A stretch of 64,000 nt of DNA. Source: Gonatopus flavifemur. Lineage: Eukaryota; Arthropoda; Insecta; Hymenoptera; Dryinidae. The stretch's first letter is position 1; every line of letters begins with the position of its first letter. Shown piece after piece: positions 1 to 64,000 of this stretch. Both the position numbers and the translations under genes were made by a program. The stretch spans positions 1,178,001 to 1,242,000 of the forward strand of contig JAFFJZ010000048.1 in NCBI GenBank assembly GCA_018340375.1. Reading direction: 5' to 3'. The notes beneath the pieces were generated by a model, which had not been told where the DNA came from, searched no databases, and saw nothing but the letters and a program-made list of their open reading frames with translations.

Positions 1-9
1 AGACAGCTT

Positions 10-62
10 GATACCATGATGCAAACATTTCTTGGCGTGCATGTCACCATTATGGTAGCATT
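10..62. repeat. Dispersed repeat fragment
   Basis: About 50 bases here recur almost unchanged at 30,667-30,718 (shared core ATGATGCAAACATT and GGCGTGCATGTCACCATTAT). This is a piece of an unclassified dispersed repeat cut by the window edge and by the neighbouring mariner. Confidence 0.6.
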
Positions 63-89
63 ATTGAAACATTTTTCTATCTGGACCTA

Positions 90-1380
90 CAGGTTGGTTG
101 AAAAGTTTCTACGCTCGAAATGAAAGAATACTGTTTTTGTTACGAAATATATTTTTTTATTCAATATAATCTCCTAGAAGCTCAATACACTTGTTCCAAT
201 GATCTTCTAATAATTTTATCCCATCCTTATAATGGTTTTCCGGAAGCTCTGCAAAATATCCGTCTACGGCTGCTATGGCCTCTTCATTCGACGAAAAATG
301 CTTTCCATGGAGGAATTGTTTGAGATTTCTGAAGAGATAGTAGTCGCTAGGAGCCAAATCTGGCGAATACGGTGGACGTTCAAGCAATTCGTACTTGAGT
401 TCTTTGAATTTAGCCATCGTCCAAACACTTTTGTGAGCAGGCGCATTATCTTGATGAAAAATGATTTTTTTCTTCTCTAAACCAGGTCTTCTCTCACGAA
501 TTTTTTCATCCAGCTGATCCAAAAGGCTGCAGTAATATTCGGAGTTGATTGTTTTACATTCCTGAAGATAATCAATGAACAAAATTCCTTTTGCATCCCA
601 AAAAACTGATGCCATAACCTTCTTTGGTAATCGTTGTGACTTCACCTGCTTTGGAGCTGAACAACCAGCTTCAGTCCACTGTAAACGTTCTTGTTTCAAT
701 TTAGGATCATGGTGGTAGATCCAAGTCTCATTCATAGTTATGAAACGACGCAAGAAGTCGGTTTTATTCTGCTTAAAACGCTCCAAATTACGCTGAGAAA
801 TTTGTTTTCGATCCAGTTTTTGTTGAATTGTTAACGTGTGCGGCACTAACTTTCCAAACAGTTTTTTCATACGTAATTCTTCATGTAAAATATGGAGTAC
901 TCGTTCGTCTGAGATGCCTATGGCATTAGCAATTTCACGCTTAGTCAAACTTGGATCTTCACTAACCATATTATGTACATGCTCAATGATTTCTGCTGTG
1001 GTTGCAGTTTTTGGTCGTCCTTCGCGTGGATCGTCTTCAAGGCTAGTACGACCACGTTTAAATTCACCAGCCCAAAATTCAACGGTGCGTTTTGAAGGTG
1101 AGGACTCCTTATACACTTCTAACAATTGTTCATAAATTTCCTTTGCTTTTAAACCCTTCAAAACAAAGAATCTAATGACTGCACGATATTCAATTTTTTC
1201 CATATTGAGAAAAATCAATGACACGTCAACTTCAAATGGCTTGTAAACAAAGAATGAATTGACAGAATGACTTGTAACTCTGCATCTGTTCTCAGGACAG
1301 ATATACCAACTTGAGAAAAAAAAAGTTTTGAGCTAGCAGTGCTATCTCTTGGTGAGCGCAGGAACTTTCCAACCAACCTG
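90..1380 (-). mobile_element. mariner element 1, complete with terminal repeats
   Basis: The element runs between inverted ends starting CAGGTTGGTTG (left, at 90) and its complement ending at 1,380. It is flanked by TA at 88-89 and 1,381-1,382, the target duplication expected of Tc1/mariner. The length of 1,291 bp is typical. It carries one long transposase frame on the minus strand. Confidence 0.95.
157..1203 (-). CDS. mariner transposase, frame open but catalytic D changed to N
   Basis: This is a DDE-type cut-and-paste transposase of about 348 residues, the usual mariner length. Seven more codons are open upstream, to an ATG at 1,224. I chose the start at 1,203 because it gives the family's MEK opening. 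An N-terminal helix-turn-helix region is followed by the catalytic domain. The second and third catalytic aspartates are present, in HQDNAPAH and SPDLAPSDYYLF, with 34 residues between them (D34D). The first catalytic position, normally D in the T-x-DETW motif, reads ITMNETW: the codon at 730-732 is AAT (Asn). The frame has no stops, so this is a recently arrived copy that should be unable to cleave DNA. The family call is secure. Inactivity is inferred from known mariner biochemistry. Confidence 0.92.
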   Translation of the reverse strand: MEKIEYRAVIRFFVLKGLKAKEIYEQLLEVYKESSPSKRTVEFWAGEFKRGRTSLEDDPREGRPKTATTAEIIEHVHNMVSEDPSLTKREIANAIGISDERVLHILHEELRMKKLFGKLVPHTLTIQQKLDRKQISQRNLERFKQNKTDFLRRFITMNETWIYHHDPKLKQERLQWTEAGCSAPKQVKSQRLPKKVMASVFWDAKGILFIDYLQECKTINSEYYCSLLDQLDEKIRERRPGLEKKKIIFHQDNAPAHKSVWTMAKFKELKYELLERPPYSPDLAPSDYYLFRNLKQFLHGKHFSSNEEAIAAVDGYFAELPENHYKDGIKLLEDHWNKCIELLGDYIE

Positions 1381-1409
1381 TATTACATACGTGCGACTGT
1401 CGCATGTGA

Positions 1410-3688
1410 CAATTGAGCCCACGGAAAGCATAACCGACGATGCGTTCGAGAAGCGGTAAAAGTATTGTCCAAACCGCCACGTGAAGGTTCGAAAAAAAAA
1501 AATTGGAATTTTGAAAATCTAAAAATACTGGGTGATAGGACTTAAAAAATCAATCTGAGTCTCCGTTCACAATTTTTTTTCTATGGTCGATAGTTTTCAA
1601 GAAAAAAAATAAAAAGCACTTATTTTTTTAAATCGAAAATCAATGTTTTTCAACATTAAACGCGTCGTAACTCGGCCATTTTTTCATGTATCGTAATAAA
1701 TCTTGCGTAATCCGATTCGTAAGACTTTCCCGATGACGTACATATTGGAAAAATTTGTGAAAGTTGATAAAAAATTATAAATTTTTTAATCCGAAGTGAA
1801 AACCATGTTTTTCATGCTTTGCGTTGAAAAAGTGTCGGGGGAAGTATGAGCTACGAAAAACTTCCAGCGACAAAGTTGTTCGTTAGTGTATGGAGAAACT
1901 TTGTGGAAATTTTTAGATCGATTGAACTATTAGTTTTGAAAATACAGCGATTTTAATATGAACGCGCAACGAGAATTTTTCATCATTTCGCGTCGTGTTA
2001 CCGGCTAAATATTGGAGTCCATAGGAAAGATTGTATTCATTTGATTTTTCAATGCGTGTTTATGTTTCTTGAGTTAGGGTATCCAAATATTGAACTATTT
2101 TGGCAAGATTCGTTATTTGTTTTCTTTACAAATAAATTCATTGTTTATAATGTTTTTATGGATAAACCATTCACGTTGAAGAAAAATTGTCCTTCGAACA
2201 AGAGAGGTTCCTTTATTCTATGAAACAAAAAACTTTGTACAGATTATTTTTTACAGAATAAGAAAAATTTTGTTGAAATGATTTTTTCATAAAACCAATA
2301 TTTTGAATATGAAATCGTTTCAAAGAATTAAAATTTATGATTACTCAGCCAAAACCGCTCGAAACTCCTTGAAAATTTGCATACATATTCTGTATGCACT
2401 GAAAAAGTCATTGGGTTGGTGATAACGATGGGAATATTGAGTATATTATTCAATCATGTTTAATAATAAATTTATACTAACCAAAATCGTGCTGTGACAA
2501 TTTTGTTGCGTATCCATTCCGTGTGATACTGCTCCCAGACACGGAGCTAACGCTTTGTTCAATATCTTTTACATTTTTTACAGAATAATTTCAAGTTTCG
2601 TACAAAACCTCTTCAAAGATGAAGGAACAAATTCGCCGCTTAAAATTTTGTGAACTTGCAAGTTCCCTCGATACTTTTTCTCCATGAAATGGCACATCAC
2701 GATTTTGATTAGTATAAATTTATTATCAAACATGATTGAATAATATACTCAATATTCCCATCGTTATCACCAACCCAATGACTTTTTCAATGCATACAGA
2801 ATATGTATGCAAATTTTCAAGGAGTTTCGAGCGGTTTTGGCTGAGTAATCGTAAATTTTATTTATTTGAAACGATTTCATATTCCAAATATTGGTTTTAT
2901 GGAAAAATTATTTCAACAAAACTTTTCTTATTCCGTAAAAAATAATCTGTACAAAGTTTTTTGTTTCATAGAATAAAGGAACCTCTCTTGTTCGAAGGAC
3001 AATTTTTCTTCAACGTGAATGGTTTATCCATAAAAACATGGTAAACAATGAATTTATTTGTAAAGAAAACAAACAACGAATCTTGCCAAAATAGTTCAAT
3101 ATTTGGATTCCCTAACTCAAAAAACGTAAACACGCATTGAAAAATCAAATGAATACAATCTTTCCTGTGGACTCCAATATTCAGCCGGTAACACGACGCG
3201 AAATGATGAAAAATTCTCGTTGCGCGTTCATATTAAAATCGCTGTATTTTCAAAACTAATAGTTCAATCGATCTAAAAATTTCCACAAAGTTCCTCCATA
3301 CAATAACGAACAACTTTGTCGTTGGAAGCTTTTCGTAGCTCATACTTCCCCCGACATTTTTTCAACAGGAAACGTCATCGGGAAAGTCTGACAAATCGGA
3401 TTACCCAAGATTTATTACGATACATGAAAAAATGGCCGAGTTACGACGAGTCTAATGTTGAAAAACATTGATTTTCGATTTAAAAAAATAGGTGCTTTTT
3501 ATTTTTTTTCTTGAAAACTATCGACCATAGAAAAAAATTGTAAACGGAGACTCAGATTGATTTTTCAAGCCCTATCGCCCAGTATTTTTAGATTTTTTTT
3601 TCTAACCTTCACGTGGCGGCTTGGACAATACTTTTACCGCTTTTCGAACGCATCGTCGGTTATGCTTTCCGTGGGTTCGATTGCAATC
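1410..3688. mobile_element. Large foldback (inverted-repeat) element
   Basis: Two arms of about 1.0-1.1 kb (roughly 1,410-2,497 and 2,693-3,688) are near-perfect reverse complements around a loop of about 195 bases. The outer ends are CCCACGGAAAGC at about 1,419 and GCTTTCCGTGGG at about 3,678, with homology extending a few bases further out to CAAT(T/C)GA. Matching 60-codon frames at 2,041-2,223 (+) and 2,966-3,148 (-) simply reflect the two arms. No protein domain and no clear target duplication were seen. A diverged relative of one arm lies at about 35,281-35,753. Confidence 0.85.
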
Positions 3689-5442
3689 CAAATCATCAAC
3701 TAACCGATTAGATCCGATTGAGATACTGTATGCCGCCCCATAAATTTGCTGATGGATTCCAATTCAACCCCGTCTAAATCAATCGGCCACGTGCACATTG
3801 GAACTCTCCCTTGAATCGGCGAAACGCTGAATGAATTCCATTGAGATGGCGGTGTCAATATCACTGCCCGTCCGATCCAAAACCGTGTAACAACCCGTGT
3901 TCATCCTCATCAGCTCCATTCGTAATCGCACCGATTCAGTACGTGATATCTTACTATCAACATGCAGATACCATCTCATTGAATAAATCATTGAATATCT
4001 GAATCGTCCCCTGATTCAGTATCATCAAAGCTTTTCATTCTCATACATATTGGTGCTCATTCAATACAGTCATTCATACCCGCTTCATTTCTTATTCAAC
4101 AAGAAGAAAGCTCATACCAGTCATCTGATTAGATTCAATCGGCATTTTACTTGCACAATGGTCTAATTCAATCCGATTGGTCGATTCAACAATCGGATTC
4201 GGTCAGAATCAATCGTTTCTTTTAACCAGGGAAATGTGTATGTTCTCTGAAGTATCCATAGCACCGACGTTGCCACGTGTGGATCGCAAAATTCAATGTG
4301 CACCAACTCATCCCAATTGATTCCCATATCATCCAAGAATTATAAAGAATTCTTTGGGAATGCATTAGATTATTACAGACTTCCTTTTGACTTCTTGTTG
4401 TAAACGATTTTTTTTCAGAACTATAAACCATGTCAATGTCATTCTGTACATAGCATTCTTTGCCCTGTGCACAAAGACCAATAGGAACCGACAGGCCAAA
4501 TCCTATATCCTATCGGAATCAATGATATACTATCGGTTTCTATGGTGGTTAGTGTCACGAAATTTAATGGTTTCTATAAGATTCTATGAGGAATCTGATG
4601 TTCTGTGGGTTTCTATCGGTATGATCTACACCCTGATAAATACTGACAGGAATAAAATATTCTATCGGTTTCTATGGTGGATGGGGATTTATGGGAATCT
4701 ATCTATAAAGATATTTTCAGAAATGATTGAGAACAATGCGAGAAGTTTGTGGAACACGAGAAGATATCTTTTAGAACTCTTACAATGTTCTTACTTCTAA
4801 AAGATATCTTCAAGAACGTTCTAAGAAATCTCTTAGAAGTTTCTAAAAGATACCTTTTCAGATTCCGTTACCAATGCATTACAGGAGAAGGAGGGGTACT
4901 GGAATTGTGCTAATTTTACATTAAGTAATTTATGGATAGCCTCTTGCCAAATTTCATAGAATCTTCCACAATGTTCTAATTGAAGTCAATTTGATAATTT
5001 TTCATTAGATATGGTTATACTGAGAAAACACCAGGTTTGCCTCCACCCTGTGGGAGTCTGGATACGGCGAATTGCACCGCGCGGTTGAGTCAACTGAATA
5101 CCGATGGAAATGACTGAGCGGGGATTGGCGCTGACCACGCTATTTGCACGCTGTTTTCACTTTTGTGTACTTCAGTTTCCCGCTGAAAGCACGTTCTTTC
5201 TTCATCAGGGTCTTTTAATTCCGTACTTGAAATCCCTATTTCAGTAGCCGCATTTTCTAAACCGCTAAATAAGAATTGTCAACGGTTCCCCTTTATACTG
5301 ATGACACACGTTAATTATTTGACCGTTTGGGAAATAATCAATTTCCACAGCAGAGCGTATTTTAATCCTTCGAATTTCATAATTTTTTTGTAAAATTAAT
5401 TTAAAATCTCTCACGTCACATTGGGCAGCATCAACCATCGTG
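3689..5442. other. Gene-free stretch rich in degenerate repeats
   Basis: No convincing coding region. Positions 3,690-4,225 are made of degenerate GATTCAAT/CGGATT units and end in a TTTTAACCAGGG sequence that looks like one end of a CCCTGGTTAAAA element whose partner I could not find. Positions 4,440-4,720 repeat CTATCGGTTTCTATG-like phrases, and 4,740-4,860 repeat AAAGATATCTT phrases also seen at 23.6 kb. Positions 5,020-5,230 are more GC-rich without a recognisable feature. Confidence 0.5.
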
Positions 5443-5592
5443 CACTGTAAAAAGAAAGTCTTAATCTGTTTGCATCTTAATTTCAGACAATGCTTTTTCC
5501 ATTGTGTCGGTGATTGTTTTTTCAGCTTAATTTGTTCGCATCATAGATTCAGCCATGAAATGAGCTGAATTTAAGACTTTCTTTTTACAGTG
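5443..5592. mobile_element. 150-bp MITE, CACTGTAAAAAGAAAG family, copy 1
   Basis: Inverted ends CACTGTAAAAAGAAAGTCTTAA and its complement bound a 150-bp palindromic sequence. A second copy of the same length, in the opposite orientation, lies at 58,998-59,147. The flanks are TG on both sides. Confidence 0.85.
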
Positions 5593-6432
5593 TGAAAGGC
5601 GGATTTCTAGAATTCTCAATCATCTGAATGTACTCTTCGGATGTTTCAATGGTTTCTTGCATTTTTTTCTGACCGTATCCACCAGAGTTGAATGCCCACA
5701 GACAGGATAGAGGTGTTTGATAAAAACCTCAAATTTTTGAGAGAACATTGACAACAAAAGAACTATCATATAATTTCTATTTTGACCTCCTGCAGCATCA
5801 AAATATAAGAACATTCCGTTCTACCCTTTTTTGCAATTTCAAGCGAAAGGGATGGTATAAAAAATTCTTGAAAAGAGTTCTTGAAGAATTCTATTCTTGT
5901 TCTTGAAAAAGAATTCTTCGTGTGTTATCAGAGTTGCGCCTCTGAACGTAGATCAGCCTGAAACTCCGTTGGAGCGAACTTTTCGGTTCATAAACGTTCT
6001 ACAAAGTTTAAATGAACATTGGAATGTCTACTCGAGAATTGTTTCGAGAAAGGTTTATAAAACGTACGCCTACGTTTACGAATTGTAAAGCTTCTCCGAA
6101 GATTCATTCGAGTTCCAGTTGAGTATGTTTCAGAGTGGATTATAATTATAATTACAATTTCCTCTATCGTTCATTCTTTCGTGAAAAAACATGACTGCAA
6201 AAAACTTATATTAGAATCTTAGAATCTTTGGTAAATCTTAAATGAAATTTCTGTGAACCTTCCTTGAAATCAATCTCAAGCGGACATTAGTAACATTCAT
6301 CAAATCTTCGTCCAATGTTTATGAATCTAAACTTGAGCTCCAACGGAGCTTCAGTTTGATCTACATTGATCTATTCTGAACGTTCGTCGGAGTTTCATGC
6401 TCTCATCGGGTATACCTATAAATTTACAGTTC
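5593..6432. repeat. Gene-free stretch with a diverged palindrome
   Basis: No gene seen. Around 5,930-6,400 there is a degraded inverted repeat (GATCAGCCTGAAACTCCG near 5,950 against its complement near 6,345), so this is probably an old foldback. Confidence 0.45.
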
Positions 6433-6747
6433 TAGAGCCAGGGTTCCCACAAAATTTTCAAACTGAGTTTCCCTGACTTTTTCAGCAATTTCCCTGACTT
6501 TCCATGACCATTTGATTTGTGAAAATAGGCAACATGCAAATCATGGAAGGTGATACAATGCCTGCGTAGTAACTCACACGGCACAAATCTTCTGACGACA
6601 TCCTCAGGAAATCTTGGGGATGTTGCAGTACGCCTAGGATATCCTCAGGATTTCGCCAGGAGATTTTTGTTGTATAGGAAGAGGTAAATAATACATAAAC
6701 ATAGTCGATTGCCTGTAATGAACCAAACTACGAAATTCCGAAATTAA

Positions 6748-7635
6748 TTACGAAATTAAAACTGCACATATAACCATCAAATATAGTGTCAGATCAAAAA
6801 GAAAAAAAAATGGAAGACATGTACTCAAACTGTTTTTATAAGGATTTGGTATATTTGCAGTCACAAATAAATGATTCAACAAAAACTTCAACTTGAAACT
6901 TTGAAACTTTCTCTTATAGAAAATCAAGAGAACAGAATTTTTTTTATTGTAGAGAAACATAAAAGAATACATTCAAAAATTGATTCACATATGAAATATG
7001 AATAATGAAACAAACTTCACTTTTTATTTCAGAACTGAACTCAAAAATTAATATCACATATTTTAGCAAGAATAATTATTGTACAATACGTTTAGTTGGA
7101 ACAAAAATAAATTATCAATCTGATGTTAAATGAGTGAAAGTATGAATAAAACTGTCTCAGTAGAGCATAATGTATAATTATGAACATATGTTCCATGTTC
7201 ATGTTCTAAAGTAAAATGCACCAAATTCAATACAAATTCTCCTCTTAAAAGAAAGCCATAGAATTACAGTACATATACAACAAAAATAAACGTCTCCTCA
7301 AATAAAATTAATATAAAAACAATGAACAGGTAAAAACATTCAACGAACGTAATAACGAATAACGAACGTAACCCGTCTTCAAGTACTTTGAGACCAGAGC
7401 AGGATTACCTCCTATACAGCATACCAGTTCAAAAAGAGTTCATTAAGAGTTCAAATGGGATTCAAAGAATTCATTATGAACTCTCAAGAATTCTTTTTGA
7501 ACTTCTGTGCTGTGTGGGGTGATTGATCCTGAATTTGTTTTATCTAAAGATCAATCTAATTAAGTGAATATTAGTGACGTAAAATCGTTGGAACGATCTA
7601 TTTGTTTCCTAGGGAAAAAATCAATCATGAAACAC
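6748..7635. other. Non-coding interior of the outer element
   Basis: AT-rich sequence without a recognisable gene. At about 7,411-7,518 there is a small MITE-like palindrome (CCTATACAGCA near 7,413 and GTGCTGTGTGGGG near 7,507) of the CCC-x-ACAGCAC kind. Confidence 0.4.
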
Positions 7636-8520
7636 CCCTGCACAGTGGGCCGAAATCCACAAAAAGTGCTCAAAACTATAAGGCGTTGTCTGATTCATGC
7701 ATTGTTCTGGACTAAGGGGTTTTGGGGATCGCTGATTACGAATCTGTAGTCAGATTTTCCGAATTCAAGATGGAAAATTCAATATGACGGACATAAATGT
7801 CAAAATGATTTCGATTTGCCTGAGACCCGTTTCCGGACAGTTTTTGGAAGCCGCCGAATACGAATCTGGATTCAGATTTTCCTTCAAAATCTTTAGCTGA
7901 ATTATATATGATGCCAATGATACATTAGTTTTAATCTTTCAATTTACTTACGTGTTTTACCGCGTGAAGATTGTAAATTGGACTTTGAAAACACTTTTTT
8001 TCATTTTTAAAATTTATTTATTCATTCTTTTTTTATTTTCTTTTTTAATATTTTTCTCAAGGTTTTTTATTCTTCATTTCTTGTATTGTTTCACACAAAT
8101 TTTTCTTCATATTCAATGTTCGAATGTTCCTTGGCCAACTGTATCTGCGGATCTTGTAGAAGTGCAAGGACTTCTGGCGAAAAAGATTTATTCTTTTTTT
8201 GGGGCAATCTCCGTAAAGAGGAGATCCACGGATCTGATGATATCAGTAGCATGTGTAAAAGGTCTAGATTGGTTAAAAGTCTTGAAGATTTTCTTGTATT
8301 ATGTTCTTTATAATATTTGCAATCTTTGCTACAAGCCTCTTGGGCTTCCTCAAATAATTCACCAATTGGTAAGTCAGCATGTTGTATGATATCAGACCCA
8401 TGAACAAGCACCTTATGGACTGATGCTGACATAGGATACCAATTATACTTATGAACATACAGTTCAACCGTATCATGTGCATACTTAGCAAAGGCCTCGA
8501 CATTGACAGCAAAACCACTA

Positions 8521-8786
8521 CACGGAGAAAAAGGTATCTTAAAAAGTACCATAATTTATGGATTTTCTGCGCTGGTCTGACCGAGTCTAAATATTTACCT
8601 GAAAAAACCTCTAAAAGTACCATAATGTCTTGGACTTTTATACGGAAGGTACCATACTTATTTCAAAAAGTCCAAGAAATTATGGTACTTTTAAAGATTC
8701 ATGCAAGTGAATATTCCGACTCGGGTCAGACCAGCGCTGAAAATCCATAAATTATGGTATTTTTCAAGATATCTGTTTTCTCAGTG
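8521..8786. mobile_element. MITE with CACGGAGAAAA ends inside the transposase gene
   Basis: This 266-bp palindromic element starts CACGGAGAAAA and ends TTTTCTCAGTG. It is flanked by TA (8,519-8,520 and 8,787-8,788). It interrupts the transposase between the ILQTIS and GFAVNVE segments. Confidence 0.9.
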
Positions 8787-9818
8787 TAGAGATTGTTTGC
8801 AATATTACGCGGAATCTTTTAATAACTTCCAAATCTATCCCTGTGATTTCAGATGATGTGGACGCGTGTTCGAAAAATTGCCGGGCAGTATTGCCATCAT
8901 TGGTAGTTCCACTTCCTCCAGGTATAGGCATATCAATGAGCAATCCCATTTCACTCCTGAATCTATTTTGTATAATTTTTTTTCTTTGGGAGGATAAATC
9001 CTGGTCTGTTACACTTCGAATCTGCCACTTTTGAATGGGTAAACGATAAGAAATGTGCAAGAGCAATTCAAAAAACCTTATCCAAGCATGGAGAGAAGAT
9101 AATCCGAATTGAAGATTGCATTGATCGACTGTTCTTGTAGAGACTACTTCAATATTATTCATTTTTTTGGGCCTAGCACCACAAATATTACAAGTTTGCG
9201 CAGATGCGGTTGATGTGATCGCGTTGCAAACTTTTCCGTCTATCATAGTCAGTGCCATTTTATGAGTAACACATCACCCACAGGACATGATACTTTGGAA
9301 GGCACGAGATTCTTGATCTAATTCTCTATGTATTGTTTCTCTTCTTTACTCACTTCAGTTGTTTCCTTTATCAATTGTATCCTTATTGGGCGACAGAATC
9401 TCGTTGACAATGGACGTGGATTTTTCCAAATTATTTTCTTCGTCAAGTCAGACTGCAAGACATTCAGTTCCAAAGGAACGAAAGAAGTTACAAATAGATT
9501 ACTATCACTGAACATGCTTCCGGAGCTATTGGGTTTCTGTTTGTATCGAGAATGACCCGAACTCCCATCAAATCCCCATTTTGACAACAGCGTCAGTTTA
9601 TCTAATTGCTCAATTGACAGCATACCAGTAACAGATTCACTAACCTTCGCTATACTAGTTGCAGTATGATCGAGGAGAGCTTGTAATTTTACTTCTGCGA
9701 TACTATCTAGTCTTAGCATCCAATATCTTGTGATAAGAAGGATACAAATCCACACCTCTTTCTATCGCACCATGTCGCATATTCAGATATTCATTCTTCG
9801 TTGTTTTATTCTCTACAA

Positions 9819-12382
9819 CCCGACTGGAAATTGTCATCAGGTTAACCCAACATATGATGAGGACCTGACAAGGTCATCCGAAATAAGGAATACCCGTTAC
9901 GGTCCTGATCGGGATTAGGTGTGGATGACTCACGTATGGATGACCTCATTTGGTCCTAGTCAGGATTTCCTCAAATTATCCTGAAAAGGTCGAAGTAGGT
10001 TTTCCTCGCTGTATCCGCATCAGGACCTCGTTCGGTTATCCTAAGATCATGGACATAGTTTGATAAACTGAATACAAGAATGTACAGACTTGATTTCAGA
10101 TTGTACACTCTTTGATTAAACAAATTTTCCTTCAATAAGAAGAACATGTTTGAACGATTTTCAACTGTGCCTGTTTTTAAATTCAATCCCTTCATTCCGA
10201 ACACATTACCTACTTCTGAAAACTGTTGAACAATTTGTTCAATCTATTCTCAATGTGAATTGAAAACTAACTATTTGGGTTTTAATTAGGCGGAACTTAT
10301 GAAAATTTCACAAGATTTTCCACGTTATGCATACAGCGAAAAAAACTTAGCAAACGTTCAACCATCACCAGCGAAATAAGTATTTCATTAACTTATCACA
10401 ATTCTCATAAGGTTGATTTATTCACTATTCAGCATCATTTTTCTTTCCTACACATCACATCATCTGAGTATTATTCAAAGAGTATATATGAACTGAATGA
10501 ATATGTGTTTCGTCATAATCAAATATAAGTTTCGAACAAGTACTCTTCTTTCGTTATTTCTTGATTAATACGCATAAAAAAATCTGTTATTGAGTGCAAA
10601 ATGAATTATTGAATCAGTTATCACTGCTGTAATATGTAAAAAATCATAAGTTGCTGATGCGGTGACAATTAATTCTATTCAAATATACGATAATATCAAC
10701 AACGACAATATCTATATCAATATTAATTCACATCAGTATTTCTCGGAAAAAACTCAGAAATCCCAATCATTTTGTAATAATAAAGGTCATGAAGAACTCA
10801 TTCGATCAAAAATATTTCAAGCGAATGTTCAAAATGAAATGCAAAAAACTTGAATTATTCACTTTCAGCTCGACGGATGGTTTTACTTTTCAAATTAAAG
10901 AGTACTCTTGAAGTTGAAATTTGTTAATTTCAGAAAAAAGCCTCATTTTCTGAGCTGAATTTGTTGTTAGGGTGATGATAAACTTGTAAGAAGAGTTTGA
11001 AAGTTGAGTGGAATCTATATTGATCAGGAAAGTCCAAATCGTGTGGCAAAAGTTAGAAAATCTGTCAACTTAGCTCACGGCGCATGGGCTTTTCTTCACT
11101 AAACCAAATGCTGGCAGGAGAAATTCATCAAAATATAGTGGATTCAAAGTGATGTGAAGTAAGAGAGGACCGAAATATTCATTAGATTTTATTCGTTCTC
11201 GTAAACGTTCTAAAAAATAAGAAAAGACTATAGAAGATCCAAAGTGTCGTCTTCCCATATTTTTGTTCCAATAATGTTGTGTCATGTTGCTACAAATAAA
11301 TGTTATTATATTTATGAAACAGGTTCAATACACATGTTTTCTCAACCTAACGCTAGTTACTGGTGAAAAGATACGAAAATGCACACTCAAAAATGCAAAT
11401 CATTGAAACAAAAATATTGAGAGACGATACATTGAGTCATACATAGCCTTACCATATTTATCAACATTTTTATAATAACTAATAAAATTCAATGCATGTA
11501 TCTGTCCTCTCTTACTTCACATCACTTTGAATTCACTATATTTTGATGAATTTCTCCTGCCAGCATTTGGTTTAGTAAAGAAAAGCTGATAGAATACCCA
11601 TGCGCTGTCAGCTAAGTTGACAGATTTTCTAACTTTTGCCACACGATTTGGACTTTCCTGATCAATATAGATTCCACTCAACTTTCAAACTCTTCCTACA
11701 AGTTCATCATCACCCTAACAACAAATTCAACTCAGAAGATAAGGCTTTTTTCTCAAATTTGAAAATTTCAACTCCAAGAGTGCTCTTCAATTCGAAAAAT
11801 AAAACCATCCGACGAGTTGCAAGTGAATAATTCAAGTTTTTTGTTATTCATTTTGAACATTCTTTTGACATATTTTTGATCAAATGAGTTCTTCATGACT
11901 CATATTTCTTACAAAATCAATATGATCTCTGAGTTTTTGCCTAGAAGTGCTGATGTAAGTATTTGAAGAAAATTCATTTTCACTGCATCAACAAATTACG
12001 ATTTTTTGACACGTTACAACAGCTATGACTGATTTACTTAATCATTTTGCACTTACTCACAGACTTTTTGATACACATTATTCAAGAAATAACCACCACA
12101 CATTTCACAAAAATAATTCATCCATTTGTTGATCACATAAATTTAACCTCACATCTGTCAACCGAACTGCAATTTTCACACAGGCTCATAGATTAGTTTT
12201 GATTTATTTTTGAGGTTTTAGTAAGGAATTCCTCACAAAATTCTAATTAGTCTTTCCTGATGGGGTCCTCATAATAGTGCAGCGTGACATGACTTGTTAG
12301 GTCCTGATGAGGTTGCCTTACCAGGACCTGATCTGGATCAAGGTTTACCTGATCTGGTCCATGGGGTAAATTTCTAGTCGGG
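9819..12382. mobile_element. 2.6-kb foldback element, CCCGACTAGAAATT ends
   Basis: The ends CCCGACTGGAAATT (9,819) and AATTTCTAGTCGGG (ending 12,382) are flanked by AA on both sides (9,817-9,818; 12,383-12,384). Long diverged inverted arms (best at about 10,600-11,185 against 11,505-12,020) surround a loop of about 320 bases. Near the outer ends the phrase AGGTCCTGAT or its complement repeats many times. Removing the element and one AA joins the transposase segments ...ALALI and VENKTT... in one frame, which fixes both the boundaries and the 2-bp duplication. It has no coding capacity. Confidence 0.9.
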
Positions 12383-12449
12383 AATCAGAGCTAAGGCTTC
12401 ATCGTCAGTGTAAGAAGTTATGTTTTTAACATTCTCCCAGAAAACAAAG

Positions 12450-12665
12450 TGGTTCGATGATTGTACAATCATGTACACTTCGAAGTCGTTCACGATTTTA
12501 CAATTAACTATATGATAAGTTAACACATTATTGACCAATGATGCATGCATTGAAGACTATCGCAACTGCTGTGCATCAATGATTGTACAATAATTAATAG
12601 TATTCACGCATTAGCCATTCTGATAGTACAACCATTGGTCAATTGTTCATGCATCATCGTGTCCA
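12450..12665. repeat. Inserted palindromic tract in the transposase N-terminal region
   Basis: This interval separates two coding pieces and contains mirror phrases (TTGACCAATGATGCATGCATT and its approximate complement at 12,634-12,656, plus GATTGTACAATCATG). It is probably a small insertion, but I could not define its ends. Confidence 0.4.
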
Positions 12666-13306
12666 TCAGATTGAGCGATCGTGGACTCGTTCGTTTTGTT
12701 TTCTGGGCTTCTTGACCATGTGTGGTATATTACCGGATACTGAACAAGCTTCTTGCACTATTTTAGCTGCCGTATGACGGCCTTCAGAACGTAATTTCAT
12801 TTGTAGGGCTAAAGACAATTCTGCAGTTGACTTAGTTTTACATAGTTCACTCGCTTTTCTGCGTTTTGCTTGGATGGTCGAATTTTCGAATGATGAAGTA
12901 GGACGACCACCCTTCTTGTTTGTTTTATTGGGCATTTCAATGATTGAAAATTTGACTATTCCGTTGAGCCATTTTTCATTCCTGTCGAGAAAAATCTTCA
13001 ATTTTCGGGAAGCTTTATCGTACTTATCAAATATACTTAAACCAAACAATGTAACCTGTCGTCCGATGTGTTTTATATCCTCATCTTTTTTATACGTAAG
13101 TTATTGATGACGTAACTTTTTAGGTGATTGATTTTTGCATTACGTGAGGCACTCTTCACGTTCCGTAAGATATCAAACAACTCTTTCCGTGTTGAAGTGA
13201 ATGACATTATAACGTTGCCAAACTATCAAAGGACAGTAGTCAGAGATTAAATAAAATTCATCCAATACTCTAGAAATTTCCGCATGCTCTACTTAAACCT
13301 TACTTG

Positions 13307-13541
13307 CACGGAGAAAGTGATGTATCAAATATTACTGCATTCACTCGTACATTAGTGCCCGTAAATGAAATAGTGTAATGTTTACAACTGAATGTAGCAA
13401 AACATCGTGCAATTTGGTGCAACTTCATATCATAAAGCATGAGATTTTACTACATTCAGTTGTAAACATTATACTATTTCACTTACGGGCACTAATGTAC
13501 GAGTAAATGTAGTAATATTTGATACATCATTTTTCTGCATG
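13307..13541. mobile_element. MITE with CACGGAGAAA end, palindromic
   Basis: A 235-bp near-perfect palindrome starts CACGGAGAAAGTGATG. The flanks are TG on both sides (13,305-13,306 and 13,542-13,543). It lies upstream of the transposase start, inside the Transib element. Confidence 0.8.
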
Positions 13542-14744
13542 TGATTTATTGTAATGTTGCACGTTGCATATCACTGTTAAAAATTCCCACCGCAAATTTA
13601 AGAATATTTATATTAATTTTGATACAAAAGTTTGTAAGCTATTGACAAAACATATTTTGTTCATTGAATTTCCCATACTTCTATTAAAATTCAAACACAA
13701 TATTATTTTAAAGTGCTTTTCATACAAAATTTAATTGGAATTCTCATAAAATCTGTAGTGAATTTCAAACACAAATATGTGTGTTAATTGCTTCCAAATT
13801 TGGTGTATTCAATTCACAAACTTTTTCAACAGTGTATACCGGAGAACTAATAATTTTACAGATACTGTGTCATAAAAATTAACATACCACTCGTTGCGCA
13901 GGTCTGCGCAGCATAAATAAAAGTGATTTGCAAGTAGGAATCATCTAAGAACACATTGCAAAAACCTCCCAGGGAGAGTTTTTTTAAGTATTTGAGAAAA
14001 TCGTCAATGAAATATCGAAATCGATGATTTCATTCGTACGCACAACTCAAAAACGCAATGTTCCATCCTAACACTCATGTCCCCTGGACAATATTTATTA
14101 TTTTTATATTGAAACAACATGTAAACTTCCACAAAATCCTGAGGGCTTGCAAGCGTTAATTACTTCGAAAACTCTTGTATTATTTTTCGGGAATTTTTAG
14201 AATTTCACAGTAATTTCTGTATCTTACGTAACAATATCTCACAAACTAACTCGCCTTCAGACACAGCGTTACATACCTTCATAATACTAATGTATTGGAG
14301 TAAGAAAATACCAACATTCTTGAATTTTAGAGTATTTCAGAAAAGGGGGTTTTGAGCACTTTTTGTGGATTTTGGCCCACTGTGCCCTGCTGAAAACTGC
14401 TGTTGAAGACGCTCAAGATTTCGAACAGTATCAGTGAGTATCTGAGTGTTTCTGCGAGTACGGCTGGCAAGAAAAATGAGTGCAGATTGAAAACGAAGCA
14501 GTTCCTGACAGCATTCGTGATTGTCAGAAACAAACAGAATGCACAAGCTTGAAAAATGTCAGTTCCTTGCAACAATCGTGATATAATGAAGAATGATTAG
14601 ACTGAGAATGAAATGACTGTCTGAAATGTTGATAGTTGTAAAACGTATTCTGAACAATAAGTTGATTCATAGCATGAGACTGTATGTGGTTGGAGAAGCT
14701 GTTCGGAAATTTAATTGAAACTGATAGGATTCACATGTTGAACG

Positions 14745-15150
14745 ACAAGTCTGCTCTTATACGCTGTTACAGATCCAATATCTCAATGAATCAATCCGAA
14801 TTCCGAGAAAAAATATTATTGAACGATTGCGTGGGAATCGGCTGAAAGAAAATCATCACGTTGTATACCAGTTGAAAAAAATAAATGATTTATTGAATGT
14901 GAGAGTTTCTGACGGAGAATACGATTTGAAATGTTCGTGGGCTTTGACAGGGTTTACATGTTAAACAATAAGTCTGCTCTTATACGCTGTTACGGATCCA
15001 ATATCTTAACGATTCAATCCGAATTCCGAGAAAAAAAATTATTGAACGTTTTCGATGGTATCAGCTGAAAGAAAATCATCACGTTGTATACCGGTTGAGA
15101 AAAATAAATGATTTATTGAATGTGAGAGTTTCTGACGGAGAATGCGGTTT
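14745..15150. repeat. Direct duplication of about 190 bp
   Basis: About 190 bases from 14,745 (AAGTCTGCTCTTATACGCTG) recur from 14,965 at a spacing of about 220 bases, with scattered differences. This is an old tandem duplication inside the CCCTGCTGAAAA element. Confidence 0.75.
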
Positions 15151-15734
15151 GAAATCAAATCCACAGTTGAAATGAATCCTTTTATGCAAAAATGGTGATT
15201 TACAAAATTTTTATAAGTATAATGATTAATCCATTCCTTTGTACTCAATTTATCCAGTACAAACACCTCGTTTATGGATAGGAATCTCAAAGCAACTTAA
15301 CGTTAAAGTATTTCACTGATATTTTGATTAAACAGTTCAGTTTTGATTCGTTAGATCGCCACTGCCGGCCAAAATCAAAACCTCATCAAGTCGCATTTTT
15401 AATGGAAATTTCTTTCCGATATGAACTCATTCTGTAAAATCTGCAATATCAATTGATATTAAAAAAACTCATTCTCGTAAAAAATGTGGCGTAACAAGGT
15501 TTTCCCGTTGTAAAGCAGGACTGGAGTGAAGTTTTCATGCGTCGAACCTCTGGCTTCGTATCGAAATCAAATTTTATTCATAAAAAGTTCAAAATGTAAC
15601 TAAAATCAGATGAGTATTTAATTGTTGAGTGCAATATCAATATCGTAGAGATGGATCAATAAGTAATTCTACTTTCGATATCACATCACGAAGTATATAA
15701 TTTCCAAACTAAAGAACTCAGAAAATTGATAATA

Positions 15735-16205
15735 AAATGTGTAAATCCTCTGAAAATCTGTCACAATTTTGAAGCGGGATTCCAAATTGATTCTGGCTTT
15801 TTTTTTAATATGATGATCGCAGTTGGAAACTTTCATCATTCCGATCAGTCCATGCTGTAGGATACTGGATTCGCCAATACTGTCAGGAACTATCACATTT
15901 CTACGAAGACTGACAAAAACAAAATGATTCTCAATGTGTCACCACCATAAAGATCTATCAAAATCATCGTGGTGAAATCCATACTACTGCGCGTGAATCA
16001 TGAATCTGTAATTTCGCGTAAGAACAGACTGCTGATGAAATATGTAAATCCTCTAGAAAACTGTCATGATTTTGAAGCGGGGATCCAAAGTGATTCTGGC
16101 TTCTTTCAAATATGATGATTGCAGCCAGAAACTTTCATCTTTTCGATCAGTCCACGCTGTAGGATACTGGATTCGCCAATACTGTCAGGAACTATCACAT
16201 TTTGG
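15735..16205. repeat. Direct duplication of about 165 bp
   Basis: The block ending CCAATACTGTCAGGAACTAT is present at about 15,735-15,900 and again at about 16,040-16,203, with moderate divergence. No coding content. Confidence 0.75.
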
Positions 16206-16472
16206 ATCTAGTGATCGGATAACCGTCCTTTCAGATTCTGACTCAAATTTAAACTGTTTCCAACAGGCGTTGCTCATAAATAGAAATGCCAGTCAAAAAC
16301 GCTCAATGAAAATCTTTGACCGGATCTAAGCGGTGCAAGCCATTCCCAAACGCAGTCAAATATTAACTAAATATTTTTTGAGTGTTCCAATGCGGCTATG
16401 CAGAGTCAAAAACCGCTCCAATACTGTCAGAAAATTTTTTGACTGTTTCTGACAGCAATTTTCAGCAGGGAC

Positions 16473-17560
16473 CCTTAATATCTGGAGAATTTCAACATTC
16501 ACTGTAAGAACCCCAAGCAGTTGGGATTTCTCTTATGGAAATAAAATGATCCTTCTTATCTTCTAAACTCATCACCCTGCTAAAAATGCCAGACCAGATC
16601 CTTATACACTTTTGACCCGCATTTGATTGGATTCGTGTGCTTTTGTCTAGTTTGTACAACAGTGCTCATTTGATGTACACACCAGACAAAATCCGATGAA
16701 ACCTGTCGAATTCCGTTAAAAATCTTGCCAGGTTACATTTGGAATCATTTAGCATGGGACAAAAACCGATCAAAATCCGACTGAAAATTTTTTTTCCCGG
16801 TTCTGTCTGATATTTGAAATAGGGTACCTTTTTTTATATCCAACAATCCGCATTGAATCACATCTATTTATTCATATACCTTCCTTTCTCACGTGTATTT
16901 TTTTCTTCGAGGAAACATCATGATGTTGAGATTTTCCGAACTTCATCCTCCATAAAAACGTATTCCTTCGAATCTAAAAAATTGTACTTTGAATAAGTTC
17001 AAATAGACTTTTGGACCTGGTTTCTTTGCAAACAGTGAATATTTCTTCGTTACGTAAAAAAGTTTATTATTCGCTGTTATTTTGGAATAATACATTGATT
17101 TACAATCCGCTCTCTGAATAGTAATGAACAGTGTTTTTTCACTTTATCAAGAAAATACATTCGAGTGAGAGAAAGGTCCACGGTACTATTTAGAAAGCGG
17201 ATTGTACATATAGTTGTTTTAACGAGTCCGGTAACAGTTCTAACGGAAATATTTTTGAATACGTTATTATTGATGAATTCAAAAAATTTTTCTTCAACTG
17301 TATACTATCATATACGTTTCTTCTATCACCCGATAAATCACAAATTCTCAAATAACAGCAATAACATATTATATGAAGATGTTTCCATTGGAACTGTTAC
17401 CGGACTTGTGACAATAACTGTACATGGAAACGATATTTTTGTCAAAAAAATATTCATTCGAACCGATCCAAATCATCATTTCTTAGATTCAAAGAAATAC
17501 TTTTTTCTCCGCACATCTGTTTGATGATTTTGGAAATTTTTTCTGACCAAAGGACAATTT
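16473..17560. other. Non-coding right part of the outer element
   Basis: No gene. A palindrome occurs at about 17,225-17,410 (AGTCCGGTAACAGTTCTAAC against its complement). The 119-codon open frame starting at 17,165 runs through it and looks accidental. Confidence 0.45.
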
Positions 17561-17735
17561 TCCTGACTTTCCCTGACCAAAAATGAAGTTCCCTGACTTT
17601 CCATGACCAAAAGTCAATTTCCTTGACTTTCCAGGTCTGTGGGAACCCTGTAGAGCGCTCAAGGGCCACTGAGAAAATTTTTTGCAGTAAATGTTCACGC
17701 GTAAATATCTATATTATGTTTTGCCCTACTTCTTG

Positions 17736-17846
17736 GTGAAGGTGCACGATATTTCACGGCATCGATAATTTTTATAGAAACTTTGACGAGCTTATATTGA
17801 AATTTATAAAATATCGATATCGTGAAATATCGTGCACTTCTACTTT
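17736..17846. repeat. Small palindrome
   Basis: GGTGCACGATATTTCACG near 17,740 is mirrored by CGTGAAATATCGTGCAC near 17,822. It is MITE-like. No duplication could be assigned. Confidence 0.5.
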
Positions 17847-18504
17847 TTGGATATGAAATGAAGTCGCACTTCTGCATATTTACCGAAATCAGTTCTCGAT
17901 CTGTAAGATATATAAGTGAGTGACAAATAAATATTTGCGAAAGTGCCATTTGGGATGATGGCGATATTTAAAATATGTTGTAGAAAAAGTCAGGAAATAC
18001 CAATGAGTATATCAATATGTAAAATATAGTAGTGAAATGAGTTAGTAAAATTGTATAAGAAAGCTCAGCATTTACGAATATCAAAAAGATTTTCATATAA
18101 AACATCGAAGACATCTTAACCTTAAGGGGCATGGAGTCCTTGAAGAAATGAGCGAAATTTTCTCAAGTACTTTCTGATCAACTAAGCAAGAAACACAAAT
18201 TTCGAACCTGCACTGATATAGTATATGATTATTCCTCTAAATCATGCAAACGATTATAAACATATCAACCAATCTCAATAATTTGTATAACTTGTTTTCT
18301 CATGTTTAGAAATGTTTTGAGCTTTATTTATATTCAGAGCGTAACTCTGGCAGTGCACTTTATTGCTGCATATTACAAATTTGTGATCATCGCTTAGTTG
18401 TTTAGAAACGATGTAGCAAAATTTTATCCGTTTTCTGATGTTCCACGGTCCTTAAAGGAGGGAAAACAAATAAATGAAAAAAATATGTTGCTAAAGTCAC
18501 GGTA

Positions 18505-18510
18505 TTTATT
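18505..18510 (-). terminator. Candidate polyadenylation signal of otu
   Basis: AATAAA on the minus strand, about 295 bases past the otu stop codon. The hexamer is common in AT-rich DNA, so support is weak. Confidence 0.35.
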
Positions 18511-18804
18511 GAGATACTTTACAAATCTACGTGGATTTTACTTTAGATTTATATAAAATCATTATTCCACGTATTAATACATAATTACTCAAAAATCGAT
18601 AATGCGACCACCTATTATATTGATATAATATATATATATTGATACAAAAAATGTAAGAGATATTTTTATACAAAATAAACACTTACGACAAATGAGAATT
18701 GTTCTCATAAACCAAAACGCTTGAAATTTCTATATGTGTTATACGAAATTATTTGATTTTCGAAGAATTTTATATGAACTTCGTTACAAGAACCCAGAAT
18801 CAAT

Positions 18805-21800
18805 TCAATACGGAGATGGTCCTGGCATAGGGTATCCAGAATTAGATCCATACCATTCTGGCATATTTTGTGATGGTCCATTGTAAAAGATTGGTTGTTG
18901 AGGAAACGGAAAAGCTAAAGGAGGACAGACAGGAGGCGGAGGAAAATCTATTCCAGGATAAATGTGAGAATGGGGCGGCTGTTGCAGAACAGCATTGTGA
19001 GGGGGTGGTATACCGGGAGGTAAATTACCATTACCTGACATGTCTTGAACACCGCAAGGCATATGAAAAACTGGACCGTTGGGCGTATAATACTGCTCAG
19101 GATACCCATCAGATTCATTTGGGTAAACCACGGGGGGGTACATCGGTTGTTGCGGGTACGGTCCTGAATATGGATTGAATGGATATTGTACCTGAGGGGG
19201 AATCAAATTTGAGTACTGTGCGAATGGTTCTTGCGCATCGTTCATCTGTCCATGATGTAAAATTTGTTGATCGACGATAAAATTGTTGTATAGATAAGGA
19301 TTGCTATGCATCTGGTGGAACTGAGGTTGTTGGAAATAATTTTGATTATCTAAAAAATAAAGATCATTTGAGTAATCTGTTTATCGATTATACTAAGAAT
19401 TATAAAATCAAGAACGTACTGTATGGAGTTTTTTTGAATCGAAAATTTGCTCCACCGCCTGGACTTTTGTTCGATTTGAAATTTTCTTGATTTGTAAATT
19501 GATTTCTCGTTTTATCACGCACATTGTTATCCGTCAAATATGTTCCGTTGATATTCTGTTTTTGCGTTGGATCCGTGTTGTTATCGTTAGAAGGTTTTGG
19601 AGAACACGTAGGAGTAAACATTTCTTTCTTTTCAGAATTTCTTTCTCTAGATTTTTCGTTTATATTATCATTTCCATCTTGTTTGAGACCTTGGGAAATT
19701 ATTTTTCATTAATAAAAATTGATACAAAAATTGATTATTTCGGGGCTTACCTGATGTATCTTTTATATCGTCATTATCGATATTTCTCGAAGAAAAATTC
19801 GTGTCACATTGAATCTGCTCCATTCCACTGGATGGAATTGTTTCTTTCGAATCATTGCTGTTACAATTGAGCACGGGATACGCGTTGACCGTGTTTGATT
19901 CGTTCACAAATGAAGGTGTGCTATTAGCTAAAAACGTAAGTTTTATAATGACTGAGTAGAAACACAAAAAGAAAATAATGATACATACCATTGAGAGTTT
20001 TGTTGAAATGATTTGGGGGCGCAATATGATTTTCATTCGTATACCACCTGACGTTCTCTTTCGATTCATCACTATTGATATGATTCTTTTTGCTAGTGTT
20101 ATATTCTTTAATCTTCTCGGAATGTACAATCCCAGTCGCGGATGACGATACATCCTTGAAACGATGACCGATGAATATTAAATCTTTTGAATCCTGAAAA
20201 TGATCCAAATTGGTTCAGAAAATATTGTAATTTGTAATAATACTTCAAACACTGGTGAATGAAATTAATGATGAATCATTTTTACTCACATTTTGTAGAT
20301 TGCGTCCATGTGTTTCATAATTTTCCCGTGGAATCTGTTTAGTTTCACTGTAAAAAATATATATAATTTCGTCAAATGTTTATTCGAATTGTCAACATAA
20401 AGATACAAAAAAAGTACCAGAGTTCTCCATTTTGATAATAATTCTTATCCGCGTCCTCTTTCTTCAAAATATGAATATTTTTATTGTCATTATTATGAAT
20501 GACAGGATTTTTGTTGTTTTTGTAGTTGACCGTTTCATCAAAGGTTGTAGAATCTGTTACTTTACGGTTAAACGGGAGTGGGTTCTTCTTCCATTTTTGG
20601 TGTACTGAAAACAAGATATATAAATAAACGTGCATGTTTTTCAGCAAATAATTCATCATTCTCATCTTGTATAAAAAAAAAACACCAACAGCCCTGATCA
20701 AAAAATCCCATTAATCGAATCAATAGGATTCTTCAACTAGAGAGTCTCAATTCTTTTTCTATCAACGGTTTATTTACCGCACGTCTACGAAAATTGGACT
20801 GAGAAATCTGTGTGATTCGCACGGAGTAATACTGTTAAATACTCACTCGATTCGGTAAAGCTGTTCCTTTTTTGAGACCATACTCCGTTAAATTTATATC
20901 TATTTATAACGGGTTTCAACGCGGAATATGGTACAATCCTTTTGTCTCCTGTTTCCTTTATGAACACTATGACAGGATCTTCACTTTCATGAATTTCTTG
21001 AATATAACCATGATAAAATTCGGAATCCTTTGTAGTTACGACCTGCGATCCTTTAGTTTCATTTCCATTTTGATCTCTACTGTCCAGACAGATATTTTCA
21101 AAAAATCTGTCATCGATTAAACTAACTTGTATCAAACATTCGCCCCCAATTTGTAGATCGTTGAGCTTGTGTCTGGTCCAGCCAGCATTTTTCACTTCTA
21201 GAAATTATAATAGATCCATCAAAGAACAAAAAATTAAATAATAATTCAATATAAAAAAATTGTGTGATTATACCTCGTTTCATTTCGTGCCATACATCAA
21301 AGTCTGTGTTACGATACATGTTGGGATCTAAAGCTTTAGCTACTTTATAGGGAAAAGGCGGCGTTTCTTTGGCTACATAATTCATGGCATCATAATTTTC
21401 ACTGGAACTTTCATCATTTTCAAGAGGTTCTGATTGCTTTGAACTGAAAAAGAAATGTATTATCATTATTTTTATACATAGAAAATACATTTTGTAACAA
21501 CTTACCTTTCGAATACAAAATCTTTGGGGGTTGATTTATTCTGTTTGTATGGGGTGCTTGTATCATGTAACATTTTATACACTGTATTCTCTACATTAGG
21601 CATTTCAAAAACGTTCTTGTAAAGTACTTCATACACAAGAGCTGTAATTGAATACATGTTTTAGAAATTTTATAACTAATTGAATCTAGGAAAGGATACG
21701 TACATTGACAAAAAGCAGCATTAATTCTGTGTTCTTTGGGATATACACTTTCATATTGTCGTGGAGGTATATAACATAAATACACTTGATCTCCAGAATT

Positions 21801-22243
21801 ATTGTTCGTAATGGAAGTATAGGTTTGTTTTTGAATATCAAATATTAATACGTTTTTCCCGTACAGCATGGACATGGCACGAATTTCATTGAATCCCCCC
21901 CATTCGGTAAATAAAGTCATTTGTTCGAGATAGCTTTCAAATGGAATAGCGATATCCTAAAACATTTGAGTAATGTCAATGATTCATGTAAATCAAAAGA
22001 AAAACTTCATAAAATTATACATACCGGTTCAAATAAAATTCGATTTTGCCTCATATATTCTACGCACTCTTTTCTAACTCTCAAATGATAATACTGCGTC
22101 AAATAAACTTGTTCGCTAAAAGCTCTGAATAAGCACGTAGAGTCTTTGGGAGAATGCTTTCTAAAGTATCCTGCCTTCTGTAACCATTGATCCACCAACG
22201 CTAAAGGACGTTTGGGGTACTTTCTGTACGTTACCATATTCAT
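18805..22243 (-). CDS. otu: Ovarian tumor (Otu) deubiquitinase-like protein with Tudor domain
   Basis: Eleven coding exons: 22025-22243, 21704-21956, 21506-21641, 21274-21443, 20847-21197, 20418-20604, 20290-20347, 19989-20193, 19751-19927, 19420-19689, 18805-19349. They join in frame to 2,571 nt, 856 residues, close to Drosophila Otu. The start is the first Met of MNMVTYRK. The OTU domain spans about residues 15-165, with D34 and C37 in KDSTCLFRAFSEQ, the catalytic Cys that is Ser in Drosophila Otu. The expected catalytic His is Gln140 (RQYESVYP). A Tudor domain follows at about 276-345. The last about 180 residues are rich in Pro, Tyr, Gln and Asn, a low-complexity tail. In Drosophila Otu acts in germline differentiation as an RNA-linked deubiquitinase. 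A role here is inferred from homology. Untranslated exons were not located. Confidence 0.93.
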
Positions 22244-23626
22244 ACTCCTTCAAAGTAAAACAGATAAAAAATCAAAATCCACCAATTTTCACCCATTTCA
22301 TGATATTTCTCGTAAGATTTTCAACATAAATTGACCTCATTTGCATCAAAATTACTTGCTATAAACAAGAAACTGTCATTTTACGAAAAGAAATAGAAGA
22401 ATTATATAAATAAAACAATATTCAGTGTAATTTTGTAAAATATGCCAATAGAAAAACACTAGATAAGAACAATGAAAAACAACTGATGGTAACAGAGTAT
22501 ATAGATGAGAGAAAATGTAAAAGCATCTTTCAAATTCTAAAACGTACTTTGCGAACATGGAAAACATCTTCTAGAATTTGTTATGTAAAAAAAATCGCTT
22601 ACCCCATATTTGTAATCAAACGAATTGTCTGGATGAGAATTTGTCAAGATTAAAAAAACAAATAGGGAATATACCAAATTGTGCACACGCCAGCGACAAT
22701 ACACGTTATATGACGTTCTTTGTTCCAGGAAGTTCAAAGGAATGTTATAGTTGCAGAAACAAATGATTTTGAATGAAAACGGTTAGCCGGAGGAACGTAC
22801 CGAAGGATCATCAGTGTAAACACATTTGTTTTTATGTACGGCTAATATGATCGTACATTTGACATTCAATAACAAAGGTCAGGTCGATAGAATTTTCTTT
22901 CACGATATATTTTAAGATTTATCATTTATTATCATCGGCAAGTTTAAATACCTGTCGTCATATTTTATCGATAAATTATTTATTAATTCGTAATGATTAA
23001 CGAGGGGTTTCTTAAATACTTTGGGATGAAATTCCAAAACAATTCTTTCGAACGTGAAAGTGCAAATTTGATTTATATCAGAGAGAACTTTACGAATTGA
23101 TAAAACTCGGATTTGTTTTTACATTGTTCGAAATATTTTGAATATTTTGATTTAGGAAGTTTTAGTTGAAGAATAATGTTGTATATTGATTGATTTGCTG
23201 TTTTTTAGTGGGTGAATGTTTCTGTATTAACAAAATGATCGTAACAATGTACGAGACGGAAGAGATGGGTAGGAGGAGGGGTGATTTTTATTTACCGACT
23301 GTTCATTTGTTTTGAAATCACAGAGGAAATGAGGAATGATTTTCGTAGAAAAGTTGAGACGAATGCTGTAGTTCGCTGAGGGTCTTTATTGTGTTTATTC
23401 GATATTTTTAATGGTTATTGAATATCGAAGTTCGAAATTTGATGAATTTTACTTCAGGCTCGTTATCCAATTTTATAAATATCCATCGAAACACCCTTGG
23501 GGAAAGTTTTCTTCGTCCCCGCCCAATTCCCTTGTTATTTTCTCTATTTCTCCCTGAAAACATGAAAAATAATATGGAAATTTTGCAAGTTTGTGAAAAT
23601 GAACAGGGGAAATTTTTCTACGAGAT
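22244..23626. other. otu upstream region, no gene seen
   Basis: AT-rich sequence without a supported coding region. It should hold the otu promoter and any 5' untranslated exon. A possible acceptor, TTTGAAG before GAGTATG, sits just upstream of the start codon. I found no decisive core promoter motif. Confidence 0.35.
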
Positions 23627-23831
23627 CCCAGATAACAATTTTGAGGAATTCTTCCGGAACATTCTAAAAGATATCTTAAAGAATTCTAAAAGATACCTTC
23701 AGAAAACTTCAAGAAATCTCAGATGCAGACTTCCAAAAGATATCTTTTGGTGTTTCATAAGACATCTTTTCGAATTCTTTGAGATATCTTTCAGAATAAT
23801 CCAAAAGAGTGATCCAAAATTGTTATATGGG
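23627..23831. mobile_element. CCCAGATAAC MITE with AAAGATATCTT repeats
   Basis: The ends CCCAGATAACAATTTTG and CAAAATTGTTATATGGG are flanked by AT on both sides. The interior is built from AAAGATATCTT and AGAATTC phrases. It is one of the 2-bp-duplication CCC...GGG elements. Confidence 0.85.
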
Positions 23832-24340
23832 ATGTTGACAAATTTTCTTGAAATGTGTGAAATTTTATTGGGTGCAAGAATATAATTTTTGGAAAAATAA
23901 AATTCCAATGAAATATTTTCAATCAATTGAACAAAAAACCCCGTAGAAAAGTTTTCCCTATTTATTTTCATAAACTTGCCAAATTTCCATGTTCTTTCCA
24001 TGTTTTGAGGAAAAAATAGGGGAAAAAGAAATGTGGGAGATGGTAAAATACAAAATTGATGTTCGATGGAATGTATTCATTTTAAATGAAAATCGATGAA
24101 ATCTTATTAGGAATTCAACGAGAATTCAATGAAGCTTGATGAGCACCAGTAGAAAAGTTTTACCTCGTCCATGCCAAATTTACTTATTCCTTTTCCCATT
24201 TTTTCCTCGAGACATGAAAAATAAGATGGAAATTTAGTAGAATTATGGAAATGAACGAGGGGAACTTTTCTACGAGCAGGAATGAAGAAACATTGTCAAA
24301 TTTTGCGAAAGTTCGTTTCCGAAATTCAATCGAACAATAA
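23832..24340. repeat. Palindromic repeat debris
   Basis: Phrases such as AGTAGAAAAGTTTTACCTCG near 24,148 and their complement near 24,255 form an inverted pair. No gene. Confidence 0.45.
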
Positions 24341-24344
24341 TTAA

Positions 24345-25601
24345 GGGGACACTACCCTGGTAAAAAAATCTCTCTGAATCTCTGAAAATTCACGTTTCAG
24401 AGAGATTCAGAAAGAATCAGAGAAATTCAGAGCAATTCAGCTGAATTCAGCGTGGTTCAGAAGATTTCAGAGACTAGTGGATTGAGAGAACTTGTGCTTT
24501 GAATTTTTCAGAAAAATTCAGAGGAACTCGGAGAGATGCAGGGAAATTCAGAGAGGAACAAATTCAGTAAAATTTTTGGTCCTGCATTTCAGAGGCGTTC
24601 AAAGAGTGTCAGATGAATTCAGAAAGATTGTGCGTAGAACTCTTTAGAAATATTCAGAGGAATTTAGAAAAATTCAGAGAGGAATTAATTCAACTAAATT
24701 TTTGGTTCAGGATTCCAGAGGTATTCGGGAGTGTCAGAGACTCACAGAAACAGGTGAATTGGGAAAAATTGTGCGTGGGATTTTTCAGAAAAATTCAGAG
24801 AGATTCAGAGGAATTTAGAGAGATTCGGGAGAAGTCTGGGAAACTCAGAGAGGAATAAATTCAGTAAAATCTTGGTCCTGCATTTCAGAGGCTTTCTGGC
24901 AGTTTTAGAGACTTCCAGAGACAGATACATTAAGAAAAATTGTGCGTGGAACTTTTTAGAAATATTCAGAGGAATTTAGAAAGATTCAGAGTAATCCAGA
25001 GAGATTCAGAGAAAATCAGAGAGATTCAGAGAAAATCAGAGAGATTCAGAGGCATTCAGAGGAAGCTTTGAAATCTGACCACATTGAATTCCCGGAGATT
25101 TAGAGGAATTCAGAGAGATTCGGAGAAATTCAGAAGAAGCTTTGAAATCTGAATACATTAGATTCCGGGGGATTTAGAGAAATTTAGAGATATTCAAGTA
25201 AATTCAGAGGGAGCTTTGAAATTTAAATATATAAAATTCTGAGGGATTCAGTGATATGTGGAGAGATTCAGAGAAAGTTGAAGAATTCAGAACGTATCAC
25301 TATCGGAAAAGTTTCTAACTTCCTCTGAATTACTCTGGAATTACTCTGAAATTTGTCCCAAAATATAGAGAGATTCGGAGAAATTCAGAGAGATTCCGAG
25401 AGATTTTTTTTAACCAGGGTAGCGCCGGGACTTCAGCCAAACCTTTCGTGTAAGATTTCCCCACAATACTTGAATATTTTCGAAACATCGCTCTATAGAC
25501 ATTCAAGAAATGCTGTATAAAGCGATATTTTGAAGATATTCAAGTATTTTGAAGAAATCTTACAAGAAAAATTTGGCTACTGCCCCGGCGCTAGCATCTC
25601 C
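24345..25601. mobile_element. TTAA-flanked element 1 of the chain
   Basis: It lies between TTAA at 24,341-24,344 and 25,602-25,605. The ends GGGGACACTA(GCGCCGGG) and CCCCGGCGCTAGCATCTCC are inverted. The left end is interrupted by the CAGAGA element. The inner arms share the phrase ATCGCTCTATAGAC and its mirror image. TTAA duplication is typical of piggyBac and Kolobok types. Confidence 0.75.
24355..25419. mobile_element. CCCTGGTAAAAA element filled with AGATTCAGAG repeats
   Basis: The ends CCCTGGTAAAAAAATCTCTC and GAGATTTTTTTTAACCAGGG are flanked by TA (24,353-24,354; 25,420-25,421). Almost the whole 1,065-bp interior is a degenerate tandem array of about 10-bp units of the form (A/G)ATTCAGAGA, with a few longer spacers. 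The frames inside are accidental. Confidence 0.85.
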
Positions 25602-25605
25602 TTAA

Positions 25606-27461
25606 GGGGGTACCAGCGTCGGGACATGAGCCAAATTTTTTCTGACATTTTTGTGACGGAATCGTCTTTTTCCATACATGTATTTTTGTGTTTTAATATA
25701 TAAATTGCATAATTTTAATTACTTAATTATTGATTGAACACTCTTCTAATAATTGCATATGATTCAATTACCATTCTCGTAAATTGAATTCAAAATTCTT
25801 TTCGCATCATTCAATATTGAGAAAACTTGAAGAACATTCAATCAATATCTTTCTTATAGATACTTTCCTTTGATAATTTTGAGTCATAGTTCTAACTTTC
25901 AACTAAACTTCACGTGATAGATAAGACATCGTCGCGTGAACACCATGTACTTGTGATGCGTCATAAGGGCAGTGCATGAACTCATTATCTATGGAGCAAA
26001 GTGCATTTTTCTAAGTGACCAAAACAAGTCTCTCCATGGTCGAGACTGACCATATAAACACCCATGTTTTGGGCCCAAAAGTTAGTATTCGCAGTATTCG
26101 CATTCGCTCCAGTTCTTACACATCATCTTCAAGTATTCGTGTTCAACGTTCTTTACTACGACTTCAAAGTGTTTTCAAGTGTTCAAGTTGAAGTTCAAGT
26201 TCAAGTGTTTGAATAAAATCCTTTTCAAGGTGTTTGAAATATTTTGTGTTCCTTTCCAAGGTGTTTGAAATATTTTCGTGTTCATATTCAATGTGTTTGA
26301 AATAATTCCAATTTCAAAGTACATTCCAAAGATTACTGTGCCATATTTTGGATTTTTTTTTCTTTTTGTGAGTGAGAATTTGACTAAGTGAAGAAATTGT
26401 AATAATTATATTCCAATTTGTGTATAGAGCAACTTTGTTTCATTTCATATTCAAATACATTGTCTTTTAAATTCAACCCCATAGTGACGAAAATTGACTA
26501 CTTAGAAAAATCTGGATGGCTAGAATTTCTCAGGTGTCAATTGAGTCTATCACTGATTAATTGTGTGGGAAATCCAGTTGGCTGGAATCTCGCATATTAA
26601 TTGGTCATTCAAAATTTAATTCACTCATGATTATTCGTGGGAAATTCAGTTGGCTGGAATCACACGAGTAATTGTTTGAACGTCAAAAATTGGTAGTTGT
26701 GGGAAATTCAGTTAGCTGGAATCTCGCAACTGTTAATTAGAGACTATATCAATTAAAGTAACACCAACCAAGACAATGTATGTATTCTATTAATGGAATA
26801 TGAATGAATTAAAAGCTGAAAATTGAGCTTTTGAAGGATTGTATCAAAGTCAGAGAAACAAAGTTGCTACGAAATGATTTAGATTCTAAAATATCTAGCA
26901 AAATCATTTTTCTTGTAAGTTTAAATTGAAAGAGCCAATAACCCCAATATTGAAGATGAGGTTGATATATGTATACAATTGAAATATGACTGATGTAGAA
27001 CAAAGAGTAGAATATTACGAAAGTATGTCAAAATCTCTGATTCTGATTTAAAGTTATTGAAGTTGGCTGTAGGAGAATTGTTTCATGTAGAATTATTCAA
27101 ATCTTCATTGTAATAAATCTTATATTTTTATAAATTCAATGTTTTTATTCAACTTTCCTTCTCCAATTGTTCTGTTTCTCCCCATCCTTGTCCATGACAC
27201 AAAATAGGGGAACTTATATTTTAAGGTGTCAATATTCTATATTAATTCCTTTGCCATTGTCATTGAAAGAAATATTCTTTGAATATCTCTGGACGTGACA
27301 TTTTATTCAAAAATGAAGCAAAAAAATCAAGATATTGCTCTATAAAGACCAACTTGAACAATTCACGAAGGTCTGTATAGAGCGATATTTTGATTTTATC
27401 GCTTCATTTTCGAATAAAATGTCAGAATAAATTTGGCTAAGCTCCCGGCGATGGTATCACC
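25606..27461. mobile_element. TTAA-flanked element 2, holding a solo LTR
   Basis: It lies between TTAA at 25,602-25,605 and 27,462-27,465. The ends GGGGGTACCAGCGTCGGG and CCCGGCGATGGTATCACC are inverted and are followed by AGCCAAATTT-(T/A)TTCTGACATTTT. Without the solo LTR the unit is about 200 bp. The right arm carries the paired phrases ATTGCTCTATA/TATAGAGCGATATTTT. Confidence 0.75.
25652..27300 (+). mobile_element. Solo LTR of an LTR retrotransposon
   Basis: The 1,649-bp unit begins TGTGACGG and ends CGTGACA, with short inverted TG...CA ends. It is flanked by TTTT on both sides (25,648-25,651; 27,301-27,304). It sits inside a palindromic TTAA element whose arms define the empty site. A TATA-like CCATATAAACACC at about 26,048 and downstream AATAAA hexamers suit an LTR read on the plus strand. 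A phrase close to GGGAAATTCAGTTGGCTGG occurs three times (26,567, 26,640, 26,702). No internal coding region remains, so the family is not assigned. Confidence 0.7.
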
Positions 27462-27465
27462 TTAA

Positions 27466-27906
27466 GAGGATACCATAGTTACCATCGGAACACGTTTTCT
27501 TGCACTAAAATACTCGAAACTTAATACATAAGAAAATCGGAAATTTTCAGGGATGATTGTTCGACACTTCATCTAGGTCTGTACAGAGCCCGAATTTTGA
27601 ATTTCGAAAGAAAAATTTTGAAAAAAAAAATTGTTTCCGAAATTCGAAATTCGGGCTCTGTACAGACCTAGATGAAGTGTCAAAGAATCATCCCTGGAAA
27701 TTTCCGATTTTCTTATGTATTAAGTTTCGAGTATTTTAGAGCAAGACAACGTGCTCCGATGGTACCCCATGAGCACTCTCATTGTAAGCACGTACCAAAT
27801 ACATTTCAATTACGTATCTGCAATGAATTACTTGCAAATACGTAATTGAAACGTACGTGATACCTGTTTGCATTGAGAGTGCCCATGGGGTAACTATGTT
27901 ATCCTC
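27466..27906. mobile_element. TTAA-flanked element 3, palindromic
   Basis: It lies between TTAA at 27,462-27,465 and 27,907-27,910. The ends are GAGGATACCATAGTTACC and GGTAACTATGTTATCCTC. The core holds mirrored GTCTGTACAGAGCCCGAATTT arms, and a second mirrored tract (about 27,770-27,890) contains TACGTA-rich phrases. No coding content. Confidence 0.8.
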
Positions 27907-28034
27907 TTAAGGTGATACTCGCGGCGTGGCAACAGCCGAATCGTTTATAACGAACTACAACCAAACGCTTCATTTGATTCCAAATATCGCTCTGTACAGC
28001 ACTTCTCTTCCTAACAGCACACCCACTACCAGGG

Positions 28035-28249
28035 GGCATAATCTCAAATGCAACATTCTCAAACGGATTTCAGCGCTGCCGTACGGTAGTACAGTGAATT
28101 ATTCGCCATAGATACAACTAACACAAACAATGAACAAATCACACCGATTTTCGAATTAGTGTTGGTGTATACATGTAAAATAGTTCACTGTACTACCGTA
28201 TGGCGGCGCTGAAATCCGTTTGAAAATTTTCTATTCGAGATTATGCCCC
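28035..28249. mobile_element. Palindromic MITE, GGGGGCATAATCTC ends
   Basis: GGGGGCATAATCTC at the left and GAGATTATGCCCCC at the right enclose arms that include GTACGGTAGTACAGTGAA and its mirror image. Confidence 0.75.
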
Positions 28250-28267
28250 CTACCCACTACCCACCGA

Positions 28268-28461
28268 CAGGGTTGGCACGTAATATACTTCTAAGTATTT
28301 TACATAGTTTACGACACGTAAGAAACCGAGTATCTTACGCATAAAACTAACCCCTTGCCTTGAGGGGGACAGGAGGGTTCAAGTATCTTACATATATTAC
28401 GTGTCAGAAACCAAGTATGATACGTAAGAAATTGAAAAATCACGTAATAAACCCAACCCTG
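28268..28461. mobile_element. hAT-type MITE, copy 1
   Basis: The ends CAGGGTTGG and CCAACCCTG are flanked by an exact 8-bp direct repeat, CCCACCGA (28,260-28,267; 28,462-28,469). CAGGG ends with an 8-bp duplication are diagnostic of hAT. A second copy in the opposite orientation sits in a KATNB1 intron (46,005-46,179). Confidence 0.9.
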
Positions 28462-29543
28462 CCCACCGATGTCCACGTCGCATCTCCGTGGAAGCGAGGT
28501 GGAGAAAAGGGAGACGTGAATACCCCGTATAACACGTGATGTGTAAAACATATGTTCGGCATGTGAAAAATGCATAATCTCATGGACAACGGAATATTCT
28601 AAACAACATATTCCTGGCATATATCATTTCACATCATGTGGCAATATTGTAAGAATTATATTCAATCCACATGGCAGGAAGATTTTCATGAACTCAGTAA
28701 ACTATAACCTCTCATTTGCAAATAGCCGATGAATTCATTGTTTTGTGTACGCGAGTCGGAATGAAATGGTGATCTTTATCAATCTTTATGAATTTGTATA
28801 CTGTCTCAAAACTTTTTTTTAAGTTGTGTCGAATCCACGGAATTATCTCGGCCTTATTTAGATTAATTTATCGGATTTTTATCCAAATCACGGAGATACA
28901 GCGTGCACTTACGAAATATAGCTCTATGACCATGCAATAGGAAATTTTGAGATTTCGTCTACAATAGCTCGACGCGTATTTTTAGTGACAATGTTGAAAA
29001 TGTATAAGACAAAACCACAATTAATATTTATGAAAGTTCAATTATAGTGACGTGTAGTGTTTTTCGTCAGTCATTAGGAGCCGACAGAACTTTAGAGGTT
29101 AAGCAATTCCAAAACACTTTTGAAAGATATCTCATACAACATGAGAAAAGCTATTTAACAGTAATTCTTCTTCTGGAAAGAATTATGATTGAATCATGAT
29201 ACTGATGCTGCATAAGACATCCTGAATATGTTGACAGGAGTCTTTTAGAAATACATAACCTCTTTTGTAACACGAAAACTAGATGCGTATGAGATGATCA
29301 ACAGAACATGCCTCCCATATTCTTGAATTCAGGTCATTTGGGCGGACATTTCTATGTGCATGAATGTGCCTAGAATATGGATGGCATGATCTCACACATG
29401 TATGGCATGTTCCTATGTTCCCAAAAATACGTTTCTCCCATGAGCTTGACACGTCATGTGTTGTACGGGGACGTAGAGGCGACGGAGAAATGGCCGGAGA
29501 TCGGTGGTTGTGCTGTACGGGCTGATTCAAGTAGATCTCTTAA

Positions 29544-29731
29544 GAGGACACTAGCAGCCGAAATATTTCTTCCAAATTATTTGAAAGTTTCACAATGAAG
29601 TTTAATAATTTTCATTTAGAGACCTACATTGACACATATACCAGGTAGGGAAATGAAAATTGGTGTTGTTACACGACTTTCAAATAATTTGGAAGAAACA
29701 TTTTGACTGCTGCCACGCCGCTAGTATCCTC
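29544..29731. mobile_element. TTAA-flanked element 5
   Basis: The ends GAGGACACTAGCAGCCGAAA and GCCACGCCGCTAGTATCCTC are inverted. TTAA is at the left (29,540-29,543) and TTGA, one base off, at the right (29,732-29,735). The unit is 188 bp with arms that pair along their length. Confidence 0.75.
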
Positions 29732-29735
29732 TTGA

Positions 29736-31261
29736 GGGGATACGAGCGGCGTGGCAGCAGCCAAATCGTTTATGACAAACTACCCAAGTAGCACCAGAAT
29801 ATACTATGAATGTTCTTTGAATATTCGAAATATCTTCTATGCACATTCGAATGAGACCGTTTCACAGGTGCTATACATATTCATCGAACGTATGTAATCG
29901 AATATACGACGGTACGTTAATTGAACGTGGATTGAATGAATATCGTACATTTCGAATGTACTATGTACGTTCTAAGTATATTCAAAACAGTCTCATTAGA
30001 ATATTCTATGAACGTTCATCATATATTCTTTTTATCCCATTCGTACATTCTACGAACGTTTCTATTTTGCATATACTTTGAACTTCTGTTGCTGCTTGGG
30101 TATAGGTCATTTGGATCAAAATATCGCTCTGTACAGCGTTTTCTCTGATTCAAGTAGAAGTGCTGTACAGAGCGATATTTTAATTAATATGAAGTGTTTG
30201 TCCATAGTTTGTTACAAACGATTTGGCCACGAGCCAAATCTTTTCTGACAAATTATGCAGAAATCCAGCAATGTAATCGAAATATCGCTCTGTATTTGAA
30301 ACCATTGTCATGTAATTCCAAATATTCTAAAATAAATGGTTCTGAAAACGAATTTGCGTTTGATGGTTTTCTGTAGCCTTGATAAATTCCAATTACAAAA
30401 AGTTGCGTGAACTTATGGTGGTTTACTACTTTGCCCAGAATTGGCCACAATTGCCTGCCAGAGCTCTTCGAAATGGGTAAGCCATCAACATTAATATCCC
30501 AGATATGAACCATGCCCTAAATATTTCGTAACATAATGTGACGTAAACATACTATCATAAACTTCGCTCAGCTTACAATGATGCACAAAATGTAAACATT
30601 ATGTCTTCATTATGGTACCATCACCTCGTTTTGCTGCCAATAACAATGCTTTATGCGGAAACACCTTGGTACCATGATGCAAACATTCCTTGGCGTGCAT
30701 GTCACCATTATGATGGCATTATCCCAAGCAGCACCAGAATATACTGTGAACGTTTTTCGAATATTCGAAATATGTTCTATGCACATCTGAATGAGACCGT
30801 TCTATAGGTGCTATGCATATTTATCGAACGTATGTAACCGAATATACGACAGCACGTTGATTGAACGTCAATTGAATGTATATCGTGGATTTCGAATGTA
30901 CTGCGTACGTTCTAAGTATATTTAAAACAGTCTCATTCGAACATTCTATGAACATTCATTATATGTTCTTCGTATCTCATCCGTACATTCTACGATAGAC
31001 AAAGGATTGAAGATTGATTCCTGAAAGTTTCATGCTTTTTTATGAATTCAGTGCAATTATGAAAATATATGAAATAATGTGATTTCATTCATGAGAAATT
31101 ATGACTGATTATGAGAAAACATTTCTCATACTAAATGTTCCAATTCATTGAGAAATTATGAAAATTTATGACATTTATGGAAATATATGAGAAATTATCA
31201 GAAATATGAAAAAATACTGAAACATATGAGAAATCATGTAAAACTTTTTCGCCAGGGTCTT
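29736..31261. repeat. Chain segment 6 and adjoining repeats
   Basis: It begins GGGGATACGAGCGGCGTGGC, another end of the chain family, and holds paired phrases CGCTCTGTACAGC / GCTGTACAGAGCGATATTTT at 30,124-30,181. A right end was not found. Positions 30,725-30,995 are a second, truncated copy of the CCCAAG element. Positions 31,009-31,261 form the left arm of a large inverted pair with 31,753-31,985. No gene. Confidence 0.5.
29783..30100. mobile_element. CCCAAGTAGCACC element
   Basis: The ends CCCAAGTAGCACC and TGTTGCTGCTTGGG are flanked by TA on both sides (29,781-29,782; 30,101-30,102). The interior consists of TATTCGAATGT/GAACGTTC phrases. It is one of the CCC...GGG class. Confidence 0.85.
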
Positions 31262-31265
31262 TTAA

Positions 31266-31358
31266 GTGGATACCAGCGTTTGTCTCGGACCTTTCTTTCT
31301 ATCGTATAGGTTAGTCCTCTTCTAACCAATGTGCTCTGATGGTAACGCTGGTATCCTC
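31266..31358. mobile_element. TTAA-flanked element 7, 93 bp
   Basis: GTGGATACCAGCG at the left and CGCTGGTATCCTC at the right, between TTAA at 31,262-31,265 and 31,359-31,362. This is a minimal two-ended member of the chain family. Confidence 0.8.
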
Positions 31359-31362
31359 TTAA

Positions 31363-31748
31363 GGGAATACCAGCGATCCCCGCTGATGCAACCCGCCACA
31401 CAAATGTACCAACTGAGTGAACATTTTCTCTGCAAGAATACTCTGAACTGAATTCATAAAAAAGCATGAAACTTTCAGGAATCCATCTTCAATCCTTCAT
31501 CTATCGCGGTACATCACCCGAATTTTGAATTTCGGAAAAAAAATTTATGTTACCGACTGAGAAAAAAATTTTTCTTCGAATTTCAAAATTCGGGCGATGT
31601 ACCGCGATAGATGAAGGATTGAAGATTGATTCCTGAAAGTTTCATGCTTTTTTATGAATTCAGTTCAGAGTATTCTTTCAGAGAAAATGTTCACTCAGTT
31701 GGTACATTTATGTGGCGGGTTGCATCAGCGGGGATCGCTGGTATTCCC
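31363..31748. mobile_element. TTAA-flanked element 8, palindrome
   Basis: GGGAATACCAGCGATCCCCG and its exact complement bound a 386-bp near-perfect palindrome between TTAA at 31,359-31,362 and 31,749-31,752. Elements 7 and 8 share the central TTAA. Confidence 0.85.
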
Positions 31749-31752
31749 TTAA

Positions 31753-33700
31753 AAGACCCTGGCGAAAAAAGTTTTACATGATTTCTCATATGTTTCAGTA
31801 TTTTTTCATGTTTCTTATAATTTCTCATATATTTTCATAAATGTCATAAATTTTCATTATTTCTCAAGGAATTGGAACATTTAGTATGAGAAATGTTTCC
31901 TCATAATAAGTCATAATTTCTCATAAATGAAATCATATTATTTCATATATTTTCATAATTTCTCATAAAATTACATAAAATTTTTCATAAATATAATGAT
32001 GACTATCAGATATGATTTTTCATAAAAAGTCCTCATTTTTAATAAGAACTCATAATTTCTGACCAAAAAAGTTCCAATTATTCATAAATAAAAGTGTATC
32101 ATCATATAATTTTCTAATTTCTCAAAAAAATTGCATATATGTCTTAATTCCTTAAAAATTGCATACAGTTTCTTCTCGAATCCGTAAAGACGAGAAGGAT
32201 AACATGAGATATCACATATGAAAACATAGAAGCCTGCCTACAGATGCTAGAGTAACTGATGCAAGTGATCCGGATCACTTGGATTAGCTACTTCGGAAGG
32301 TTCCATAGCATCTTATCAAAAAAATAAATGATAAATCTTATGTGACTTTATGAACATATATTTTGGAGAGATTATAAAAAATTTGGAAATTTTAGAAGGA
32401 AATTGTTTTTTTCATAACAGCAACCTCTTTTTTCGAAAAATGGTGAGATTTTATTCAAAATTCATGAGAATGTATGAAAAATTACGAAAAATAATCAAAT
32501 AGTCTCAGGGACTGAAGGTATCTGTTGAAAATTTTGTATAACATTGTTGTACACCATTTGTTTGACATCAGCTTTGAACATTTTATGCAGCCGTCGTTTT
32601 TTTGTCTTTTACATCCCATACAGCACCGGGAGGTTCTATCAATATCCTTGGAACGTCTTCTGAAACATTGGAATGTTCTGAAAATGTTTCGGGACGTTCA
32701 GGAAACATCGCATGTATATACCAGGGATGTACGAATGTCTGGTATAGTTTTATTTAGGTTTCCATGGAACGTTTATGAGACATTGAAAATGAGAATTTGT
32801 TAATGTTTCAACTTGTGCCAAATCTTTCAATATTCTTCATTTGGAGCCGATGTAAATGAACTGCGGTGGGGCCTCCATCGATAGATTCAATAAATTACAT
32901 TTGCATCTTGTTAATACATTGTATATAATGAGATTTTGTCTCGCGTCAATTTTGAGGTTATGTGAATCTTCATATATTGACTTAATTGTTGATGATTCAT
33001 ATTCTGCCAATAGTTTTGGACTTCTGAAATTAAATCTTCCCAAATATTCAATACAAAACATACTTTTATAGTTGTTTGATACTTTCGTCCCTGGTAAAAC
33101 TATAAATATAAATTTATATAGGTTAGAATAAAATACTTAGTTTTCATATAAAGTTTCGAGAACATTCTGGAGACGTACCCTAGCATTTGTGAACAATGTC
33201 CCCAAAACGTGTTTCCCAGCACATTGGATGAATGTTCTCAAGATGTTTAGAAAAGATACTTTTGGGAACCAACATCTGTGGGACTATGGATACGTTTTTA
33301 AAACGTTTTGAGAACTTTCGGTGCTGTTGAGGATAGGTTAGGAAATTCTTTACGATCTGTCATTTTTCATAATCTTCTTCACTTTACACCTAAATTATTA
33401 TTGAATTTCACATAAATTTATACCAAATCAAATTTGAATTATACCCTGGCGAAAAAATTTCTCATATTTTTTAATCATTTTTTCCATCATTTTCTCATAA
33501 TTTTTGCATAAAATTTCATAATCCCTGAAGGAGTTTGAGCACTCTTATGAGAAATGCTGTTTTTCATAATCCTCATACTATTTGATAATTTTTCATAAAT
33601 CCTCATAAATTTTGAATAAAATCTCACCATTTTTGAAAAAAAAGAGGTGCTGTTATAAAAAAAACACTTCCCTCCAGGATTCTGTATCCTGTAAAATTCT
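31753..33700. repeat. Gene-free repeat stretch
   Basis: Positions 31,753-32,500 are built of TTTCTCATAA/TTCATAAATT phrases behind a CCCTGGCGAAAAAA end (31,757), the right arm of the inverted pair noted above. Positions 32,607-33,332 start CCCATACAGCACCGGGAGG and resemble the element at 35,756-36,503 (shared CGCATGTATATACCAGGGA-like phrase). Another CCCTGGCGAAAAAA end is at about 33,447. No coding region is supported. Confidence 0.5.
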
Positions 33701-34001
33701 AGATATAGTTATGTATTAATCACCAGAAATATCTTTGGTAGCCATTTCGAATGGATTAAATAATACCACTAGGTCTTCTAGAATTTGTATTTCTTCTGAC
33801 GTTGATAAATTTGGTGCCTTAGGACAGGAAACCATCGCGAGGGATAACGGTTCATGAACTTCTAATATTCGTTTTATCATATACAACGAGCTATTCCATC
33901 GCGTTGGAGTTTCTTGAATCAGCTTCAATTGAGGGTCTGGGTGCAATAACCGGGCGAGCGCTCGAACTCGTTTCAAAATGTAAAATGAAAAATCAAAAAT
34001 A

Positions 34002-35278
34002 CGAGGGTGGATTGATAAGTTTCCGGCCTGACCAAGAAAAACAACGTTTTTAAGAATTTTTTTTTTTTATTTCTCAACATAATCTCCTCCAAGGCTGATA
34101 CATTTCTCATAGCGGTGTTCTAGTCTAGTAATGCCATCTCTATAGACTGATTCGTCAAGCTCCTCAAAATACCCATTTACAGCTTCGATTACTTCTTCAT
34201 TGTCCGCAAATCTCTTACCGCCAAGCCATTTCTTGAGGTTAGGAAACAGATAATAGTCACTCGGGGCTAGGTCTGGAGAGTAGGGAGGGTGCGGCATTAA
34301 TTCAAACTTCAGATCGTTGATTTTAGCCATCGCAACGATTGACGTGTGCGCTGGTGCGTTATCGTGATGAAACAAGATTTTTTTCTTCGCCAGATGAGGT
34401 CGTTTAATTTTCACTTCGTGGCTCAAACGTTGCAATAAGTCTGCGTAGTATTGACCAGTGATAGTTTTACCCTTTTCAAGGTAATCAATGTATATAATAC
34501 CTCTTGCATCCCAAAAAACAGTAGCCATAACCTTGTTCGCCGAAAAAATTGTTTCTGCCTTCTTTGGAGTTGGTTCCCCTGGTCCAATCCACTGTTTAGA
34601 CTGTTCTTTGGTTTCAGGAGTGTAGTGGTGGACCCAAGTTTCGTCAACGGTTACGAATCGACGCAAAAATTCGCTTGGATTACGCTTATACAACGCCAAA
34701 TTGGCGGTAGAAATGTTCTTTCGAATCAATTTTTGGTCGACTGTTAGCAAACGCGGCACCCATCTTGCACAGAGCTTTTCCATATACAAATGTTGGTGCA
34801 AAATATTTTGTACACGTTCATATGACATCTTACAGGTCTCAGCTATCTCACGAACTTTTAATCCGCGATCTTTCAGCACTATTTGATGGATTTCTTCGAT
34901 CATATCTGGAGTTGTGACCTCAATGGGGCGTCCTGAGCGAGGCTCATCAGAGGTGCTCACACGACCCTTTTTAAACTCGGAAACCCACTGCTCAACGGTT
35001 GAATATGATGGGGAGGATGTCCCCAGTGTTGAGTCCATCTCTTCTTTAATTTCCTTCGGCGTTAACCCCTTCAAATAAAAGTATTTGATGACAGCACGAT
35101 TTTCCAGCTTTTCCATTTTTACGAAAAACACAGAGGCGTCTTGGTCAGCGTGCTCTCAAAACTAAACTAACATGGCGATCGGACTGAAACTATAGCTACA
35201 AGCTATCTAAGGATGGTACTATAGAACGCCACCTCAAGGTAGGCCTAGTGGCGCCATCTCTTGGTCAATCCACCCTCG
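34002..35278 (-). mobile_element. mariner element 2, apparently intact
   Basis: Inverted ends starting CGAGGGTGGATTGA are flanked by TA (34,000-34,001; 35,279-35,280). The length is 1,277 bp, with a full transposase frame. It is inserted in the repeat-filled gap of the hAT relic. Confidence 0.95.
34067..35116 (-). CDS. mariner transposase, all catalytic residues present
   Basis: This is a 349-residue DDE transposase starting at the conventional MEK; five further codons are open upstream, to 35,131. It has an N-terminal helix-turn-helix DNA-binding region (about residues 1-110) and a catalytic domain with VDETWVHH, HHDNAPAHTS and SPDLAPSDYYLF. That gives three aspartates, with 34 residues between the last two. 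The WVPRLLT linker motif region is present. There are no stops or frameshifts, and the length equals the family norm. It differs widely from the other three mariners in the window, so it is a separate lineage, irritans-like by motif style. Function is inferred; expression is unknown. Confidence 0.95.
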   Translation of the reverse strand: MEKLENRAVIKYFYLKGLTPKEIKEEMDSTLGTSSPSYSTVEQWVSEFKKGRVSTSDEPRSGRPIEVTTPDMIEEIHQIVLKDRGLKVREIAETCKMSYERVQNILHQHLYMEKLCARWVPRLLTVDQKLIRKNISTANLALYKRNPSEFLRRFVTVDETWVHHYTPETKEQSKQWIGPGEPTPKKAETIFSANKVMATVFWDARGIIYIDYLEKGKTITGQYYADLLQRLSHEVKIKRPHLAKKKILFHHDNAPAHTSIVAMAKINDLKFELMPHPPYSPDLAPSDYYLFPNLKKWLGGKRFADNEEVIEAVNGYFEELDESVYRDGITRLEHRYEKCISLGGDYVEK

Positions 35279-35280
35279 TA

Positions 35281-35753
35281 TAGCCTGTTAGAACTCATTA
35301 GGACACACGTTTTCCCCATAGAAAAATCTTTTCTATCATCAATAGTTTGTGAGATAAAAATTGAAAATTGAAAATTTTTCATTTCCTCAAAATCAATACA
35401 ATTCAAATTATATATTGCGATTACTCAGCGAGAAGTCATGGGAATGACTTGAAATTTAGTATACACCTTTATCATCGATCCCCAAAGACAACTAGTGAGT
35501 GAAAGTTGTCAAAATATTTCATCATTCAATGAATATTTAATAATAAACAAATGCCTTCGAGAACACGCGCTTGCTAGGTTCCACGGAAAAAAGTGTCGAG
35601 GGAATTTTCGATTTGAGAAAACTCAAAGCGAAGAAGTTGTTCATCAATGTTCGAAGAAGTTTTCCTGAAATTTTCAGATCAATCGAGTGAAAAATCTGGG
35701 AGTTATTGAACAATGTTTACGGTGCCGCGGCTCGCTTACCGTCACGGCAATGC
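35281..35753. repeat. Diverged relative of the 1.4-3.7 kb foldback
   Basis: Phrases such as AAGTTGTTCATCAATGTTCG and ATTTTCAGATCAATCGAGTG match the foldback arm at 1,870-1,930 with substantial divergence. Only one arm is recognisable. Confidence 0.55.
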
Positions 35754-35755
35754 TA

Positions 35756-36503
35756 CCCATACAGCACCAGGAGGTTTCCTAAACGTTCAGAAGACGTGCT
35801 TGATTTCACAGAGAACGTTCAAATAACGTCTCAGGATGTTCTAAAAACGTCGCATGTATGTCCCAGGGACATGCAAATGTCTCGGTTAGTTCTATCTATG
35901 TCCCCCTGTGACTTTGTGGTTTTTCAAGGTTAGTTTTCATGAAAGTACGTTTAGAAGACATGATGAAAACGTCTGGTAGTAGATCAAAGGAACATGCTTA
36001 GAACGTATTCAAGGATATCAAATGGGAAGGTACTCTAAATGTTTGTAAAACTTGCTTCAGCGGGACCAAAACACGCAAAACCAAGAGCACGTTTTCAAAA
36101 CGTTCAAAGAACTTTCTGTGCTGTCTGGGCATACCCACACAGCACAGGAAGTTCTCTGTATGTTTCGAAAACGTACTTCTTTCTGCGTGTTTGGTCTCCA
36201 TGGAATAGATTTTCCAAACGTTTGAAGTATCTTCCCTTTTGATGCTTCAGATTGAGTTCTGAGGACGTTCTTTTTATCTACTACGGGATGTTCTCGCCAT
36301 GTCTTCCAAACGTCCTTTCATGAAAACTACCCTTCAAATACACAAAATTACACGGTGGACATGAATAGAACTACACGGGACATTTGCATGTCCCTGGGAC
36401 ATACATGTGACGTTCTTAGAACATCCTGAGACATTATTTGCACGTTCCCTTTGTAACCAAGTACGTTTTCGGAACCTTCAAAAAACCTCCGGGTGCTGTA
36501 TGG
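35756..36503. mobile_element. CCCATACAGCACC element
   Basis: The ends CCCATACAGCACCAGGAGG and CCTCCGGGTGCTGTATGGG are flanked by TA (35,754-35,755; 36,504-36,505). The interior is a diverged palindrome with ACGTTC/GAACGT phrases. A second pair of ends near 36,125-36,140 (GTGCTGTCTGGG, CCCACACAGCAC) suggests a nested or composite copy. Confidence 0.8.
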
Positions 36504-37610
36504 GTAAAGTGTGCTGTCAAAGTTAGTACTCCTTCATTCGCTGTAGAAGTCCATACATCCGTTGTTAAAGAAATATAAGGAATTTGTTGTAAAATTGTCA
36601 TTAGTTTCTCTTTCACCGCATTATAAACTGTTGGCAGTAAACTCTCCTTAAGTTTATTCCGTGACGGCAATTGATAACATGGATCTATTTCTTTTACAAA
36701 GTTTCGAAATCCTTCGTTTTCCACGAATTTGAATGGTTGTAAATCCTTTGCCAACATGTCTACTAGTAGGTTATCTAGTTTTTTTCTTCGCTCGTTCTTT
36801 TCATTGTATGGTTTAATATTGGTGAAATCTTTGAGAGTTATTCGACGTCACTTAATGTTTGATGATGTATCAGAATCGGATTTCCTAACCTCACTAACAT
36901 CTTCATCATCAGTACTATGTTGATCTTTGGTTTTCATTAGTCCATCATATTGAAGAGGATGTTTTCTTTTCACATGATCAATCAGGTTAGAAGTATTTCC
37001 ACTAGTCCTATAATCACTTTTACAAATATTGCACTTCGCATATGATCCAGACTCATGTTTAGTGAAGAATTTCCAAATTAAAGATTTTCCCATATTGATT
37101 TCATCAACTTTCCTGTTAATTTATCATTGATATAAATATTGGTTTTCGAATATGATGTTAATCCCATATGAAGAATCAATAATTTCATAGAAGACTATTC
37201 ATACTTACACTTTTATACGTAAAAACAATTACAATGCTCCACATAAGCTATTCAAATTTGGGGATTCTAACTAAATTTCTTTCGTTGATTTGTTCACCAA
37301 GTCAACAATGCTGTCCCTTATGGTTTGTCTACATAACCAACGTAAACGTAAGAACGGATGCGCAGAAACAGTATATGAGTTGTGCGCAGCTGTTTACGTT
37401 TACGTTTTCCGTTTTTTCTGTCTATGTAGACAGACCAATAGAGCTGAGAAAAGGCGGAAAGTGAAACGCGGAACCAATGATAAGAAAGAGAGTTAAAGGC
37501 CTAACCACACAACCTGCGGTAGCATGAACGTGAGAACATGCATTTTCTCGAAAACATCACTGACCCTGTTTCCACCAGGCACGAGTAAAACAATATTGGA
37601 ATCGAATTAT

Positions 37611-37891
37611 CCTTAGAGCATATACTACTGGAGCGAGCATCCCATATCAAAACAGTATTGCAAGACGGTCTCGTCTGTGCGGACAGAGAGGTCAATAAAA
37701 GTCAGGAGGAGCTCTCTTTTCACTTATTCTGGATTGATTGTAACAACAGAATTAATAACACTTTCCGTTGAGGCAGCCAATGAAGATCAACTAGAAAGAG
37801 AGATCGTCCTGACTTCCATATCTGTTTCACTCGACATATCTGGAACCACTTTTTCGGTTAGATGCTCGCTCCAGTAGTATATGCTCTAAGG
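37611..37891. repeat. Palindromic MITE, CCTTAGAGCATATACTAC ends
   Basis: CCTTAGAGCATATACTACTG at 37,611 is matched by its exact complement ending at about 37,891. Confidence 0.8.
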
Positions 37892-38055
37892 TTGGCCTCC
37901 CATGGACCGGAATTCGTTCCGGCGGAATGACTTTAAACCAATCGCTTTCACAATCTCTTTTAGAGCGTTCTATCAGAAATCTATAAAAAAAATTGTGCAT
38001 TGGTTCAATTTTCATTCCGCCGGAACGAATTCCGGTCCATGAGAGGCCAGCCTTA
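37892..38055. repeat. Palindromic MITE, GGACCGGAATTCGTTCC arms
   Basis: TTGGCCTCCCATGGACCGG and CCGGTCCATGAGAGGCCAG flank arms with GGAATTCGTTCCGGCGG and its complement. It directly abuts the previous palindrome. Confidence 0.8.
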
Positions 38056-38060
38056 GGAAT

Positions 38061-38271
38061 TGGTAGACCGCGATTATTCCGAAAGTGTGTTGGCCCGAAA
38101 CTTGGTTGACCCGAAAGTCGAAATCCCGAATAAGAGTAATCCCGAAAGATAACTATATTTTACTAGTCCCGCGCTAATGAGATAAAATGTCACCAAAATT
38201 TTTTCGGGATTACTTCTATTCGGGATTTCAACTTTCGGGCCAACACGCTTTCGGGATAATCGCGGTCTACC
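38061..38271. repeat. Palindromic MITE, GGTAGACCGCGATTATTCC ends
   Basis: GTAGACCGCGATTATTCCG and its complement bound arms rich in CCCGAAAG/CTTTCGGG. Confidence 0.8.
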
Positions 38272-38684
38272 TTCACTAATCCTGTATAATATCATAGATG
38301 AATTGGAGAGATTGCTAACGCAATGTTGAAATCATGGTCCGTATCACGTTTTTTTCTTTTGAAGAAAATTATGTGATCGGTTGAATTTTTGTTCTAAGTC
38401 AATCAACATGGAAGGATAGACGGAAAACGTGATACCACCAATCAAAAACTGGACTATAGTTTTCGTATATCATTAGCAATCTCTTTAACTCATCTCTGAA
38501 AATACATATACTATACGTATGACAGGTAATTGCTGGTAATTTCTAGTGGATTTTTCGATGGACCAATCACATTTGGTTCTTAAGGGCGCCTTAGATAAAG
38601 GGAGAGGTCTCACATTACCTCTCTTTTTAGCTAATGTATCGCTACAAGCTAAACCTTGTTTAGCTTTGCATGAAATTACAACTT

Positions 38685-38975
38685 AAAGATGTAATTTCAT
38701 GGGGCGTCGAGCATCAAGCGTCAACATTAGAAGGAAAGAGAAGAACTGTGTGATCTCTCTTTCTTTCTAATGTTGACGCTTGATGCTCGACGCCCCATGA
38801 AATTACAGCTTAATACTTGAATAAAAGTAGGAATATTATACTATGTATAATACATTCCCAACCAGTGTTTCCACATGATCCCTCTTTCTCAGAGAATTGA
38901 CCAATCACGACCTTGCATTAACTAGATAGCCCAATCAAATGAAGAGAGGAATCCCTTTGTGGAAACACTGTTCCC
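38685..38975. repeat. Two small MITEs: ATGGGGCGTCGAGC palindrome and GTGTTTCCACA palindrome
   Basis: At 38,685-38,812, TGTAATTTCATGGGGCGTCG and its complement are nearly perfect arms. At 38,862-38,975, CAGTGTTTCCACATGATCCC is paired with GGGA/TTTGTGGAAACACTG. Confidence 0.7.
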
Positions 38976-39332
38976 AAACCTAATGCAGTGTATATGCCCC
39001 CTGAATGCATCCCCGTTATGTCGAACGCACGGCGGGATATATTGGGATATATCAGATCTACCATTCTATTCAATGTTTATACATTTCCATGCATTTCCAT
39101 CAAGTATATATAAATTAAATATAGCGTGTAATTCAAAGTTTTAATAAAAGCTGACATCGAATTCTCAATAATCAAAAGTTTTATAAATTTGAGGTAAGCA
39201 ACATGTAAACAAAAACATACAAACTGGAGCATGATTGATTTAAATATTCTCGTATATAACCATGACACATGGTGGATTTGATACATAACTTGTTGCATCT
39301 GTGTATTTCTCAATTATGATTATTCCGACTAG

Positions 39333-42300
39333 ATGATGCAAAAGGATACTCCTCCAGCTTCTCCTGACATGGATGATGGTACCAATGACAATGATATGAT
39401 TTATATCGAAGATGCAGATGAAGTGATAGATGCTCTTGAAGGAGAAGGAAATACTGAGCCTGAAGATATGGAAGAGGATTTATTAGAAAAGGACTGTGCT
39501 AGTTATGTGTTCCGTGGACACAAAGTTGGTTAGACATCATATTTTTTAATGTTCAGAATTCTATATTTCTGATATATCTATGTATACATATTACGAAATT
39601 GTCCCTTCATTGTACATTCAATAATGAGTGAAAAAAGAAACACTGTCCACCCTGTTGAAAAGATCTCATAAATTCTAATGAATTCTAGTTTCTATTTCTA
39701 GGACAGAAGCCGCATGAAATCTAGTACACACACTTGATTTTATACGGTTTTATGAGATTTTGCAAATGGTTCTAATTGAATCTCATAAAGTTCTCATATA
39801 ATTTTTGCATTCTTATATGAAAGCATATAAAACCCATAAGTTATAAGACAGAAACCGCATATGGACTGATAAAAACTTGTTGAAATTCATATAGACTAAT
39901 AAGATTTATATATGAGAATGTATGGGACTTTTTCAACAGGGTAGTGTACCAAATTGATATAATTAAGATGTGCTCTTACAGGAGTGAGACAGAGTTAGTT
40001 GAGATATGTTTTTAGAAATCAGTTGAATCCCTGTTGAAAAAGTTTCATAAGATAACATAAATGCTCATAAGTTCTTGGACAAATACACATCAAAAACTGA
40101 TAGATTGTTTTTTATTTTATCATTTATTATGAGATTTCACAGCTCTTATGAGATCCTTATAAATTCTGATACATTCTTATAATGATTCTCATTCATTCTC
40201 TTAAATAAGTATAACCTCATGGACAAATACACATCAAAATCTCATAAAAGTTGAATACCAGAATTTATGAGACGTTTTCAGCAGGGATGTCTTTAAATTC
40301 TAGGTATATATGTATATAGTTTGTATGTAATTGTTATTCATTTTCATTGCATTCCCTTTTGTTATTTTTACATGTCCTGAACTGACAGTCAACTAATTTA
40401 ATATAATAACATTCTACACAATTCACTCTTGTGGAAGCATTCCTCAATTTGTCTTGAGAGATTATTCTTAAATTATGTAAGATATTTTACTCTCTCCTTT
40501 ATCAAATGAAAATCTATGTGGACAAACATAGAAACAATGAAATGTCTCATAATTTATGGATAACACCTAATGGGACAGCAATATTTGTGGAAACAAGTAT
40601 TGGAACAAATGAAGCATAGATGTTCGAATTTCCGTTTCTTTTTTGCTCAGTTATTGTTTGGTTACATTCTTGTGTCATCTTATACATTCAATTCTTACCA
40701 AAGTATCTATTCCTCCGCCAAGTATACAAAAAATTAACAGCAAATGTTTGTGATCTTTTCAACGCTTTTAGGGTTATTTTACTTCAATTACAATATTCAG
40801 AGAAAAATATTAATCTTCAGGTTCTGTATTTTGTGGTTCCCTTAACAAGAATGGGAAACTTGCCGCAACTGGAGGAGAGGAGGATAAGGCCTATGTTTGG
40901 AATGTGGCTACGGGAGAAATTCTCATAGACTGTACCGATCACAAGGATAGCATAATATTCGCCGAATTCAATTTTGACGATTCGTATGTGGCGACAGGGG
41001 ATATGAGTGGTACCATACAAGTTTGGGATCTCAACGAGAAAAATTTGATTTGGGATTATAGTATGGGAGATGTGACAGTAAATTCGAATTTCAATTCATT
41101 CATACTTTTATTAAAATTATGATCATTTAAAATGCCTTATTTTCAGTGGATGAAATGGCATGGAGCTGCCAATGTTTTATTCGCTGGATCCGTAGATGGG
41201 GAAGTTTATATGTGGAAAGTACCAACCGGAGATTGTAAGATCTTCCAAGGTCATGGCTTTCGTGCGGAAACTGCCGTGATTATGCCGGATGGTAAGCTGA
41301 ATCAGAAATATTTGTCATTACAATACACAATAAATTATTCGGTTTTTTTTTTATTCTATAAGGCTCTTAACGGTTATTTTTATTGTAAAATTCTTTTTTT
41401 AATAATCATTTTAACTTATATACTTCGATAGTTGAGACCCCACAAGAACACAGACATTTGGAGACAAATGTAGATTTATTGTACATAAATTTACGTTTGG
41501 ATGTTCAATGAACCTTCAAATGTTCGGATATTCAATGCAACTCTATTGAGCAATTCTTGAACCTTTGTATTCTCTTGGGGTAGAAATATTCCAGATAGCA
41601 CAGGAATTCTGAAAGATGTCTGAAGGAATATAATGTATTCACATAGAACTCTTTTAGGACTCTTCTGTTATCTGGGATGGAGATTAGATCTCCGGTTCAT
41701 TCGCCATATGAATTATTTGATGATAATTGATTTTGGTTGGATTCTTTGAATGTTAGCATTGGTACATTAAATATTTAGTTTGCTTTACTTTTGCTTAACT
41801 TTTGGCAATCTGTGTTATTTCTTTTATGTTTATTTTATTTTGGGTCCAGACCAATTGAGCTTTAATGAATAAACAAATAATATGTTCTAGGGAAACGCAT
41901 AGCAGTAGGTTATGAAGATGGTACAATCAGAGTTATGGATTTAAAAACTAGTACCGTGCTGTCTAGTCTTCCACCGAAATTAGGCCATTCATCCGCTGTT
42001 ACTGCTTTAGATTGTCATTGGGATAATAATTTAATAATATCAGCAGCTATAGATGGAAAAACGATATTAAGCACATCGCAGACTGGCAAAGTATAGAATC
42101 ATTTGATTTTTTTTTCAAATAGATATTGAAATCTGTTCAGCAGAGTACTTATAAATTTGTACTTCAGATAGTAAATGTGCTGCAAACTCTGAATAGCAAC
42201 AAGGACACCAGCATCAGTAATACAAACGAAGATGGAGAAACGAGTAATGAAAATAATGATAGCAATTGGGTAGAAACTGTAGCTTTCTGTAAAGATTCTG

Positions 42301-42763
42301 ATTTTCAAGTGGCTGCTACAGGCACAGTGAATGGGGAAATCTTCATATGGGATATAATGAAACAAGTAAATAAAATATTTAGAGAAATTATTTAAAATAA
42401 TCAGTTGTTATCGCTTTTTTTTCTTCTGATTTTTAGATTTTACGGCAAAAGATCAATCAAGAGAGTGGTATAAGTAAATTATTATGGAAAGGAATCACTT
42501 CCTTCTTTTTCTCTGCAGGTTTAGATGGTATTTTAAGATGTTTTGATGCTAAGACTGGTCAGTGTATAAAATCGTTTTTAGGTCACGAAGCAGACATTCT
42601 TGATTTGTACATATCAGGGTGAGTTGGAAAAATGAATGTTGCTATATTCTCAAATCGTATTAATGATTATAATAATCATACGTATTCCAGAGACGAATCA
42701 ACAGTATTAACAACATCCGACGATACTACGGCACGGATTTTTGATATCAGATGTTTAAATTAA
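39333..42763 (+). CDS. AAMP: AAMP (angio-associated migratory cell protein), WD40 protein
   Basis: Seven coding exons: 39333-39528, 40821-41077, 41147-41291, 41891-42090, 42123-42365, 42437-42618, 42691-42763. They total 1,296 nt, 431 residues (human about 434), in frame across every GT/AG join. The start ATG follows an in-frame TAG directly upstream. The N-terminal about 60 residues are very acidic, as in the family, and a WD40 propeller follows. Blade ends seen are KAYVWNVAT, TIQVWDLNE, EVYMWKVPT, TIRVMDLKT (W replaced by M), EIFIWDIMK, ILRCFDAKT and TARIFDIRC. The family has been linked to ribosome biogenesis and cell migration; the role here is inferred. Intron 1 holds two CCC-type MITEs and intron 3 one. 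AAMP converges on the C8orf82 homologue. Confidence 0.95.
39650..39941. mobile_element. CCCTGTTGAAAA MITE in AAMP intron 1, copy 1
   Basis: CCCTGTTGAAAAGATCTC at the left and CTTTTTCAACAGGG at the right enclose CATAAATTC/ATATGAGA phrases. The flanks (CA, TA) do not match exactly. Confidence 0.8.
40029..40286. mobile_element. CCCTGTTGAAAA MITE in AAMP intron 1, copy 2
   Basis: The ends CCCTGTTGAAAAAG and CGTTTTCAGCAGGG are flanked by AT on both sides (40,027-40,028; 40,287-40,288). It is related to copy 1 but clearly diverged. Confidence 0.85.
41590..41676. mobile_element. Short CCAGATAGCAC MITE in AAMP intron 3
   Basis: TCCAGATAGCACAGGAATTC and TCTTCTGTTATCTGGG enclose 87 bp, flanked by AT on both sides. 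It resembles the elements at 23,627 and 52,024. Confidence 0.75.
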
Positions 42764-42874
42764 TGAAAATTGATGTATAGATATAAATAATGAAATTAGA
42801 TGCTTATGACTTCGTAGAATCTATGTAAATTTTATATAACAGTTATTTGTTAATCATGTTTCCTATTCATTCCA

Positions 42875-42880
42875 AATAAA
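42875..42880 (+). terminator. Candidate AAMP polyadenylation signal
   Basis: AATAAA lies 112 bases after the AAMP stop and 4 bases before the last codon of the opposing C8orf82 gene. The two transcripts' 3' ends therefore probably overlap. Confidence 0.55.
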
Positions 42881-42883
42881 ATT

Positions 42884-43805
42884 TTATTTATTTTTATCAA
42901 TATACTCGTAGTTTACTAACGTTTCCGTCCATTTGTCGTCCAGAGTATACTTTGTCCCATTCCAAGTAAAATGAGTTGGACTTTGATATTCTCCATTTTG
43001 AAAATCGAAAAATGTACTAAATTCAATGGCAACTTTGGATCTGACTAATCCTATCCCTCCTGCTTTCTCTGGAGCTGGATGATATACCCTACCTGTTTCA
43101 ACATTCATGTATATTCGTTGTGGTTCAAAAGGTACCTGCCAAATCAAATTCCATGCATGTGTTGAGTTCATCTTAAAGAAATCATTCCAGTATTTATTCT
43201 TGATATATTTACGATTAATAAATCATCGGCATGTGCGTAAGAGAAATAATCCTTTAGCTCTTTGGTTTCATCATTTTGTTTTTGAATAACTTTAGTGAAA
43301 ACTATAGGTACGTCGTCGCATCTGATGAAATTTCTCTCTCTACCACAAATCGACAAATATGGAAATTCTTTAGTGTATCTTTCAGTGTGATTCCGTTTGA
43401 TCCTCTTGAAGAAAAATGCCAAAAATTTCTTATCTACGTACAACAATAAGTAATATTACTTTTCATCATTTTTCAAATAATTAAACCTTTCTATACGATT
43501 TACCTTTGAGACATGATGTGAAATTTTTCATTTTAGAATCATCCAGAAACAACTGTACGACAAAACATTGTTAACATTATTGACAGAATAGATTGTTTAC
43601 AAATTCTTTTATCCTAAGTTCTATTTGAAATCTGCATACGTGAAAATACCATGCCTTGATGATCGATGAAATAGAAATATTCTCGTACACGAGGTTCTGG
43701 TGATTGTCCTTGAATGTATGTACAATCATTTCTCTTATAAATTTTTGGGAAGGATTGATTTCGCTTTACAGTAATGAATCTACTACAGATTCGGATACCC
43801 ATCAT
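42884..43805 (-). CDS. UPF0598 family protein (C8orf82 homologue)
   Basis: Four coding exons: 43650-43805, 43504-43552, 43213-43433, 42884-43135. They join in frame to 678 nt, 225 residues (human C8orf82 about 216). Conserved blocks are GQSPEPRVREYFYFIDHQGM, LFLDDSKMKNFTSC, SICGRERNFIRCDD, VPFEPQRIYMNVETGRVYHP and GGIGLVRSKVAIEF. The first about 28 residues are basic (MMGIRICSRFITVKRNQ) with no acid until D27, compatible with a mitochondrial presequence. That is inference. No biochemical function is established that I can name. It lies head-to-head with KATNB1 and tail-to-tail with AAMP. Confidence 0.93.
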
Positions 43806-44592
43806 TTTTATGACGATAATAGAGAATGCGAATATGATGAAGCAACAATGAAAATATATTCATCCAATAATGATGTGTGATTTTTTATACTGAAACAATT
43901 ATAAATTAATAGATTTTTTAATTCAATTTTGATCGAATTTCTAAAAAAAATTGGAAATAAATGAAAAATAGTGAATCTTTTTTTTATTAAAAAAATTTCA
44001 TTTTCTACGTACTCCGTTTTTTGTTTTCAATATAAGAACATCTACTCCTACTCTATCATCACTTGTACTTGTACTGTGTTGTACTCAGTTGCACTGTAAA
44101 CGAACAAGTAGAAAACATCACACGCATACAGCAGCATACAGTTAAGTACAACGTACAACACAATACATAGCAAAGCCCAGTGGTATAGAATTGGTTAAAA
44201 TTTTCCGTCTCTCTAGTCCAACGGTCTCTATATAGTATCCATGGATACGATTGAGTATCGGAATGAGCAATTATTTTCCAATTATTTTAAAAGAGCAAAA
44301 CTGTTGAGAAAAGTGCGATCAAGTGTATCAGTAGTGCCGTTTTGCGGCACGATGTAATCGTGTCCAAAAACTATTACGTTACTTTTCAAGTAAAATATCA
44401 ATTGGAGGAAAATATATATACATGCTCGTACGCATGTACATATAATATTCGTACGAGTGTATGGATCAGATGTATGTAAAGATGTTTGGCGTAAATTTAA
44501 ACGAGAAAAAATCGAGCATCTGCGAATTAAAATTCTCAATAATTTTCAAAGCCAAATAAGTCGTGTACAAGGTTATCTTATGGTCCCGGAAT
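43806..44592. promoter_or_regulatory. Shared upstream region of C8orf82 homologue and KATNB1
   Basis: A 787-base gap separates two divergent start codons and could act as a bidirectional promoter. It contains a CTTGTACTTGTACTGTGTTG tract at about 44,065-44,085 and no obvious TATA box close to either start. It holds no coding region. An out-of-frame ATG at 44,580 lies 13 bases upstream of the KATNB1 start. Confidence 0.5.
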
Positions 44593-47500
44593 ATGGCATC
44601 CTTTACGATAAGATCATGGGAACTACGTGAGTAATATTTACATTCGTTTACACGATTTTTCCTGTTTTATAAAAGAATTACAATTTTAAAACATGTATTT
44701 CTCATAAAATTCATCCTAAGAGTCAAATATTCTTCAATTTCATGTATTTTCCTAATATGGTCATAACCTTATCGTATTGCGTCAAGCTTATAATTGTTGA
44801 TACACCAATGATGAATAATTTGATTCTCGTTCAAAAGATTATTAGATTATTCTAAACTCTCATATAAATTATAGTTTTTCTTTTCTATTTTGAACAACTT
44901 TGGTGTTTTTATGCAGAGACGTTTACCGCCCATACCTCAAATGTCAATTGTTTGGCATTGGGTCACAAATCTGGAAGAGTACTTGTCACTGGAGGCGATG
45001 ATAAAAAAGTCAACCTTTGGGCAGTGGGAAAAAAAAATTGCATCCTGGTAATGTTTGAAAGTGAGATGAATTTTCTAGAATCATTGTTGTAATGTTACGA
45101 TTAAATATTTACAGAGTTTGAGCGGTCATGCCACTCCAATACAATGCGTAAGATTCAGCACAACGGAAGACCTTGTATGCGCCGGATCTCAAACCGGAGC
45201 ATTAAAAATATGGGATCTAGAACAAACCAAATTAGTCCGTACATTGACAGGACACAAAAGTGGGATACATTGTATGGACTTTCATCCATATGGAGAATTA
45301 CTTGCATCTGGTAGCACGGATACTGCAATTAAGTTATGGGATATGAGAAGAAGAGGTTGTATATTTACGTACAAAGGACACAATAGAACAGTCAATAGTT
45401 TAAAATTCAGTCCTGATGGACAATGGATTGCAAGCGCAGGAGAAGAGGGAATGGTTAAGGTAATATCATTTTTTTCAACATAATTTCTTTCATGATTTGT
45501 CATAATACTTGGCCTTTTAGTTGTGGGATTTGAAAGCTGGTAAACAATTGAAAGAATTTTCTGGGCATAAAGGAGCTGCCACCACAATAGAATTCCATCC
45601 ACACGAATTTTTATTAGCCAGCGGAAGTGTGGATAGAACAGTTCACTTTTGGGATCTGGAATCCTTCCAACTTGTATCTTCCACGGAGCAGAGTCATTCT
45701 CCACCTATTAGGTTATTACATTAATTTTCTAATTTGCATATATGGATCGTCAATTTTATAATATTCTTTTTTATTCTAGGTGCCTTTGCTTTAGTCAAGG
45801 AGGCGAATGTTTGTTTGCCGGTAGCACCGATGTTTTGAAAGTATTTGGTTGGGAACCAGGAAGAACATTAGATACCGTGCCAACAGATTGGGGAAAAGTG
45901 CAAGATATTGTACAGGATGTAGCTCCAAGCCAGTTGGTGAGAATGAATACAGTGCATTCTCTGAATAGTGCCACGGACCTCTTCCTCGCTCAAATACCTA
46001 CCCTCAGGGTTGGGTTTATTACGTGATTTTTCAATTTCTTACGTATCATACTTGGTTTCTGACATGTAATATATGTAAGATACTTGAACCCTCCTGTCCC
46101 CCCAAAGGCAAGGGGTTAGTTTTTTGCATAAGATATTTGGTTTCTTACGTGTCGTAAACTATGTAAAATGTCAACCCTGTCTACCCTTTATAGAGTGAGG
46201 AAGACACCATTCGGCGCTATTCAGAAAGTGAATTGTATTTCGAATAATTACAATTGATTGATTATTCAATATATCATACATTATGACAGACATTTTAATT
46301 AACGTTGTGTATTTTTTGTCAGATCGGTGCAAGCTTCCATTCGGCGAACGTGGGGTTGTTTATATGTGATTTGACAAAAATTGCACCTTTGGGAGGATTA
46401 CCTCCTTCCAGTTCTTCCTTTAGTCACAGTAATTCCCTAAGAAAGAGTTTTTCCAGAGAACGACCGACTGGATTAAAAAAACATACGTGAGTTGGGCTTT
46501 TATATAATTAAGGACATTTCTCATCTCTCCAAAAAGTTACTAGATTCCAAATTTCTCTTCTCAGTTTTGTCAGAGATGAACAAATAAAGTGAAAAATAAT
46601 GAGTAACTGCATTTCCTTCAATATCCAAAGAAGTTGCACTTGTTAATTAAAATCGATTTTATTCATGATTCTTTGAGAAAACTGGGGGAAGATCTAGTAA
46701 CTTTGCCTCTGGTGAATGCTCTTTAGTGTCCATTCTAAATGAGGAGTAAAAATTGTATTTCATTGTTTAGATTAAACGTACGCACCATAGAGGAAACAGA
46801 AATATGTGGTACGGATCCTGAAGATGAAACAACCTACGCGGAAATTCCTAACGTTACGGAATACAGAGATATTTTTCAACCGAATAGATCACGTATGTAT
46901 AAAATTGAACAATATTATTTATTTTCGATATTCTATTTGATTCTAACTCGTACCGATCTTATGTTGTTCGCTTAATAAGTGATATCTCGAACTTTGAATA
47001 TTGTTTTGTATGGTTTGTGAATGAGCATGCAATGCACGATATGTTACAGTGTCTCGCACCCCACCACCAGAACCCGAGGCTTTTCCAGAGCCTCGTGAAA
47101 TCGGTGAGTTTCAAGCTCATAGTTCTTTGTTTTTTTTTTCATTTTTTTTTCTTCAATTTCTGTTATAATTTACAATAATATCGTCTATTCAAACTTTATT
47201 TTGATCTTAAATTTGTCTTTTCCGTTTGAAGATGTATAGTGAAAGAATTGTGTGTAAATATACTGAGACTTAGAATGATTGAAATACATTGTTTTATTAT
47301 TTGTTTCTTTTATAGATCCTACACAGCCACAAATTTTGAAAAGTTTATGCACCTCCATGTCTAATTTGAACACGATAGACGTGGACGAACCACCACCAGT
47401 ATCTTCCCCGCCGTCCCCTCCACCCCCAGCGCCAACGTTATCCTTAACAAAGCCCGGACCGGTACGCGTGCAACCAATGAAGGCCTCACCACCGGTTCAG

Positions 47501-48790
47501 AGGAATGTTATAAGTTCCACCAGTCAAATTAGAGCAAATTTACAAGCAAATAATGGATTTGGAGGAAGAGGATTAAAAAATGTGACATCCGTGCCCCCGT
47601 TGAGACAAAACATCACACCCGCGCCTGGTAAGAGATCCGCTCCCTCTGGCAATTCAAGTACTCTGCAACCTCCTCCCGGACCACAGAGATCAAATTCGAC
47701 TTTGACTTCCCGTGTGGCTCCCATGGTTGCCGTAGTGCCGGTGATGGATGATGGGAAATTGAAGAACAGAGCTCACAGTCCGGATTCTCCAAAACATTTG
47801 AAAAGACAGAGCAGTTGTCGAGATGGTGAACAGGGTTACGAAAGCGATTATCCTATACAGTACGTATAAAATAAACATGATTTTTCATTTTTCATTAAAT
47901 AATCGTTCAAAAATATCATCTATTGTCACAGAATAAACAATATAAGGCATAGCCCGTCCGATCCAGCATTGAATAGACCAAATTCTGGACAATCGCGATC
48001 AACGTCCTTGAACAGAAACATCGCTACCTCCACTGCGTTAGCGCGAAACATATCTAATCAACAAACGTCTTTCGGAACTAAGAAAACTAATAAAGCTCAA
48101 GTGCCACCGAATCCTAAAATAGACATTCGTGTTCCGCAATTAAGGCCGATGGTTACCGCTAATACCGATAACGACGAATTAGTACCAATGATCGCGGATA
48201 AACCATACGGTTTGGACGTTGAAACTTTCTTGCCTGTAAGTTCATTTCTTTCAATTGCGTTATTAACGATAGTTGAAAAGATTTTTATTCATAATAACAA
48301 CATCCATTTTATTCCAATAGAATAATCATTCAGGACCAACAACGTTAGGATATTCTCAAATGGGGGTTCTAGCTGAAATGTCGGAGGCAGAAGTGTTGAG
48401 CAGTATTATGCGTGGGCACGATACCATGATGGCAGTACTCTCAAGTCGCCGTCGTTCGTTGCAAATCATTTCTTCAATCTGGCAGAAAAAAGATCTCAAG
48501 GTATGAATTTTTCTATATATACTCATTTATTTTATAATCTTTTCTAAAAATTATTTTTTCAGACTGCAGTAGAATCGGCTGTGGAAATGAATGATTTATC
48601 TGTTATCGTAGATTTTTTGGGAATTTTCACTTTGAAACCGTAAGTATTTGTGATGAGAGGAAACAAATCTTTGAAATTCAGTGAAAAAGTGTGTAAATGT
48701 ATGTTAATTTTACAGAACAATGTGGAATTTGGACTTGTGCAATTCTTTATTAGGTCCGATCGGTGATCTTCTACAAAGCAAATACGAAAT
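44593..48790 (+). CDS. KATNB1: Katanin p80 WD40-containing subunit B1, C-terminal end not in view
   Basis: Thirteen exons join in frame: 44593-44626, 44917-45047, 45115-45459, 45521-45711, 45780-45936, 46323-46486, 46771-46892, 47050-47103, 47316-47859, 47932-48235, 48321-48500, 48563-48639, 48716-48790 (2,378 nt, 792 residues and 2 bases). An N-terminal WD40 propeller (residues about 12-300; VNLWAV, LKIWDLE, IKLWDMR, KLWDLKA, VHFWDLE) is followed by a Pro/Ser/Asn-rich linker with a [13 protein letters not shown] tract. The con80 region starts near residue 690 ([30 protein letters not shown]). p80 partners the p60 AAA ATPase that severs microtubules, and con80 binds p60. The last about 90 residues expected for con80 are absent; a GTGAGT donor follows 48,790. 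Confidence 0.95.
46005..46179. mobile_element. hAT-type MITE, copy 2, in KATNB1 intron 5
   Basis: CAGGGTTGGG and TGTCAACCCTG bound 175 bp, flanked by CCTACCCT and TCTACCCT (7 of 8 bases identical). Inverted relative to the copy at 28,268-28,461. Confidence 0.88.
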
Positions 48791-49491
48791 GTGAGTACTC
48801 GTTGGATTGTTTTTGTTTTTTGTTTGAGGGTGATTAGGAACAGAAAGGAAAGGACAAGCGAAAATTGTTATCATAGGTTTTAGAGGAAAAACTTTTATTA
48901 CGCATTATTTAACAAAGAAAACGCTTTAATTATCAAATATCAGATCAAAGTAGTTGTTGAATGAACGAGATACAATTTTAGTATTGACTTTCGTACGAGC
49001 TTTTTGCATCGCAAGAAGTACGAACAAAGAGAGGTGAGAAACAGAGCGCTGAAGTGACTCTTTCGAAAGTCGCGGGAGAATAGACGACAGAATAATATGT
49101 GTTACGTATGAGTGTCGAGTCGGAGGTGGAGTTGCGACCGAAAAGTACCTTATTTTTCTCGTTGATACTCATAAGAAAGCATCATACGGAAAGAGAGGGC
49201 ATAGGAGGCAAGAGAAATCCCCTCGCACACTTCTCCGAAGCGCTAAGTGGAATCTTTCAACATCAAAAGTGCGAACAAGAGGAAAAGTTTTTTATTTATA
49301 TTTCGTTTGGTAAGCTGTACTAAGAAAAAAGTAACATGGTCACAGGAACTATATTCGCATGCTCAAGGATTTATGATTGCAGTGACTTGGAATTTGGTTA
49401 TGATGACGAAAAAAACAAGAAGAAATCGCATGAATGTTGTTGTGGTGGCAGAGCAAGAACTCTATTCTTTATTTCTCTATTTCTAAATATC

Positions 49492-49618
49492 CCCGTACAA
49501 CACCGGACATTTCTACGCCTCTATGTTGCCTCCACGTGGAATCTTCGTTCATTCACGTTCTATCCACGTAGAGTCAACGGAGATGGGACGTAGAAATTAG
49601 TGGATGTGCTGTTAGGGT
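49492..49618. mobile_element. CCCGTACAACACC MITE
   Basis: The ends CCCGTACAACACCGGAC and GTGGATGTGCTGTTAGGG enclose CCACGTGGAATC-type phrases. An inverted relative lies at 56,297-56,442. Confidence 0.7.
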
Positions 49619-49751
49619 TTTTATTCCTAAATAAGTCTTCCTAAATATCTTTATTCTTTTCAATATTGATTAGATATGGATGTTTTTTGTTTCATATATA
49701 AAAGAATAGAGATATCTAGGATTAGTCATATTTGAGAATAGACTTATTTAA

Positions 49752-49956
49752 CCCTTACGAGGTAACGTCGGGTCACTCATGCTTTTTCAAAATCTTCTCC
49801 TCTTGCTAATTCGAAGAGAAGAGTAAGCAGACTATATCCTAAGTAATTGCACACTATGAGGCTTTAAGCTCCCCAAGTATCATCACTTCAGTTCGTAAAC
49901 AGCATTCATAGGTGCCAATCGTATGAGCTATCCAAAATAACGTTACCCCGTAAGGG
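49752..49956. mobile_element. TTAA-flanked MITE, CCCTTACGAGGTAACG ends
   Basis: CCCTTACGAGGTAACGT and ACGTTACCCCGTAAGGG bound 205 bp between TTAA (49,748-49,751) and TTAA (49,957-49,960). Confidence 0.8.
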
Positions 49957-50570
49957 TTAAGAATAGAGATTATTAGGAATAGAGTTATTTGAGAATAAAG
50001 TAATAAAGAATAGAATGCTTGGTCTGTCGTTGTGGCAACTACATACAAAGGGCAGAATCAAAATCGACTATGTGTTCTGGTTACGAAAACCAGATTTTTC
50101 TTGGACTTGTTCGCGGGCTTTCGGCGGATTTGTTATGAATTTCTTCGCATATCATGTGATTCGAAAGTGCATAGGTCACACAAATGTGGAAGATTCATTA
50201 TGATCTTCTGGAGAATCTTGCAGGGTTAGGGGTCAATTGACCCGTAAGTAAATAAGCCTGGAGGTTAATAGACTCGAAAAATCACCACGTGTTACTAACC
50301 AAGCTCTAATCATCATAAAAGTCACTAACTTTTTGTGGGGTTCAATTCTATTTGGATCTTCTTTTTTTCGGTTGAACAGTACTTCGGGTTTATTCACTTA
50401 CGGGCCAATTGACCCAATTTCGATTCCGTTTTCGATTCTTGTTTTGATATACTCTGACAATATGTAGGCGTGTCCAAGTATTCAAATTCCCCGAGTATCT
50501 TCGAGTCCAATCCAATCGAATATCTTCTACTACCCAAAACTTTAGAGATACGTACGAAAATGGAGAAGAT

Positions 50571-51335
50571 GTAAGCATGTTGAGATTTGTGGATGACATA
50601 GCTATGTATATTAGCTACGAGTGGTGCTGAGTTAGAAAATATTCTCAACATTATGAAAACTATTGTATGAATATAAATAAGGACAAAACAAAATTCATGA
50701 TTCGTGCAACAGCGAAAACATCAAGAAGAACGAAAATTAAAATAGATGCAGAGACAATTCAGCAAGTCAAAGAATTTAAATATCTAGGAAGCATATTTAC
50801 AGAAAACGGTAAAAGCGAAAGAGATATAGGAGCAAGAATAGCACAAGGGAAACAGGCTTTCCACCAAAAGAAACAGTTACTATGTTCGAAGAATATTAGC
50901 TCAGCAGTAAGGAAGAAATTCTTGAAGAGTTACGTTTGGAGCACAGCATTATATGGTTGCGAAACTTGGACAATTGGAAAAACGGACCAACGAAGATTTG
51001 AAGCTTTTGAAATGTGGTGTTATAGAAGGATTCTTAGAGTAAAGTGGATAGAGAAAGTAAAAAATGAAGAAGTACTTGAGAAGGTTAATGAAAAAAGAAG
51101 TCTTTTGAGACAGATCGTGAAAAGAAGAAGTAATCTGATAGGACACACATTAAGGCATGATAGCTTATTGAAAACAATATTGGAAGGAAAAATGAATGGT
51201 AAAACTCGAAGACGTCGACCTGGATTAAGTTATATGAAGCAAATTATACAAGATAAGGGTTGTCGTAGATATGCAGAAATTAAGCGGTTAGCGGATAATA
51301 GACAGGGTTGGAGGGTTTCATCAAATCAGACATAA
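50571..51335 (+). pseudogene. Non-LTR retrotransposon (LINE) reverse transcriptase 3' fragment
   Basis: The fragment starts with a degraded palm motif MLRFVDDIA (Asp pair at 50,592-50,597). A TGA and frame changes at about 50,610-50,665 follow, then 222 open codons covering the thumb and C-terminal region: KEFKYLGSIFTENG, ALYGCETWT, RRFEAFEMWCYRRIL, LIGHTLRHD and a Lys/Arg-rich GKTRRRRPG segment. These are standard for insect LINE reverse transcriptases. The 5' part with endonuclease and most of the palm is missing, as expected of 5' truncation. The clade is not assigned. It lies on the KATNB1 sense strand, within its probable long intron. Confidence 0.88.
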
Positions 51336-52461
51336 GACTGTGATTACCTTTCGAGTTCCTCGGAATTTGTCGAGTTACTCGAAATCTTTCGAGTATTTCG
51401 TTGATGTTTTTAGAATTTATTCAAATCATAGTTTCTGCGACATAAGACCTCATAAATCTCTTCGATAATTGGTCAATTACTCGGTAAATCAATGGATATT
51501 TAGAAGTTGTCGAGTACTTGACACAACTAAAAAAAAATCGCTACTCGTAACCCCCAATAATATAACACAACTATGTTATTGGCGGTTTCTGTAAACAAAC
51601 ATTCGCGCATGCGAGTATAGTTCTTCACGTTTATTCTCTGCTCTCACATTTTTCGTCTTTCTATGCTGTTTTCTGGCCCTTAGGGATCTCTAAATTGTTA
51701 TAGTCTTGAAGAATTACCGATTATTCTCAATAAATACGCTCATTCAACACTATTCATGTTTCATAGTAAATTATCATTTTTTTCTGTAGTAAACTATACT
51801 CTTCTATGAAAAATATCAAACAGGGAAGAGTCTTTCAAGAATTCATCAATGAACTCTGTGCTATATGTGTAAATAAAAGTTGACCAAATAAAAGAGTTGC
51901 TCCCTTTTGACCGCAGCATATGCTCATTGTAAAAAATATATTTAAATTTACTATTACTATTTATTAGTCACGTTACCAAAATGCATTGATGATTCGCATT
52001 TAAAATAATGATGTAAGAGTAAACTCAGACAGCACAAAAGTTCTGAAAGAGCTCATAATGAATACAATGTGTTCATGAAGAACTCTTTGAGTATTCTTGT
52101 GCTACCTGGGAATGCTCATCACACGAAGAGAATCGGAACTTGAAAATATGATAATTTTAATAAAAATTTAACACTTCGTCTTCATTTTTCAATAAACGAA
52201 AACCTGTGAGGTTCAAAAAATGAATTTCTCTTGAAAATATGCAATATTGTGTATACGAAGTGGAGTAAACGCGGTTAAAATTCAAAATGCTGAGCAGCCA
52301 AATTTTTCTATGCTCTTGATAAAACTCAACGTGAGGGGTTTGAAATTTCAATCGTATCTGTTACTTTGTGTACAGAATTCGTAATATTTTGTATTTTCAT
52401 GTCAAAATCAATTCCCTAAACCCCGTCGTTTCTGGTTTATTGAAAAACTAGGAATATTTTA
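51336..52461. other. Gene-free stretch
   Basis: No coding region is supported. A small MITE at 52,024-52,110 is listed separately; the rest shows nothing I can name. Confidence 0.4.
52024..52110. mobile_element. Short CAGACAGCACAAAAG MITE
   Basis: CTCAGACAGCACAAAAGTTC and TATTCTTGTGCTACCTGGG enclose 87 bp, flanked by AA on both sides. Confidence 0.7.
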
Positions 52462-53745
52462 TTAGGGATATAACTTTGCTTCCGCCGTTTTTTTCTGAAA
52501 TTCAAGGCTTTATTGTAAAAAACTGGTTATACATTTATGATTCAAAGTATTGTCCATCGTTGGCCACTACTTTCTCCCATCTTTCGGGCAGCATATGAAT
52601 CCCGCGTTAAAAAAACTGGTCATCTTTTGAAGCGATTCACGAATCGATCCAATTTTTTACTCCTTCATAAGACCGGAAGTGCTGGTCAGCTAGGCCGTGT
52701 GCCATTGATCGAAACGAGTGATAGTCCGAGGGAGCAACGTCTGGAGAATACGGTGGGTGGGGTAGGACTCCCCATTTCAAAGTTTCCAAGTATGTCTTGA
52801 CCACTTTCGCAACATGAGGTCGAGCATTGTCATGCTGTAAAATCACTTTATCATGTCTCTCGTTGTATTGCGGCCGTTTGTCTTTCAATGCTCGGCTCAA
52901 ACGCATTAATTGCGTTCGATGACGATCGCCCGTGATTGCTTCAGTCGATTTTAACAACTCATAATACACTACGCCGAGCTGGTCCCACCAAATATTGAGC
53001 ATAACCTTGGAACCGTGAATCTTCGGTTTGGCCGTCGACGTGGAAGCATGGCCGGGATATCCCCATGATTTTCTGCGCTTGGGATTGTCGTAATGAACCC
53101 ATTTTTCGTCCCCAGTCACAATTCGATGCAGAAATCCCTTCCGTCTTTGCCTTGCAAGCAGCTGTTCACAAACACACAAACGCCGTTCAACATCTCTCGG
53201 CTTCAACTCGTACGGCACCCAATTTCCTTGTTTCTGAATCATTCCCATGACTTTCAGGCGTTTTGAAATGGCTGGTTGCATCACTCCCAATGATCCTGCC
53301 AATTCTTGTTGCATTTGACACGAGTCTTGATCAAGTAATGCCTCCAATTTTGCATCTTCGAAAACCTCTCTTTCACCGCCATGCTGGTCTTCGACGTTAA
53401 AATCACCGTTCTTGAAGCGTTGAAACCACTCTCGGCATGTTCTTTCATTAATAGCGGCCTCACCATAGGTATTTGAGAGCATTCGATGAGCCTCAGCCGC
53501 AGATTTCTTCATATTAAAGCAGAAAATTAAAACCTCCCGCAAATGACGAGAATTTGGCTCGTAAGCTGACATATTTAATCGAGAATAACTTCATGATGCA
53601 GACACAAATCGACTAATATTTCGATGGCGTTATGTTTACAAATACCTAAGCTTATTGTATGACATCTATGATCTATTTATTTCAACTACCACTTACCGCT
53701 ACAGCCATCTATTGCAAAACGGCGGAAGCAAAGTTATACACCTAA
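52462..53745 (-). mobile_element. mariner element 3, complete but dead
   Basis: The inverted ends share TATAACTTTGCTTCCGCCGTTTT after a TTAGG(GA/TG) start and are flanked by TA (52,460-52,461; 53,746-53,747). The length is 1,284 bp. Confidence 0.93.
52535..53572 (-). pseudogene. mariner transposase with two premature stops
   Basis: The reading frame from the ATG at 53,572 to the natural stop at 52,535-52,537 would be 345 residues. The first 311 codons are open and hold TGDEKWVHY, QHDNARPHV and SPDVAPSDYHSF (D34D). Two in-frame stops follow: TGA at 52,637-52,639 (a Trp position in relatives) and TAA at 52,607-52,609. The last 30 codons remain alignable (LPERWEKVV). It belongs to the TGDEKW-type mariners, near mauritiana/mellifera; I cannot settle the subfamily. 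Confidence 0.92.
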
Positions 53746-53851
53746 TAAAACAGTCGAATGTTTGATTTGAAATATCAAACATATCATATCTTATTTTGAG
53801 ACATATCTTCGACGGCAATTTTTGCAGTGTTGGGTAAATGGTGATATACTT

Positions 53852-54180
53852 GTTCAATAAATCTGAATAGTACTAAACTTTCAGCGATGTTTCACGAAAT
53901 TTCGAGAAGGATTACTGAAAGTTTGCTTTAGATTCCTCAGTGCCCTTCAATCGTTATTATATAATACAATATTCACGACCAAATTTGCTGTGTATCACTC
54001 AATTACTAACCGTTTAGGAATTGAGTGACGCACAGGGAATTTGGTCGTGAATATTGTATTATATAATAATGGTTGTAGAACACTGAGTAATGTAAAGCAA
54101 AATTTCAGTAATGTTTCTTGAAATCTCACGAAACATCGCTGAAAGTTCAGTAATATTCAGATTTATCGATCAAATATAAT
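53852..54180. repeat. Foldback repeat
   Basis: AACTTTCAGCGATGTTTC near 53,878 pairs with GAAACATCGCTGAAAGTT near 54,131, and AATATTCACGACCAAATT with its complement around a centre at about 54,007. A CTCTCAGTG end follows at 54,213, of the CACTGAGAG kind. Confidence 0.7.
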
Positions 54181-54641
54181 ATTATTCACTGAACCTCTAA
54201 ATTGCTCTTCTCTCAGTGTGACAAAATGACTAATTTCGCGTCCATCATATTGGATCCGCCATCTTGAATTTGTTTCTTGACGTTAGATTTGGATTCCTCA
54301 CCCTCGAACACCCCTAGAACCCAAGTTTTATAATAATCCATCGATTCAAGCCAAAATAACGAATATCCAAAGACTGTGGAGAAAGTGACTTTTATATATA
54401 TACAGGGTGTCCCAGAATTTGCGGACCGGATTCCACAGGTATATTCTGCAGCCAAAATGTAAAAATTTTTTCGACGCTTAGTTTTGGAGATATGAGCATT
54501 TTTAGATTTTTTTTCAAATCCAAATCATTCTAAAACACTGTATGCTACATACTTGAGCTTAACACCATTCGCTAAGTTGGAAAACACCGGATCTGTGGAA
54601 AAAAATTAAACTATTTTATCGTCGATAGTTCCGGAGCTAGA

Positions 54642-54810
54642 CCCAGTGAACATTTTTCCCCTCAACATTTCAAACATTCATTATATTCTCTGAATAATAT
54701 TAGAAAGTCATCTGAAAGCTTTCCGAAATCGACGCATTAGAGAACCTCCTGATATCATTTAGAGAACATAATGAATGTTTGAAATGTTGAGGGGAAAAAT
54801 GTTCACTGGG
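54642..54810. mobile_element. CCCAGTGAACATT palindromic MITE
   Basis: CCCAGTGAACATTTTTCCCC and its exact complement bound 169 bp, flanked by GA on both sides (54,640-54,641; 54,811-54,812). It interrupts an older repeat that begins CAGGGTGTCCCAGAATTTG at about 54,404. Confidence 0.85.
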
Positions 54811-56247
54811 GAGCGATTTGAAGCTAAAAAATTTCAAATCGCTCATTCAAAAGTCTACGGCCATCTAATTCTACTCCATTCGAGTCTCTATTATGAAACT
54901 TTGGTATTTCATCAATATTTACATCGTCAGCTCCTGTAACAAAGTCTTCAAAGCTGTTCAATAGTTTCATTGTTTCGTTTTCAAATCTAGTATCCAACGA
55001 CATCATAACTTCATCAATGATTTCATAATATATTTTTCGGTATTAATCTTGTGCAGTTGAAAATACATGAACACTATTAGAATTGGAGTCTATGCGCTTG
55101 GAAATTTCTCGTGGACAATTTGAAATAGGTTCTTCTACACCAATGATTTCAGCACTTTGCTTGATTCCATTTCATATTTCATCAAATTTTTCCTCATTCC
55201 TCATGTACTGAATATTATTTTTTACAACATAAACCCTCGCATGGGATTCATCAACACAGAGCTCTTTTTTTGGAAGTTCTGAAGAATCAAGTTTTCGATC
55301 GGCAGACTTTTCATCAAAATAATTAAAAGTAGTTGCGTAATTTTAAAAAATAGATTTCAAAGATTTAATTCGCATGGTCCACCTGAAGTATCAAATAAGA
55401 CTTCTTCATTCGGTATGTATAAAATCGAAACATTTAGAAAACGGTTACCCAAAATTTTAGGAATAAAAAGAATAATTCGAATCCAGAATATTCCATGTTA
55501 GAATTCTGTTTACAAACAAACAAATGCAACCTACCTCGTTGGACCAAACGCAAATAATAAAGGAGTGTTTTCTGATTTAATTTCTTTAAATTCGTGTAGC
55601 CGTTGGGGAGAATCGCGTATGAAATTAATAAGATATTTTATAGCTCCAATGACATTACGCACAGATGTCAGATCTTCTAGTGAATCTTACACGATTAAGC
55701 TCAAACAGTGTGCAGAACGATGAACAAACAAAGCTCGTGGTTCAACTTCTCGGATACGAGCTTGTAGACCTGTAATTCTTCCACTCTCATTACTCGCTCT
55801 ATCATAGCCCCTAGTAGAAATTTTCTCTAGCAAATGATGAGGCACTGATCAGTCTTCCATTTTACTGATCAGCAAACTTACAAGTTTCCGACAAGGGATG
55901 TAACGCTCTGACTAATGGAAAACTGAGCAGATATGAGCGAGTAACTGATGAAGCACTGATCGGTAGTTGATGATATATTTGTGAGTAATTAACGAAGCAT
56001 TTATTACCCACAAAAATGCAGGTTATATCGATGAAGATGTGGAATTATGATAATAAATTGATGATTTTTCACTCAAATAATAATTTGTTTTTGTTCAAGA
56101 TGTTTCCAAGGATTAAAAAGTAAATTTTCAGCAAAAACCCGTAGGAAAAAAATTCCTAGACTTCTTCTTAGATAGAATCTAGGAGTGTTTTGCCAAGGAC
56201 GTGTATGGTGTTTCAACCTCAATCATGAGATAATATTCAAGTTACAA

Positions 56248-56685
56248 CCCTGGTGGAAAAACTTTTGTTGAATTTCATTCTCAATTTGGACACTTTCCCT
56301 AACAGCACATCCACCGATTTCCACGTCGCATCTCCGTGGATTCCACGTTGATAAATGGTGGATGTGGATACAAGGTGGATCAACGAAGATACTACGTAGA
56401 TGCTACGTAGAGGCAACGTCGAAATGTCCGGTGCTGTACGGGTTTGTTTATTGAAAATTGACAAAAATCCACGAATCTTCACAAAAATCAAAGAAAATTG
56501 GCAAAGTTTTGTGAATTTGATTTAATTTCAACGTAATTTCTTGAAATTCGTCGTTTCTTATTGGTTTTTCATGAAAAGAGAGTCCAATTTGTGAGTGAAA
56601 TTCAACATAGGATTCAAGGAAATTCAGTAACGTGTAACAAAATTTGATTGAATTCAACCAAATTGAAAAAATTTTCCCACCAGGG
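56248..56685. mobile_element. CCCTGGTGGAAAA element nested in the foldback
   Basis: CCCTGGTGGAAAAAC and TTTTCCCACCAGGG are flanked by AA (56,246-56,247; 56,686-56,687). The interior has GAATTTCATT/AAATTCA phrases and holds another insertion. Confidence 0.85.
56297..56442. mobile_element. CCCTAACAGCACATCC MITE nested in the previous one
   Basis: CCCTAACAGCACATCC and TCCGGTGCTGTACGGG bound 146 bp, flanked by TT (56,295-56,296; 56,443-56,444). Inverted relative of 49,492-49,618. Confidence 0.85.
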
Positions 56686-57545
56686 AATACTTACTCATAA
56701 TAAATAACAAAAGTATATTATTTCACAACAAGAAACAGTATATACACATTACATCCCATGTTCTTTTATACCATAACCTTACAAAATCTAATAATGTCCA
56801 AGGTAGCTTTGTCATGTGCATATAATTTTTATAATTATTGAGATTAGGTTCCATTGATTTGATACAGCAAAACCAGGATAAAATGATTCAAATCAATTTA
56901 ATTCAATTTTTTTGAAATACTTCGAATTTTGGTCAAGACATCCCAGTGAACACTTATGAGAGGAAGAGTTCTTTAAGAGGTCTTTTGAGAGAGCTCTGTC
57001 AATGTTATCATATTGATATCTGAATGGTATCATTTTTCTGAGATCTCTGAAAAAAATCCTCTTAAAGAGTTCGTTTAGATAACATTCTGGCAATCTCTTA
57101 TTTTCCTCAGACATCGACGCATCTGATAACATTCTGATATCTTTATGTTAACCTTCTGAAAGATCTATCTGACCTTTGACACATATTGAGGAGATCTTTA
57201 AGAGCTCCGGATGACAATATATTGTTTACTGGGATATATCTAAGATAGTTGTACTTTTTCAATTGGAATGTATCACTTCAATATGTTCTTTAAACCGAAT
57301 ATTTTTTATAAACATTCACACTAATAATGTTCCTTGTGAATAAAGGCAATAACTTGTCAGAATTTAATCAGTTTTATATGAATTTTAATCATCATATTTG
57401 TCAAATCAGTTCCCAATAAGTTAGTGATCAGTTTTTCCTCATCAGTGCCTCGTCAGTAATAGGGAAACTGATTATATTTCTACTAGGGGCATTGTCCTCT
57501 CAAGTTTTGTTTATGATTTTTCCAAAAACTGATAGGAAAAACGCT

Positions 57546-58346
57546 TATTTTACCAGAAAAAAAAATATTTTTTCTCGTGGATTCCGAGCCACGGAATTCC
57601 ATGGCTGTACCAAAGTAAGCTCTGGTTTCTCCAGGGCTACCAGGGCGGTAATGATGCCCCTGACATTATGTTTATTCGACGAATTCGGTTCCTACCATCC
57701 CAGCAAACACGAATGCAGGCCATTCAAAGGACCATTGACGGCCCTTCGTCGGCATCGCAGGACCATCAGCGGCCCATTGAAACGCCAGTAATCATTGTTT
57801 GTAGGGATTGTGAGTGTTTAGGAATCGAGAATCGGGATCCGCCCATCGCTACAGTGCTTTAAAATATTCTGCAAAAATGTCACTCTTGCAGCTATGACAT
57901 TAGTTCTACTGGAAAACTTGTTCACGGCAGCAAAGAAAATTCAGTTCTATCAACAATTTTTGGTAATTTTGTTGTAAATTCAGAACAGTGAAATCTCGCT
58001 GGTTGCAATGACAAGTCGTTACTGTAAAATAGTTTATGCATATAAACTGTCGAATCAGTGAATATCACCTGATTTTGATGTTTCTGAAGTTTGAATCGTT
58101 TATAGAAACGAAACGGGAATTCAAACTTACAAATCTGATGGATCATCGGTGTGCATGTTTTCGAATCAATTCCTTGCAACAGAAAATATCATTTGATAAA
58201 TAATATGCAGTATACTGCAAGAATTGGGGTCTTCGACAGTTGAGTAGTTCGTTATTCGATGACCAATTCGTTTCAATAAACGATTCAAACTTCAACAACA
58301 TTGATTTTGGTAGTGTACCGTCATTTATTCGAACGGTGAGAAGTTT
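57546..58346. other. Gene-free stretch
   Basis: No supported gene. Positions 57,600-57,800 are GC-richer than the surroundings, with a 99-codon open frame lacking any recognisable motif. Confidence 0.4.
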
Positions 58347-58351
58347 CCCTG

Positions 58352-58727
58352 CACTGAGAGAAAGTTGGGACAACTAAATGTTAGTTACCGCAACTAGATT
58401 TTTATTTACGCTAGCTAGACTCTAGTTGGGGTAAATAACAGGCTAGCTGTCTGAAATATGAGTGAAATACCCTAGCAGAAATCACTCTAGTAATTCTATA
58501 GGCCTTGCGAGGCCTCGCCAGGCCCTTGTGAGGGACTCGCAAGGCCTCGTGAGGCCTTGTAATCGCCTCAAGAACGACTGGAGTGATTTCTACTGGGGAT
58601 AGTTTATTCAATGGGAATAAAAAATATAGTTGTGACAAATAAAATTTAGCTGGCACAACTAAATTTTTATTCACAGTGACTAAATTTACTAGCTGTAGAA
58701 TATTTGAATAGACCCTTTCTCTCAGTG
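58352..58727. mobile_element. MITE with CACTGAGAGAAAG ends
   Basis: CACTGAGAGAAAGTTG and CCTTTCTCTCAGTG are flanked by TG on both sides. ACTAAATTT/TAGTTG phrases are mirrored along its length. It carries a smaller element in its middle. Confidence 0.85.
58470..58598. mobile_element. CCCTAGCAGAAATCACTC MITE nested inside
   Basis: CCCTAGCAGAAATCACTC and GAGTGATTTCTACTGGGG bound 129 bp whose middle repeats AGGCCT(T/C)G(C/T)(G/C)AGG. The flanks are ATA on both sides. The ends match the CCC-x-AGTAGAAAT foldbacks, so this may be a short member of that family. Confidence 0.8.
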
Positions 58728-58997
58728 TGGTGGAAAAATTTCGTTGAATTTTGTTGAATTTCGTTCACCTCTGGCACATTCGGTTTTAATTGAGAATTAG
58801 CAACATTTAACTCAATTCAACAAAATTTCGGTAAAATTCAATAATTGTCCACAAAATTCAATAACTTTCAGTGGAATTTGTTGACTTCTATTGCAGTTTA
58901 TTCGTTGAAGTTTAAGGATTCTTTTTGAATTTGATTGAAATATTGCTGTGTCAAAAGTGAACAAAATTTTTCCGCCAGGGTTCACTTGTGTTATCTA

Positions 58998-59147
58998 CAC
59001 TGTAAAAAGAAAGTCTTAAACTCAGCGCATTTCATGGCTGAATCTATCATGCAAACAAATTAAGCCGAAAAAATAATCACCCACACAATGGAAAAAGCAT
59101 TGTCTGAAATTAAGATGCAAACAGATTAAGACTTTCTTTTTACAGGG
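58998..59147. mobile_element. 150-bp MITE, CACTGTAAAAAGAAAG family, copy 2
   Basis: Same length and sequence type as 5,443-5,592, inverted, flanked by TA (58,996-58,997; 59,148-59,149). Confidence 0.88.
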
Positions 59148-59149
59148 TA

Positions 59150-60835
59150 CTGATTATGCAATAAAATCTCATTGATTCCATTCAATGAGCAATCGTTAAC
59201 TGAAAAATACTGATATTTCACTAATCGAAACTTGAATAATGGGTGCTACGTTGGAAGACAGTTTTATTATGTCACCACTACTTTTGTCTATACGCAAATG
59301 GAGTTTTTCTTGTTGCTTTTCAACCTCATTTCAATATATTTCATTGATTTTAAGAAAATCCTTCAGATATCCGGTATTTTGATGCTAGATCAAAGACGAA
59401 ATAATGTTACACTTACGTAAATTATTTCGACCAAGCAATTATCTGGGAGAATGAATGTTGTAACGTGGATATTTCCGTCTCGTTCATCTAACTACTTCTA
59501 AAGTTACTCTTTCGTTGAAATACTATACAGAGATCGGTGAATTTGAGAAAATTGAAACACCCTTCTTCAATAGACCGTGTCCTCTCCCTCGATTGCGAGG
59601 CACAAATGGACAGGAATACAAGAACAAACAAGTACCTTCAAATGCAAGTTAGGAGAGAACAACGGTATCGAGGCAGGAGAGAAAAGAACGTTTCATATAA
59701 TCGATGTATGGGAATGGCTAATTGTATTGAGCGAGAAATTCGAAGTGACGTGAACGATTCATCCATTGCATGTATTTTAGAAAAAGGAAGGGAAGAAGGG
59801 GTCACGAAAATTAGCCAAAACAATAAACGATGGTACAGCAGATGCAAATCACTGAGTCTTCGAGGGTATTGTGCGCGTGTATCTGTCGTTCAAATTGAAA
59901 TTTGAAGGGCACATATTCCTGACACGTTTCTGACGTATCGTCAATAGGGATCATATGTTCCATCGGTTAATGTATGCTTCACAAAAAAAAACTGTGGATT
60001 AGATAAATTGTGTCAATTCATCTTATGTTTTTGAATATATGAATCCGAATATTCTCCTTGAATATTGAATATTTTGGTTTCAAAATTATCCCATGAATTT
60101 TAATACGAAAATTTGACAGGAAATTCTGATGAAATAAACAATTCTCAAATCTCAAATTGAATCTGATATTTTTTATAGAACTCAATAGATCAACCAAGTT
60201 CTATTTTTAGGTGAGTGAATTCAAGATTCAATTCTATATATAGTGCAAAATTTGGTGTATTTTTACTAAAAGTTTATAAAGACACTAGTGGTTTTTGGAG
60301 CCCACACGACTGGTTCGTGCTGGCAAAAACATCATTTCAGCATTACTGGTTATTCAGTGGTTTCCAAAATCTATACTCGAAATACTTTTTTCTTCTTTTT
60401 GTTTTTGGACACTCAACCATGCATATTTATGTATGAAAAATTTGGTTACGGCAGAACTATTATTGTTTTCTAAAATGATGGATCCGATGTGGATAAGCCT
60501 AATTCGGTTAAAATTCATGACTTCGTTTTTTTTCGTGCTATTTTTCTATGTTCTCGTATGGATTGCTTATTTTTCATCCTGATATAGGGAATATTGATCG
60601 AAGGATGTGTCTCGAAATACATTAAACAGATTACTTTCATTAATTCTAGTTGATAAAACTTCGGAAACGAGTCATCTGAAAGAAACAAACCAAAATGGTT
60701 TTAGATTTAGTATGTTGATGGCTATAGCGCATACTATACGATTTTTTATATTTGCGGCGATCGATATTTTATAAAACACAATGAGAGCTTGACAAATTTT
60801 TATCACAAAAAAATATATTGATACTGTCTCGGTGC
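59150..60835. other. Gene-free stretch
   Basis: An open frame of 122 codons at 59,537-59,905 and three overlapping frames at 60,215-60,582 show no domain, no codon pattern and no relatives I recognise. Nothing else is seen. Confidence 0.4.
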
Positions 60836-61049
60836 CACGGAGAAAAATAATACAATAAAAATTACAACATTTTCTAGTGAATTAATTACACATGTCTAAT
60901 GTGTTGAGAAGTACTCCTCAAATGTGGAATAGAATACTACAAGTGCAATAATTTCTACTACATTCTGCAAGAAAGCCTCTGAGATTGTCAGGTAATTGTG
61001 ACGACATTTGACGAAATAATACTATTTTACTGCATTATTTTTCTCCGTG
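60836..61049. mobile_element. MITE with CACGGAGAAAAAT ends
   Basis: CACGGAGAAAAATAATAC and TGCATTATTTTTCTCCGTG bound 214 bp. The flanks GC and TG do not match. Same end type as 8,521-8,786 and 13,307-13,541. Confidence 0.8.
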
Positions 61050-61568
61050 TGTCGATTCACCAAGACTTTCCTGAATCAAACCACGTTAACTGTGACAATA
61101 AATTTTCGTACATGCTTGGAATAAAACAATGAGTATGAGAAAGCCTACAAGACACTGTGCATTTGATATGAATTTCATTATAATCGCGTTCATTATACTT
61201 ATAAGAAAGCAATAGAAATTTGAATGGTTTATGAAATTATTATTTCAAATGGGTTATTTAATATCATTCCATGATTCAGTTTATCGAATTCGATGTATAT
61301 TTTTACACTGTTCATGCAAATTTCCTCAAATTATTGCAAACCTGCTTTGAATGATCGAGTCTTTTATTCCAAGAATGTAAGAAAATTTAGTGTTACAGTT
61401 TACGTGATTTGACTCATCTTTCAACTCCATTTTTTCTCAAAATAAGTCGAGGATTACAAAAATACAGTGATACATAGAGGGATTATACTCAGTTGCATGG
61501 TCGCAAAAAAGCATTTTTTTACGAATGGTTTCTTTGAAAGGGATTTTATTTGACAAATACAAGAAGTA
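61050..61568. other. Gene-free stretch
   Basis: AT-rich sequence with nothing recognisable. Confidence 0.4.
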
Positions 61569-61572
61569 TTAA

Positions 61573-62280
61573 GGGGTTATATACAGTTAACATTTTCAAA
61601 GAATTGATTCTTTTTTTATTTCATTTTTGTAATATACATACATTTAAGTACACACACAGAAAATTTCAAGTCAATTTGGCGATTATTGTCCAAGTTACAC
61701 GCATATTTGTAAAATTTTTTCACTATATGTCAAGTGCTTTTGAAACTTTGAATCCGTTTTTCTCCAAACTGTGTTTTCAAAGTCGGTGACCAAGATTTCT
61801 CGACAACAGCTGGACCTATCAGTCTCAGATTTTAACACAAGCTTGTTGACTATATTGTTTAGTAATTGATCGAAGGTTTCTTCTCACCGATGAATTTTTT
61901 TTTATGAACAATTTAAGGCCAAAATTTTGGTGAAAAATCGATTTTTGTTTTTAGAAGCCGCCATTTTGACAAAAAATGTTATTTTCCTTATTCCTTCGAT
62001 TAATTACTACATTATACATTACTTTAACGGAATCCGTTTGGTTTTTCCATTTTGAAAGATTCAGTCCCGAGATATCGTGGTCACCGCAAAGCGCTTTTTC
62101 TTAGAGGAGCTCCTGGAGATCAGCTATAACAGCTCTCAAAACCATTATTTTTACAAATAAAAAATGTTAAAATACAGTTGGAAGTTATCTCAATATATAT
62201 ACAAATTTTTACCACAATCAATTCAACTGTCTTTTCAGGAAAAATCGGTTTTTTTGCGCCTCTTGACTGTATATAATCCC
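61573..62280. mobile_element. TTAA-flanked element, GGGGTTATATACAG ends
   Basis: GGGGTTATATACAGTTAAC and TGACTGTATATAATCCC bound 708 bp between TTAA at 61,569-61,572 and 62,281-62,284. This is typical of piggyBac- or Kolobok-like non-autonomous elements. No coding content. Mariner 4 is inserted directly after its right TTAA. Confidence 0.88.
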
Positions 62281-62286
62281 TTAATA

Positions 62287-63575
62287 CCAGATGTGTAAGT
62301 ATGAAACCGGAATTTTTGTACAGAAAAAACACGTTTGTTGTAATGATATGATACAAAGTAACTTATTCAAAGTATTGTCCGTCGCTATCTATACATTTTT
62401 TCCATCTTTCTGGCAATTTGTGGATTCCGCGCCAAAAGAACTGTTGCTCTTTTGAGGCAAACCAGTCATCGAGCCATTTTCGTACATCTTCGTCAGAAGT
62501 AAAGCGCTGCTCAGCAAGTGCGTGTCCCATCGATGCAAACAAGTAGTAATCGGATGGAGCAAGGTCCGGTGAGTAAGGCGCGTGCTGAAGAATCTCCCAA
62601 CGGAACGACTCTATCGTTTCCTGGACCTGTTTTGCTTTGTGTGCTGGTGCATTGTCGTGCAGCAAAATCACCTTGTGTTGTCTCTGTTAGTATTCTGGTC
62701 GTTTTTCACGCAAAACTCGATCCAAATCGATCATTTGTTGTCGGCAGCGTTGAGTATTGACAGTTTCCCCAGGTTTCAGCAGCTCGTAGTAGATTACGCC
62801 CTTCTGATCCCACCAAACACACAGCATTGTCTTCCGTCCGTAGCGGTTTGGTCTTGCCGTCGATGTTGATGGTTCACCCGGAGTAACCCATGACTTTTTG
62901 CGCTTAGGATCCTCGAAATATATCCACTTTTCATCGCCAGTCACAATTCGATGGAGAAATGACTTTCTTTGGAACCTGGCAAGCAGCATTTCGCATGATG
63001 TTTTGCGGTTTTCCTGCTGTCTTTCGTTGAGTTCATGTGGAACCCATTTCCCCACTTTTTGTATCTTTCCCATGGCCTTCAACCGGAGGGAGATGGCCAC
63101 CTTCTCGGGTCACCTTTAACTGATCCGCCAGTTGTTGTTGTGTTTGAGCGTCGTCTTCGTCCAAAAGGCTTGCAGGTCAGCGTCTTCAAACTTTTTCGGT
63201 GGTCTTCCACGTTCTTCGTTCCTGACGTCAAAATCGCCACTTTTAAACCGTTTGAACCACTCGAAACACTATGTTTTACCGAGAGCATGCTCACCAAACG
63301 CCTCCACGAGCATTCGATGCGATTCGGCTGCGGTTTTCTTCAGATGAAAACAGAAAAGTAGTGCTGTCCGCAAATCGTAATTTGTTGGCACAAAACCCGA
63401 CATGTTTATCTGTAATAAACTAATGCTACTGAATGAAACTCGTGTTATTGTGAGTTGGAAATCTTTGTCGGATATCAATACAATAACAAGACACCGCTGA
63501 CGTGATGTGTCGGTAACTGCATCGACATCTAGCGCCACCTATGGGCAAATTCCGGTTTCATACTTACACACCTGG
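62287..63575 (-). mobile_element. mariner element 4, mauritiana type, dead
   Basis: The inverted ends start CCAG(A/G)TGTGTAAGTATGAA and are flanked by TA (62,285-62,286; 63,576-63,577). The length is 1,289 bp. The ends resemble those of the Drosophila mauritiana mariner. Confidence 0.93.
62363..63403 (-). pseudogene. mariner transposase (Mos1-like) with stops and frameshifts
   Basis: It starts MSGFVPTN at 63,403, as in mauritiana-type transposases, and ends at 62,363. Motifs are FCFHLKKTAAESHRMLVEAF (N-terminal helix-turn-helix), KIQKVGKWVPHEL, VTGDEKWIYF, LLHDNAPAH and SPDLAPSDYYLF. Lesions are a TAG at 63,269-63,271, a pair of opposing frameshifts at about 63,155 and 63,105, and a TAA at 62,687-62,689. 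All three catalytic aspartates are still encoded, so loss of function comes from the broken frame. Confidence 0.93.
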
Positions 63576-63596
63576 TATATGTAGTGTTAACCTGTA

Positions 63597-63835
63597 CACT
63601 GAGAGAAAAAAAGGGTGAACAATACAATCTTTATTAACAGATTGAAGACATCGCGGATCATAGAAGATAATTGCTCCACGTTAGTTCAATAGATTACTGT
63701 TTAAATCGTAATTTTGTTTCTTGAAACAATAATTTATCGAACTAATGTGGAGCGATTATCTTTTATGATTCGCGATGTCTTCAATCTATCAATAAGGAAT
63801 TGTAATTTTTACGCTTTCTTCTTTTCTCTCATTCA
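63597..63835. repeat. Palindromic MITE, CACTGAGAGAAAA end
   Basis: CACTGAGAGAAAAAAAG at the left and CTTTTCTCTCATTC at the right enclose long arms including GATTGAAGACATCGCG and its mirror image. The right terminal bases have decayed. Confidence 0.75.
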
Positions 63836-64000
63836 TTCTCTCTTTACATTGGGACTTTTCATTTTTCAAAATATTGAGTTACACTACTCCTGTAGATGAT
63901 CTCCTGGAGATCCTTCGAGAAAAGTTGTCTGGCAGTGAGCACGATATTTCCAGTTTGGATTATTTAAAATGAAAAATTCATAAGAATGCTGTTAGTGAAT
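63836..64000. other. Window end, unassigned
   Basis: Contains an acceptor-like CTCCTGTAG followed by 26 open codons to a TGA. It does not resemble the missing con80 end of KATNB1, and I assign nothing. Confidence 0.3.

Follow-up and report, generated by a model that had tools for sequence, protein, structure and literature searches.

A decayed Transib transposon with RSS-like ends, one copy of an amplified family in the genome of Gonatopus flavifemur

What kind of element lies at positions 7641-14384 of the 64,000-nucleotide stretch of Gonatopus flavifemur DNA analysed here (the window), and how much does the likeness of its ends to V(D)J recombination signals (RSSs) mean? The initial annotation, made from the letters alone, had read the locus as a Transib-type transposon with signal-like ends and a RAG1-like gene, and the ends, the target-site duplications, the transposase homology and the other genomic copies all agree with that identification. 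The element is a DNA transposon of the Transib superfamily with its transposase gene on the minus strand, and it unites homology to Transib transposases that includes the DDE residues, terminal inverted repeats (TIRs) opening with a CAC heptamer, and 5-bp G+C-rich target duplications. Almost certainly it is a defunct member of an autonomous Transib family, probably of subgroup II to judge from its likeness to HzTransib of Helicoverpa zea, that has been amplified in the host genome.

The boundaries of the element are sharp (Table 1). A search of the window for CACAGTG-N11-ACAAAAAGT returned matches without mismatch at 7641-7667 (+) and 14358-14384 (-), as the initial annotation had described, and the CCCTG that it placed on each flank is present as well. 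When up to 3 mismatches were allowed, a third match appeared at 50328-50354 with 3 mismatches; the control expects 1.19 such matches, and the loose count of 3 is not significant alone because 9 of 100 shuffles also reach it. The inverted match between the two termini (7641-7676 and 14349-14384) is identical at 35 of 36 bp, and by a crude binomial estimate about 2e-9 inverted pairs of at least 36 of 37 are expected by chance per 64 kb.

Table 1. Positions of the element's features and flanks in the window
Feature	Position	Strand	Evidence or remark
Target-site duplication CCCTG, left	7636..7640		flank identical to the right one
Left terminal inverted repeat, gene's 3' side	7641..7676	+	CACAGTG, 11 bp, ACAAAAAGT
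Broken Transib transposase coding region	8091..13207	-	tblastn with P0121, residues 1-682; HzTransib matches
Presumed catalytic Glu codon	8337..8339	-	P0121 E601; profile alignment
Private nested MITE, splits coding region	8521..8786		TA on both sides; match in 0/25 other copies, 15 span the site
Presumed catalytic Asp codon	9238..9240	-	P0121 D390; profile alignment
Presumed catalytic Asp codon	9567..9569	-	P0121 D279; profile alignment
Private nested palindromic element, 2.56 kb, splits coding region	9819..12382		AA on both sides; CCCGACT ends; match in 0/25 other copies, 13 span the site
Private nested MITE, 272 bp, splits coding region	12436..12707		CCCAGAAAACAAA ends; CT on both sides; match in 0/25 other copies, at least 9 span the site
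Foldback MITE, upstream of coding region	13307..13541		TG on both sides; near-full-length match in 18/25 other copies
Right terminal inverted repeat, gene's 5' side	14349..14384	-	CACAGTG, 11 bp, ACAAAAAGT
Target-site duplication CCCTG, right	14385..14389		flank identical to the left one

The protein evidence places the broken gene among the Transib transposases. The motifs that the initial annotation listed on the minus strand (DG..SGHS, DGKV, CNIC, HKVLVH and EEAQEA) are real and stand in the order of the RAG1 core. Three single pieces of the minus strand matched the solved HzTransib transposase 6pqn, with E values of 3.5e-21 (9318-9761), 9.1e-47 (8764-9273) and 2.5e-30 (8091-8555). Among solved structures the relatives matched by single pieces were HzTransib entries only; up to E 1 these three hit neither RAG1 nor RAG1L chains, and an upstream piece at 12666-13100 (-) had no solved relative at that level. 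The whole window gene is covered by P0121, an uninterrupted database protein of 682 aa, at 95-97% identity over four pieces of more than 100 residues and over residues 1-41; the identity is 92.5% over residues 184-223 and 79% over residues 167-190, the latter stretch extending into a nested element. The presumed catalytic codons of the window copy are still D, D and E; we take E601, D390 and D279 of P0121 to be the counterparts of RAG1 E962, D708 and D600, respectively.

More distant relatives were reached with a 168-residue core piece, which matched 285 database proteins at E 0.001, the named sources among the matches listed (120 of the 285) being many insects and Hydra. A profile of 40 relatives, the approach that the initial annotation had proposed, placed the protein in the Transib/RAG1 superfamily: the E value was 2.5e-223 for 6pqn, 1.6e-13 for amphioxus RAG1L and between 2.7e-10 and 1e-6 for RAG1 entries. 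The HzTransib score is partly built in, because the searches that supplied the relatives had started from HzTransib and from a window piece. The profile's alignment to HzTransib runs through nearly all of the solved chain without large gaps. The predicted structure of P0121 (mean pLDDT 88.7, pTM 0.71) likewise matches HzTransib chains first and RAG1 and RAG1L after them (best E 2e-19), with a TM by target of 0.94 for 6pqx_A and of 0.60-0.75 for the other four HzTransib chains listed. Together with the profile and piece matches, this fold comparison upholds the reading of the gene as RAG1-like and of the element as a Transib, the likeness to RAG1L and RAG1 being the more distant one.

The Pfam scans count against this reading. 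Four window pieces gave no family above the cut-off, only two unrelated hits below it, and P0121 gave none at E 0.01; the Pfam RAG1 model was found at that level in 22 of the 40 relatives, P0121 not among them, and the database row of P0121 holds a precomputed PF26100.1. In a tree of 41 rows, which comprises Transib relatives only, without RAG1 and ProtoRAG rows, P0121 forms a long branch in a nine-row clade of modest support (84/66), outside the well supported clade of HzTransib. Two short peptide patterns picked out 43 stretches of prokaryotic genome contigs and 53 of viral contigs, and none of these encodes a relative; the exact TIR pattern had no match in the viral contigs.

The host assembly (636 Mb in 402 contigs) holds many further copies. 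A 31-base end pattern had 150 genomic matches within 3 mismatches, the window's two included, and the reversed pattern used as a control had 0. From the places listed, 25 facing end pairs were picked by eye and fetched, giving 26 copies with the window. Exact 5-bp target duplications flank 20 of the 26, the window included, whereas 1000 shuffles of the end pairings gave 1.2 on average and 6 at most; flanks agree at 4/5 positions in five other copies and at 2/5 in L036, which may consist of the ends of two different elements. The search for end pairs flanked by 5-bp repeats, suggested in the initial annotation, thus turned up other copies that share the boundaries to the base. Two copies, L038 on contig C71 and L050 on contig C335, have identical flanks and were counted as one insertion for that reason, which leaves 19 distinct exact duplications once L050 is dropped. 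This pair reflects either the duplication of a segment or a haplotype left uncollapsed.

The target duplications are 5 bp long and G+C-rich, as had been stated from the sequence alone: the distinct exact ones have a G+C content of 59% versus a background of 35%, and in 18 of the 19 the first and the last base are both G or C (background 12.8%). Five of the 19 are CANTG (background 0.4%), and 10 of the 19, counted from the printed list, are (C/G)ANTG. This near-palindromic 5-bp target, which is often used, resembles the last five bases of the family's own heptamer. With L050 dropped, the CACAGTG heptamer is found in 48 of 50 ends and the ACAAAAAGT box in 46 of 50, a conservation that is partly selected because the 31-base end pattern picked these copies. 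Internal deletions also recur: the segment corresponding to window 8371-13581 is absent in L031, L038, L050 and L055 and nearly so in L039, and that corresponding to 7882-13211 is absent in L040 and L041, with a similar deletion in L054. These derivatives have target duplications of their own, which points to movement in trans.

The window copy itself is a dead transposon, a fossil; the initial annotation had mentioned neither its damage nor the many matching ends elsewhere in the genome. Two in-frame stops interrupt its aligned coding pieces, one lying beside a frame change where some residues have been lost, and three frame changes occur without an insertion to explain them. Three nested insertions, private to this copy, split the gene further, so that no intact transposase gene is left; those other copies that do not span the insertion sites are deleted there. 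The 2.56-kb foldback element has a longest ATG ORF of 74 aa, and the 272-bp MITE is perhaps of the same kind, because both begin with CCC. The foldback MITE at 13307-13541 differs from these three in its distribution, and its presence in 18 of the 25 other copies suggests that it was part of the element before the family spread. Without the private insertions the element measures 3636 bp, of which about 2.05 kb is transposase.

Several other features were noticed in the surrounding window. Long frames resembling mariner-type transposases were seen by eye on the minus strand at 157-1332, 34067-35155, 52637-53590 and 62687-63109, two of them longer than 360 aa between stops. A piece of a probable OTU-domain gene lies at 20785-21204; at E 0.001 it had three database matches, each a bee protein that is 47-54% identical over 70% of the piece. 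From this one gene the host would probably be placed among the Hymenoptera or allied insects.

A RAGL transposon of the ProtoRAG type, with RAG1L and RAG2L genes, is favoured by the gene's distant likeness to RAG1L in profile and fold and by the 5-bp duplications and CAC heptamers common to both kinds of element (PMC7204232, in the portion available). The single pieces, however, match HzTransib but neither RAG1 nor RAG1L chains, and the element without its private insertions has only about 3.6 kb, of which the transposase takes up some 2.05 kb. In the non-coding parts at 7641-8090 and 13208-14384, a six-frame Pfam scan with X at stops, taken to E 1, turned up no RAG2 model; the scan covered the window copy, and a very divergent RAG2L could escape it. 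The scan's three hits were unrelated and below the cut-off, and the sole stop-to-stop ORF of more than 100 aa outside the coding span (162 aa, 7901-8389, +) overlaps the 3' end of the transposase in antisense. The window copy thus presents a single gene and no linked RAG1L and RAG2L pair, and we rejected a RAGL transposon, which we regard as extremely improbable, for want of a RAG2 model and on the HzTransib-only matches of the single pieces. Hardly any credence is due either to the idea that the locus is no transposon fossil and that a Transib-derived gene has been domesticated here or still functions. The DDE codons are conserved, and the longer pieces are nearly identical to the uninterrupted P0121, but the frame is disrupted by stops, frame changes and the three private insertions, and matching ends with target duplications are the marks of an ordinary insertion; it was rejected on these grounds.

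Within the Transib identification, the likeness of the ends to RSSs has to be weighed separately. The heptamer CACAGTG is the RSS consensus as stated in the available part of PMC8289069, in line with what the initial annotation said of it, and the box ACAAAAAGT is identical to the RSS nonamer ACAAAAACC at 7/9 positions and stands at 11-bp spacing at both ends, which bears out the nonamer-like box near a spacing of 12. Since one of the window's two ends copies the other, they amount to a single observation. Each end has a further A-rich box, 22 bp from the heptamer: at the right end, on the gene's 5' side, it reads TCAAAACCC (7/9), and at the left end, on the gene's 3' side, it reads TCAAAACTA (5/9) and extends 2 bases beyond the TIR. 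We somewhat favour the view that the ends, being rich in A, resemble the nonamer by chance and that the working signal is the heptamer with the whole 36-bp TIR. Shuffled TIR interiors give a 7/9 nonamer in 2.4% of trials at 12±1 and in 4.7% at 12 or 23, the TIRs of Hztransib are said to show little or no nonamer similarity (PMC8289069, same part), and all 36 bp are kept at both ends, beyond the two boxes. The near invariance of the box in the family's ends argues the other way, though these ends were preselected, within 3 mismatches, by a pattern that contains it. It is very unlikely that the ends hold a tandem of nonamer-like boxes, set at 11 and 22 bp and separated by roughly one turn of the helix, as a possible precursor state to 12/23 asymmetry; when the 5'-side end was shuffled, both boxes reached at least 7/9 in 0.03% of cases, a figure to be discounted since the test was devised after the sequence had been seen. 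If the boxes did have this role, double-register ends losing one box each would yield 12/23 asymmetry of the RSS type.

The symmetry that the initial annotation drew attention to is there, with the same 11-bp spacing on both sides and hence no 12/23 spacer asymmetry; its emphasis on RSS evolution was too strong, because RSS-like and symmetric Transib ends have already been published. The text available from PMC6941560 describes some Transib ends with heptamers and nonamers identical to the RSS consensus and spacers of various lengths, and that from PMC8289069 gives symmetric TIRs for most Transib families. A few Transibs are 12/23-asymmetric, and symmetric cases of 20-22 bp are known too (PMC8355894, in part). 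Of the two Transib subgroups, subgroup II includes both symmetric and asymmetric ends (PMC9435367).

Taken back to the Transib family as a whole, an intact member would be a RAG-like cut-and-paste transposon with a DDE transposase. HzTransib has been solved, complexes with DNA included, and biochemically tested, and the accessible part of PMC6941560 sets out its DDE residues and the cut by which it forms a hairpin. By analogy, the transposase would bind both ends and cut at the CAC heptamer, leaving a hairpin on the flank and a blunt transposon end, and the element would then be pasted in with a 5-bp stagger. After landing, the window copy would have acquired its point damage and three further elements. 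It would make no full transposase, and its ends may perhaps still be recognisable to transposase made elsewhere.

Transibs are well known, and what we describe adds a new family to a known kind of element, since RSS-like ends and symmetric TIRs are both on record (PMC6941560 and PMC8289069, each in part). The accepted picture, in which RAG1 is related to Transib transposases and RSSs resemble Transib ends, is unchanged. The family is well delimited; its copies are numerous, its ends almost identical and its target preference clear, and it could serve in comparisons of transposon ends with V(D)J signals.

Compared with vertebrate RAG1 and its signals, the family shares the consensus heptamer (PMC8289069, in part) and a homologous catalytic core, and differs in being a transposon in which RAG2 was not found and in having no 12/23 pair. 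With ProtoRAG and other RAGL elements it has in common the superfamily, the DDE motifs, the 5-bp duplications and the CAC heptamer, whereas no RAG2 model was matched outside the coding region of the window copy and the protein similarity is far weaker. The 12/23-asymmetric Transibs (Drosophila Transib5; Anopheles Transib2 and N1-N3) also have an RSS-like heptamer and nonamer, according to the available part of PMC8355894, while here the ends are almost identical with 11-bp spacing in both, and only the 22-bp box differs between them. Unlike Hztransib, for which little or no nonamer similarity is reported in the part of PMC8289069 at hand, this family has a 7/9 nonamer-like box at 11 bp, and P0121 falls in a different part of the 41-row tree. 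HzTransib (PDB 6pqn and related entries) is nonetheless alike in its homologous transposase core, its 5-bp target-site duplication, its TIRs and its length, 3518 bp in the excerpted text of PMC1852546 versus 3636 bp here without the private insertions.
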